From the NCBI GenBank assembly GCA_012270555.1, contig JAAXIC010000028.1, forward strand, positions 1-47,121: a DNA stretch of 47,121 nucleotides. Direction: 5' to 3'. Numbering within the stretch: position 1 is the stretch's first letter; each line of letters begins with the position of its first letter. The notes beneath the pieces are model-generated. The model had not been told where the DNA came from, made no database searches, and saw only the letters and a list, made by a program, of their open reading frames with translations. The stretch is from Chloroflexota bacterium (lineage in GTDB: Bacteria > Chloroflexota > UBA11872 > VXOZ01). Both the position numbers and the translations under genes were made by a program. Shown here piece after piece: positions 1 to 47,121 of this stretch.

Positions 1-211
1 AACGAATTACCTGACACTTACAGGAAAGACAGACCCAATGGGGCAATTCTTACATGTAGGACTCAGTGTGTTCGTTGCACTAGAGTTTACTGCCGGTGAG
101 TGATTCACGTTTCCGCTATCATAGGGCTAGATGACAGGAAGGCAATCTGCTGAAACGAACGTCCATATAGGACATTCATGCACCCGGATAGCACTTTTAG
201 AGGACTGTGAA

Positions 212-1549
212 ATGGTACGAACCGAGCGAAGCGCAGCACTATTCGCCGAGGCCGAGGCGTACGCGCCGGGCGGCGTGCACACGTCGATCCGCAACATTGA
301 ACCCCGGCTGGTATTCAACCGCGCCGAGGGCGCTCGCATTTGGGACGTTGACGGCAATGAGTATCTCGACTACCACGCTGCCTTTGGTCCCTTCATCCTC
401 GGTCATGTGCACCCCTTAGTGGTGCAGCGCGTTGAAGATGCTTTGTGGGAGACCGACCTCTACGGTGTCGGCGCCACACCGCAGGAGATCGCGCTGGCCG
501 GAAAAGTTGTCGAGCACGTGCCGTCCATCGAGCAAGTCCTCTTCACCAATGCCGGTTCCGAAGCGACATTTCACGCGCTGCGCGTTGCCCGCGCACACAC
601 CGGCCGTGAGAAAATCATAAAATTCCAGGGTTGCTACCACGGTTGGCACGACGCGGTACTGCGCAACGTCATCAGCGCGCCGGACATGATCGGCAAGCGG
701 GACTTTCTTTCAGCGGGCATGATGGCAGAAACCGCCGACGCCACGCTCATCTGCACCTTTAACGATGCCGACGAGGTGGAAGACACCATACGAGCCCACG
801 AGGGCGAGATTGCCGCCATTATCGTGGAACCAATTCCGCACAATATCGGCTGCGTGCGTCCGCTGCCCGGGTTCCTGGAAGCGTTGCGTGAGTTTAGCGA
901 CGCTCATGGCATCGTGCTGATCTTTGACGAAGTGATCACGGGTTTTCGCCACGGGCTGGGCGGGTATCAGAGCGTCGCGGGTGTTACCCCGGACGTCACC
1001 ACGCTGGGCAAAGCCATTGCCAACGGCTTTCCTCTGGCAGCCGTCGGCGGCAAGCGGGAGATCATGTCGCGCTTCAACACGGCCCCCGGCGGCGATACGT
1101 TCTTTGCCGGCACGTACAACGGTCACGCCGTCGGCACCGCGGCTGCTCTCGCCACCATCGAGATCATGGAGACCCAAGACGTGCATAAGGAAGTCTATCG
1201 TCTCGGCGACCGGATACGCGCGGGCTTGACCGAAGTCATGGACAGTGCCGGCATTCCCGCCAACGTCGAGGGGTTCGGGTCCGTGTTCGTCACGTATTTC
1301 ATGGATGCCCCCGCCCGCAACTTCACCGACCTCTTGCAGAACGATGCCGACTTCTTCGTGCGGTATCGCCAAGAGTGTGTGAAACGAGGGGTCTTCAAAC
1401 TGCCGATGAACATCAAGCGCAACCACATCAGCTTTGCGCACACGGATGCTGACATCGACCGGACGCTGCAAGTGGCGGAGGACGCCATTCACACGCTCTT
1501 GCGCCAAGGCGTGCGGCCGGAGCCAAGCAAAGTGCTGGTCGCCACGTAG
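212..1549 (+). CDS. Class III PLP aminotransferase, glutamate-1-semialdehyde aminomutase-like
   Basis: This is a 445-residue fold-type I PLP enzyme of the class III family. It shows the Asp of FDEVITGFR (about residue 239), which binds the pyridine nitrogen, and the PLP lysine in TLGKAIANGF (about residue 267). The N-terminal APGGVHTSIR stretch resembles glutamate-1-semialdehyde 2,1-aminomutases, as does the overall length. No other tetrapyrrole gene lies nearby, so the substrate may be a different amino acid or amine rather than glutamate semialdehyde. The frame opens earlier, but ATG 212 is preceded by AGAGGA seven bases upstream and begins where family similarity begins. The 211 bases before it carry no gene that I recognise. 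It ends with TAG. Confidence 0.85.
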   Translation: MVRTERSAALFAEAEAYAPGGVHTSIRNIEPRLVFNRAEGARIWDVDGNEYLDYHAAFGPFILGHVHPLVVQRVEDALWETDLYGVGATPQEIALAGKVVEHVPSIEQVLFTNAGSEATFHALRVARAHTGREKIIKFQGCYHGWHDAVLRNVISAPDMIGKRDFLSAGMMAETADATLICTFNDADEVEDTIRAHEGEIAAIIVEPIPHNIGCVRPLPGFLEALREFSDAHGIVLIFDEVITGFRHGLGGYQSVAGVTPDVTTLGKAIANGFPLAAVGGKREIMSRFNTAPGGDTFFAGTYNGHAVGTAAALATIEIMETQDVHKEVYRLGDRIRAGLTEVMDSAGIPANVEGFGSVFVTYFMDAPARNFTDLLQNDADFFVRYRQECVKRGVFKLPMNIKRNHISFAHTDADIDRTLQVAEDAIHTLLRQGVRPEPSKVLVAT

Positions 1550-1760
1550 GATAAATTCTTGCCGGGCACGCTCACGCTCTGCTCTACAGGGGCTGAAGAG
1601 TTTGGGCCTCTTAACTTACCGAGCATGCGTCAAGCGGTAATGAAACGGCTCGGGTTCACTGCGCGCGGCAGCCTGGCAACCAAATGTGCGTCAAACTGCC
1701 TGTGCGTTTGGCTTGTGCCGACGAAGTCACCAAGCATTAGCGTTCGACAGGAGAATTACC
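1550..1760 (+). other. Leader/intergenic region before fhs
   Basis: This is a 211-base non-coding stretch between the aminotransferase and the folate ligase gene. It contains several short self-complementary pieces, but I cannot assign any known riboswitch class. The last bases hold the AGGAG ribosome binding site (1749-1753) for the GTG start at 1761. Confidence 0.4.
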
Positions 1761-3425
1761 GTGCCGAGCACGTCTGAAGTCTACACACCAAAACCAATTA
1801 CTGAGATTGCGAGCAAGCTAGACCTAGAGTCCGATGAGTTCAGCAGCTACGGGCCGCTCATGGGAAAGATACGCACGCAAGTGTTGGAGCGTCTCGCGGA
1901 AAAGCCGGACGGCAAGCTCATTCTGGTAACCGCAATCTCCCCCACGTCCGCCGGTGAAGGTAAGACCACTGTCACCGTCGGCTTGGCGCAGACTCTTTTC
2001 AATATGGGATTGAACGCCCTCTCATGTACGCGTGAGCCCTCGTTGGGGCCGGTTTTCGGCATCAAGGGCGGCGCCACCGGCGGCGGCAAGGCAACACTGG
2101 AACCATCGCTGGAGATCAATCTCCATTTCACGGGTGACTTTCACGCCATCACCTCCGCGCACAATCTGCTTGCCGCCATGCTGGATAACCACCTGCATCA
2201 GGGCAACGCATTGAGCATCGATCCCCGGCGGGTGACGTGGCGGCGTACCATTGACATGAACGACCGCGCCCTGCGCAACATCGTCCTCGGTCTGGGCGGC
2301 CGATCGGAGGGTGTGCCCAGAGAGAGCGGCTTCGACATCACCCCCGCTTCCGAGATCATGGCGATCCTCTGCCTCTCCAGCGATCTCGCCGATCTGAAGG
2401 AGCGTTTAGGCCGCATCGTTGTTGGTGAGACGTTCGAGCGCAAACCGGTAACGGCAGCCGACCTGAACGCCCACACCGCCATGACGATCCTGCTGCGTGA
2501 GGCTATTCATCCGAATCTCGTGCAGAATATGGCCGGCGATCCGGCCATCGTTCACGGCGGGCCGTTCGGCAACATCGCCCACGGCTGCAACTCCATCATC
2601 GCCACGCGCGTGGGACTGAAGCTTGCCGACTACGTGGTCACGGAGGCGGGCTTCGGTACGGATCTCGGCGCCGAGAAGTTCTTCAATATCAAGTGTCGGC
2701 GCGCCGGTCTCAGACCCGACGCCGTGGTGCTCGTCGCGACCGTGCGTGCGCTCAAGCTCCACGGCGGCGTGCGCCCCGCGGACTTAGAGATTGAAAACAC
2801 CGCCGCCCTCGAAGCCGGCCTGGCCAATTTGCAGAAACACATCGAAAACATACGGAAATTCGGTCTCGACGTCGTGGTCGCGCTGAATCGTTTTCCTTCA
2901 GACACGGCCAACGATATGCGCACGGTGTCGGAGTTTTGCGCAAGCGAGGGCGTTCCGGTCGCGGAAACCGACGTCTTCGCCGGCGGCATAGCGGGTGGCA
3001 GGGCATTGGCGAAAGCGGTGCTGGGACTGCTTGAGACGGAGAGGGAAAACAGATTCGCGCTGCTCTATCCTGACGACATGCCGCTCAAGGACAAGATAGC
3101 CACCATCGCCCGTGAAATCTATGGCGCAACGAAGGTCAGCTACGCGCCTGCCGCCAACCGCACGTTGCGGCAACTCCAGCGCAGCGCGCACAAGCGTCTT
3201 CCCATTTGCATGGCCAAGACCCAGTCATCCTTCTCCGACAACCCGCGCCTCCTGGGCCGACCTGAGGGCTTCAGCATCACCGTGCGCGAGGTGAAACTCG
3301 CCGCTGGCGCTGGCTTCGTGATCCCCTTGACGGGCGACATCATGACACTGCCCGGTCTTCCGGCAGTCCCGGCCGCGGACGGCATGACCATCGACGATGC
3401 GGGAAACGTCAGCGGGCTCACCTAA
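1761..3425 (+). CDS. fhs: Formate--tetrahydrofolate ligase
   Basis: This 554-residue protein matches the usual length of formyltetrahydrofolate synthetase, which makes 10-formyl-THF from formate, THF and ATP in one-carbon metabolism. The P-loop-like SPTSAGEGKTT lies at about residues 60-70. It is followed by the family signatures EPSLGPVFGIKGGA and FHAITSAHNLLAA, and the C-terminus carries the conserved GLPAVPAADG block. GTG 1761 is chosen as the start because AGGAG sits seven bases upstream and the frame before it shows no family similarity. The gene appears intact. It is followed by a hairpin with a short T-run that could terminate the transcript. Its neighbours are unrelated in function. 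Confidence 0.95.
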   Translation: MPSTSEVYTPKPITEIASKLDLESDEFSSYGPLMGKIRTQVLERLAEKPDGKLILVTAISPTSAGEGKTTVTVGLAQTLFNMGLNALSCTREPSLGPVFGIKGGATGGGKATLEPSLEINLHFTGDFHAITSAHNLLAAMLDNHLHQGNALSIDPRRVTWRRTIDMNDRALRNIVLGLGGRSEGVPRESGFDITPASEIMAILCLSSDLADLKERLGRIVVGETFERKPVTAADLNAHTAMTILLREAIHPNLVQNMAGDPAIVHGGPFGNIAHGCNSIIATRVGLKLADYVVTEAGFGTDLGAEKFFNIKCRRAGLRPDAVVLVATVRALKLHGGVRPADLEIENTAALEAGLANLQKHIENIRKFGLDVVVALNRFPSDTANDMRTVSEFCASEGVPVAETDVFAGGIAGGRALAKAVLGLLETERENRFALLYPDDMPLKDKIATIAREIYGATKVSYAPAANRTLRQLQRSAHKRLPICMAKTQSSFSDNPRLLGRPEGFSITVREVKLAAGAGFVIPLTGDIMTLPGLPAVPAADGMTIDDAGNVSGLT

Positions 3426-3485
3426 CTGCGGTGGCGCGCTGATGCATGTGATCGCACCGGCTGCCGCTGGTTTGCCGCTGTACCT

Positions 3486-3625
3486 GCGGAGACCTTTACG
3501 TTACTCTTCCAAACTGCTGGAATTAGGCTGAAACGGCGAAGAGTCCCCCCCTCACCCCGGCCCTCTCCCCACGGAGAGGGGGTCTTTTCGCCAGCCGCTC
3601 CAAGTTAGGCAAAGGTCCTTCTGCG
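3486..3625. repeat. Short inverted-repeat element, copy A (MITE-like)
   Basis: An imperfect terminal inverted repeat (GCGGAGACCTTTACGTTAC at 3486-3504, and GTTAGGCAAAGGTCC with flanking bases at 3604-3625) encloses the palindrome CCCTCTCC-CCAC-GGAGAGGG (3561-3580). The same ends and the same internal palindrome recur at 6179-6420, so this appears to be a shorter or decayed copy of one small dispersed element. It contains no coding sequence. The internal hairpin is followed by GGTCTTTT and could also terminate the fhs transcript. Confidence 0.5.
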
Positions 3626-3695
3626 AGGGTGATACCTTCCCAATCCGGCTTGGCTCGGCAAAGCCATCGGGCGCCTGGCGAAAGGCAGCCTCGTC

Positions 3696-6074
3696 CTAGG
3701 GTCTGCCGGGGGACCGTCTCGGGCCGCGGCGCATGAGTCGCGGCAGGATAAGCGCCAGCACGAGCAGCCAGCCAATCAGGCTGACGACAGCGCCGATCTG
3801 GAACCAGCGGGACTGGTACGTAAAGACGATCGTATGCTCGCCTGAAGGAACCACCACACCACGCAAAGCTACGTCCACGCGGTATATCTCTCGCGGGCTG
3901 CCGTCGACGGTCGCCGTCCAGCCGGAGAAGAACGAGTCGGACAGCACAAGCAGGCCCGGCTGCTCAGTGGTGGTTTGAATCTCAACGCGCAACGCAGATT
4001 CCGACACAACCGTGGCGGCGACGGGTGCTCCCGTGACACCGACGAGTTCCGGAATTGGCCGCGCCACCAGTGCCTGCCGCGCCACGTTAATTGTCCGCAG
4101 CCGCATGGGATCCTCATCCACCACGATCTCGTAGACCACGAAAGCTCTTGGCAAGAGTTCGTTGTTCTCGAAGAGCAAGGGACCGTCCGCGCGGGCCTGA
4201 CCGACCAACTCCCACCCAGGTCCCGGATCACGCTGCTGATGGTCCGCGACAAGGTAGCGGACGTTGAGCAAGCCCCAGAGAGTCGCGTCTAGCTGCCCGC
4301 TCTCCACACGTGACAGACTGGAGTGCGGTGGCACCGTGGAATCGCTAAGCAATGCTGTGCGCAGGTTAGCGTAGTCCTGGCTGGGAAGCGTGCCTCCGTA
4401 GTATCCGTCGGCATTGGCCATTCCCAACGGGAGATTGATATTCGGACGTAATTCATCGCTATACTTGCCAAATTCGAGGGCGAGATCCGCCCAAGCAGCC
4501 GGAATGGTCTCCAAAAGCGCTTCCTTGCGCGCGGCCTCGTCCTCCAGAGGGAAGCGTTCGGCTGCGATGCTGATGTAGCGCGCGTTCGTCCAGTGTTGCG
4601 AAAGTTGCCGGGTGGTAACCGATTGCGTGTATATCTCCGGCGGCATCACTTGATTGAACCCCAACGGACGCGAGGCAAAGAAGAGCTCTATGAGCACAAT
4701 GCCGCCGACCATGGCGTATGTCAGCATGTTGGCCAAGCCATGGTGTAGCACGAGGAGAACGGTAGCGTAGATGACGACGGCGGTCATTGCCCAAAACACC
4801 ACCACGTTGGCGTCAGGCAACGACTGAGAGGAACCGATCAGGTACAAGCGGCCAACATAGACAACCAGCAAGAATGTCCCGATCACCGTACCCAAGAGAA
4901 TGGCCAGAGAGAGTTGGCGCCGATCCTCCGGTCGCAGATCATCGCGGAGACGATCTGTGCCCAGGGCCGCCAGTGTCGAAAGGCAGAAGCTCACCAGGAA
5001 GAGCCAGCGCGCCGGATCGGAAAGTGCTGAAAAGCCCGGCACTGCTGCGTGGAGCAAACCGAAAAGCGGGGTGAAGGTGCCTAACGCCAGGATAAAGGCC
5101 AGCAAGGCCGCAATCAGGAAGAAGAGCGCCCAGCGCTGCCGCGTAATTTGCAGGACGCCAAAAAACGCCAGGATTGCGCCGGCAACACCAATGTACCCGG
5201 TCGCATCAACGCCCGGCTGGGCTTGGTAACGAGGCAATAGCGAAAACAACACGTCGTTCCAATGAACCGCGAGCGCCGCTGATTCCTCCAGCGCGAGGCT
5301 GGCCTGCCGGTAGGAGTACGCCGCTGCCTCCAGTGTTGGCAGCAATTGGACCGCGCTCAGAATGCCGCCGATGAGGAGAAAGACCGCGGGTGCGAGCAAC
5401 GGCCACCAACGCGACGTCTGCCCGTTTGGAGAGGCAATGGCCGAGTACACGCAGAAGAACCCCACGAGTACGATCGCGTAGTAGAATTCCTGGGTGTTTC
5501 CCGCCGTGAAGCAAAAGGCAGTGGCAATACCGCCTACCATAAGCCACGTTGGTGACGGCGGGGTGCTGGCGCGCTGAGCGCAGAGGAGGAGCCATGGCAG
5601 CCACACCGCAGTGTGCAATTGGTTCATCTGACCGACGTGGGGCAGCAAGAACCCACCTAAACCAAAACATAAGGCGCCGATCCAAGCGGCGAAGACCGTG
5701 ATTCCCAGCCCATACCGTAAGAACAGGTACATGCCGGCCAGCGCCCACCAGACGTGCAGCACGACACTCCACGTTAGCGCTGCGGGAAAGGAGAAGAGCG
5801 TAAAGAGGAAATCCGGAGGATAGAGAACGCCCGCTTGGACATTTGCAAGCAAGGGAGCGCCAAGATAGCTGAGAGGATTCCAGAGAGGAAGCTCCCCTTG
5901 GGTGATTAACTCCCGGATGTACGCCTTGTAGGGGTAGAAGAACGCGACGAGGTCAGTGCTGCCGATGACGCCCTGCCCGAAAATCGACTTCCAAAAGAAG
6001 ACGAGCACGAGGAGCAGGAAGCTCCCCAACGCAATGAGGTCAATGAGAATCGGTTGTCGTTGTTCTACAGACAT
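3696..6074 (-). CDS. YfhO-like polytopic membrane protein
   Basis: This 792-residue protein has about a dozen hydrophobic helices over its first 480 residues, a long soluble region (roughly 490-755) and a final transmembrane helix near the C-terminus with a basic tail. The N-terminal pattern STDLVAFFYPYKAYI, followed by LPLWNPLSYLGAPLLAN, is typical of YfhO-family (GT-C-like) proteins. These are thought to transfer sugars from lipid carriers to envelope glycopolymers on the outer face of the membrane. The exact substrate cannot be read from the sequence. The gene stands alone between repeat-bearing intergenic regions. Confidence 0.8.
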   Translation of the reverse strand: MSVEQRQPILIDLIALGSFLLLVLVFFWKSIFGQGVIGSTDLVAFFYPYKAYIRELITQGELPLWNPLSYLGAPLLANVQAGVLYPPDFLFTLFSFPAALTWSVVLHVWWALAGMYLFLRYGLGITVFAAWIGALCFGLGGFLLPHVGQMNQLHTAVWLPWLLLCAQRASTPPSPTWLMVGGIATAFCFTAGNTQEFYYAIVLVGFFCVYSAIASPNGQTSRWWPLLAPAVFLLIGGILSAVQLLPTLEAAAYSYRQASLALEESAALAVHWNDVLFSLLPRYQAQPGVDATGYIGVAGAILAFFGVLQITRQRWALFFLIAALLAFILALGTFTPLFGLLHAAVPGFSALSDPARWLFLVSFCLSTLAALGTDRLRDDLRPEDRRQLSLAILLGTVIGTFLLVVYVGRLYLIGSSQSLPDANVVVFWAMTAVVIYATVLLVLHHGLANMLTYAMVGGIVLIELFFASRPLGFNQVMPPEIYTQSVTTRQLSQHWTNARYISIAAERFPLEDEAARKEALLETIPAAWADLALEFGKYSDELRPNINLPLGMANADGYYGGTLPSQDYANLRTALLSDSTVPPHSSLSRVESGQLDATLWGLLNVRYLVADHQQRDPGPGWELVGQARADGPLLFENNELLPRAFVVYEIVVDEDPMRLRTINVARQALVARPIPELVGVTGAPVAATVVSESALRVEIQTTTEQPGLLVLSDSFFSGWTATVDGSPREIYRVDVALRGVVVPSGEHTIVFTYQSRWFQIGAVVSLIGWLLVLALILPRLMRRGPRRSPGRP

Positions 6075-6178
6075 GGGCGCTGTTACCGCTTGCGCGCGAC
6101 TAGGCGACGAACACGAAACGAGCCGCGCGGTTTAAGAACTGTGCGCACTGCCACCATCCCTAATTCAACCAGAGAGAC

Positions 6179-6420
6179 CCTTAGGAGACCTTCGCGTAAC
6201 CCTCACTGCAGCGAGGCAGTCCCCTCTCCCTCGATGGGAGAGGGTGAGGGTGAATCTGCTCTAAACGCCTGCCGATTCTTGACCATTTTAGCTCTAGTAT
6301 GCATTGACTGTACATGTTATACGATAGAAAATCAAGAAATCCCCTCACCCCGGCCCTCTCCCCAGGGAGAGGGTGTCGCCCTTTTGCCTCTAACTTTAGT
6401 TACGCAAAGGTCTCCTAAGG
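6179..6420. mobile_element. MITE-like element with 22-bp terminal inverted repeats, copy B
   Basis: The left end (6179-6200, core TTAGGAGACCTTCGCGTAAC) and the right end (6399-6420, core GTTACGCAAAGGTCTCCTAA) are inverted copies matching at 21 of 22 positions. Inside are two head-to-head palindromes, CCCTCTCCC-TCGAT-GGGAGAGGG (6222-6244) and CCCTCTCC-x-GGAGAGGG (6354-6373), each flanked by a CCCTCAC-type block. The roughly 242-bp unit has no transposase or other gene, which is the expected form of a non-autonomous miniature element. A clear target-site duplication is not evident. This element fills most of the 545-base gene-free gap between 6075 and 6619. The rest of the gap holds only a weak hairpin near 6433-6461. 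Confidence 0.55.
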
Positions 6421-6619
6421 AGAGGGAGATGTTCTTTTGCGACTGTCCGAAGTCGTGCAAAAGTCTCTGCGGGTAACACGGCTTTTGCGTACTACGTGTC
6501 GCATAGACAGGTAGTGAGGAGATGGAATAGGAAAGGACTGCGAGGTACTCGGAGCGATTCATCTGCAAGCGTGGCTCATTTACCTCAGTATAGACGATAC
6601 TACACAGCAGGCCATACGG

Positions 6620-7762
6620 TCACCAAGCCGCTTGATAGACGGCCAGCACTCCCTCCGGGCCAAAAGCACGCGCGTTATTGTCCAAGAGGCGGCGAATAGT
6701 GACGGCCTCTTCCGCCAGCGCGGGGAGCGAAGCTTCTTGTACGCCAAAATCGGCGAGCCGCATCGGCGTTTTCAGCGTGCAAAGCAACTCTTGCACCGCA
6801 GCGAGCACGTCGCCGCACTTTGCCTGGGCGCTGCGCGTGTCGTTCTCGTCGCAGAGCGCAGCGTAGGACTCGGGAGAAGCAGCCATGTTTTGCTCTAGGA
6901 CGTGCGGCAACAGGATTGCGTTGGCAATGCCGTGGGGGACGTTAATGCGACCGCCCAGCGGGTAGGCAAGGGCATGTACGGCCCCTGCGCCGGCGTTGGC
7001 GACGGCAATACCAGCATACAAGGCTGCCCGCGCCATATGGCTGCGTGCCTCCAGGTCTTTCCCATCTGCCACCACGCGGGGGAGCCACCGCAGGATGAGA
7101 CGAAACGCTTTGCGTGAATAGAGCCGGCTCATTGGGCTCGCTCGCCGCGCCGCGTGAGATTCCAGCGCATGGGTAAGCGCGTCCAAACCGCTTGCAATCG
7201 TGATGGTGTCCGGTGCGCTGCGCGTAAACACGGGATCGACAACGGCCACCACCGGATGGGCGTACGCCCCCGCGAGGCGGCGCTTGCGACCTTGAGACGC
7301 GACGATTGCTCCCGCGGTCGCCTCCGCGCCTGATCCTGCCGTGGTAGGCAGGAGAAAGAGCGGCAAGCCCGGCGCGAGGCGATTGTCTTCACGATCGAGG
7401 AAATCCGCCAAAGGTTCTGAACAAGAGGCAAAGCCGCCCACTATCTTCGCGCTGTCGAGCACACTCCCGCCGCCCACGCCCACCACTACCGCCGCTTGCT
7501 GCTCTGCGGCAAACGCGCGGCAACGCTCCACGTCGTCGAGATGGGGTTCCGGTGGAATATCTTGGAAGCAGACAACCTCGCTCCCAGCGGCAGTCAATGC
7601 GCTTTCGACTGTCGCAGCCACGCCGGCGGCGACGAGACCGGGATCCGTAATCAACAAAACGCGCTCAGTCGAGCGCGCGCGCACCAGCGCAGGGAGTTGG
7701 CGATAGACTCCTGGCCCAAAGTGGATTTCCTGCGGAATCCGAAAGGAGAATACCTGAGACAC
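6620..7762 (-). CDS. Iron-containing alcohol dehydrogenase family protein
   Basis: This 380-residue protein belongs to the group III (Fe-dependent) alcohol dehydrogenase / maleylacetate reductase superfamily. It has the NAD(P)-binding GVGGGSVLDSAK motif, the PTTAGSGAEAT block and metal-site regions SGLDALTHALESHAA and VHALAYPLGGRINVPHG. These enzymes reduce aldehydes or oxidise alcohols, and the substrate cannot be told here. The frame opens at a GTG at 7786. The GTG at 7762 is preferred because AAGGGG lies about seven bases upstream and the length then fits the family. It is monocistronic, and its downstream side is close to the MITE-like element. Confidence 0.85.
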   Translation of the reverse strand: MSQVFSFRIPQEIHFGPGVYRQLPALVRARSTERVLLITDPGLVAAGVAATVESALTAAGSEVVCFQDIPPEPHLDDVERCRAFAAEQQAAVVVGVGGGSVLDSAKIVGGFASCSEPLADFLDREDNRLAPGLPLFLLPTTAGSGAEATAGAIVASQGRKRRLAGAYAHPVVAVVDPVFTRSAPDTITIASGLDALTHALESHAARRASPMSRLYSRKAFRLILRWLPRVVADGKDLEARSHMARAALYAGIAVANAGAGAVHALAYPLGGRINVPHGIANAILLPHVLEQNMAASPESYAALCDENDTRSAQAKCGDVLAAVQELLCTLKTPMRLADFGVQEASLPALAEEAVTIRRLLDNNARAFGPEGVLAVYQAAW

Positions 7763-7849
7763 ACGAGAATCCCCTTGGTTGCGCACCCCAGCCCGGACGG
7801 ACTGTGCTCAACATTGTAGCACAATGCACGAGAAGCTATTTCAAGAATC

Positions 7850-8115
7850 TCCGTCACCCCAACTCCTGCCGGAGTCCACGAGTGAAATAAAGATGGATTC
7901 CCACTTTCGCGGGAATGACGGAGTTCCTCGTGCTATTTTCATGGTAATCACCATGGCCTTGCTCAGGCCGCACAAGGGAATGAAAATGGACCCCGCCCCC
8001 TCCGTTCGTGCTGAGCCTGTCGAAGCATGAACGGAGAGAAGAGGGTGTGGCGTTGCTACCCGCTACCTCCGCCGTTCACCCTTCGACGCTGCTCAGGGCG
8101 AACGGTAGACTGGCT
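7850..8115. repeat. Cluster of dispersed palindromic (REP-like) repeats
   Basis: The gene-free stretch 7763-8447 (685 bases) carries several unrelated short palindromes. ATTCCC/GGGAAT lies around 7896-7917. CATGGT-AATC-ACCATG lies at 7940-7955, inside a wider ATTTTCAT/ATGAAAAT pair. Two inverted CCGTTC-type hairpins lie at 8002-8034 and 8072-8105, each with 11-bp arms matching at 10 positions and with related loops. No credible coding sequence is present. Such units are common intergenic repeats in many bacterial genomes. Confidence 0.5.
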
Positions 8116-8346
8116 ATTTTCATGGCAATAACGGGCGGGTTGCTTCCTTTAAGGGCAATGCCCAACTGGTAGAGCAGTGACGCGGGACTATTCTCTCGCC
8201 AAGACTCATGCCGCGGCTTTGCGGTGAAGCTTGCTCCACGAGCCCATGATCCACAGCTACGAGTCGCGCATGCTCTGTACGTCGGCGATTCCCATTGCCA
8301 GAGTCTTTCAGTCTTGACGAACTGAGGAATAGCTCTCTCTAACAAC

Positions 8347-8375
8347 TTGACTAAAGGACATTAGCGTGGTATTAA
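8347..8375 (+). promoter_or_regulatory. Sigma-70-type promoter for solute-binding protein gene
   Basis: TTGACT (8347-8352) and TATTAA (8370-8375) are separated by 17 bases. This gives a good vegetative promoter about 70 bases upstream of the ATG at 8448. Confidence 0.55.
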
Positions 8376-8447
8376 GGACACGTACTAATGCGTAGCGTGC
8401 AGAGACGTCTCAGTGCATGGGGCGTTCGCGCGGAAAGGACAGGTATC

Positions 8448-9821
8448 ATGCGTACATCAAGACGTACGTTCTTGGCAACGTCGGCAGGGGGCGCTGGCAT
8501 AGCGATTCTTGCCGCTTGTGGCGCGGTACCGGCGACCACGATGGAAGAAGCGCCGGCTGATGAGCCCGAGCAGGAGGCGATGGAGGCTCCCGAGGAAGCG
8601 AAGATCCTCCCCGTCACGTTCTGGTACCATTCCTTCCCGGCCTGGAACTTCGATACGGAGGAGCTTCCCCGAGCGCTGCGGGCGCAGTTCGATGAGACCT
8701 CCGGCTATAAGATGATCCCGCTGGGCAGGCCCAACGGCGGCTTCAACGACGTGCAGACGGTCGTTGCGGCGGGTACGGCACCGGACGTCGTAAAGACCCA
8801 ATCCTGGGTGCAGAACGAATGGGGCGTGCTGGAGATCGTACAGCCGCTCGATCCCTGGCTGGGTACGGCGCAGAACATCCAGTTCGACGACCTCTGGAAA
8901 GAGAAGCTGAACGCCACCCAGTACCAGGGCAAGACCCACGCGCTTTCCTACAGCATCGACGCCCGCATCATCTTCTCCAACACTGTTCAGTATCTTGAGG
9001 CCGGGCTCGATCCGGAGAATCCGCCGCAGACCTGGGGGGAGATGGAAGAAGCCGTCACCAAGACGTTCAAGAAACAGGGCGACGACATCCAGGTGCTCTC
9101 ATGGGACCCCTTCCGCGGCTCCGGCGGTGTGCACACGTGGATGGTGCCCTACTGGCAGCTTGGCGGCGAGATCTTCAATGACGACAAGACCAGGTTCACG
9201 GTGAACAATGAACTCTCCGTCGAGGCGCTCACGTGGCTGATGCGCATCTACGATCTCCAAGGCGGCTGGCCGAGCATTGCGCCGTTCCACACGGACAAGC
9301 GCAACCGCGAGCAGACGGCCAATGGTGAGATGACCCACTACTATGAGGGTAACGCCGTACGCAACGCGTTCTTCCTCAAGTTCCATCCCGATTTTGAATT
9401 CCACTACTTCGGCTATCCTCTGCCCTCGGCTGACGGGGTGCTCTCCAATTACTCCGGTGACTGGGCATTCTGCATGCCGAACGGCAGCGCCAACCCGGAC
9501 GGCGGCTTCGCGGTGATCGACTTCTTCTATGACGCGGGCGTCAACTTGGAGTGGTCGATCGTCATGGACCGCATTCCCGTGCGGAAGTCTGTTGCCGAGA
9601 GCGCCGACTACATCCAGGATGATCCCTTCAAGGAACTGATCATCAAAGAGATGGACGGCGCGCGCTTTGTCGCCAGCGTGCCGGGCGCGCGGGGCATTCT
9701 GGGCGCGACCGGTGAGGCTATCAATAGCATCCGCAACGGTGAGGCAACCATCCCTGACGCGATGCAACTCTTCGAGGAGAAGGGCCAGGCGTCGATGGAC
9801 GAATTCCTCGAGAACCAGTAG
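8448..9821 (+). CDS. Extracellular solute-binding lipoprotein (ABC importer family 1), Tat-exported
   Basis: This 457-residue protein has a twin-arginine signal (SRRTFLATSAGG) ending in the lipobox LAAC at about residue 24. An acidic Ala/Glu-rich linker follows, then a periplasmic-binding-protein fold (TFWYHSFPAWN near the start, later GSGGVHTWMVPYW). It probably captures a sugar or related solute for an ABC importer. No permease or ATPase gene is adjacent, so its partners must be elsewhere. ATG 8448 is preferred over the upstream in-frame ATG at 8388 because GGAAAGGACAGG precedes it and the signal peptide starts there. It has its own promoter and a strong terminator, so it is a monocistronic unit. 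Confidence 0.85.
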   Translation: MRTSRRTFLATSAGGAGIAILAACGAVPATTMEEAPADEPEQEAMEAPEEAKILPVTFWYHSFPAWNFDTEELPRALRAQFDETSGYKMIPLGRPNGGFNDVQTVVAAGTAPDVVKTQSWVQNEWGVLEIVQPLDPWLGTAQNIQFDDLWKEKLNATQYQGKTHALSYSIDARIIFSNTVQYLEAGLDPENPPQTWGEMEEAVTKTFKKQGDDIQVLSWDPFRGSGGVHTWMVPYWQLGGEIFNDDKTRFTVNNELSVEALTWLMRIYDLQGGWPSIAPFHTDKRNREQTANGEMTHYYEGNAVRNAFFLKFHPDFEFHYFGYPLPSADGVLSNYSGDWAFCMPNGSANPDGGFAVIDFFYDAGVNLEWSIVMDRIPVRKSVAESADYIQDDPFKELIIKEMDGARFVASVPGARGILGATGEAINSIRNGEATIPDAMQLFEEKGQASMDEFLENQ

Positions 9822-9861
9822 AACGGAGTTGCGGCCACACTGAACTGGCACGGGCCTCTCG

Positions 9862-9905
9862 GAGCACGGGGAGAGAAACTCTCTTCTCCCCGTGCTCGTT
9901 CATTT
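9862..9905 (+). terminator. Strong stem-loop terminator after solute-binding protein gene
   Basis: A 13-bp perfect stem, GAGCACGGGGAGA (9862-9874) with TCTCCCCGTGCTC (9885-9897), has a ten-base loop and is followed by the T-rich GTTCATTTC. It lies 40 bases after the stop codon. Confidence 0.7.
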
Positions 9906-10009
9906 CTAACAGGCCCCACTTGAAGTAAGGCTGGGTAATTGCTGCACGATGAAATCTGGCCCACTGCTTGTCTCTACCCATAGACCAATTCCAATGCACT
10001 CGCCGGGCG

Positions 10010-10039
10010 TTGACCGAAACCGCTCAAACCTGCTACTAT
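10010..10039 (+). promoter_or_regulatory. Promoter of the greA-lysS-serS run
   Basis: TTGACC (10010-10015) and TACTAT (10034-10039) are 18 bases apart. This predicts a start of transcription near 10046 and a leader of about 65 bases before greA. Confidence 0.55.
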
Positions 10040-10049
10040 GAGGGTGACT

Positions 10050-10095
10050 GGAAAAGAATGACCGGTGGAAGGTCTCTTTTCCGTCATATTCTTTT
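10050..10095 (+). promoter_or_regulatory. greA leader with two mutually exclusive hairpins
   Basis: GGAAAAGA (10050-10057) can pair with TCTTTTCC (10075-10082). The overlapping AAAAGAATGAC can instead pair with GTCAT-A-TTCTTTT (10083-10095) with one bulged base. The two stems share the same 5' arm and so exclude each other. The first leaves a T-rich tail as in an attenuator; the second abuts the AGGAGGG ribosome binding site of greA. A regulatory switch is an inference. Confidence 0.4.
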
Positions 10096-10111
10096 ATAGG
10101 AGGGTGCGGAC

Positions 10112-10576
10112 ATGGCGGAGCAGCATATGCTGACGCCTCAGGGCAGAGATAATCTGCTGCAGGAACTCGAAGAACTCAGGTCCGTGCGGCGTCCTGAGAT
10201 CGTGCGGCGGATCCATGAGGCCATGGAATTTGGCGGGGATCTCTCCGACATGGGCGAGTACAACGAGGCCAAGCAAGAGCAAGCCTTCGTCGAAGGCCGC
10301 ATACTTGAGATCGAGCACATCCTCCGCGATGCAGTGGTATCCGAACATCACGCCAGCGCTGAAGTTGATTTGGGCGCAGAGGTCGTCGTTACCGATGAAG
10401 GCGGCAACAGCGAGACGTTCATGATCGTGGGCGCGCCGGAAGCCGACCCTTTGGAAAACCGCATTTCCAACGAGAGCCCCGTGGGCCAGGCCCTGATGGG
10501 TCACCGTGTGGGTGAGCAGGTAACCGTCGAAGTGCCTGCCGGCACGCTGACGTATACAATTAAAGAGGTAAAGTAG
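10112..10576 (+). CDS. greA: Transcription elongation factor GreA
   Basis: This 154-residue protein has the two-domain Gre layout: an N-terminal coiled coil (about 1-75) with the acidic tip GGDLSDMGEYNEAK, then an FKBP-like C-terminal domain containing SPVGQALMGHRVGE. GreA enters the RNA polymerase secondary channel and stimulates cleavage of backtracked transcripts. The start is well supported by TAGGAGGG upstream. The length matches the family. It is the first gene of a likely operon with lysS and serS, with a leader that can fold in alternative ways. Confidence 0.95.
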   Translation: MAEQHMLTPQGRDNLLQELEELRSVRRPEIVRRIHEAMEFGGDLSDMGEYNEAKQEQAFVEGRILEIEHILRDAVVSEHHASAEVDLGAEVVVTDEGGNSETFMIVGAPEADPLENRISNESPVGQALMGHRVGEQVTVEVPAGTLTYTIKEVK

Positions 10577-10590
10577 CTACGGAAGCGTCC

Positions 10591-10622
10591 GACTACGTCA
10601 AAGTCATCTGACTACGTCAAAG
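10591..10622 (+). repeat. Direct repeat between greA and lysS
   Basis: GACTACGTCAAAG occurs at 10591-10603 and again at 10610-10622, a 19-base period. It lies in the 66-base gap between greA and lysS, where a ribosome binding site would be expected but is not seen. Confidence 0.6.
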
Positions 10623-10642
10623 ACGCAGATCGTGCCCGCAAG

Positions 10643-12103
10643 ATGCCAGAAGATTTCCGCCTCCGCAAGCTCGATGCCTTGCGCGCACAGGGCGTAGACC
10701 CTTACCCGCTGCGCTTTCGGCGCACCCATACGGCGCAGGACGCCCTCGACCGCTTCGACGACCTGTCCACCGCGCAAGAGACGGTTCGGCTCGCCGGGCG
10801 CATTCTCACCATCCGCAAGATGGGCAAGGCGGCGTTTGCCCACATCGAAGACGCTTCAGGGCGCATCCAGCTCTATCTGCGCCTCAACATTCTGGGCGAA
10901 GAGGCGTTTCGGACTGCTATAGACCTCTTTGACCTAGGCGATATTGTCGGCGCGGAGGGGGTGCTCTTTCGCACGCGCACCGGCGAAGAGACCCTGGAAG
11001 TGCGGCGCATCGAGATGCTGGCCAAGGCATTGCAAAACCCGCCGGAAAAGTATCACGGCTTGCGCGATACGGAGACCCGCCTGCGCCGCCGCTACCTAGA
11101 CATGGCGGCCAATCCCGACGTGCGCCGGACATTCGCGGTGCGCAGCCACGTGGTGCGCGAGGTGCGGACATTCCTCGATGCCCGCGACTTTCTGGAAGTA
11201 GAGACACCGGTGCTCCAGCCGCTCTACGGCGGCGCCTTTGCCCGGCCTTTTGTGACGCACCACAATGCGCTCGATCAGGACTTCTACCTGCGGATCGCCA
11301 CGGAACTCTACCTCAAGCGCTGCCTGATCGGCGGCTTCGAGCGAGTCTATGAGATTGGCCGCACCTTTCGCAACGAGGGCATGGACCGCGACCATAACCC
11401 CGAGTTCACCATGCTCGAGGCGTACCAGGCGTACGCCGACTACGCGGATATGATGGAGTTGCTCGAACAGCTCTATTATGCGGTTGCCTTGGCCGTGCAC
11501 GGCTCGCCGCAAGTTCCCTACCGGGACGACGTGCTGGACTTCACGCCCCCGTGGCAGCGGCTACGGCTGCACGAGGCTATCGAATCTGTAACCGGCATCG
11601 ATATCTACGCGTATCCCGAGACGGAGGCGCTGCTCGCTCAGGTGCAAGCCCGCGGCATCGGCGTTCCGGCACGCGTCACGTGGGCTACACTGGTGGAGGA
11701 ACTCTTGGCAGAGTGCGTGGAGCCGAAACTCGTGCAGCCGACCCTGCTTCTTGACTATCCGGTGGCGCTTTCACCGCTGGCCAAGCGCCGGGCGGATGAT
11801 CCCCGGCTAGTCGAGCGGTTCGAGGGGTTTGTGGGCGGTCTGGAGATTGCCAACGCCTTTAGCGAGTTGAACGATCCGCTGGACCAGCGCCAACGCTTTG
11901 AAGAGCAAGTGAAGGAGCGCGCCGCCGGAGACGAAGAGGCGCAGCCGCTGGACGAGGACTTCTTGTTGGCATTGGAATATGGAATGCCCCCGACAGGGGG
12001 CATAGGAATCGGGATTGATCGCATGGCCATGCTCTTCACCAACAGCGCCTCGATACGTGACGTAATTCTCTTTCCGCCTGTGCGTACCCGGGAGACTGAA
12101 TAA
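10643..12103 (+). CDS. lysS: Lysyl-tRNA synthetase (class II)
   Basis: This 486-residue class II LysRS charges tRNA-Lys. The N-terminal OB-fold anticodon-binding domain (about 1-145) contains [19 protein letters not shown]. The catalytic core follows, with motif 2 ([20 protein letters not shown]) and motif 3 ([13 protein letters not shown]). Length is normal. ATG 10643 is the first start in frame after an open but start-less stretch. No Shine-Dalgarno is visible in front of it, so initiation may depend on coupling to greA or be leaderless-like. Its stop overlaps the start of serS (TAATG). Confidence 0.95.
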
Positions 12104-13386
12104 TGCTCAATATGCGCCGGATCCGCGAGCAAACTGCAGATGTAAAGGCCGGCCTCGCGCGGCGCGGCGAAGATCCCAGCGTCATCGATCAACTCGTGGC
12201 GTGGGACGGCGAGCGCCGGTCGCTGCTGCAGGAGAGCGAAGTGCTCAAGGCAGAGCGCAACCGTACCTCCAAGACTATTGGCGCGGCCAAGGATCGAGAG
12301 GCGATGACGGCCTTGCGCGAGCAGATGCGCGCCGTCGGCCAGCGGATCAAGGAACTCGACGCCGCCGTGGCGGAGGTCGAAGAGCGCATCTCGGCAGTAA
12401 TCCTCGAGATTCCCAACGTGCCGCACAGCAGTGTGCCGTCGGGAACGACAGAAGAAGAAAACCTGGTGCGCGCGACGTGGGGCGAGCAGCCGGCGTTCGG
12501 TTTTGAGCCGCAGGCCCATTGGGACATCGGCGCGGCCCTGGACATCCTCGACTTTCCCCGGGGCGCCAAGATCGCGGGTGCGCAATTCCCCCTCTTTAAA
12601 GGAAGTGGCTCGCGCCTGCTGCGCGCGCTGGGTAGCTGGATGCTCGATCTGCACGTGCAGCAGCATGGCTATCAGGAAGTGTGGCCGCCGTTCGTGGTGC
12701 GGCGCGAGGTGATGACGGGCACGGGACAGCTTCCCAAGTTCGAGGAGGACATGTACCGCACGGACCCCGACGATCTTTTCTTGGCGCCTACCGCCGAGGT
12801 CCCGGTGACCAATATCCACAAGGATGAAATCCTCGACGCCGACCAACTGCCAATCAAGTATACGGCGTACACGCCCTGCTTCCGGAGAGAGGCAGGCGCG
12901 GCCGGCAAGGATACGCGCGGCCTGCTGCGCCTGCATCAGTTCGAAAAGGTGGAGATGGTGAAGTTCGTCGCGCCGGAGACCTCATATGAGGAGTTGGAGA
13001 CACTCCGCGCCGATGCTGAAGAGGTCCTGCAATTGTTAGAATTACCCTACCGGGTGGTCGAACTCTGCGGCGGCGAGCTTGGCTTTGCCGCGACCAAGTG
13101 CTATGACCTGGAAGTCTGGTGCCCTGCAATTGAGAAGTGGCAGGAAGTCTCTTCGTGTTCGAACTTCGAGGACTTTCAGGCCCGCCGCATCAACGTGCGC
13201 TACCGTCCGAGCCCTCAGGCGCGACCGGAATTCGTGCATACGCTCAATGGCTCCGGCTTGGCCTTCTCGGCCCGCCTCTACGCCGCCGTGCTGGAAAACA
13301 ACCAACAAGCCGACGGCAGCGTGATCATCCCCGAGGTGTTGCGTCCGTATCTTGGCAGCATGGCACGGCTCCTGCCACCCGACTGA
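12103..13386 (+). CDS. serS: Seryl-tRNA synthetase
   Basis: This 427-residue class II synthetase charges tRNA-Ser (and tRNA-Sec where present). The N-terminal antiparallel coiled coil that grips the long variable arm spans about 1-105. The catalytic domain shows TAEVPVTN, motif 2 ([18 protein letters not shown]) and motif 3 ([18 protein letters not shown]). Its ATG shares one base with the lysS stop (TAATG), indicating translational coupling. It converges on the sulfatase-like gene with 24 bases between the two stops. Confidence 0.95.
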
Positions 13387-13410
13387 ACCTGCGAGCCTAC
13401 CCTGTGCCGG

Positions 13411-14769
13411 CTAAGTGTCGCTCGGCCAGCGCCGCAGCTCTACGCGGGAAGGCTCCGTTTCCAGTGCTTCCAATTCCGCTACGTACCGCTCGTGAAGCCG
13501 TTGCGCCACGTCCGCGTGGTTCGCAATTACGTTGTCCTCCTCGCCGGGGTCTGCTGCCAGATTGTAGAGTTCAGCGGTTTCGATGCCGCGGCCGCCAGGG
13601 TCCATGAGCGTCCACTCGCCGTCGTTGACCGTGCTGTAGACCAGAGCGTCAGCCTCTGTAGGCAGCAGTGGGGAACTAATAACCGCATCCCGGTGCGCTT
13701 CGGAGTCACCATTTAGCACGGGCAGCAGTGATCTTCCATGAATGCCCTCCGGCACAGACGCGCCCGCTACCTCCAAGACAGTAGGCATGATGTCAATCGC
13801 TTGCACCAGGGCATCGGTGCGGCGCGGGGCAATGCCCGGTACGTGGACAAGCAGCGGCACCCGCGATACCTCGCGGTACATCGGCCAGCCTTGCTTTGGC
13901 TCCAGCACGGTGTGCTTACCGATGTATCCGTGCTCGCCAATGTAGAAGCCATGGTCGGCGTTGAAGACGATCAGAGTGTCGTCCCACAAGTCCAGATGCT
14001 TGACCCGCTCGATAAAGTGGCCGAACCACGTATCCACCAGCGATACCGATCCGGCATAGAGCGCCCGCGCATGGCGTAGCTCAGGTTCCGTCAGATAGTC
14101 GCAGCGGTCGTAGCGGGGCCAAAAGATCTTCTCGCCGACGTAGCCGGGATCGTACATGTCCGTGTAGTGCTGAGGCGGATCCCACGGCTCATGGGGAGTG
14201 AACGTGTCGATATAGAGGAAGAACTTTTCGTGGGTGTAGTTGCGCTCGAGCCAGTCAGCAGCTTGCGAGAAGGTCTGCGCCACGAAGTGCTCGCGCTCCT
14301 GCGTGCGATAGTAAACATTCTTGAGGTAGATTACCGCTTTATCAGGCATGCGGATCTTTTCCGGCGCGCACGGCAACTCAACCGGCACGGGATCGGTAAT
14401 GTAGGGCTCGCCAGCCTGTCCGCGTACCGCTTGCCAGCCGTCGAAACCCTGATGAAAGTTCATGCCGGGGCGGAAGAATTGCACGTGGTCGACGATCATC
14501 TGGTTGACATACCCTTCCCGACCGAGAAGTGTGGCCAACGTAGCTTCACCAGACGCTAACGGCGCCCAGCCGCGCGTTTGATAGACATAATGCCCGGCGA
14601 GCAAGTCCGTGCGATGCGGAATGGTAGGGAACGAGCCCACATACGCGTTGTCAAAGTTGACGCACTGCGCGGCGAAAGCGTCGAGGTGCGGCGTCCGAAT
14701 TCCGAGATTGCTATTGGCCCCAATGTGGTCGTAGCGAAATGTGTCGGAGACAATGAGGATTATGTTCAT
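13411..14769 (-). CDS. Sulfatase-fold hydrolase with Thr at the nucleophile position
   Basis: This 452-residue member of the alkaline phosphatase/sulfatase superfamily has metal-site blocks IVSDTFRYDH at the N-terminus and FNADHGFYIGEHG in the middle. In classic sulfatases the nucleophile motif is C/S-x-P-x-R, with the first residue becoming formylglycine. Here the aligned stretch reads TIPHRTDLLAG, with Thr49 in that place, so formylglycine cannot form. The enzyme may act as a Thr-nucleophile phosphodiesterase or phosphatase, or as a divergent sulfatase. There is no signal peptide. ATG 14769 is chosen over the upstream in-frame start because AAGGAGAG precedes it. Confidence 0.8.
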   Translation of the reverse strand: MNIILIVSDTFRYDHIGANSNLGIRTPHLDAFAAQCVNFDNAYVGSFPTIPHRTDLLAGHYVYQTRGWAPLASGEATLATLLGREGYVNQMIVDHVQFFRPGMNFHQGFDGWQAVRGQAGEPYITDPVPVELPCAPEKIRMPDKAVIYLKNVYYRTQEREHFVAQTFSQAADWLERNYTHEKFFLYIDTFTPHEPWDPPQHYTDMYDPGYVGEKIFWPRYDRCDYLTEPELRHARALYAGSVSLVDTWFGHFIERVKHLDLWDDTLIVFNADHGFYIGEHGYIGKHTVLEPKQGWPMYREVSRVPLLVHVPGIAPRRTDALVQAIDIMPTVLEVAGASVPEGIHGRSLLPVLNGDSEAHRDAVISSPLLPTEADALVYSTVNDGEWTLMDPGGRGIETAELYNLAADPGEEDNVIANHADVAQRLHERYVAELEALETEPSRVELRRWPSDT

Positions 14770-15178
14770 GGCAATACTCTCTCCTTGAGCTTGGTGCAGC
14801 CTTCGCTCTCTTGACAACGCGTCGACCAAAGTAATCGATGGATGCTAGGCCGCACCAATTTCACGGGAATTGTTGACTGCAATTCATGGTATCCTAAGGC
14901 AATTGAATACTCAATCGGGTAGCTTATCTCTGGTGTTTCTTTGGCACGACTAGATGAGTACGAGATGAATGTTGACTCCCGATAGACATGCTTGGGGGGC
15001 GACGCCCAAGGGAGAATTGAGCAGCCGCAACTGTTTGGCTTAATCTGTATTCCGATTGATTGTCTTCAGACGTAGTGCGAGGGTTTGTCCCCCCGCCTGT
15101 GTGAGCCGACGCAAGTGGGCACTTGGCCAAGAAAAGGGCTCGCCAACGCCTTCAGAATGTAGATTTAGGTGTGGAAAT
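14770..15178. other. Divergent intergenic region, no recognised feature
   Basis: This is a 409-base gap between two divergently transcribed genes. It must hold both promoters. A TTGACT at 14873 has no convincing -10 partner at normal spacing. I see no RNA gene or repeat here. Confidence 0.3.
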
Positions 15179-16057
15179 ATGGCTGAGATTCAGATCGGCA
15201 TACAAGCAAATGCATGGCTCCGCGAGTTTCCGATTGCGGAGAAACTTGATACTGTCCTCCAGCAGATTGCAGATTCCGGTTACAGTGGGGTGGAGATTGG
15301 CTACCACTTTCTGGCGGGTGGACGGTTCAATGCAATTCGCCCCGGTGGAGCTCCTCCGGCCGGCGACAGCGATGTGACAACGATCCCCGATCCGGCAGAA
15401 GTTGGCGCGCTCATTACAGCCCACGGTCTGCAGCTCGCCGCATTGCATACCGGCGGCAATTTCTACGACGAGGAAACGGCCCGCGCGCAAACGCTGCCTA
15501 ATCTCGAGATCATCGCGGCCTTCACCAAGGAAATTGGCTGCCGGAACGTCCTCATCAGTCCTGCCGCCAAGCAGGAAGGGCCGAAGACACCGCGGGAACT
15601 CGATGTGCAAAACCAAGTCTTCGCCGAAGCCTGCGCGCTTTTTGCCGCTCATGGCGCGCATTGCTTTCACCATACCCACGGCCCGGAACTCGAAGACGAC
15701 TTTCGTGAAGTTCGGCACATCCTTGAGTTAGATCCCGCTGCCATCAGCTTGGCGTACGACATTGCCAATGCCGCCCGCGTGATTGGTCCGACAGCAGCCG
15801 TAGACTTCATCGACTCCTTCCGCTCGCGCATCGGCTACGTGCATTACAAGGACTGCCGGTCCGATGGGGTGCTGGTGGAGGCAATTGGGGACGGCGCCAT
15901 CGACTGGCATGCTGTAGCCGCGTCTCTCCGGGGTTCGGACTACGGCGGTTGGGTCGTCGTCGAGATTGAGCCCGGCCACGGCATGGAAGCCCACCGCTCC
16001 GTCAAGGAAGACGCGCTGCTGAGCCGCCAGTGTATCCGCGAGACATTGGGCGCGTAG
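15179..16057 (+). CDS. Sugar phosphate isomerase/epimerase-like TIM-barrel protein
   Basis: This 292-residue xylose-isomerase-like TIM barrel has the usual acid/His metal-site pattern: SGYSGVEIGYH near the start, AHCFHHTHGPELE in the middle, then LAYDIANA and VVVEIEPGHG. The family includes sugar, inositol and hydroxypyruvate isomerases; the substrate is unknown. ATG 15179 is preferred to the upstream ATG because similarity begins with AEIQIGIQANAW. Fourteen bases separate its stop from the amidohydrolase start, so the two are probably co-transcribed in a three-gene catabolic unit. Confidence 0.75.
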   Translation: MAEIQIGIQANAWLREFPIAEKLDTVLQQIADSGYSGVEIGYHFLAGGRFNAIRPGGAPPAGDSDVTTIPDPAEVGALITAHGLQLAALHTGGNFYDEETARAQTLPNLEIIAAFTKEIGCRNVLISPAAKQEGPKTPRELDVQNQVFAEACALFAAHGAHCFHHTHGPELEDDFREVRHILELDPAAISLAYDIANAARVIGPTAAVDFIDSFRSRIGYVHYKDCRSDGVLVEAIGDGAIDWHAVAASLRGSDYGGWVVVEIEPGHGMEAHRSVKEDALLSRQCIRETLGA

Positions 16058-16071
16058 CAAGGGACGACAAT

Positions 16072-16893
16072 ATGGCATACCGGCGCTTCATCGATGCCCA
16101 CGTACATTACCCCCAGACGGCCTTCGACCCGACGGGATCGCAGATACCGCTGGAGCGCCAACTCGATGACCTTCTCAATATGGAGCGCTCCCTCGGCTGC
16201 CAGCGGTTGTGTTTGCTTTCCACCGGCAATCCGCCCGTCCATGACGCTGTGGCGCAACTCGTCAAAGAGCAGCCGGACTTCGTCATTGGCTTTGGCTATA
16301 TTCGCCTGGGGACCGATGAGCCCAGCATCGTTGATGAGCTCGGCGACATGGGGTTTCGCGGACTGAAGACGATACGTCCGCTGGACAACTATGACAGTAA
16401 GGCTTACTACCCGATCTATGAGCGGGCGGAAGCGCGGAACATGCCGATTCTCTTTCACACGGGACAGCTTTTTCGCGCCCCGGGCAGCGGGTCGCGGGCA
16501 GAAGACGTGAGCACTGCCCGCATGATGCCCTGGATGCTCGATCCCATTGCGCGCGCGTTTCCCAAGCTGACGCTTATTGGCGCGCATCTCGGTTCGCCGT
16601 CATTTGCCGAGGCGGCCTGGGTGGCACGCTGGAATGAGAACGTCTATTGGGATCTGAGCGGCCCGATCACGATCCGCTACGGCAACCGGAAGATCGTGCA
16701 CGAGATGATGTACAACGCGGTGGCGGGAGCGGGCATCACGCATAAGCTCGTGTTCGGCTCAGACGTTACGCCGCCGGAGATACCGGACGTTGTCACGGCT
16801 TACGACGCGTTCCTCGATCGCCTCGATGCCGATTCATTGGACAAAGACCAGGTATTCTACGGCAACATGGCGCGCATCCTTGGCATTGAGTGA
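16072..16893 (+). CDS. Amidohydrolase family 2 (metal-dependent TIM-barrel hydrolase/decarboxylase)
   Basis: This 273-residue protein belongs to the amidohydrolase-2 group. The HxH metal motif lies in FIDAHVHYP at the N-terminus, with later ligands in ILFHTGQ, LIGAHLGSP and the Asp of VFGSDV. Members hydrolyse or decarboxylate cyclic and aromatic acids or lactones. The start at ATG 16072 has AAGGGA about eight bases upstream. Its TGA overlaps the GTG start of the next gene by four bases, implying a shared pathway with the isomerase before it and the ComA-like protein after it. Confidence 0.8.
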   Translation: MAYRRFIDAHVHYPQTAFDPTGSQIPLERQLDDLLNMERSLGCQRLCLLSTGNPPVHDAVAQLVKEQPDFVIGFGYIRLGTDEPSIVDELGDMGFRGLKTIRPLDNYDSKAYYPIYERAEARNMPILFHTGQLFRAPGSGSRAEDVSTARMMPWMLDPIARAFPKLTLIGAHLGSPSFAEAAWVARWNENVYWDLSGPITIRYGNRKIVHEMMYNAVAGAGITHKLVFGSDVTPPEIPDVVTAYDAFLDRLDADSLDKDQVFYGNMARILGIE

Positions 16894-17714
16894 GTACGCA
16901 AACGATGACCGATTACGCCTTTAGCGCGATTCCCATGTTGGCGCGTCCCAGCAAGCCAAGAGTCTCCGGTCAGACGATGATGATTGACTTTGGCTTGGGG
17001 CTGCGGCAGCAAGAGGACATCCTTCAGCTTGCCAGCGCATACATCGACTCCGCCAAGATTGCCGTGGGCGTTGCCCGGCTCTTGCCGCGTGAGCTTGTCG
17101 AACGCAAAATTGACCTCTACATACGGTATGAGGTTGTGCCCTATCCGGGCGGGCAATTCCTGGAATACGCCGTGCTCTGCGATGGCGTGGATGCCTTTCT
17201 GGCAGAAGCCCGCGCGGTGGGCTTCCCTGCCATCGAGGTATCCGACAACCTGCTCTCGATTACGTTAGACGAAAAGCGGGCGCTCATTGCCAAGGCGCGG
17301 GAAGCGTACGGCCTCGAAGTCTACGGAGAAGTGGGCAAGAAAGAAGGTCTGGCCGTTACCGTGAGCCTTGAAGACGACATTCAGGCGTGCCTGGAGGCAG
17401 GCAGTAGCAAAGTGCTTGTCGAAGCGGCAGAGGTCTTTGGCCACGGGCGTGACAAAGCGCTGGCCGCGCAGCTTACAGAAGCGGCACCGCTTGAGAAGCT
17501 CATGTTCGAGCTTACGGGTCCTTGGATCGAGGGAACCGCGTACTCCGAACCGGATACCCTGGCCCGCTGGCTCATGCAGACATTCGGTCCCAACGTAAAC
17601 ATCGGCAACGTCCTGCCGGAGAGCCTGCTGCGCGTAGAAACCGCGCGCCGCGGCTTGGGCGTGAACGCGGGCGGAGAACTTCCTAGCGAGTTGATTGAAG
17701 ACGCCCCTCGCTAG
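16890..17714 (+). CDS. Phosphosulfolactate synthase (ComA)-like protein
   Basis: This 274-residue protein closely follows the ComA pattern: KPRVSGQTMMIDFGLGL, SAYIDSAKIAVGVARLLP, then PYPGGQFLEYAV, GFPAIEVSDN and YGEVGKKEG. ComA adds sulfite to phosphoenolpyruvate to give phosphosulfolactate, the first step to coenzyme M in methanogens and to sulfolactate in some bacteria. No comB or comC homologue is adjacent. The GTG start at 16890 overlaps the stop of the amidohydrolase gene; ATG 16905 is an alternative. Assignment to the family is firm from the motifs, but the physiological product is uncertain. Confidence 0.75.
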   Translation: MSTQTMTDYAFSAIPMLARPSKPRVSGQTMMIDFGLGLRQQEDILQLASAYIDSAKIAVGVARLLPRELVERKIDLYIRYEVVPYPGGQFLEYAVLCDGVDAFLAEARAVGFPAIEVSDNLLSITLDEKRALIAKAREAYGLEVYGEVGKKEGLAVTVSLEDDIQACLEAGSSKVLVEAAEVFGHGRDKALAAQLTEAAPLEKLMFELTGPWIEGTAYSEPDTLARWLMQTFGPNVNIGNVLPESLLRVETARRGLGVNAGGELPSELIEDAPR

Positions 17715-17838
17715 AAGTCACCAAACAGAGATGAGACGACGCGACCAAGCCGCTTAGACTCGGGTTAGGGGCGTCACACTCGTCTTCCGCAGTCTCTTGC
17801 ACTTCAGAAATCGACCCCTCACGTGGTCGCACCCATGC

Positions 17839-18537
17839 CTAAACGAAGTGTCGATCCAAGTGGCTTGGTAGCTCAGTTAACGCGTGTATAGCGCGGATTT
17901 CCTCGGCTACGGGAGCGACATCGCGACTGAGCAAGACGGCGTGGAGACCGGCCTGTCGCGCGCCGTAGTAGTCATTGTCCACGTCATCACCGACGTAGAG
18001 CACGCGGTCAAGTGGCAGCCCCAACTGTCTTGTTGCCTCGTGAAAGATGCCAGGGGCTGGCTTGGGCTTGCCGTAGTCCGCCGAGTTTACGGTCACACGG
18101 AACCAGTCTGCCAGGCCAAGCTCGGTCAGGTGCGTGCTGAGCAGGGCATTGTAGTTGCTCACGACACCGAGCGCCAGATCTCGCTCTTGTAGGCTCGTTA
18201 GCGCGGGCTCAACGTCAGGGAATACGGTCAACGCAAAGAGGTCGAGCAGATGTTGGCGCATGCGATCGCGCGGAAAGTCCGGTAGCACGAGTTCACTGAG
18301 CACGATGTCAGTGGCCGCATATTCCAGTTGGCGCAACTCTTCCGGGGTGCGAATGAGGGGGAATCGCTCCCGGTAGAGAGCCACCTCCGCGACGATCGCT
18401 CGCTCCGCGCGTTCAGGCGACGCCCGCACGCCGTCCGAGGCCAGCAGTCGGCACAGATGTGCCACCGGTGATCCTGCCGAGACCGGCGCAAAGAGCGTGC
18501 CAAACGCATCGAATAGGACGGCATTCAACCTTCGCAC
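17839..18537 (-). CDS. HAD-superfamily hydrolase
   Basis: This 232-residue haloacid-dehalogenase-fold enzyme has motif I FDAFGTLF (nucleophile Asp near residue 10), motif II VVSNYN, motif III lysine in YGKPKPAPG and motif IV GDDVDNDYYGA. The helical cap sits between motifs I and II. It is most likely a small-molecule phosphatase, or possibly a dehalogenase. The start is a GTG with AAGGTG five bases upstream. It follows the NIF3-like gene by 47 bases on the same strand. It converges with the ComA-like gene, leaving 124 featureless bases between them. Confidence 0.85.
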   Translation of the reverse strand: MRRLNAVLFDAFGTLFAPVSAGSPVAHLCRLLASDGVRASPERAERAIVAEVALYRERFPLIRTPEELRQLEYAATDIVLSELVLPDFPRDRMRQHLLDLFALTVFPDVEPALTSLQERDLALGVVSNYNALLSTHLTELGLADWFRVTVNSADYGKPKPAPGIFHEATRQLGLPLDRVLYVGDDVDNDYYGARQAGLHAVLLSRDVAPVAEEIRAIHALTELPSHLDRHFV

Positions 18538-18584
18538 CGGGCACCTTCAACACTTCCGAATAGATAGAGTCCTCTAATTCCATG

Positions 18585-19370
18585 CTACCACCAACGCCAC
18601 GGCATGGGATTTTCGTAGAAGTGCACCGGTACTGCCGGCAACGTTGTCTGGAGTTCTTGGGCGTACTGGGCCAGACCGGGATTTTCGCTCACTTCATGAC
18701 TGGTTTCGATCATAGGCACGCCGGATTCCATAGCAAAGTGCATGCCGTAGTTGTCGCTCTCGCCGGCAATGAAAACGTCGCAGCCGTACTTGAGAATCGA
18801 CTGCATGTAGCCCACGTTCACAAAGAGGCCCAGGCCGCCCCAGGGCAATCCGGCCCGTCGCACCGGGGCCGCTGGATCGTGCAATGTGGCGCGCACCGCT
18901 TCCATGCCCAGCGCAGCCTTGACGCGCTCCACGAGTGCGCCATAGGTGGTGCCAGGTGGGAGGTCGTACGCTTTCAGATAAGGACCGTCGTTCACAACGG
19001 GCGCGCCGAGACCGAGCTTCTCAGCGAAGGCAGCGAAGATGCAATAGCGGTCGAGCGACCCGTGCGACCGAATTACCGCAATCTCGTATTGCGCAAGCAG
19101 GCCGAGACGCCGCTGGTTGACACGCCAACTCAAATACTCGACCGGCGTCGCGCTGCCCGGCGGACGCCACGACGGGAAGTAGAGGTCTTCGTGGGCGATG
19201 ATGAGATTGTCTCCGGCCTGGCCAGCATGTTCGATGGCATCGAGGCTTGCCATCCAGCACACTTGGATGCCGGTAACTTCCTGCTCCCGGTCGCCAAAGA
19301 GGATGCCTTCATCGCCGCCCGGCGGGCCGCAGGCGTCGATGATCGCTTGCAATACGTCTGTCGAGCGCAT
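18585..19370 (-). CDS. NIF3/DUF34-like dinuclear metal protein
   Basis: This 261-residue protein resembles the NIF3 (YbgI/YqfO) family. It has NLIIAHEDLYF near residue 55 in place of the usual I-x-H-H-P-L-x-F metal motif, a central HGSLDRY, and a C-terminal VFIAGESDNYG followed by SHEVSENPG. The usual second His of the HH pair is Glu here, so metal binding may differ. Function is poorly defined even in well-studied homologues. ATG 19370 follows AAAGGG and begins the similarity; an earlier in-frame start exists at 19439. It is likely in an operon with the HAD gene. Confidence 0.65.
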   Translation of the reverse strand: MRSTDVLQAIIDACGPPGGDEGILFGDREQEVTGIQVCWMASLDAIEHAGQAGDNLIIAHEDLYFPSWRPPGSATPVEYLSWRVNQRRLGLLAQYEIAVIRSHGSLDRYCIFAAFAEKLGLGAPVVNDGPYLKAYDLPPGTTYGALVERVKAALGMEAVRATLHDPAAPVRRAGLPWGGLGLFVNVGYMQSILKYGCDVFIAGESDNYGMHFAMESGVPMIETSHEVSENPGLAQYAQELQTTLPAVPVHFYENPMPWRWW

Positions 19371-19531
19371 TCCTTCACCCTTTTGCTCGTGCAACTTGCA
19401 TGATTGACTCCGCTGCCTCATGATAGCGGATGATGGCATGGCACAGTCGTTGCCTTCTAAATTGCAATGTGTACGCGTGCATAGTCTTCACGTGACCCGA
19501 CGTTTCGTCCCGGACTGTAGGGATTCAGAGG

Positions 19532-20905
19532 ATGCGGCAAGTCGAATTGGGGAGCACAAGAGCGGATGAAGTGCTGCCGGAACGCGCGCCGCTGTGGGCG
19601 GGCGCTGCCAAGACGCAAATCACCCCGCCAATTGGCAGTCTGCTCCAGAGCGGCATGACGATAGAGTCAACGGGCGTCCTCGACGACCTCTACAGCACGG
19701 CTGTCGTCTTGGATGACGGAGAGACAAAGGTCGCGCTGGTTGGCAGCGACATCATCTATATGGAAGCCCCGATAGCGGCGGAGATCCGCGCCCGCATCGC
19801 TGAACAGACCGGTATTCCAGGTGACAATGTCCTCTTGAATGCCTCCCATACGCACTCCGGGCCGAACATCTGCGTCATTTCGCCGTATGAAATCGACATG
19901 GAGTACCGCGAGTGGCTGATCCGGCAAGTCGTGGATACGGTAGCTAAGGCGGAAGCGGCCCTGGAACCTGCTTCACTAGCCGTCGGGGAAGCGGAGGGCT
20001 TGTTCGCCATCAATCGCCGCAAGGTGGTGGACGGTACGTCGAGCATGCTGCCGAACTACGAGGCAACCGTTGACAACCGGGCGCGGGTCTTGCGCTTTGA
20101 TCGTTTGGATGGTTCGGTGCTGGCCATAGTCTTCTCCGTCGCTTGCCACGGCACTGGCTTCGACTACCGGGGCAACGATCCACTCATAGGCGGCGACTAC
20201 ATTTCCCCGGCCAAAGACGAGATCGAGCGCTCGTTCGCCACGGAAGGGGCGCCGATTGCGGTCTTTCTCACCGGCTGCGGCGGCAATATCCGTCCACGTG
20301 TGCTCACGCCGGACGGCGCACGATTCCATCCGTGCACTCCAGCGGAGATTGCGGCGCTCGGCCGCGGCGCCGGCGCGGTTGCCGTGCGCGCCGCCCGCGA
20401 GAGCCACATGGCCGTGGGATATCCGCTTGCGGTGGCTCGAGAACAGCTCCCATTACCCTTCCAAGACCCGCCAACGCTTGAAGAACTGCGCGCCTATAGC
20501 GCCGACCCTCGCCGGAGCCGCTATCACGCCTGGGCTGACAATCTCATCACTATGCTCGAAAGAGGCGAGGAACTGCCGCGCACGGTGGACATGGAGGTGC
20601 AAGTCCTGCGGATCGGCGGTGTCTGCATCGTCGCCATGGGTGGCGAAGTGTTTGTGGAGATCGGACTCGCCATTGAGCAGGCGCTGCAGGAGAACCACGA
20701 GGTTCAAATTGCACTCACCCTCGGCTACAGCAACTCGGAAGTGGGCTACGTCTGCACGGCCAGCGCCTATCCCGAAGGCGGTTCCGAACCGGCAGACTTC
20801 TACCGCTGGTTCTGGTACCCTGCGCCGTTCAAGCCTGAGACAGGGGACTTCGTCGTGGAGCGGGCCGTAGTGCTCGCTCGGCGGGTCTGTGGACTGAATG
20901 ACTGA
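19532..20905 (+). CDS. Neutral/alkaline ceramidase-like protein, copy 1
   Basis: This 457-residue protein is similar to the N-terminal catalytic domain of neutral ceramidases. It has GAAKTQITPPIG at the start, the zinc-site ASHTHSGPN near residue 110, SVACHGTG near 205 and FLTGCGGNIRPR near 250. Neutral ceramidases hydrolyse the amide of ceramide to sphingosine and fatty acid. There is no signal peptide and no room for the C-terminal immunoglobulin-like domain of secreted ceramidases, which are longer. A cytoplasmic hydrolase with another substrate is therefore plausible. A paralogue follows 50 bases downstream. Confidence 0.75.
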   Translation: MRQVELGSTRADEVLPERAPLWAGAAKTQITPPIGSLLQSGMTIESTGVLDDLYSTAVVLDDGETKVALVGSDIIYMEAPIAAEIRARIAEQTGIPGDNVLLNASHTHSGPNICVISPYEIDMEYREWLIRQVVDTVAKAEAALEPASLAVGEAEGLFAINRRKVVDGTSSMLPNYEATVDNRARVLRFDRLDGSVLAIVFSVACHGTGFDYRGNDPLIGGDYISPAKDEIERSFATEGAPIAVFLTGCGGNIRPRVLTPDGARFHPCTPAEIAALGRGAGAVAVRAARESHMAVGYPLAVAREQLPLPFQDPPTLEELRAYSADPRRSRYHAWADNLITMLERGEELPRTVDMEVQVLRIGGVCIVAMGGEVFVEIGLAIEQALQENHEVQIALTLGYSNSEVGYVCTASAYPEGGSEPADFYRWFWYPAPFKPETGDFVVERAVVLARRVCGLND

Positions 20906-20955
20906 GTGATGCTCTTGATGGTAGCTGTACTGCTTTTGTAGTAAGGAAGCGAATT

Positions 20956-22353
20956 GTGCCAGGAAACGTCCGCATGGGTGCGGTCAAGGTCAACATCACC
21001 CCACCGGTCGGTACGCATCTCGGCGGCTATGGGAATCGCCAGCGGCCGTCGGATGACATCCACGATGAACTCTATGCCACCGTGTATGTGTTCGCAGACG
21101 ACGCCACAACCGTTGCCGTCGTCGGCGCTGATCTCGTCGACATTTCCTTGACGCGCACGCACGCCATTCGCAGGAAGATTACGGCTGCCACGGGCATACC
21201 GGGCTCCCACGTCATGCTGGGCATGACTCACGCCCACAGCGGCCCCAATACGAAAGACTGGGGCGCGGGATTGCCGGGCGCCGGTGTTCCGTATCCGGGC
21301 GGTATACCGGATGAAGAACTCACTTATACTTTGCCTATCCTCGACCATGACTACCTTACAGAACTGGAAAACAAGCTCACCGGTGCGGTGGCTATGGCAG
21401 CGCACCGGCTACAGCCTGTGGTGGGAGACATTGGCACCGGCGAGTACGGCCTCGCCATAAATCGCCGCGGCGAGCGGGACGGCGAAGTGGTCAATTGCCC
21501 GCGACCCGACGGTCTCGTCGATCATTCAGTGCCCGTGCTGCGCTTTGATACGGAGAGTGGCGATCCGGCAGGTATCATCTTCAACTATGCCTGCCATCCG
21601 ACGAGCATGAGCGACAATTACGCCATCAGCGCCGACTATATCGGCCCGTCTCGAACCTTCGTTGAGGAGGTCTATCGTGATGATTGTGTGGTGGGCTTTC
21701 TGCTCGGCTGCCACGGTGACATTCGACCCAACTACACCGATGAAACGGGCAGTCGCTTTCGCTCGGCGACGTTTCCTGAGCTTGAGAGCGAAGGCCGCAT
21801 CATGGGCGCGGAAGTAGTAAAGACACGGGAGCGCATCAGCCCCCGTTCCCTCGAGGGAGTTGCCGCCGCTAGCACGCCCATCGTCGCCCCTTACAGCGAG
21901 CCGCCAACCGCGGAGTACCTGCGCGCGACGCTTCAGAATGGGGCGTATCCCGATAAAGGAAGAGGGCTGCCGTTCTCCAATGCGCGTTGGGCGCAGCGCA
22001 TACTCCGCCAGATTGAATCTGGCACTCTGGCCGACGGCTTGGAAACTGAGCTTCAAGTGATCCGCGTGGGACACCTCGTATTTGTCGGTTTTCCCGGGGA
22101 ATTCTTCTTGGAGTACGGCATGGAGACCCGCACGCGCGTAAAGGAGCAGTTTGGGCTGGATGTCGTCCACGTGAGCATGGCGAACGACATGATCGGCTAC
22201 GTGGCGTCGGACCGTGAGATTCCGCGCGGCGGCTACGAAGTCGGCTCCTTCCATGACGATGAATTGGCGCCGTCGTACTACGACTTTGGCACCCAAGGCC
22301 TCTTTGTCAACCGGGCGCTTGAGCTTGTGGGTGCGACTCTTAAGAATTCGTGA
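20956..22353 (+). CDS. Neutral/alkaline ceramidase-like protein, copy 2
   Basis: This 465-residue paralogue of the preceding gene keeps the same motif order: VKVNITPPVGTHLGGYG, GMTHAHSGPNT for the zinc site, NYACHPTSM and LLGCHGDIRPNY. It starts at GTG 20956 with AAGGAAG seven bases upstream. It also lacks a signal peptide and the C-terminal accessory domain. The tandem arrangement in one direction suggests duplication followed by divergence in substrate choice, because the regions between the shared motifs differ considerably. Confidence 0.75.
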   Translation: MPGNVRMGAVKVNITPPVGTHLGGYGNRQRPSDDIHDELYATVYVFADDATTVAVVGADLVDISLTRTHAIRRKITAATGIPGSHVMLGMTHAHSGPNTKDWGAGLPGAGVPYPGGIPDEELTYTLPILDHDYLTELENKLTGAVAMAAHRLQPVVGDIGTGEYGLAINRRGERDGEVVNCPRPDGLVDHSVPVLRFDTESGDPAGIIFNYACHPTSMSDNYAISADYIGPSRTFVEEVYRDDCVVGFLLGCHGDIRPNYTDETGSRFRSATFPELESEGRIMGAEVVKTRERISPRSLEGVAAASTPIVAPYSEPPTAEYLRATLQNGAYPDKGRGLPFSNARWAQRILRQIESGTLADGLETELQVIRVGHLVFVGFPGEFFLEYGMETRTRVKEQFGLDVVHVSMANDMIGYVASDREIPRGGYEVGSFHDDELAPSYYDFGTQGLFVNRALELVGATLKNS

Positions 22354-22567
22354 ACAGTCGCCATGCTGATCCTTGGGACACGTTTGGTTCCCGCAGACAG
22401 CATCCTGGCGCAGGACAACGTGGATCGATTGGGACAGCCAAGCCAGGGAACGACTGCAGGGAAGGGCGGCAGCGACGATTTGAAGGCATACGCCGCGCGT
22501 GCTACGCTAGGTTTGGCCTCCCATGTAGTTCCAAGCCGCTTTCAATTTCTCTATTGAGAGACCCTCA

Positions 22568-23536
22568 ATGCAGACCCCCATCGAACCCGGCATTCTTCTC
22601 CCCACGCTGGAACTCTGGCTCGATTCGCGGCGGGTGAAGCCGGAAGGATTTATCTCTCACGCTCACAGCGACCACCTGGCTTCGCACCATCACGTGCTTG
22701 CCACCGCCGAGACCATAGCCCTCGCCGCCCAGCGGATGAAGATCAAGCAGGCGCAGCCGCTGCGTTTCGGTGAGCCGATGGAGCGCGACGGCTACACGCT
22801 GACGCTCTTCCCGGCGGGCCATTGTCTCGGTTCGGCGCAGATTGCCATAGACGTGCGCGCCACCGGCGAACGCATCGTGTATACGGGCGATCTGCACCTT
22901 GGGGATGATCTCTTCGGGCAACCGGCAGAGCCTATCTCCTGCGACACCCTCATCATCGATGCCACCTTTGGCCATCCAGACTATGTCTTCCCCGCGCGCG
23001 CGGCCGTAAGCGAGGACGTGTGCGCGTGGGTGGAAGAAACTCTCCATTACGGTGAAGTGCCCGTTGTCCTCGCGTACAGCCTCGGTAAGGGCCAGGAGGC
23101 GCTGCACATCCTGCTTGAAGCGGGCTTCGCGGTGCACGTGCACGAATCCACCTTTGCCATGACCACGGTCTACCAACAAATGGGGGCGCGATTTCCCGGG
23201 CGGTTCACCCGCTGGCGCGGCCGGCGGGAGGAAGGGACGGTGGTACTGATGCCGCCGCACGCGCGCACCCGGCGCGAGATGTTCGGTCTTGCGCCGTACC
23301 GCACGCTCCTGCTCAGCGGCTGGGCGGCGGACCCTTCCTGCAAGTATCGGATGCGTGTCGACGAAGCGCTGCCACTCAGCGATCACTGCGACTGGAATCA
23401 ACTCAACGCCTATGTAGAGCAGGCACAGCCGCAGCGAGTGTTTACCATGTTCGGCCCGCAGCAATTCTCTGCTCACTTGCGTGATAAGGGCATCGCTGCT
23501 TGGCCTCTGGAAGCCCGGCAACCGGCCTTATTCTAA
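22568..23536 (+). CDS. Metallo-beta-lactamase/beta-CASP-type nuclease (ligase-associated exonuclease-like)
   Basis: This 322-residue protein of the MBL-fold RNA/DNA-processing group has the HxHxDH metal motif in ISHAHSDHLASHH, FPAGHCLGSAQI, then YTGDLHLGDD and the late PLSDHCDW. The overall pattern resembles the ligase-associated DNA exonuclease and CPSF73-like families, which cut nucleic acid 3' ends. In many bacteria the relative is encoded next to an ATP-dependent DNA ligase and an Lhr-like helicase. Neither is present here. The ATG at 22568 follows only a weak GAGAG. The 214 bases upstream contain no recognised feature. Confidence 0.75.
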   Translation: MQTPIEPGILLPTLELWLDSRRVKPEGFISHAHSDHLASHHHVLATAETIALAAQRMKIKQAQPLRFGEPMERDGYTLTLFPAGHCLGSAQIAIDVRATGERIVYTGDLHLGDDLFGQPAEPISCDTLIIDATFGHPDYVFPARAAVSEDVCAWVEETLHYGEVPVVLAYSLGKGQEALHILLEAGFAVHVHESTFAMTTVYQQMGARFPGRFTRWRGRREEGTVVLMPPHARTRREMFGLAPYRTLLLSGWAADPSCKYRMRVDEALPLSDHCDWNQLNAYVEQAQPQRVFTMFGPQQFSAHLRDKGIAAWPLEARQPALF

Positions 23537-23592
23537 ACAGAACAGTGGACCTAACGTCGCGTGGTTGTTGTCCGATTCAGCACTCTTGTCAC

Positions 23593-23622
23593 TTGCTAAG
23601 ACGCTCTCTTGGGCGATAATGT
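23593..23622 (+). promoter_or_regulatory. Possible promoter upstream of the PhyH gene
   Basis: TTGCTA (23593-23598) and TAATGT (23617-23622) are spaced by 18 bases in an otherwise featureless 239-base gap. The long 5' leader makes this tentative. Confidence 0.25.
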
Positions 23623-23775
23623 ATGAGATGTGCTGACTGGGATGATGGAAGCTCGCGTTAGGGTGGGCAGGGCTACGGTATTCGCCCATGTAGCCGCTCT
23701 TGCCTTCTCGCAGCGCGTCGGAGCTTTTCATGCCGCCTAAACATTTCTTGGCAGTCAACAGGTGGAGGAGAGACT

Positions 23776-24561
23776 ATGGCACAGGCGCTAGTTGAAGTAA
23801 CGGCCGAGGAGCAGGAATTCTACGCGGAGAACGGCTATCTGCTCGTCAAGGGTCTGGTTTCGGCGGAGGGTATAGCGAGACTCAAGGAGCGGTTGGAGGA
23901 GTACATGTACGACCGTCTGCCCGTGCCGGAAGATGTGAGGATTCAAGTGGAGCCACGAGTCGAGCGCGGCGAAGTGCCCTGGCCGGAGCGGCGCGGCGAC
24001 GCGTACCGCAAGATTGATCGGCTTGTCATTCACGATGACCGCTTCCGCGCGTTGGGGACAATGCCCGAAGTGGTGGAGCGCATGCAGGCGCTCATCGGCA
24101 GCAAGAACCTCAAGCTCTTTCGTGACTCCGTGCTCATGAAACCGGCACAGGTTGGTTCAGCCAAAGGCATGCACCAGGATTCTCCCTACTGGCCGATTGA
24201 ACCCATGGCTTTGAGTTCGTGCTGGATGCCTTTTGAGCCAGCTACCCCGGAGAACGGCTGCATTACCGCCATCCCCGGCAGTCACAAGCGCGGCGCCGTA
24301 CCCCATGAGCGCGTGCCGGACGACTTCATCGTCAACGAGAGCAATTACAATCCTAGCGACGTGATTGCTGTGCCAATGGAGGCGGGCGATGGCCTCTTCT
24401 TCCACAGCCTTTTGCTCCACGGCACCGCGCCCAACCTTACGGCGAACTCGCGGCGGGCGATCACGATGAGCTACATGGCTGCGGAGTTCCAGTACACGGG
24501 CGACGCGCCAAAGCCGGACTACCTGCGCATCTGCGGGGAAGACGTTCCCGGCGGCGTGTAG
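23776..24561 (+). CDS. Phytanoyl-CoA dioxygenase (PhyH) family protein
   Basis: This 261-residue Fe(II)/2-oxoglutarate oxygenase has the HxD iron motif in MHQDSPYW and the distal His in LLLHGTAPNLTANSRRAI, whose Arg would bind 2-oxoglutarate. A conserved PENGCITAIPGSHKRG loop lies between. Members hydroxylate a wide range of lipids and natural products, and the substrate cannot be predicted. The start is secure, with GGAGGAGAG directly upstream. It is followed after 68 bases by a transporter gene on the same strand, but with no clear functional link. Confidence 0.88.
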   Translation: MAQALVEVTAEEQEFYAENGYLLVKGLVSAEGIARLKERLEEYMYDRLPVPEDVRIQVEPRVERGEVPWPERRGDAYRKIDRLVIHDDRFRALGTMPEVVERMQALIGSKNLKLFRDSVLMKPAQVGSAKGMHQDSPYWPIEPMALSSCWMPFEPATPENGCITAIPGSHKRGAVPHERVPDDFIVNESNYNPSDVIAVPMEAGDGLFFHSLLLHGTAPNLTANSRRAITMSYMAAEFQYTGDAPKPDYLRICGEDVPGGV

Positions 24562-24629
24562 GGCAGTTCCCTTCCTGCGGTGAAGAGGGATAAAGGGAGA
24601 GTCCTCGCACAGCTTGAGAAAGGCTCCAC

Positions 24630-26363
24630 TTGGCAGCCCGCTTGAATGAGAACATCCGCTACGAGCCGGACGAGCAGTGTTCGCTATTTGCAGCAATAGC
24701 CGTTGGGGCGCAGGGTGTCCTGATCGTAGTAGCGCCTGCCGTGTTGATCGTTGCTATTACGGCTGTGGCGTCCGGCCAAGACGAGCGGTATCTCACATGG
24801 GCCGTGTTTGCCTCACTCATCATTGGCGGGACTGTCACGGCGCTGCAGGCGGCTGGGATTGGGTGGCTGGGCACACGCCACATCCTCATTACGGGTACCA
24901 CACCTAATTATGTTGCCGTTTCCGTCTTGGCGCTCCAGGCAGGCGGCCCGGCCACGTTAGCCAGCCTGATCGTACTTTCGTCGCTCTTCTACTTGGCGAT
25001 TGCCGCCTGGCTGCCTCGCCTGCGCCGCATTATCACCCCGGCCGTCTCCGGCACGGTGCTTATGCTCATCGCCACGATGATCCTACCGGTGGCGTTCGAC
25101 CGCCTGAAGGAGGTGCCGGCGGGCACGCCGGAGATAGCGGGCCCAGGTGTGGCGCTGGTGACGCTCGTTGTGACTTCCATACTGGCGTTGCGTGCTCCCG
25201 CGAATTGGCGGCTCTGGTCCCCGCTAATCGGGATTGGGGCGGGCTGCGCGGCGGCGGCGCTCTTCGGCATGTACGATCTGGAGCGACTCATGCAGGCGCC
25301 ATGGATCGGCATTCCTGCTAGTGGCTTTCCGGGACTGGAGTTGACACCGACGGCGGGCTTTTGGGCGCTGCTGCCGATGTTCTTGGTCGTCACACTGGTA
25401 CAGGCCATCAAGACAATTGGCGATGCGGTCGTCGTACAGCAGGTATCTCAGCGCAAACAGCGAGCGATGGATTTTCGCCTAGTTCAAGGAGCACTCTACG
25501 CCAACGGTATGGGTATATTGTTGTCAGGTCTTGCCGGCACGCCGCCCACGAGCGCCTATTCGTCATCCACCGTCTCACTCATCAACCTTACCGGCGTTGC
25601 CGCTCGCAGGGTTGCCTACGCCATCGGAGTCATATTCCTTATCCTGGCGCTCTTCCCCAAAGTAACCGGCCTGCTTCTCACAATTCCCAACCCCATTATG
25701 GGAGCTTTCTTGTTGGTTGCCATTGGCATTCTCTTTTTCGAGGGTATACGGACCGTCTCACGCTCGGGACTTGGCTATCAAGATGCGTTGGTGGTAGGAC
25801 TATCCTTTTCGATTGGGGTCGGTTTGCAGCACCAGAACATCTTCGAAGGCGTGTTGCGCGCGCCATGGGACTCGTTGCTGGGTAACGGCATTACCGTTGG
25901 CGCCGCGGTGGCGATTGCGTTGACCGTTTTGTTGGATGTGACCGGTCCGCGACGCCGACGTTTAGAAGTGCGGTTGGATAGTTCTGACCTTCCTCGCATT
26001 GACGCCTTTCTGCAAGAAGCCGCAACCAAGCTGGGTTGGAATACGGCCTCCACTGACCGGCTGCGCTCCGCCGGTGAAGAAACTTTAGCGAGTCTGCTGC
26101 AGCCGGATAACGTATATCCGACGGAAAGAGTGCCGCGCCTGCTAATCGTCGCACGCCCGGAAGGCAGCGCCGTGGAATTGGAGTTTTTTGCGGTGTTTGC
26201 GGAAGAAAATCTGGAAGATCGCCTCGCCCACTTGGACGAACAGACCGAGACCAACGACGATAGGGAAGTGTCGTTTCGTCTGCTACGGCACTACGCCACT
26301 GCGGTCCAGCATCAGAAGTACCACGGGTTGGACATCGTCACCGTGCGAGTTGAAGGCTCGTAG
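24630..26363 (+). CDS. NCS2-family (xanthine/uracil-type) permease with C-terminal GHKL-like domain
   Basis: This 577-residue protein has about 12-14 transmembrane helices over residues 18-437, as in nucleobase-cation symporters of the NCS2 group. Signature-like segments include TPPTSAYSSSTVSL and the substrate-region LVQAIKTIGDAVV. After a basic RRRR hinge it carries an extra soluble domain (about 445-575). That domain's LPRIDAFLQEAATKLGW, AGEETLASLL and the final FRLLRHYATAVQHQ pattern resemble RsbW/anti-sigma GHKL ATPases, but without a clear N-box Asn or G-box. Translation probably begins at TTG 24630, seven bases after AAAGG. The domain's role, perhaps sensing or regulation, is inferred. 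Confidence 0.75.
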   Translation: MAARLNENIRYEPDEQCSLFAAIAVGAQGVLIVVAPAVLIVAITAVASGQDERYLTWAVFASLIIGGTVTALQAAGIGWLGTRHILITGTTPNYVAVSVLALQAGGPATLASLIVLSSLFYLAIAAWLPRLRRIITPAVSGTVLMLIATMILPVAFDRLKEVPAGTPEIAGPGVALVTLVVTSILALRAPANWRLWSPLIGIGAGCAAAALFGMYDLERLMQAPWIGIPASGFPGLELTPTAGFWALLPMFLVVTLVQAIKTIGDAVVVQQVSQRKQRAMDFRLVQGALYANGMGILLSGLAGTPPTSAYSSSTVSLINLTGVAARRVAYAIGVIFLILALFPKVTGLLLTIPNPIMGAFLLVAIGILFFEGIRTVSRSGLGYQDALVVGLSFSIGVGLQHQNIFEGVLRAPWDSLLGNGITVGAAVAIALTVLLDVTGPRRRRLEVRLDSSDLPRIDAFLQEAATKLGWNTASTDRLRSAGEETLASLLQPDNVYPTERVPRLLIVARPEGSAVELEFFAVFAEENLEDRLAHLDEQTETNDDREVSFRLLRHYATAVQHQKYHGLDIVTVRVEGS

Positions 26364-26408
26364 AGAGTTGCTCAGGCGCATTTGAGCCTATTGGAGCACA
26401 GGCCCGCC

Positions 26409-27316
26409 TCAGTCAGTTGTGACCTGTTCGACGAACTCCCGCACTATGGCCGCGCATTCCTCCGGCATCTCCAAAGGAGGAAGTGCGTCGCATCGGGCAA
26501 GAAATCGTAGTCCACGCTCAGAATGTCGCTGAGGTCTAGCGTCGGCAGGTACGAGTAGGGCAAGGTTGGGTCAGCCCCGACCACCTTTATGGGACAGTGA
26601 AACTTCCCAAAATCCACCAGCACGGCATAGGGGCTGGCATAGTCCACGATCTGCGCTTCATATTCCGGCGGACAGCGCAGTTCGAAGCCTGAGCCCTCTG
26701 CACTCTCGCGCAACGTGGCCTGCGCAATAAGCTTCGTCGCCCCGGGAACGGTGTGCCGGAAAGTTGGCGCAAAGCTGAGAAGGTCCTCGAAGTCCTCTCT
26801 GGACTTGAACCGAAACGTCCGTCGCCTGGCAAACCCTGCCGCGCGCGTGGCCGCCACATCGAACTCTTCATAGCTGGCGCCGGGCTTGCAAAGCGGGGGA
26901 TCAAAGAGGATGAGCGCCGCGTGACGGCTACCCTTCGTCGGCGAAACGAGCGTAGCAAGAGAAGAAACGGAGTGATAGACCCCAATTAGGGGCTTCTCTC
27001 CAAAGTGGGACTCGATCGCATCCAGAATGAGGTCGTGATCGTTGGCGAATGTCGCAACAGTATGTTCCCTCTGTGATGTGAGGGCATTCCAGCCATGGTT
27101 TCTCAGGTCATGCACGATGACGTCAAAGTCGTCGGTGAGCAGAGACCAGAAAGGGTAGTAGAGGTCAATGGCCAGACCGTTGCCATGGCACAGCACAAGC
27201 CGGGGGCCATCAGGGTTGCCATGGCGCCGCAGGGTGATGATTGTCTCATCGTCCACCGGCACGTCCAACGTAGCGAGGGGTTGAGGTATCTGCCAGACTG
27301 GACCTGAGTCAGGCAT
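26409..27316 (-). CDS. Alpha/beta hydrolase, C-terminus frameshifted
   Basis: This alpha/beta-hydrolase-fold protein begins with ATG 27316, overlapping the stop of the phosphopantetheinyl transferase gene by eight bases. It has an oxyanion loop region LVLCHGNGLAID, the nucleophile Ser116 in the unusual elbow GVYHSVSS (instead of G-x-S-x-G), an acid in VVGADPTLP and the catalytic His in PDATHF (about residue 278). The open frame stops at 26444 after the unlikely tail WRCRRNARP. Shifting frame near 26473-26480 restores a normal tail, PLEMPEECAAIVREFVEQ, ending at TGA 26409. It may release or edit the PKS product, acting as a type II thioesterase would. Confidence 0.75.
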
Positions 27317-28052
27317 CGGGATGTTCGTCTTTCTTCGCTGAGGCTGTGTCTAATTCATATGCTACAGCAGCCGCGAATTCCTGGTTGCCGAGGTCTTCGA
27401 TTCGCCACGTGACCGCGGGCAGTCGTGGCAACCGTAGCATACCGCTCTTTTTGCCGCCTAACATCGCAGCGGGAATCCTGATGCACGTTGCGTCCAGCGC
27501 GAATCCCTCACCCAGCGCCTTCAATACCGCTTCCTTGAGGATCCACAGCTTGAAGAAGAGGCGTGTTCGCGCCAGTCCTTGAGTCAAGGCAAGTGCCGTT
27601 CTTTCCTCTGGGCCAAGCACGGTGTCGATAAGCAAACTTAGGTCACGCTGCGCGTCGCGTTCCTCGATGTCCACGCCCAAGCGTCCGGTTGGAGCGTACG
27701 CCACCAGCCCGTGGTTCCCGCTGTGGCCCACGTTGAAGCTGGCAGAGGCGGGCATATCTTGCACCAAAGCAAACGGCTTACCGTAGCGAGAAGTTTGAAA
27801 AGAAAGCTGCTCGTTCTTGCAATTAAGTGCCTCACAGAGAACAGCGCGCAGGGCGGCACGACAGAGAGAGAAGCGACGGCGCGGCCCAGCATGCACGAAG
27901 CGCTGCCGGCGAACTTGCTCCTGCTCGTCGAGCCATGCCAACGCTTCACCTTCACATTCCTTTTCAGGTGATAGGTCAACGTGGATGATTGATACACCGC
28001 CAACGGTCCTGAAGTGGCGCCACCAACTATTGTCAATTGTTGGCATAATCAT
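27309..28052 (-). CDS. 4'-phosphopantetheinyl transferase (Sfp type)
   Basis: This roughly 247-residue protein has the P3-like motifs of Sfp/AcpT enzymes: SFNVGHSGNHGLVAYA, the Mg-binding RLGVDIEERD and FFKLWILKEAVLKALGEG. It converts apo carrier proteins to the holo form by transferring phosphopantetheine from CoA, and here would prime the PKS ACP domain and the free ACP next door. The start is uncertain: TTG 28064, ATG 28052 and ATG 28046 are all in frame, and none has a good ribosome binding site. It is separated from the ACP gene by an intrinsic terminator, so its transcript may arise by read-through or from an unrecognised promoter. Confidence 0.88.
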   Translation of the reverse strand: MIMPTIDNSWWRHFRTVGGVSIIHVDLSPEKECEGEALAWLDEQEQVRRQRFVHAGPRRRFSLCRAALRAVLCEALNCKNEQLSFQTSRYGKPFALVQDMPASASFNVGHSGNHGLVAYAPTGRLGVDIEERDAQRDLSLLIDTVLGPEERTALALTQGLARTRLFFKLWILKEAVLKALGEGFALDATCIRIPAAMLGGKKSGMLRLPRLPAVTWRIEDLGNQEFAAAVAYELDTASAKKDEHPDA

Positions 28053-28097
28053 GCACGACCACAATGAGATTTACAGGCAATGCCGGATACTGAACGG

Positions 28098-28130
28098 CGA
28101 AAAAAGTGCGCCGCTCCAAGAGGAGCGGCG
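28098..28130 (-). terminator. Intrinsic terminator between ACP and PPTase genes
   Basis: A perfect 9-bp stem, CGCCGCTCC/GGAGCGGCG (28109-28117 with 28122-28130), has a four-base loop. On the minus strand it is followed by CAC and six T residues (28105-28100), a textbook rho-independent terminator. Confidence 0.8.
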
Positions 28131-28187
28131 ACATTACCGTATAGCGCGCGTTGCTTTGGTTCCAAATATCCTTGCAACTGCGCCGAC

Positions 28188-28433
28188 CTAAGCAGCTTGC
28201 GAATCTAGGAACTCGATAAGCTCTTGTAGGTTGTTAATGGTTGGGCACTGCTCGCGAGAAAACTCTATGTTGAACTCTTGAGCGACCACTTTGGTAAAGG
28301 CAACCACGTCCATGGAGGATACGCCCGCCTCCGTCAGACTGACGCCTAAATCGAGCGATGAACTCAGCGGTTTACCGTCTACCTCGAGATTATCGGCCAC
28401 GAGTTGCCTAATGCGTTCTTCTGTTGAAGCCAT
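28188..28433 (-). CDS. Free-standing acyl carrier protein
   Basis: This 81-residue ACP has the phosphopantetheine site in AGVSSMDVVAF, where the second Ser replaces the serine of the usual DSL motif (D to S, L to M). This is more like PKS/NRPS-associated carriers than housekeeping AcpP. ATG 28433 has GAGGAGG nine bases upstream. The gene has a good promoter of its own (28481-28509) and a terminator after it, so it can be expressed independently of the giant PKS 160 bases upstream. It is a candidate partner for the PKS terminal KS, which has no ACP after it. Confidence 0.88.
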   Translation of the reverse strand: MASTEERIRQLVADNLEVDGKPLSSSLDLGVSLTEAGVSSMDVVAFTKVVAQEFNIEFSREQCPTINNLQELIEFLDSQAA

Positions 28434-28480
28434 GACCTGTTTCCTCCTCAAAAAATGCTTCGTTGCATAAAACTGTTGGC

Positions 28481-28509
28481 AGCATAGCAAGACGAGACTC
28501 CGTAGTCAA
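28481..28509 (-). promoter_or_regulatory. Promoter of the free ACP gene
   Basis: On the minus strand, TTGACT (28509-28504) and TATGCT (28486-28481) are 17 bases apart. This predicts a start near 28475 and a 40-base leader before the ACP ATG. Confidence 0.55.
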
Positions 28510-28592
28510 CCTTGAGTGCCCACTATGCATAAGACCGCAAGACCAGTCGCGGTTACCCTCTGCTTTCCACCTTTTCAATTGCACGAACGTAG

Positions 28593-31500
28593 CTAGGTTG
28601 CAGCAAGTCGCTTCGGGGCTTCTATCCAGTGACGGCGACGCTGGAAGGGATAGCTTGGCAGCGAAATGCGCCGACGAGACTCCCCGGTAAAGAGTCCTGC
28701 ATAAGAGATCGTGAGGCCGGTTTCGTATGCCTTTGCCACCGCCTCGAGAAACCCACGGTCAGAGTCAAAGGACGGACTATTGTCTGAGGGACGTACAAGG
28801 CTCTCGATTATCACCGGCTTGGGAGCGTTAGTCGCCACTCCGGTCTGATCCGGCCACAAGTCCTGTACGGTTTGAGTTATCCCTGCCTGCGGACCAATCT
28901 CAATCACCAGGTCTACGCCGAGTTCCACCAACGTTTCAACGCAGCTTTGGAGATTCGCCGTCTCGCCTGCTTGCTGCTCCCAGTAGGTCCCCTCGAGCAC
29001 CGCTTCCGGTTCTGCCACGCGCCCCGTTACACTGCTCACCAAAAGTACAGACGGTTGTGCACCTGCAACGCCCGCAAAGGCCGCGCTCAGTTCATTTGAA
29101 TTCACCTTCTCTGCCTGACCGGCAGCGGCGGCCGCCATCAGCGCACCTCGCGCTGCGGCAAGGCGCAACCCATCCTCCAGACCGAATACACCCGCTGCCT
29201 GCGCTGCCGCAAGCTCACCGAGGTCGTGGCCCACTACCACGCTCGGTTGAATGCCTATGCTCGTCCACAAAGCGGTGAGCGCACACTCGAGGGCGTATAC
29301 GGCCGGCTGCGCCCAAGTTGGGTCGTCCAAGTCTACTGCGTCACCAGCCCGACCAAACATCACGTCCAATAACGAGGTACTGCGTTCCTTCAAGAGAAAG
29401 GCGTCGCAGCGGTCAAGAACCGCGCGGACCACCGGCTCTTGTTCGTAGAGCGCTTTGCCCATGCTAACCCATTGACTACCCTGACCGGTAAACGCAAAGG
29501 CTATTGTACTTACTGCCTGCGGTTCAGGTTCCTCAGGGTCTCCTTCCGTTTCGGCGAGTCTTTTCAACTGCTCGCGCAAGTCTTTAGAATCTTGGAACGC
29601 CAAGCCTGCACGATGTGGGAAATGGCTGCGTCCGACGCTGGCAGTCCAAGCCATATCCGAGAGTAGGGAAGCAGCAGCCGAGTCTGCGGGGTCAAGAATC
29701 TCGGCATAGCCGTCGATCCAGGTCAAATAGCGTTCTGCCAATTCGCGCAGAGCCTGACGGGTCTTGCCGGAGAGAGGCAATAGCTTTGTTGATCGTTCAG
29801 ATTGCGCCTCCACTACGGGAGAATCTGCGGCGTCTTCTGCTAAGAAAGCAGGAACCTCGCGTGATGCACCGGCCGGCCACCGGCCATTGGCAGGTTCGGC
29901 GGAATCATCTTCCGGCACGTTGTAGCCCTCTACCACCACGTGCGCGTTTGCGCCTGAAATCCCGAAGACGTTGACACTTGCCCGCTGTGGTTGCGCGTCG
30001 GCGTGAGGCCAATCCATGGCCTCGGACGTCACCCGCACCAGCAACCGCTCCCAGTCGATGTCGGGATTCGGTGTGTGGAAGTTGAGGTGCTTCGGAATCA
30101 CCCCGCGATTCATTGCCAGAACAGTCTTGATCAGGCTGGCGACGCCACCTGCCGCCTCCAGGTGGCCGATGTTCGTCTTGACAGAGCCGATCAACAGGGG
30201 GTTCTCAGCCTCGCGGCCGCGGCCATAGACGTTGGCTGCCGCATTGAGTTCGACCGCGTCGCCCAAAGCTGTGCCGGGGCCGTGGGCCTCAAAATAGTCG
30301 ATCTCGGCCGGTGCGATACCCGCCTGCGCCAAGGCTTCCTCCATAGCGCGCTCCTGGGCCGGCCCGTTGGGTAGCGTGAGACCCAAGCCGGCGCCGTTCT
30401 GGTTCACTGCCGAACCACGCACCACGCCCCAGATGCGGTCGCCGTCCGCTTCCGCGTCGCTGAGCCGCTTCAGGATCACCATGCCGCACCCCTCGCCCCG
30501 TACGTAGCCGTCTGCGGAGGCGTCGAACGTCCAGCACTGTCCACTCAGCGAGAGCATGCCTGCGTCTGCCAGAAATCGCATAACTGACTGTGAAAGCGCC
30601 GCATTTACGCCTCCAGCCAGCGCCATATCTATCTCGCCACGCTGCAAACTCGTGGCTGCTTGGTGCACTGCCACCAGCGACGCGGCGCAGGCCAACTCCA
30701 GCGGTACGGCCGGCCCTTCTAAACCGAGCGCAAAGGCAATCCGTCCCACGGTTACACCGCCTGAAGTACCCAGGAAGTCATCGTCTCTTCCACTCGCAGC
30801 GATGACGCTCCGATACTCGCTGCCGCCAACGCCTGCGTAGACACCGGTGCGGCTCCCCCGTAGACTATCGGGGTCAATCCCGGCATCCTCGAGGGCTTGC
30901 CAGCTCGTCTCCAGCAGCAGCCGCTGCTGCGGGTCCATCATGCGCGCCTCGATGGGGGAAATGCGGAAGAACCGGGAGTCAAAGAGATCGATTCCTTCCA
31001 GGAATGCTCCGTGCCGCAGCGCGGAGTCTTCGGCTTCTGGGTCGCCGGCAATTCCGTTCCAGGATCCGGCGTCCTGGCGACCGTCTGTCACCATGTTTCG
31101 TTCCGCTTGCATCAGCCGCCAGAAGCCATCGAGATCCTCTGCCCCCGGAATCCGGCACGCCATGCCGACAATGGCAATCCCGTCCTCTACGATCGCAGCC
31201 TGCGGGCGCTGCTCTGGGACGGGCTGCTCGGGCAGGGCTGCCGGTGCGTCAGCACCCGTGAATCCGTCGGCGCTGCCAAGTTCACCGGCCAAGTGACGGG
31301 CGAGTCCCGTGATACTGGGGTAATCGAAGACTACCGTGTTGGACGCCACATACTCTCCGGCAAAGCCGCGGTTGATGCGGTTGCGCAACTCCACTGCCAT
31401 TAGCGAATCCATGCCCAAGTCGGAGAACTCCACGGTTGGCGCGGGTGTCGCGTTCAACCTCAGCACTGCTTGCACTTCCTGTTGCAGGAAGGCCGCCAGC

Positions 31501-34500
31501 ACGTCCTCGCGCTCCGCAGGGGGCGCGTTCCGTAGCCGGGACAACAGGTCTTCCGCCGTTGCAGCTTCGTTGGCTTGCTCGTCAGAAGCTGAGGAGAGCA
31601 GGTCTTCCAAGAAGGGCGGACGATCTTCGACTGCCTCCGCAAACACTGACCAATCCATCGACATCACCACGGATGTCGTGGTGTCCTTTCGTACCAGCAA
31701 TTCAAGCGCCTTGATGCCCTGTTGCGGTGTGAACCAGCGGCCGCCCAGCGCCGCCCGCCGTTGCTCAATTCGTTCCCGTTGCTCCGCGGCCTCGCCGATC
31801 TCCGACCACGCGCCCCAAGCAATGGCTTGTCCCGGCAGACCCAGTGCGCGGCGATGTCCGGCAAGCTGATCGAGAAAGGCATTGGCCGCGGCGTGGTTTG
31901 CCTGGCCCGGATTGCCCATGACACCAACCCGGCTTGAGAAGAGGATAAAAAGATCCAGATCGCGGTCCAATGTCGCGCGATGCAGGTGCCAGCCTCCCAG
32001 TATCTTCGGCCATAGCACTTGCTCAAAGCTCTCCCAGGTTTGGTTGGTAAGCGCGGCGTCCGCAAGCACACCCACACTGTGGATGACGCCGCCCAATGGC
32101 GGTAAGCTGGCATCTATGCGCGCGAGCATGGCATCGATGGCGGTAGAATCCGTCACGTCCGCCAGTTCAACTTCGATTCGGACCCCGCGACTGCGCAGAT
32201 CATCTATGACTGCCTCCGCCTCGGCATCGGGATTGCGGCGGCCGTTCAGCACGATGGTGCCAGCACCGCAAGCCGCGAGCCATTCGGCCACGGCGCAGCC
32301 GATGCCGCCCAGACCGCCGGTCACCAGGTAGGTGCGGTCCTGACGCAACTGACCCTGCGCGAGCGGAGGCGGTGTGAGGACGATCTTGCCGATGTGCCGG
32401 GCCGCGCGCATGAATCCCAGAGCGGCTCCCGCCTCGGCCAGCGGCCACCGGCTGTGGCTGAGCGGTTTCAGCTCTCCTTCCGCAAGCCGCGCCATCACCT
32501 CTTGCAAGACCTCTCCTACCCACGCCGGCTCGGTCTTCTTCAGTACGTCCAATTCCAGAATGTCGTACTTGACGTCCGGCCGAACGGCCGCCATCTCCTC
32601 GTGGCTGAGAATGTCCCGCCGAGCCAATTCGACAAAGCGACCGCCTTGCGCCAGGCAAGACAAGCTGGCCTCGATGAAGCCCTCGCTTGTGAGGCTATTC
32701 AGCACCACGTGTACGCCCTCTCCGCCGGTGGCTGCCAGGATTTCCTCGCCAAAGGCAGTCGTGCGGCTATCGAAAATGTGGTTGACGCCGACCGACCGGA
32801 GATACGCCTGCTTGGGCGCGCTGGCTGTGGCGAATACTTCCGCGCCGGCAGCTTTCGCCAACTGGATCGCTGCCAGTCCCACGCCACCCGCGCCCGCGTG
32901 GATCAGCACCCTATCTCCCGGCTCCAGCCCGGAGTAATGGTATGACAATGCCGCCGACACGAACGCGCTGGGAATGGTAGCCAACCCTGAGACAGACATG
33001 CCTTCAGGAGCCGGAGCCACCAACTCCTCATGCGTTACCATTTCCGGTGCAAATGCGCCGAAGCCTAGGCCAACTACGTGGTCACCGACGGCAAGACTTG
33101 AGACTTCGGATCCTATGTCGAGAATGCGGCCGCACAGCTCCCTACCCAGGTCGCCTTCCTCAATGAAACCGAGCGAACGAAACACATCCCAGAAATTGAG
33201 CCCGGTAGCCTCTACCGCGACGCGAACCTCATTCGGTTCCAAGGTACGCGCAGGCAGCATCTTGATCTCGGGCTTGTCAAACACGCCATCTTTATTGGGA
33301 ACCAGAACCCACTCCGACTCCTCCGGTAGGGATAGGCGCTCAGACACGGTGTCGGGCCGAGCCAGGCGTGCCACCATCCGGTTTCCTGACCGGTAAGCGA
33401 TGTGGTTTTCTACATCGGGGTACATCAGTTCGTTCACAAGGTCAGCTAGAGATCCTGCAGCGCTAGTATCCAAATCAATCATCCGGGGCTGCAGATGGGG
33501 AGCTTCCAAGGATACAACCTTGCCGAGACCCCAAAGAGGAGCGCCGGCCAGTTCGCCAGCGTTCTCGCGTTCCAACACCTGCGCCCCGCGCGTGACAAAC
33601 CACACGCCATTTGCCGGTGTGAGATCGGAATCAGCCACGCCTTGCACCAACGCCAGCGCGCTGGCTCCGGCGCGTTTCACGTCCGCCGCAATCTCCGCAG
33701 TGGTTGCCTCCGCGCCGTGACCGTCCAGGGCTGCGAGGTGCACTACGCCGCTGAATGGAACATCCCGCGGTAGGCTCTCGATCAGCGAACGCCACGATTC
33801 ACGTGACTCCGTGTCCACGGCAGTTCTACGAAACGCGGTGCCGGCCGCGGTCGTCGCGCTGTCTGCAGGCGCTTCGCTGCTTGCCAGGACGACCGTTTGG
33901 TTTCGCTCTGCCAATTGCGCCGCGAGTTCCTCCGCCGCGCCGCCATTGTCTGCGGTCAGCACCCACACGCCAGGTGGTTCGTCAATCTTTGCCGGTCCGG
34001 CAGCCACGATCACACCCTTATCCGGCGTCTTGGATACGTCGGCCTCGTCCGGCCCTAAGACTTCCGCTTCCGCGAAACCGGCGTCACTAAGCGCTTGGCG
34101 CCACACTGCAGGGCTTGCCAAGGCGTGATGGGGGCGATAGTCGTCGGCAAACCGCCACCAGCCGTCCAACTGTCCGAACGTCAGGTCCATCCAGCCCAGG
34201 CCGCTAAGGTTCTCAAGCGCAATCAACTGTCCGGACGGCGCGAGCAGGGCCTGACAATGCGCCAGCGTCTCTTCGAGATAGCGGGTGGCGTGCAGCACGT
34301 TGGAGGCAATCAAGAGGTCATAGCCGTGGGCAGCGAAACCCTGTTCGATGGGATCTTTTTCAATGTCCAATGGGCGATACTCAATGCACCCGCCGCCATC
34401 GCCAAACCGCGCTTCCGCTTCCGCGAAGAAGCCCGCTGAAATATCCGTGTACACGTAATCAAACTGACCTGCAGGCAACTCCGGCAGCACGGAGGCGGTG

Positions 34501-36425
34501 GCCGATCCCGTGCCCGCGCCGACCTCGATTACCCGCAGCCGTCGCCCCGCGGGCATAGCGGCTATCAAGGCCTGAACCGCGTCTGCCAGCAACCGATTTG
34601 CCGCGCGGGCTACCGGCGCTTTCAGGTAGAGATCGGCCGCCGTCGGTTCCCCACTGCTGAAGAGCAGCGTCAAAGGATCTTCACGGCCACGGAGCACCTC
34701 CGCCAGGGCACGGCTGGACCGCCGGAATAGGCCGATTTCAATCTGGCCCTGAGGGTATTGGTCTGACATCCATTCCGTGAATGCTTCAAGATCGATTGGC
34801 ATCTCTTCCGGCAGCGGATCGTCCGGGCCAACGACGACGACAAAGCCGTCGCTCGTTTCCTCGAGCACTCCTGACTTCGCGAGCATCTCAAACAACCGGC
34901 GGAAAAGGCGCGTGTGCTCCGGCAGAACGTCAAGCTGCTGCCGCAACTCCTCTGGGTCCACAACAGTGCCCTTGACGCGCTGCCAGCCCAACTCTTCCAG
35001 GGTCGCGAGCGCGCGGGACCAGGACCAGCGTTCCAAGTCCGCCAGCAGGGCGTCCCTGCCTTGCGGATCGACTTCCGCATCTGTCAGGTATCCGGTGAAC
35101 AACTGTGTATGGGCCGCAATCTCGGACGGATTGGGGAAGAAGCCTGCGGGCAATACTCCAGACTCAAGCGCGTGTTCGCGCCAGACAACCTCGTACAGCA
35201 GGTCGTCGACACCTTCCTCCCCCGCGACCGCCGCCAGCAAGGCCGCCTGTGTGGCGCGCTTTACCGTGTAGTCGCTTATTTCACCGACCAATGCGCTATC
35301 AGGATCGTAGATGCTCACTTCGCCACTCAAGACTTCGGGCGGGGCACCCCCTTCAGATTCGGCGACCTGAGAGGCTTCACTCATGACCACATGGCAGAGC
35401 ACACGTTCAGGCAGTTCTCCGGCAAGCCACAAGCGCTCCCAACCGAAGGGCAAATAGGTTGCTTCGCCAGGGGCGCCGGTCATGTTGCGCGCCACGCCAA
35501 CGACCTGAAAGCAGCCATCCAGCACAAGTGGGTGCACGTCTAGGTCATTACCGCCCGCACCCTCTGGCAAGGAGATTTCCGCCAAAGCCTCGCCGGGACC
35601 GGACCAGACCCTGCCAAGCGTGCGGAAGGACGGACCCAGGTTGATACCGGTTGCCGCTTTCGCGCCGTAATAGGCAGCCTTATCAACGGGTGACAGTCGT
35701 GCGCGCAGGCTATCCAGGTCAAAGTGCGCTTCAGTCTCCGGCGATGAAGCGCCCGACGAGACTTGGCCCTCCACATGCAGCGTCCATGCGCCCTCAGTTC
35801 CCTTGCTATAGATCTGGACCCGGCGCGACGCTGCTTCCTCTGATGCGTCGAGCAGTACTTGCACGTGCCGGACCGCATCCTCGACCCCGTCACTCGATTC
35901 ACTCTCAGCGAATACCATTGGGCTGTGCAGTTGCATGTCTTCAATCGCTATCGGGCCGTCTCCATCCAGAAACGCTAACGCGGCTGCCATAGCGCCGTAG
36001 AGCGCCCCCGGCACCACGAGTCGCCCAAAGACGCGGTGGTCCTGCAGCCAGGCCGGGTCTGATGGATATATCTCTGTCTCGAAGATGATTTCGCCGCGGG
36101 CCGACTCGTGGCGCACGCCGAGCAAAGGATGGTCGGTGGTTGTGCGCCGTTGCTTTGCCGTTTGCAGCCAGTGGCGTTCGCGCTGGAACGGGTAGCTCGG
36201 CAGGGAGATGCGACGACGGGTCTCTCCGGCAAATAAGCCCGTGAAAGAGACTTCCAGTCCGGCCTCGTAGGCCGCGGCTACCGCATCCACAAAGCTACTC
36301 TCAGGGTCGGGTGACGATCCGTCTCTAGGCGGTCGCCGCAGGCTGGACAGTGCTTTCGGCGTCTGGCTGACTTCACGGTCCGATGCCGGTTCCGGCCAGG
36401 CCAGCGTCGCCATGGGGCCCAGCAC
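28593..36425 (-). CDS. Type I PKS/FAS, C-terminal part: DH-MT-ER-KR-ACP-KS-AT-like
   Basis: This continues the reading frame of the upstream KS-AT part after an in-frame TAG. Numbered from ATG 39026, the domains are: DH (965-1252; His997 in DHRVFGRLVVP, Asp1170 in LDGCFQ), C-methyltransferase (1457-1657; VIEVGAGTG at 1499), ER (1907-2222; HAGAGGVGLAA at 2043), KR (2229-2417; TGGLGGIG at 2236, but His2378 where Tyr is expected), ACP (2492-2587; Ser2541 in GMDSL), KS2 (2615-3037; Cys2780, His2915, His2955) and an AT-like remnant (3174-3392) with GHDLG and no catalytic His. The protein stops at the post-AT linker, exactly where a DH would begin. If translated separately, GTG 36425 is the first start. 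The predicted product is an alpha-methylated reduced acyl chain. Confidence 0.9.
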   Translation of the reverse strand: MLGPMATLAWPEPASDREVSQTPKALSSLRRPPRDGSSPDPESSFVDAVAAAYEAGLEVSFTGLFAGETRRRISLPSYPFQRERHWLQTAKQRRTTTDHPLLGVRHESARGEIIFETEIYPSDPAWLQDHRVFGRLVVPGALYGAMAAALAFLDGDGPIAIEDMQLHSPMVFAESESSDGVEDAVRHVQVLLDASEEAASRRVQIYSKGTEGAWTLHVEGQVSSGASSPETEAHFDLDSLRARLSPVDKAAYYGAKAATGINLGPSFRTLGRVWSGPGEALAEISLPEGAGGNDLDVHPLVLDGCFQVVGVARNMTGAPGEATYLPFGWERLWLAGELPERVLCHVVMSEASQVAESEGGAPPEVLSGEVSIYDPDSALVGEISDYTVKRATQAALLAAVAGEEGVDDLLYEVVWREHALESGVLPAGFFPNPSEIAAHTQLFTGYLTDAEVDPQGRDALLADLERWSWSRALATLEELGWQRVKGTVVDPEELRQQLDVLPEHTRLFRRLFEMLAKSGVLEETSDGFVVVVGPDDPLPEEMPIDLEAFTEWMSDQYPQGQIEIGLFRRSSRALAEVLRGREDPLTLLFSSGEPTAADLYLKAPVARAANRLLADAVQALIAAMPAGRRLRVIEVGAGTGSATASVLPELPAGQFDYVYTDISAGFFAEAEARFGDGGGCIEYRPLDIEKDPIEQGFAAHGYDLLIASNVLHATRYLEETLAHCQALLAPSGQLIALENLSGLGWMDLTFGQLDGWWRFADDYRPHHALASPAVWRQALSDAGFAEAEVLGPDEADVSKTPDKGVIVAAGPAKIDEPPGVWVLTADNGGAAEELAAQLAERNQTVVLASSEAPADSATTAAGTAFRRTAVDTESRESWRSLIESLPRDVPFSGVVHLAALDGHGAEATTAEIAADVKRAGASALALVQGVADSDLTPANGVWFVTRGAQVLERENAGELAGAPLWGLGKVVSLEAPHLQPRMIDLDTSAAGSLADLVNELMYPDVENHIAYRSGNRMVARLARPDTVSERLSLPEESEWVLVPNKDGVFDKPEIKMLPARTLEPNEVRVAVEATGLNFWDVFRSLGFIEEGDLGRELCGRILDIGSEVSSLAVGDHVVGLGFGAFAPEMVTHEELVAPAPEGMSVSGLATIPSAFVSAALSYHYSGLEPGDRVLIHAGAGGVGLAAIQLAKAAGAEVFATASAPKQAYLRSVGVNHIFDSRTTAFGEEILAATGGEGVHVVLNSLTSEGFIEASLSCLAQGGRFVELARRDILSHEEMAAVRPDVKYDILELDVLKKTEPAWVGEVLQEVMARLAEGELKPLSHSRWPLAEAGAALGFMRAARHIGKIVLTPPPLAQGQLRQDRTYLVTGGLGGIGCAVAEWLAACGAGTIVLNGRRNPDAEAEAVIDDLRSRGVRIEVELADVTDSTAIDAMLARIDASLPPLGGVIHSVGVLADAALTNQTWESFEQVLWPKILGGWHLHRATLDRDLDLFILFSSRVGVMGNPGQANHAAANAFLDQLAGHRRALGLPGQAIAWGAWSEIGEAAEQRERIEQRRAALGGRWFTPQQGIKALELLVRKDTTTSVVMSMDWSVFAEAVEDRPPFLEDLLSSASDEQANEAATAEDLLSRLRNAPPAEREDVLAAFLQQEVQAVLRLNATPAPTVEFSDLGMDSLMAVELRNRINRGFAGEYVASNTVVFDYPSITGLARHLAGELGSADGFTGADAPAALPEQPVPEQRPQAAIVEDGIAIVGMACRIPGAEDLDGFWRLMQAERNMVTDGRQDAGSWNGIAGDPEAEDSALRHGAFLEGIDLFDSRFFRISPIEARMMDPQQRLLLETSWQALEDAGIDPDSLRGSRTGVYAGVGGSEYRSVIAASGRDDDFLGTSGGVTVGRIAFALGLEGPAVPLELACAASLVAVHQAATSLQRGEIDMALAGGVNAALSQSVMRFLADAGMLSLSGQCWTFDASADGYVRGEGCGMVILKRLSDAEADGDRIWGVVRGSAVNQNGAGLGLTLPNGPAQERAMEEALAQAGIAPAEIDYFEAHGPGTALGDAVELNAAANVYGRGREAENPLLIGSVKTNIGHLEAAGGVASLIKTVLAMNRGVIPKHLNFHTPNPDIDWERLLVRVTSEAMDWPHADAQPQRASVNVFGISGANAHVVVEGYNVPEDDSAEPANGRWPAGASREVPAFLAEDAADSPVVEAQSERSTKLLPLSGKTRQALRELAERYLTWIDGYAEILDPADSAAASLLSDMAWTASVGRSHFPHRAGLAFQDSKDLREQLKRLAETEGDPEEPEPQAVSTIAFAFTGQGSQWVSMGKALYEQEPVVRAVLDRCDAFLLKERSTSLLDVMFGRAGDAVDLDDPTWAQPAVYALECALTALWTSIGIQPSVVVGHDLGELAAAQAAGVFGLEDGLRLAAARGALMAAAAAGQAEKVNSNELSAAFAGVAGAQPSVLLVSSVTGRVAEPEAVLEGTYWEQQAGETANLQSCVETLVELGVDLVIEIGPQAGITQTVQDLWPDQTGVATNAPKPVIIESLVRPSDNSPSFDSDRGFLEAVAKAYETGLTISYAGLFTGESRRRISLPSYPFQRRRHWIEAPKRLAAT

Positions 36426-36521
36426 CGCGTGCGGGCCTATCTCGATTAAGAGATCTACGTTGCACTCAGCCAGGGCCCGGACTCCGCTGGCAAATGCAAC
36501 CGGCTCGCGCGCATGGCGCCG

Positions 36522-36524
36522 CTA
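36522..36524 (-). other. In-frame amber (TAG) codon inside the first AT domain
   Basis: The frame reads GAC GGC GCC TAT TAG CGG CGC CAT GCG and continues without interruption into the downstream PKS part. AT domains have Trp at this place (Y-W-R-x-H), so a single TGG-to-TAG change explains it. Confidence 0.9.
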
Positions 36525-39026
36525 ATAGGCGCCGTCGAGTGCCAAATCGGGTCCTACGGCCTCCCCCGTCAGGTTGCTGATCACGGTCAAGTTGGGAGAT
36601 TCGGTCACCACGTTGTCCAGAGAGGCTTCAAGTTCATCCAGGGCCGGGTCCACCAGGGGACTGTGGAATGCCTTGGTCGTATTGAGCTGATTTACCCGAA
36701 CGTCCTCTAATTCGAAGCACTTCATTATGGTTGCGATCTTCTCAACCGGCCCGCTCACTACGATGTGCGCGCCATTGTCCGCCGCGAGGCTCAGGCCGAC
36801 ACCGTCGGATGACGCGTTGAGTTCAGCGACAACTTCAGCCACTCGTGCCGCCGGGGCGAAAATCGCGGCCATCGTGCCGGATCCGGTGCTGGACAAGAGG
36901 CTGCCACGCCGCGCGGCAAAGCGCATCCCGTCTTCCAGGCTGAAAACGCCGGCCGCCTGCGCTGCAGCCAGTTCCCCGACGCTGTGCCCCAGCACCACGC
37001 GCGGCCGGATGCCCACGCTGGCCCAGAGTGCCGTCAGAGCGCACTCCAGCGCGAACAAGGCCGGCTGCTCCCACGCGGTATCGCCCAAGTCGCCACTCGC
37101 GCCGGGCTGCCCGAACATCACGTCCAGGAGAGAGGCACCTCTTGCCTCTTGGAAAACCGATTCGCAGCGGTCCAGCACTGCCCTCGCCACCGGCTCGCTC
37201 TCGTAGAGGTCCTTCCCCATGCCGACCCACTGGCTGCCCTGTCCCGTGTAGACGAATGCCACCTTCGATGCCGCTGCGGGTGCCTCAACCGCGTCAGGGC
37301 CGGCCAGTTCGCTGAGGCGCGCTCGCAATGACTCAGCGTCGTGGAATACGACGCTCGCCCGGCGGTCGAAATGGCTCCTACCGATCCCTGCGGTCCATGA
37401 CATGTCCGCAAGCAAAGTCTCCAAACCACCGCCATCCGTGGACCGTTCGTCAAGCCACGAGAGATACCGTTGGGCAAGTTCCCGGAGGGCGCCCTCTGAC
37501 TTGGCCGACAACGGCAGCAATCGGGTCTGGCGTTGCGCGAATTCTGCTTCTTGCGAGGGATAGTCCAATTCAGGTTGCGGCAAGGATACCGCCACGGCCT
37601 GCGCCGCGCCCGCCGTCTGAAGCTCCTCACTGGTTTCACCGTTTGCGCCGCGATACTCTTCCACCACGATGTGGGCATTCGTCCCGGATATCCCAAAAGA
37701 ATTTACCCCCGCCAGGCGCGGCCGCCGGCGGTCTTGCGGCCAGTCCATCATGTCTGAGGTAATCTGCAGCGGCAGACGCTCCCAGTCGAGACTTGGGTTG
37801 GGGTTTTCGAAGTGCAGGTGTTTGGGAATAATCCCTGTATTCACCACCAGCGCCGCTTTGATGACTCCTGCGATGCCGGCAGCGGATTCCAAGTGGCCGA
37901 CGTTTGTTTTCACGGAGCCTACGAGCAACGGATGGTTGGGGTCGCGCTCGCGGCCGTACACATTGGCCACGGCATCTATTTCGATTGGATCGCCAACGGC
38001 GGTTCCCGTGCCGTGCGCCTCAAGATAGTCGACCTGCGAGGGGAGTACGCCGGCGTCAGCTAAGGCGGTTTCCATCACTTGCTCCAACGCGGGTGTATGC
38101 GGAACGGTGAGCCCAACGCTGGCTCCGCCATGATTTACCGCTGAGCTGCGAATCACCGCCCAAATGCGGTCTCCGTCAGCCTCCGCCTCGCTAAGGCGCT
38201 TCAGGACAACGACCCCGCAGCCTTCACCCCGCACGTAACCGTCCGCCGACGCATCGAAGGTCTTGCACTGCCCTTCCGGGGACAGCATCATCGATTCGGC
38301 GCGTAATTCGTAGATGCGACCATTGAGGATGGCCTGCACACCGCCCGCAATGGCGAGGTCCGCCTTGCCCTGCTGCAAGTCTGCTACCGCGTCATTCACG
38401 GCCACCATGGCGGATGCGCACGCGGCGTCCACTGCCTTTGCCGGTCCCATGAGACCCAGGACAAAGGAGACTCGCCCACTGGTGCCGTTGAGGTTCGTAC
38501 CACTCAGAGCATAAAGAGACCCGGCAGCCTCACCGGGTTTGCTTGAGTTTACGACCAACATGCGGTATTCGTCGTTGCTGATGCCGGTGTAAACGCCGGT
38601 GCGGCTCCCTTTGAGGCGGCTGGGATCGATTCCCGCGTCCTCGAGAGCGAGCCAGCTTGTCTCCAGCATCATGCGTTGCTGCGGGTCTAGCATCTCGGCC
38701 TCTACGGGCGAAATGCGGAAAAACTCCGCGTCGAACAGGTCGATGTCATCAACGAAAGCGCCGAAGCGACACGCTTGGTGCTGCACGTCGAGACCATGAA
38801 AGATCTCCCCTAGACGACCTTCACCGGAAGCGGGATCGCTCTCGGTGACGGCATTCCTGCCTTCTACCAGGAACTGCCAAAAGGAGTCCAAGTCACGAGC
38901 GCCGGGAAAGCGGCACGCCATACCGACGATTGCTATTGGCTCTGCAGCTTGAGGAACCTTCGGCTTCGCGGTCTCTGACGAGCCGCTCGCTTGCGTCATG
39001 TTTCCGATAGTCTTAGCTGACCTCAT
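36522..39026 (-). CDS. Type I PKS/FAS, N-terminal part: KS-AT (interrupted)
   Basis: This 834-residue open part of the giant synthase begins at ATG 39026 behind AAGGAGAGGG; a TTG at 39032 also opens the frame. The KS spans about 30-454 with Cys203 (DAACASAM), His338 (EAHGTGT) and His378 (KTNVGH). The AT begins near 589 with Ser682 in GHSVG, an Arg in FAARRGS and His788 in KAFHSPLV. The KAFH motif resembles the HAFH of malonyl-specific ATs, fitting malonyl extension with methyl groups added by the MT domain. The AT is cut by TAG at codon 835, leaving about 33 C-terminal AT residues in the next part. Unless read through, the AT is truncated. Confidence 0.9.
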   Translation of the reverse strand: MRSAKTIGNMTQASGSSETAKPKVPQAAEPIAIVGMACRFPGARDLDSFWQFLVEGRNAVTESDPASGEGRLGEIFHGLDVQHQACRFGAFVDDIDLFDAEFFRISPVEAEMLDPQQRMMLETSWLALEDAGIDPSRLKGSRTGVYTGISNDEYRMLVVNSSKPGEAAGSLYALSGTNLNGTSGRVSFVLGLMGPAKAVDAACASAMVAVNDAVADLQQGKADLAIAGGVQAILNGRIYELRAESMMLSPEGQCKTFDASADGYVRGEGCGVVVLKRLSEAEADGDRIWAVIRSSAVNHGGASVGLTVPHTPALEQVMETALADAGVLPSQVDYLEAHGTGTAVGDPIEIDAVANVYGRERDPNHPLLVGSVKTNVGHLESAAGIAGVIKAALVVNTGIIPKHLHFENPNPSLDWERLPLQITSDMMDWPQDRRRPRLAGVNSFGISGTNAHIVVEEYRGANGETSEELQTAGAAQAVAVSLPQPELDYPSQEAEFAQRQTRLLPLSAKSEGALRELAQRYLSWLDERSTDGGGLETLLADMSWTAGIGRSHFDRRASVVFHDAESLRARLSELAGPDAVEAPAAASKVAFVYTGQGSQWVGMGKDLYESEPVARAVLDRCESVFQEARGASLLDVMFGQPGASGDLGDTAWEQPALFALECALTALWASVGIRPRVVLGHSVGELAAAQAAGVFSLEDGMRFAARRGSLLSSTGSGTMAAIFAPAARVAEVVAELNASSDGVGLSLAADNGAHIVVSGPVEKIATIMKCFELEDVRVNQLNTTKAFHSPLVDPALDELEASLDNVVTESPNLTVISNLTGEAVGPDLALDGAY

Positions 39027-39060
39027 TGTCAACCCTCTCCTTACTTATCCGTCTAGCTCC

Positions 39061-39080
39061 GCAAGAGTCCATTCTCTTGC
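39061..39080 (-). promoter_or_regulatory. Hairpin in the PKS leader
   Basis: GCAAGAG (39061-39067) and CTCTTGC (39074-39080) form a 7-bp stem with a six-base loop, 35 bases before the PKS start codon. A weak TAAAAT -10-like box lies further upstream on the minus strand near 39155. The role is unknown. Confidence 0.3.
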
Positions 39081-39232
39081 GGCTAAGTGAAACGCTATTG
39101 ATTAGCTGATTGGAGGTGGCGCACGCCGCTCTAACGGCTGCAACGCTTAAGAGATATTTTACACTGAATTACCACTACAGTTAGCTTTCCGGAACGTATA
39201 CTTGGGTCTCTTTGCGCTCGAACGACAAAGTG

Positions 39233-39276
39233 AAGCACCCAAGCCGGTCACATCCGCAATCCGGCCTGGGTGCTTT
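39233..39276 (-). terminator. Stem-loop after the second solute-binding protein gene
   Basis: An approximately 14-bp stem with one mismatch (AAGCACCCA-AGCCGG with CCGGCC-TGGGTGCTT) lies 30 bases after the lipoprotein gene. The plus strand carries TTTT after it; the minus strand carries TTCACTTT. It probably separates this gene from the PKS. Confidence 0.5.
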
Positions 39277-39307
39277 TGTCTTGGCCTAAACAGGCTTTGG
39301 CTTAGCT

Positions 39308-40705
39308 CTACTCGTTGTAGAACTCTTGGATAGACGGCTCTTGGAGCACAGCGTCCCACCGCGCGGCCACGTTATCGAGCGCGTCGCGGGCGTCGAGCTC
39401 ACCGGCGCCGGCTTTCGCCAACTCTTCCAGGATGATGGGGCGCATCTTGTCCCAGCCGGGAATGGGTTGTCGGCCCAGACCGACATTCTCAAGATTGCGG
39501 AGCAAGCCGGACAGGAAAGCATTCTCTTGCACGTACGGGGCCTTGTTGGCCACGGACACCCGCGGCGGCAAGTAGAACGTCAACTCATCGTAGGCGATGA
39601 GCACGTCGTCCTCATGTACCGTGAGCAAGAGGTCCCACGTAACGTCCGGGTTCTTGGTAGCGGCGCCCATGCCCAGCCAGTCGTTGAACGAGAGGCTGAC
39701 AGCCCGCTGGTCGCCCATGGGCTCAGGCGCAACGAGAATTTGGTCAACGTCTTCCGGCGCATCAGTTGAAACACGGCGGCCGATGGCGGCGTTACCCCAG
39801 ATCATGGAGACGTAGCCCCCGGCAAAGCCCGCACCGTAGCCACTGAATTCCGGCCCGACGTACGATGAGCCATGAGGATTGAAACCGAGCTTGCGACGCA
39901 ACTGGAATTCCAGCCCCGCGATAGCTTCCGGACCGTTCACAAAGCCCTGTGCCTTGCCATTGGTGACCCATTGTACGCCATTCGATTCGACAATGCCGTT
40001 CAATTCGGCTTCCTCGGGATCACGGCCGAGATTGCCCGGACTGAAACCGTAGCGCTCGATCTCCTTACCCAAAACCTTCCACTTTGTCAAAGTGGTGGCG
40101 AAGTCGGCTTGATCGTCCATGGTCCACGCTTCAGGTGGAGTCAAACCCGCCTCCGCCATGTGGTCGTCGCGAAGCCAATACGAGCGATTGGCCGCCATCA
40201 TGGGCATGCCCTGCAATTGCCCCTTCACACGGACGGTGTCCAGCGTGCTGGGCAGGAAGTCCGGCTCCATGCCCCAGGTGGCAAAGTACGGATTGAGCGG
40301 AATGGACAGCCCCGCCATATAAATGGACGGCGCAATCGCCTGGCCCATCTTGAAGAGATCGGGCATCTGGCCGGCAGCCAAACCAACCGAGAGCTCTACA
40401 AAAGTGTGGGCTTGTCCCCCCGTGCGGGGCGTGAAGACGACCTGACCGTTGGGGTACTTCGCCTGGAAGCGCTCGTTCAGAATGCCTTCCGCCCACTCTT
40501 GCCAGCGCCCGCCATCCTGCACGCTCAGCGTGACTTCCTCCGTCTTTGGCCCGGCTTCCGCGGCCGGTTCCGCAGCCTGTGGCTGATCCCCATCCATCTC
40601 TGTAGACGACATCTGGGCCTGACCGCAAGCTGCCAGGAGCCCAAACGCGCCTGCTGCCACGCTCGAGCCCAGCAGACCACGGCGCGTAATGTGCAATTTT
40701 CGCAT
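39308..40705 (-). CDS. Extracellular solute-binding lipoprotein (ABC importer family 1), Tat-exported
   Basis: This 465-residue protein has a twin-arginine signal (ITRRGLLGSSVAAG) with the lipobox LAAC at about residue 27, an acidic Ala-rich linker, and a solute-binding fold (VTLSVQDGGRWQEWA near the start, MIWGNAAIGRR in the centre). It probably delivers a carbohydrate to an ABC importer, but no membrane component is adjacent. ATG 40705 follows AAGGAG by nine bases and a very good promoter (40787-40816). It is the second orphan binding protein in this window; the two differ substantially outside the signal peptide. Confidence 0.85.
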   Translation of the reverse strand: MRKLHITRRGLLGSSVAAGAFGLLAACGQAQMSSTEMDGDQPQAAEPAAEAGPKTEEVTLSVQDGGRWQEWAEGILNERFQAKYPNGQVVFTPRTGGQAHTFVELSVGLAAGQMPDLFKMGQAIAPSIYMAGLSIPLNPYFATWGMEPDFLPSTLDTVRVKGQLQGMPMMAANRSYWLRDDHMAEAGLTPPEAWTMDDQADFATTLTKWKVLGKEIERYGFSPGNLGRDPEEAELNGIVESNGVQWVTNGKAQGFVNGPEAIAGLEFQLRRKLGFNPHGSSYVGPEFSGYGAGFAGGYVSMIWGNAAIGRRVSTDAPEDVDQILVAPEPMGDQRAVSLSFNDWLGMGAATKNPDVTWDLLLTVHEDDVLIAYDELTFYLPPRVSVANKAPYVQENAFLSGLLRNLENVGLGRQPIPGWDKMRPIILEELAKAGAGELDARDALDNVAARWDAVLQEPSIQEFYNE

Positions 40706-40786
40706 TGTGCATCACTCCTTGAACTGGATCCCTATAACGACCCCACTCTCAACAGGCAATGGGGGACATAGCACTGCCCTGCAAGA

Positions 40787-40816
40787 ATTATAGAGAACCA
40801 ACTTAAACCCAGTCAA
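40787..40816 (-). promoter_or_regulatory. Strong sigma-70-type promoter for solute-binding protein gene
   Basis: On the minus strand, TTGACT (40816-40811) and a perfect TATAAT (40792-40787) are 18 bases apart. This predicts a leader of about 75 bases. Confidence 0.7.
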
Positions 40817-40966
40817 GCGCTTTCCAACCGGGGCTGGGCGCAATGCGGCGAGCGACATGCAGTGCCATGACAGCGCCGAAGCCTGAAAGACATGATGCCG
40901 AACCAATGCGCGCCACCATGTGGAGACCCGGCAGTTACGATTGCCACAGGCGTTCGGCTCGCCTGT

Positions 40967-40995
40967 TTGCCTCGCCCCAGGTGCCCTGCTACACT
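40967..40995 (+). promoter_or_regulatory. Promoter of the second Fe-ADH gene
   Basis: TTGCCT (40967-40972) and TACACT (40990-40995) are 17 bases apart, 40 bases before the ATG at 41036. Together with the minus-strand promoter it accounts for the 330-base divergent gap 40706-41035. Confidence 0.45.
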
Positions 40996-41035
40996 CAGGC
41001 CAGCATTTGGCGCTCTAACTGAGGAGATTGCGGGA

Positions 41036-42187
41036 ATGGCAGTCCACACTTTTGCGGTGACGACGCGGGTACACAGCGGCGCGGGAGCCGTGGCGGCAAT
41101 TGGCCCGACGTTGGCAGCGCAGGACCACAAGAGCGTTTTGATCGTCACCGATCAGGGCATCGTACGCGCCGGGCTGCTTACTCCCGTAACGGACTCGCTG
41201 CGCGAAGCAGGGGTATCTGCCGCGGTGTTCGATGAGGTCAAGCCTGACCCGGAAGAGAGCATCGTCGCAGCGGTCGTTGCGGCGTACCAGGCCGCCGATT
41301 GCGACGGCCTGCTGGCCGTGGGCGGGGGCAGTTCGCTGGACGTGGCCAAAGCGGCAGGAGTCGTCATTTCCAACGGAGGCGCGGTAGCAGATTACGAAGG
41401 CTTTGACGCGTTTGAGAATGACTTGCCGCCGCTCTACGCGGTGCCTACCACGGTAGGCACCGGTTCGGAAGTCACGTTTGCCGCAGTCATCACTTTGCCC
41501 AGCCAGCAGTTCAAGATGTCCATTCTGAGCACACGTCTGGCCCCGCGCGCAGCGTTCCTCGATCCCGCCATGCTGACCACGCTGCCACCCCACGTGGTGG
41601 CGCACAGCGGCATGGATGCGCTTACCCACGCTGTGGAGGGCATGACGTCGCCCCTATCCACACCGTTCACCAATGCCTTCAATCTCCACGCGATTCGTCT
41701 CATCAATGAGAACCTGCGCGCCGCTGTGGCAAACAGCGGCGGTATGGCAGCCATTGGCAACATGCAGTACGCAGCCTGTATTGCCGGTGTGGGATTTGCG
41801 CATTCGCGGCTTGGGATCGTCCACGCCATGGCGCATCCCGTCGGCGCCTACCATCATCTGCCGCACGGGCTGAGCAATGCGCTCCTGCTTCCCCACTGCC
41901 TCGATTTCAACCGGATTGGCTGCGAGCCGCAGTTGGCGATCGTGGCCCGTGAATTCGACGCGACCTTCACTGGTCAGACTGGGAGAGAAGCCGCGCTCGC
42001 CGCAATTCAAGCAATCCGGGATCTGGAGGAAGACATCGGCATTCCCTCCTCAATGGGCGATGCCGGCGTCACTGACGAGCACTTCGACGCCATTGTCAAA
42101 GACACCTTCCGCAGCCGCAACGTCTCCATCAATCCCCGGCGGGTGACGGAAGAGGATATCCGGCAAATACTCTACAACGCGCTGTAG
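41036..42187 (+). CDS. Iron-containing alcohol dehydrogenase family protein
   Basis: This 383-residue group III alcohol dehydrogenase has GVAx-type NAD binding in LLAVGGGSSLDVAKAAG, PTTVGTGSEVT, and the metal ligands in SGMDALTHAVEG and HAMAHPVGAYHHLPHG. All four expected Asp/His ligand regions are present. It is a paralogue in family only of the Fe-ADH at 6.6-7.8 kb. ATG 41036 is chosen because AGGAGA lies about eight bases upstream and the family N-terminus begins there, although the frame opens at 40892. Substrate is unknown. Confidence 0.88.
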   Translation: MAVHTFAVTTRVHSGAGAVAAIGPTLAAQDHKSVLIVTDQGIVRAGLLTPVTDSLREAGVSAAVFDEVKPDPEESIVAAVVAAYQAADCDGLLAVGGGSSLDVAKAAGVVISNGGAVADYEGFDAFENDLPPLYAVPTTVGTGSEVTFAAVITLPSQQFKMSILSTRLAPRAAFLDPAMLTTLPPHVVAHSGMDALTHAVEGMTSPLSTPFTNAFNLHAIRLINENLRAAVANSGGMAAIGNMQYAACIAGVGFAHSRLGIVHAMAHPVGAYHHLPHGLSNALLLPHCLDFNRIGCEPQLAIVAREFDATFTGQTGREAALAAIQAIRDLEEDIGIPSSMGDAGVTDEHFDAIVKDTFRSRNVSINPRRVTEEDIRQILYNAL

Positions 42188-42253
42188 AGAGTAATCCGAT
42201 CCCTAGGAATGCCCACTGCTAAGGGTTCGTTGGGTACCTTCCCAAGTATGATC

Positions 42254-42271
42254 GCTTCCCGCAACGGAAGC
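42254..42271. terminator. Possible bidirectional hairpin between convergent genes
   Basis: GCTTCC (42254-42259) and GGAAGC (42266-42271) form a 6-bp stem between the Fe-ADH and ABC permease stops. There is no long T-run, so this is a weak call. Confidence 0.3.
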
Positions 42272-42290
42272 CCTTAAAGAGTCGCGTGTG

Positions 42291-43079
42291 TTATTCCAAC
42301 CGCCACTTCAGCGTTCGCGCGACAATTGCCAACGAGCCTAAGCCAAAGACGGCAAGGATTGCCAGGTCTCTCAGCAAGGTTGCGGTGATTTCCGGCTGCA
42401 GGGCGGCGCGAAAGGCCTGCGCCGCGTACGTCGGCGGCAGGATCATGCCGGTGTATTGCAATACGGCCGGCAGTCGGTCAAACGGGATCATCACCGGCGC
42501 AAAGAACATGATGAAGAACATGGTTGCTTGCGCCACGAGGCCGGCGACGCGCCAGTTCGGAATACCCAAGCCAATTGCAGCCCCTACGCCCGCGAGCGAA
42601 ATCGCGCTGAGCGGCACCACGGCGAAAATTAGCGGGTTAAGCGCGAGCGGAAATCCAAAATACCAGCTTCCCACCAGCAGCGTAATGATCATACCCGGTA
42701 CGGCCGCTATGCCGTTGCCGGTAACTACCGCCAAGATGAAAGCCGTCTTGCTGATTGGCAGCGAGGCGTAGTAGAGGATGGCGCCGTTGCGCCGCGACTG
42801 CGCCATGTCTTGAGCGACCATCATGATGCCCAGTGTCACTAACGACATGACTGCCGCGCCGGATACGAAATAGCGGCCAATCTCGGGCTCCCGTGAACCG
42901 CTAATGAAGGAAAACGCAAAGACCATGCCGAGATTGAGCAGCACCGAGATCGAAAGGATCATCGTGATCCATTGCCTGAACTCCAACACGATCACGGCAG
43001 ACAGATGGTAGTAGTTTCGCCAGAAGTGGGCGAATCGCCTCCAAACTGCATCCAGGCGTGACGGATTTGTACTTGTCAT
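42291..43079 (-). CDS. ABC-2 type transporter permease
   Basis: This 262-residue protein has six predicted transmembrane helices and the ABC-2 exporter layout, including the AQDMAQSRRNGAILYYASLP coupling-helix region and a late FAPVMIPFDRLPAVLQY loop. It starts nine bases after the stop of the ATPase gene, so the two form one exporter. The cargo, perhaps a lipid, polysaccharide or drug, cannot be told from the sequence. Confidence 0.85.
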   Translation of the reverse strand: MTSTNPSRLDAVWRRFAHFWRNYYHLSAVIVLEFRQWITMILSISVLLNLGMVFAFSFISGSREPEIGRYFVSGAAVMSLVTLGIMMVAQDMAQSRRNGAILYYASLPISKTAFILAVVTGNGIAAVPGMIITLLVGSWYFGFPLALNPLIFAVVPLSAISLAGVGAAIGLGIPNWRVAGLVAQATMFFIMFFAPVMIPFDRLPAVLQYTGMILPPTYAAQAFRAALQPEITATLLRDLAILAVFGLGSLAIVARTLKWRLE

Positions 43080-43088
43080 AAAGCTCCT

Positions 43089-44111
43089 CTAGCGCAGGGC
43101 GCCCTCAGCGCCAACGTGCTCTTGGTCTGAAGGTTGGGCCGCTTCATCACCCTCGCTCTCTTCAAGGGAGCGGCCCACAAGTTCAACGTAGACGTCCTCA
43201 AGTGAGGCCGTGGCCAGGCGAAAGTCCTCCACCGCGTCTGCGCCAATCTCCGCCAAGACACTGTCAATTGTCTGCCCTACCCGCTCTTGCGGCACGCGCA
43301 AGAGGAGGTGGCGGGGTCGCGGCTGATGCAGTGCTCCGAGCATGTGGAGGTGCGACTCTTGGGCCTTGGATAGTTCGGCGCCGTCCCGCAGCCAGAGCTC
43401 CAGGCGAATGGAATCGCCGAGGCGGCTCTTCATAGCGCCGGGCGTGCCTTCGGCGAGCACGCGTCCCTCGTCGATCAGGGCAACTCTGTCTACGACCCGT
43501 TCGGCTTCGAGGACGTTGTGCGTAACGAGGAGGCAGGCAGCGCCATCATAGACAACCACCTGGCGAATGGCTTCCCAGACCGCCCGGCGCCGCAAAGGAT
43601 CGAGGTCATTTGTCGGTTCGTCAAGCACCAAGAGCGGCGGACTGCCGAGCAGGGCCATGATGAAGCCCGTCATGCGTTGCATGCCGCCTGAAAGCTGATT
43701 GATGGGCTTGCGCCGGATTTCATCGACCTCGAACTGCTCAATGTACGAGTCGCGCTGGCGCAGCGTTTCCTTGTGGGAGAGGCCCTTCAGGCGTCCGGTG
43801 AAGTAAATAGCTTCTTCCGCCAACAGATCGCGCATGGCAAACGACGTCTGGGGCAGGTAACCGATCATGCGCTTGACGCGCTCGGGATCGCGATCCGCAT
43901 CGACGCCAAAGACCCACACGTGGCCTGAAGTAGGCCGAATGAGGCCCATCACCTGCTGGACGAACGTGCTCTTGCCGGCGCCGTTGGGGCCGAGAAGGCC
44001 GTAGACCTGACCGCGGCGCACGGCGACGTTTAGGTTGTCATTTGCCACCACACCGTTGCGATATGTTTTCGATAGTTCAATTGCCTCCACGGCAAGGCCG
44101 GGTCTGGGCAC
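43089..44111 (-). CDS. ABC transporter ATP-binding protein (ABC-2 exporter)
   Basis: This 340-residue ATPase has Walker A GPNGAGKST, the signature LSGGMQRMTG, Walker B LLVLDEPTNDLDP and the switch His in LLVTHN. The extra C-terminal 110 residues resemble the regulatory tail common in ABC-2 (DrrA/CcmA-type) exporters. Translation starts at GTG 44111 with GAGGAG seven bases upstream. It pairs with the permease encoded directly downstream. Confidence 0.93.
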   Translation of the reverse strand: MPRPGLAVEAIELSKTYRNGVVANDNLNVAVRRGQVYGLLGPNGAGKSTFVQQVMGLIRPTSGHVWVFGVDADRDPERVKRMIGYLPQTSFAMRDLLAEEAIYFTGRLKGLSHKETLRQRDSYIEQFEVDEIRRKPINQLSGGMQRMTGFIMALLGSPPLLVLDEPTNDLDPLRRRAVWEAIRQVVVYDGAACLLVTHNVLEAERVVDRVALIDEGRVLAEGTPGAMKSRLGDSIRLELWLRDGAELSKAQESHLHMLGALHQPRPRHLLLRVPQERVGQTIDSVLAEIGADAVEDFRLATASLEDVYVELVGRSLEESEGDEAAQPSDQEHVGAEGALR

Positions 44112-44242
44112 AATAAGCTCCTCAAAGCGAGATTCATTTGTAGTTCACCTAGCGGGGACGCCCCATTGCAGAACCCTCTATTTCCATAGTAAGGGAAACG
44201 AGGCCAACCGCGCAGGGCTGCGTAGGCGACTCGCCGTTCGTA

Positions 44243-45514
44243 TCAAGCAACCCGAACCGGATGCGGGAGCGGCTGGTTGAAGAGGTAGCCCTTCTCGTTG
44301 AAAGGGATTTCGTTGGGCTGGATATTGCCGGCTGTGTCAGTCGCGCGGGTCATGAGCGTGTGTTCGCCTGCGGGAGCATCCCACGCGAATTCAAAGCGCG
44401 CCCATGAGTGCTGGATCTGCGGCTCCAGCACCCGCGCGTCCTGCCACGTGGAGCCAGCATCAGTGCTCCATTCCACCTGAGCGATTGGTCCAAACGGTGA
44501 ATGCGCGTACCCGTGCAAGCGATGAGGGCCTACGGCGAGTTCGGCAGGCCACGGGAGTGCGAGCGCACTCTTGATCACCTGGGTGGTGAGCACCTTGCCC
44601 AACGCTTGGCCTTGCGGCGGATAGGCGTCCCCAATGAGCACGTAGGAAGTCGTATTGTTGCGCGTCCAGTGCCGGTCGGATGAGACGATGATGTGGCTTA
44701 GCCACTTCACGCTGGCGCTGCCGACCCAGCCGGGCACGAGCGCCCGCAGCGGGTAACCGTGATCCTTGGGAAGATCCTCGCCGTTCATCGCGTATGCCAA
44801 GAGGGTGTCAGGGTCCATGGCCTTCTCAATCGGCAAGGCCCGGCGCCAGCCGCCTTCCGGTGAATCTGCATCGAGACCGACCAGCAGCACACTAACCGCA
44901 TCCGCGCTTACCCCCGCTAGATCAAGCACATCTCTCAAGGCAACCCCAGTCCAGGCGGCGTTACCCACCGCGCCGGTCATCCACTGCGTCCCTTGCGCCG
45001 CTTGACCTTTGACCTGATCGAACATAGCACGTTGGTTGCCGGCGCACTCCAAGTATGACACCACTGTCCGGCTGGGCAGACTTCGAATGTCCGCGTAAGT
45101 AAACTCCCGAGGATGAGAAACGGCGTCGCCGTTAACGGAGAGCCGCCAGTCCTCTGCGGTGACGTCCATGCTGGTGGAGTTGTTTCGCACAAAGAAGAGA
45201 CGATTTGGCGTGATGAACCCTTGCATGTCCGCGAGGAAAGACTCCAATCCCTTCTCACCGTACTGTAGAAATGGCGTCGTATCTTTATAGAATGCGGTTG
45301 TCGCGTCTTCCCCGGTGGTTGGAGCAATCTTTGGCTCACCTACCGCAGGGCCCAAAGCCCGCTCCGTGTCTGCCACGCGGACTTCCGCGCAGGCCATGAG
45401 GACCGCAGCGGCCCCTCCGGTTCCCAGGAGTCTCAAGAGGTCGCGGCGACTGAGGCCGCGTTCATAGGCCAGATTAGCAAGCCAAGCCGGAATCTCAGGT
45501 CTGAATTGTCCCAT
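44243..45514 (-). CDS. Sulfite oxidase-family molybdopterin oxidoreductase, Tat lipoprotein
   Basis: This 423-residue protein has a twin-arginine signal (SRRDLLRLLGTGG) with a possible lipobox LMAC (Cys42), so it is probably anchored outside the membrane. The molybdenum-binding domain contains the Mo-ligand Cys157 in YLECAGNQR and later YPLRALVPGWVGSASVKWL. The C-terminal dimerisation domain contains VEWSTDAGSTWQDA. It likely oxidises sulfite or reduces a related oxo compound. It has no haem domain and no adjacent cytochrome partner gene. ATG 45514 follows GAGAGGG. Confidence 0.88.
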   Translation of the reverse strand: MGQFRPEIPAWLANLAYERGLSRRDLLRLLGTGGAAAVLMACAEVRVADTERALGPAVGEPKIAPTTGEDATTAFYKDTTPFLQYGEKGLESFLADMQGFITPNRLFFVRNNSTSMDVTAEDWRLSVNGDAVSHPREFTYADIRSLPSRTVVSYLECAGNQRAMFDQVKGQAAQGTQWMTGAVGNAAWTGVALRDVLDLAGVSADAVSVLLVGLDADSPEGGWRRALPIEKAMDPDTLLAYAMNGEDLPKDHGYPLRALVPGWVGSASVKWLSHIIVSSDRHWTRNNTTSYVLIGDAYPPQGQALGKVLTTQVIKSALALPWPAELAVGPHRLHGYAHSPFGPIAQVEWSTDAGSTWQDARVLEPQIQHSWARFEFAWDAPAGEHTLMTRATDTAGNIQPNEIPFNEKGYLFNQPLPHPVRVA

Positions 45515-45554
45515 CGGTCTACCCTCTCAAGGGTCCGCCCATTGTCTCCAGGAA

Positions 45555-45585
45555 GAAATAAGACCCCCGCAATGGGGGTCTGCCT
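45555..45585 (-). terminator. Intrinsic terminator after the deoxyribosyltransferase gene
   Basis: AGACCCCC (45561-45568) and GGGGGTCT (45574-45581) form a perfect 8-bp stem with a five-base loop. On the minus strand TTATTTCTT follows. Confidence 0.75.
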
Positions 45586-45603
45586 ACGGATGAGCTTTAG
45601 GGG

Positions 45604-46068
45604 TCATCTCTCTCTAGCCCACCTCGCCAGCGCTTTGTCCGGCGAGTTGATTTCCTCGATGCTCGTGTAATAGTAGTCCTGCCAACCCTCTTCGGGTATC
45701 CCGGTGAAGAGCATAAGATTCAAGGGGTACGTGCCGCTATCGGTCGCGGTGCGCATATCGTCGCGAAACAGGAAGGTAGGCTTGCCCAAAGCGATCGCCA
45801 TGCCGAGCTCGACCATAACGCCTTCATCGGGAGGGACGCCGTTGACTACGGCGAAGATGCCGTCCGCAGCAATGACATCGCGATAGTCAGCTTGGCCAAC
45901 CTGGTAAGCCCATGAAGAGTCCGAGAAGTCAACCTGGTTGTTCCGCGCGAAAGGCTCCCACACTTCCAAATCAAGTGCTTCAAGAGCCGCAATAAGCGGT
46001 GGCAACAGCATGGACTTTTGCTGAACCGAAAAGCCGTAGGGATTGGCTAGGTAGACAGTCTTAGCCAG
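45604..46068 (-). CDS. Nucleoside 2-deoxyribosyltransferase-like protein, probable CTG start
   Basis: The protein, about 154 residues, has the N-terminal nucleotide-binding strand AKTVYLANPYGFS and the catalytic-Glu block GVMVELGMAIALGKPTFLF (Glu about residue 87) of nucleoside 2-deoxyribosyltransferases. These swap bases between deoxynucleosides or hydrolyse dNMPs. The first ATG (46011) would remove the essential first strand. Upstream in frame no ATG, GTG or TTG exists before the stop, but CTG 46068-46066 lies six bases after a perfect GAGGAGG (46081-46075) and directly precedes AKTVYLA. CTG is therefore the probable start. Confidence 0.78.
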   Translation of the reverse strand: MAKTVYLANPYGFSVQQKSMLLPPLIAALEALDLEVWEPFARNNQVDFSDSSWAYQVGQADYRDVIAADGIFAVVNGVPPDEGVMVELGMAIALGKPTFLFRDDMRTATDSGTYPLNLMLFTGIPEEGWQDYYYTSIEEINSPDKALARWARER

Positions 46069-46109
46069 GTCTGGCCTCCTCGGCGAAGGGGTGGATGCAG
46101 AAGAATGTC

Positions 46110-46532
46110 CTAGTCGGACGGATTGCGCAGGAGATCTATCGACGTAGGAATAAACATGAGCGCAAGTGATATGTCGATGAATATCCAGAGTTGATTATCG
46201 CTATTGATGGGATCCGACCACTGCACGCCGAACCAATTCCACAAGTGTGCTATCAGTACCCCTGCCGCGAAAAAGAAGAGAACGTTGGCTTCCAAGTACC
46301 TCCGAGTAACGGGTGCGTCGCTGCTCTCAGCTCCAGCTTTGTGCTTACGCTCTATGGCCACGAGAAGAACGATGATCACCCCTATGATTTGGAGCGGATT
46401 GAGGACTTGCCAAACCGGAAGCGATGCATCGGACCACGTCGGATCGTAGAACTGGGTGGCAAGGAAGTGCAAGGTAACTGCGACACCGATTACGAATAAG
46501 TAAAGCCCTGCCAAACGCTTGAGCGCTGCCAT
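46110..46532 (-). CDS. Small integral membrane protein, unknown function
   Basis: This 140-residue protein has four predicted transmembrane segments (about 5-27, 44-61, 83-105 and 114-135) and a charged loop after the second. I do not recognise the family. The conserved-looking LWNWFGVQWSDP lies at the end of helix three. ATG 46532 is preceded by GGAGGG at six bases, so it is likely real. It lies between the tRNA gene and the deoxyribosyltransferase gene on the same strand. Confidence 0.7.
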   Translation of the reverse strand: MAALKRLAGLYLFVIGVAVTLHFLATQFYDPTWSDASLPVWQVLNPLQIIGVIIVLLVAIERKHKAGAESSDAPVTRRYLEANVLFFFAAGVLIAHLWNWFGVQWSDPINSDNQLWIFIDISLALMFIPTSIDLLRNPSD

Positions 46533-46595
46533 GCTGAACCCTCCCTACAGCATAGAAACACAACCGAGCACATGGTTTTGAAGAAGCTGGCACTT

Positions 46596-46670
46596 TGGTA
46601 GCGGGGGAGGGATTCGAACCCTCGACCTTCAGGTTATGAGCCTGACGAGCTGCCACTGCTCCACCCCGCG
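46596..46670 (-). tRNA. tRNA-fMet (CAT), initiator
   Basis: This is a 75-nt cloverleaf with encoded CCA. The acceptor arm CGCGGGG/CCCCGCT leaves C1 unpaired against U72, the hallmark of bacterial initiator tRNA. The anticodon CAT sits in loop CTCATAA (anticodon 46636-46638). The D-arm GAGC/GCTC and T-arm GAGGG-TTCGAAT-CCCTC are intact. The sequence is close to E. coli initiator tRNA. The anticodon stem is TCAGG/CCTGA, so one of the three customary G:C pairs is A:U. Confidence 0.93.
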
Positions 46671-46728
46671 TCGCATGCGCTTTGCAAAAGCACCCGCATT
46701 ACCAATGCGTCCGCATTGAAAACGCGTG

Positions 46729-47056
46729 TTGAGTAGACCGATAAGCCCCATTCTGTCGCGGACAGCCATCTATCTTGGGCGGCAGCTTGCGCCGCGCCTC
46801 CTTGCGGCCTACCCGGGACTCCGCGAGCAGCCTCTGCGTCCCTCTCTTGGCCTTGCTCCGGGTAGAGGTTACCCTTTTCACTCCGGCCCGATGCCCCACA
46901 TGAGTGGAAGCAAGACCGGTCTTGGTCTCTGTGGCCCTCTTCCTCGCCTCACGGCGGACGGGTGTTACCCGCTACCCTGCTCTTTGGAGTGGGGACTTTC
47001 CTCACTACGCCCACGCTCAATGCGCACGCGCTGCGCGGCTGTCTAGTCTACTCAGC
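46729..47056 (-). ncRNA. rnpB: RNase P RNA (bacterial type A-like)
   Basis: On the minus strand the conserved GAGGAAAGTCC (47003-46993) occurs near the 5' end and GACAGAATGGGGCTTATC near the 3' end. The termini pair as helix P1 (GAGTAGAC at 47053-47046 with GTCTACTC at 46738-46731). GGGTAACC- and AGAGGGACGCAGAGG-type segments lie in the specificity half. The length of about 328 nt is normal. It is the catalytic RNA that matures tRNA 5' ends. The tRNA-fMet gene follows 58 bases downstream and may be co-transcribed. Confidence 0.93.
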
Positions 47057-47063
47057 ATTTGTC

Positions 47064-47092
47064 AGTATAGCACGGCGAACGACGCCACACAA
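47064..47092 (-). promoter_or_regulatory. rnpB promoter
   Basis: On the minus strand, TTGTGT (47092-47087) and TATACT (47069-47064) are exactly 17 bases apart. The first transcribed base would fall at about 47057, matching the 5' end of the RNase P RNA. Confidence 0.7.
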
Positions 47093-47121
47093 CCGTCTAG
47101 GGCGTGTCGTCAAAGTAGTTT

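Follow-up and report, generated by a model that had tools for sequence, protein, structure and literature searches.

In-frame TAG at a conserved tryptophan position of a SUP-like polyketide synthase gene from a Chloroflexota bacterium

Described sponge-symbiont synthases and the interrupted locus

SupA is a polyketide synthase (PKS) of one module that combines a methyltransferase with full reduction. The sponge-symbiont ubiquitous PKS group (SUP) occurs in Chloroflexota and other phyla (PMC9426513), and a role in the synthesis of methyl-branched fatty acids has been proposed for SUP/SupA (PMC4245539, PMC9864124). The descriptions of SUP/SupA by Fieseler 2007 and Hochmuth 2010 are taken here as cited in PMC4245539, PMC3908369 and PMC9426513. 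In an amplicon survey of supA, frameshifts were found in 15.4%, and the authors were unable to say whether these were real (PMC4245539). SwfA (i.e. the sponge widespread FAS) has the order KS-AT-DH-ER-KR-ACP without a methyltransferase, carries HATGT for HGTGT in its KS and an altered DPQQR motif, and one swfA is split into two frames in a poribacterium (PMC3908369).

The window, i.e. the whole 47,121-nucleotide stretch of DNA that was analysed, is one contig (JAAXIC010000028.1, assembly GCA_012270555.1) of the 3.18 Mb genome (56 contigs, 97% complete) of an uncultured Chloroflexota bacterium, and is apparently part of a metagenome assembly. A type I PKS frame of 3,479 codons on its minus strand is divided by a single TAG, in the context Y-TAG-R-R-H, into 836 codons 5' and 2,642 codons 3'. 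The frame is thus open on either side of the stop within an acyltransferase (AT) domain, as originally predicted. Pfam domains span the full length of the PKS in the architecture KS-AT-DH-cMT-ER-KR-ACP-KS-AT. The features of the gene are as follows.

28593-39032, minus strand: whole SUP-like type I PKS frame, interrupted by TAG (the true start may be a few codons inside 39032)
37806-38942, minus strand: first ketosynthase domain (KS1), Cys-His-His intact
36561-37256, minus strand: first AT (AT1), portion 5' of the TAG, with the catalytic Ser (GHSVG, 36975-36989) and His (FHSPL)
36522-36524, minus strand: in-frame TAG (codon 837 of the frame), where every readable relative has Trp in its AT
36192-36521, minus strand: C-terminal portion of AT1 and post-AT linker, 3' of the TAG, aligning to the ends of solved ATs (EryAI, DEBS)
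35238-36131, minus strand: dehydratase domain (DH)
34224-34529, minus strand: C-methyltransferase core
32376-33236, minus strand: enoylreductase domain (ER)
31800-32333, minus strand: ketoreductase domain (KR)
31290-31487, minus strand: ACP domain
30075-31181, minus strand: second ketosynthase domain (KS2), Cys and both His retained, HGTGT motif drifted
29118-29498, minus strand: second AT (AT2), shortened, with Asp (GHDLG, 29217-29231) in place of the catalytic Ser and no His segment

The 836-codon part comprises the KS and most of AT1, which is split at about position 225 of the 319-position profile; the 2,642-codon part holds the AT end, DH, C-methyltransferase, ER, KR, ACP, KS and a partial AT. 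Both catalytic residues of AT1, Ser and His, are encoded 5' of the TAG, and the domain loses its C-terminal part. Both halves match one continuous protein of 3,420-3,480 codons in relatives, and in intact relatives only one residue, always Trp, separates the two matches. With Pfam domains along the entire length of the PKS, this continuous match across the TAG is far beyond chance. A second copy of the PKS was not found in the source genome.

A scan of genome contigs yielded 378 relatives, of which the best 80 were retained; with nine further relatives and this copy, these loci make up a set of 90 copies. The best 80 of the 378 loci derive from Chloroflexota, Gemmatimonadota, Acidobacteriota, Nitrospirota, Gammaproteobacteria, Acidimicrobiia, Latescibacterota and others. 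From sample-style names and the literature, we infer that these relatives are sponge symbionts, and one record names a sponge. The family is placed as SUP-like by its distribution and domain content: like SUP/SupA, it is a type I PKS of small size that recurs in sponge-associated genomes from unrelated phyla, Chloroflexota included, and its C-methyltransferase and full reductive set fit a role in methyl-branched fatty acid synthesis. Frame-broken copies are also known in supA, although the present copy differs in being stopped in AT1. It shares with SwfA a wide occurrence among sponge symbionts as a type I PKS/FAS, but the methyltransferase and the HGTGT of KS1 set this PKS apart, and identity with SwfA was rejected on both features.

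Conservation of the TAG site, the reading frame and the AT domains

The residue at the TAG site was examined by projecting relatives onto the reference by collinear matches only. Trp was present in 88 of 88 readable relatives (the best 80 of 378 loci plus the nine others), in agreement with the prediction that the stop occupies an AT Trp position. This Trp was encoded by TGG in all 78 codons checked in the genome-contig loci (best 80 of 378), and in 18/18 class relatives, a set that overlaps these loci and in which the PKS is one unbroken gene of about 3,420-3,480 codons. The closest relative among the best 80 of 378, a Chloroflexota bacterium (G004; JAPPLM010000080.1), likewise has TGG. No stop was observed at this site in any of the 88 readable relatives, so that the comparison of homologous loci proposed with the original prediction gives Trp everywhere readable, indicating that this is not a conserved recoding site.

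Purifying selection is evident on either side of the TAG, with dN/dS values relative to G004 of 0.163 for the 5' part and 0.130 for the 3' part. The TAG is the only stop ahead of the terminal stop and the only lesion of the gene. Changes were detected at 2 of the 655 sites that are invariant in all other copies, a value in the mid-range for intact copies. An old pseudogene was ruled out by this lack of excess change on either side of the TAG. As the gene is not decaying, the lesion is recent, polymorphic or an error.

The two AT domains differ in their conservation across the set of 90 copies (i.e. the best 80 of 378 loci, nine further relatives and this copy). The catalytic Ser of AT2 is replaced in 69 of 71 readable copies, whereas that of AT1 is retained in 87 of 88, the one exception lying at an alignment edge. 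AT2 is also the shorter domain by about 70 residues and has no His segment, with a motif-to-Trp distance in the reference of 81 residues against 154 for AT1. From these sequence features, AT2 is predicted to be catalytically dead in 69 of the 71 copies, which would leave AT1 as the only competent AT; the TAG would therefore remove the sole competent AT of the PKS. The KS2 Cys is present in 81/81 readable copies of the same set. A conserved KS2 followed by a putatively dead AT2 is thus placed after the ACP, and no description of such a C-terminal KS and dead AT was found in the SUP/SwfA literature searched.

Origin of the stop codon

The TAG is probably a recent, ordinary nonsense mutation in the SUP-like PKS of this strain. 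A single-base change at the invariant Trp codon would have produced the TAG recently in this strain. Translation would end in AT1, releasing an 836-residue KS-AT fragment without DH, methyltransferase, ER, KR and ACP, and the synthase is predicted to be non-functional in this allele because translation would stop in AT1. We infer both the presence of this base in the cell and the loss of function. Such a lesion resembles ordinary nonsense alleles of biosynthetic genes in consisting of one premature stop with no other decay while relatives are intact; it is unlike them only in that so large a fraction of this PKS family is independently broken. It would also fit the broader picture for the family, whose copies are independently broken at scattered sites while the remainder of the gene is conserved.

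A sequence, assembly or strain-mixing error, i.e. a wrong consensus base or mixed reads of related symbionts, is a serious if distinctly less probable explanation. A sole TAG in a strongly constrained gene is also how an error would look, and mixed assembly is plausible as SUP-like copies are diverse yet share conserved domains. The uncertainty over whether the supA frameshifts were real (PMC4245539) points the same way. The window itself contains no N. Four large essential genes (rpoB, rpoC, carB and dnaE) were used as controls, and no internal breaks were observed in these genes, contig ends aside, in the PKS-bearing class genomes or in the source genome, where all four are intact; these results lend no support to an error-rich source genome. 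Based on rough lengths, 0 events were counted in ~350 kb of control sequence as compared to 7 events in ~250 kb of PKS, giving a rough binomial probability of ~0.002 for a common error rate when these estimated lengths are used. This contrast is suggestive only, since both lengths were estimated and assembly may be harder for the PKS than for the controls. In two relatives without this PKS (G010 and G012) the rpoC frames are broken, indicating that errors do occur in such genomes. With the four control genes free of internal breaks, generic assembly error is unlikely to account for all of the breaks.

Programmed or suppressor-mediated read-through of the TAG, by which full-length synthase would still be made, is very improbable. 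The open frame and the purifying selection on both sides of the TAG would be compatible with it, as would a fairly strong predicted RNA stem that starts just 3' of the TAG (z -2.24, 13th of 414 gene windows). This stem, however, is missing in the nearest relative (G004) and variable in others, and a read-through RNA structure was rejected as it is predicted yet not conserved; the absence of a stop at the site in relatives also speaks against recoding. The tRNAs of the genome were located by a family search and 46 of 47 were typed with ARAGORN. No CTA anticodon was present among the 46 typed tRNAs, an absence that is not absolute in a genome that is 97% complete, and the amber suppressor tRNA raised by the original prediction was therefore not found. 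Release factor 1 (RF1) is present, and PylS gave only a weak sub-cut-off match, comparable to that in most control genomes. Suppressor-tRNA and pyrrolysine read-through are not supported by these three results. Among 25 likely genes of the window, 14 end in TAG, 7 in TGA and 4 in TAA, bearing out the earlier statement that TAG terminates other genes and this PKS itself. TAG as the commonest stop is unusual for bacteria in general. The claim that TAG is not a reassigned codon is likewise upheld by RF1, by the frequency of TAG as a stop in the window and by the lack of a CTA-anticodon tRNA. Read-through, suppression and reassignment are thus without support, and only the nonsense mutation and the sequence error survive from the explanations originally offered. 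The 47th tRNA-like gene (L087), which was not reported by ARAGORN, has two masked bases beside the anticodon and on visual inspection reads as tRNA-Lys(CTT).

Least probable of all is a gene that now works as two, with re-initiation after the TAG (e.g. at the GTG at 36425) and re-association of a split AT: a downstream frame of 2,610 codons, which could start at a GTG some 33 codons 3' of the TAG, would allow this, but the break falls inside the AT rather than at a linker, a start at 36425 loses ~33 AT residues and no relative is split at the TAG site.

Broken copies across the family and the neighbouring genes

A stop or frameshift was present in 18 of the 90 copies once N-gap cases were excluded, and in 16 of 65 full-length copies (~1 in 4), in the same set based on the best 80 of 378 loci. 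Frameshifts account for 14 of the lesions and in-frame stops for 6 (4 TAG, 1 TGA and 1 TAA), at scattered sites; the PKS of G004 (L057) has lost single bases at two separate points away from the TAG site, one in AT1 and the other in DH. This rate of breakage is in line with the 15.4% of frameshifted supA amplicons. Continuing, recurrent loss of SUP-like PKS genes amid otherwise strong purifying selection, with independent lesions in about a quarter of full-length copies, is a possible but doubtful reading of these data. Recurrent loss would be expected if the product were a shared good in the holobiont, as null alleles would rise and then be purged or replaced by transfer. If reads confirm the scattered lesions in the 18 copies, these would show that a lipid pathway common among sponge symbionts is still being lost. 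Gene callers will list such broken PKSs as two genes.

Two genes lie downstream of the PKS.

27309-28064, minus strand: 4'-phosphopantetheinyl transferase (PPTase), downstream neighbour of the PKS
26444-27316, minus strand: alpha/beta hydrolase, downstream neighbour, whose relatives adjoin the PKS in most related loci

A solute-binding protein encoded beside the PKS (39308-40705) shares 94-98% identity with the corresponding proteins of G001, G002 and G004. Across 27309-39032, identities to the same three genomes are 58-91% for the PKS and 57-74% for the PPTase (L057, L066, L068 and L088). The near-identity of the solute-binding protein, set against the far lower identities of the PKS and PPTase, suggests that the PKS-PPTase segment may have been replaced via transfer between relatives.
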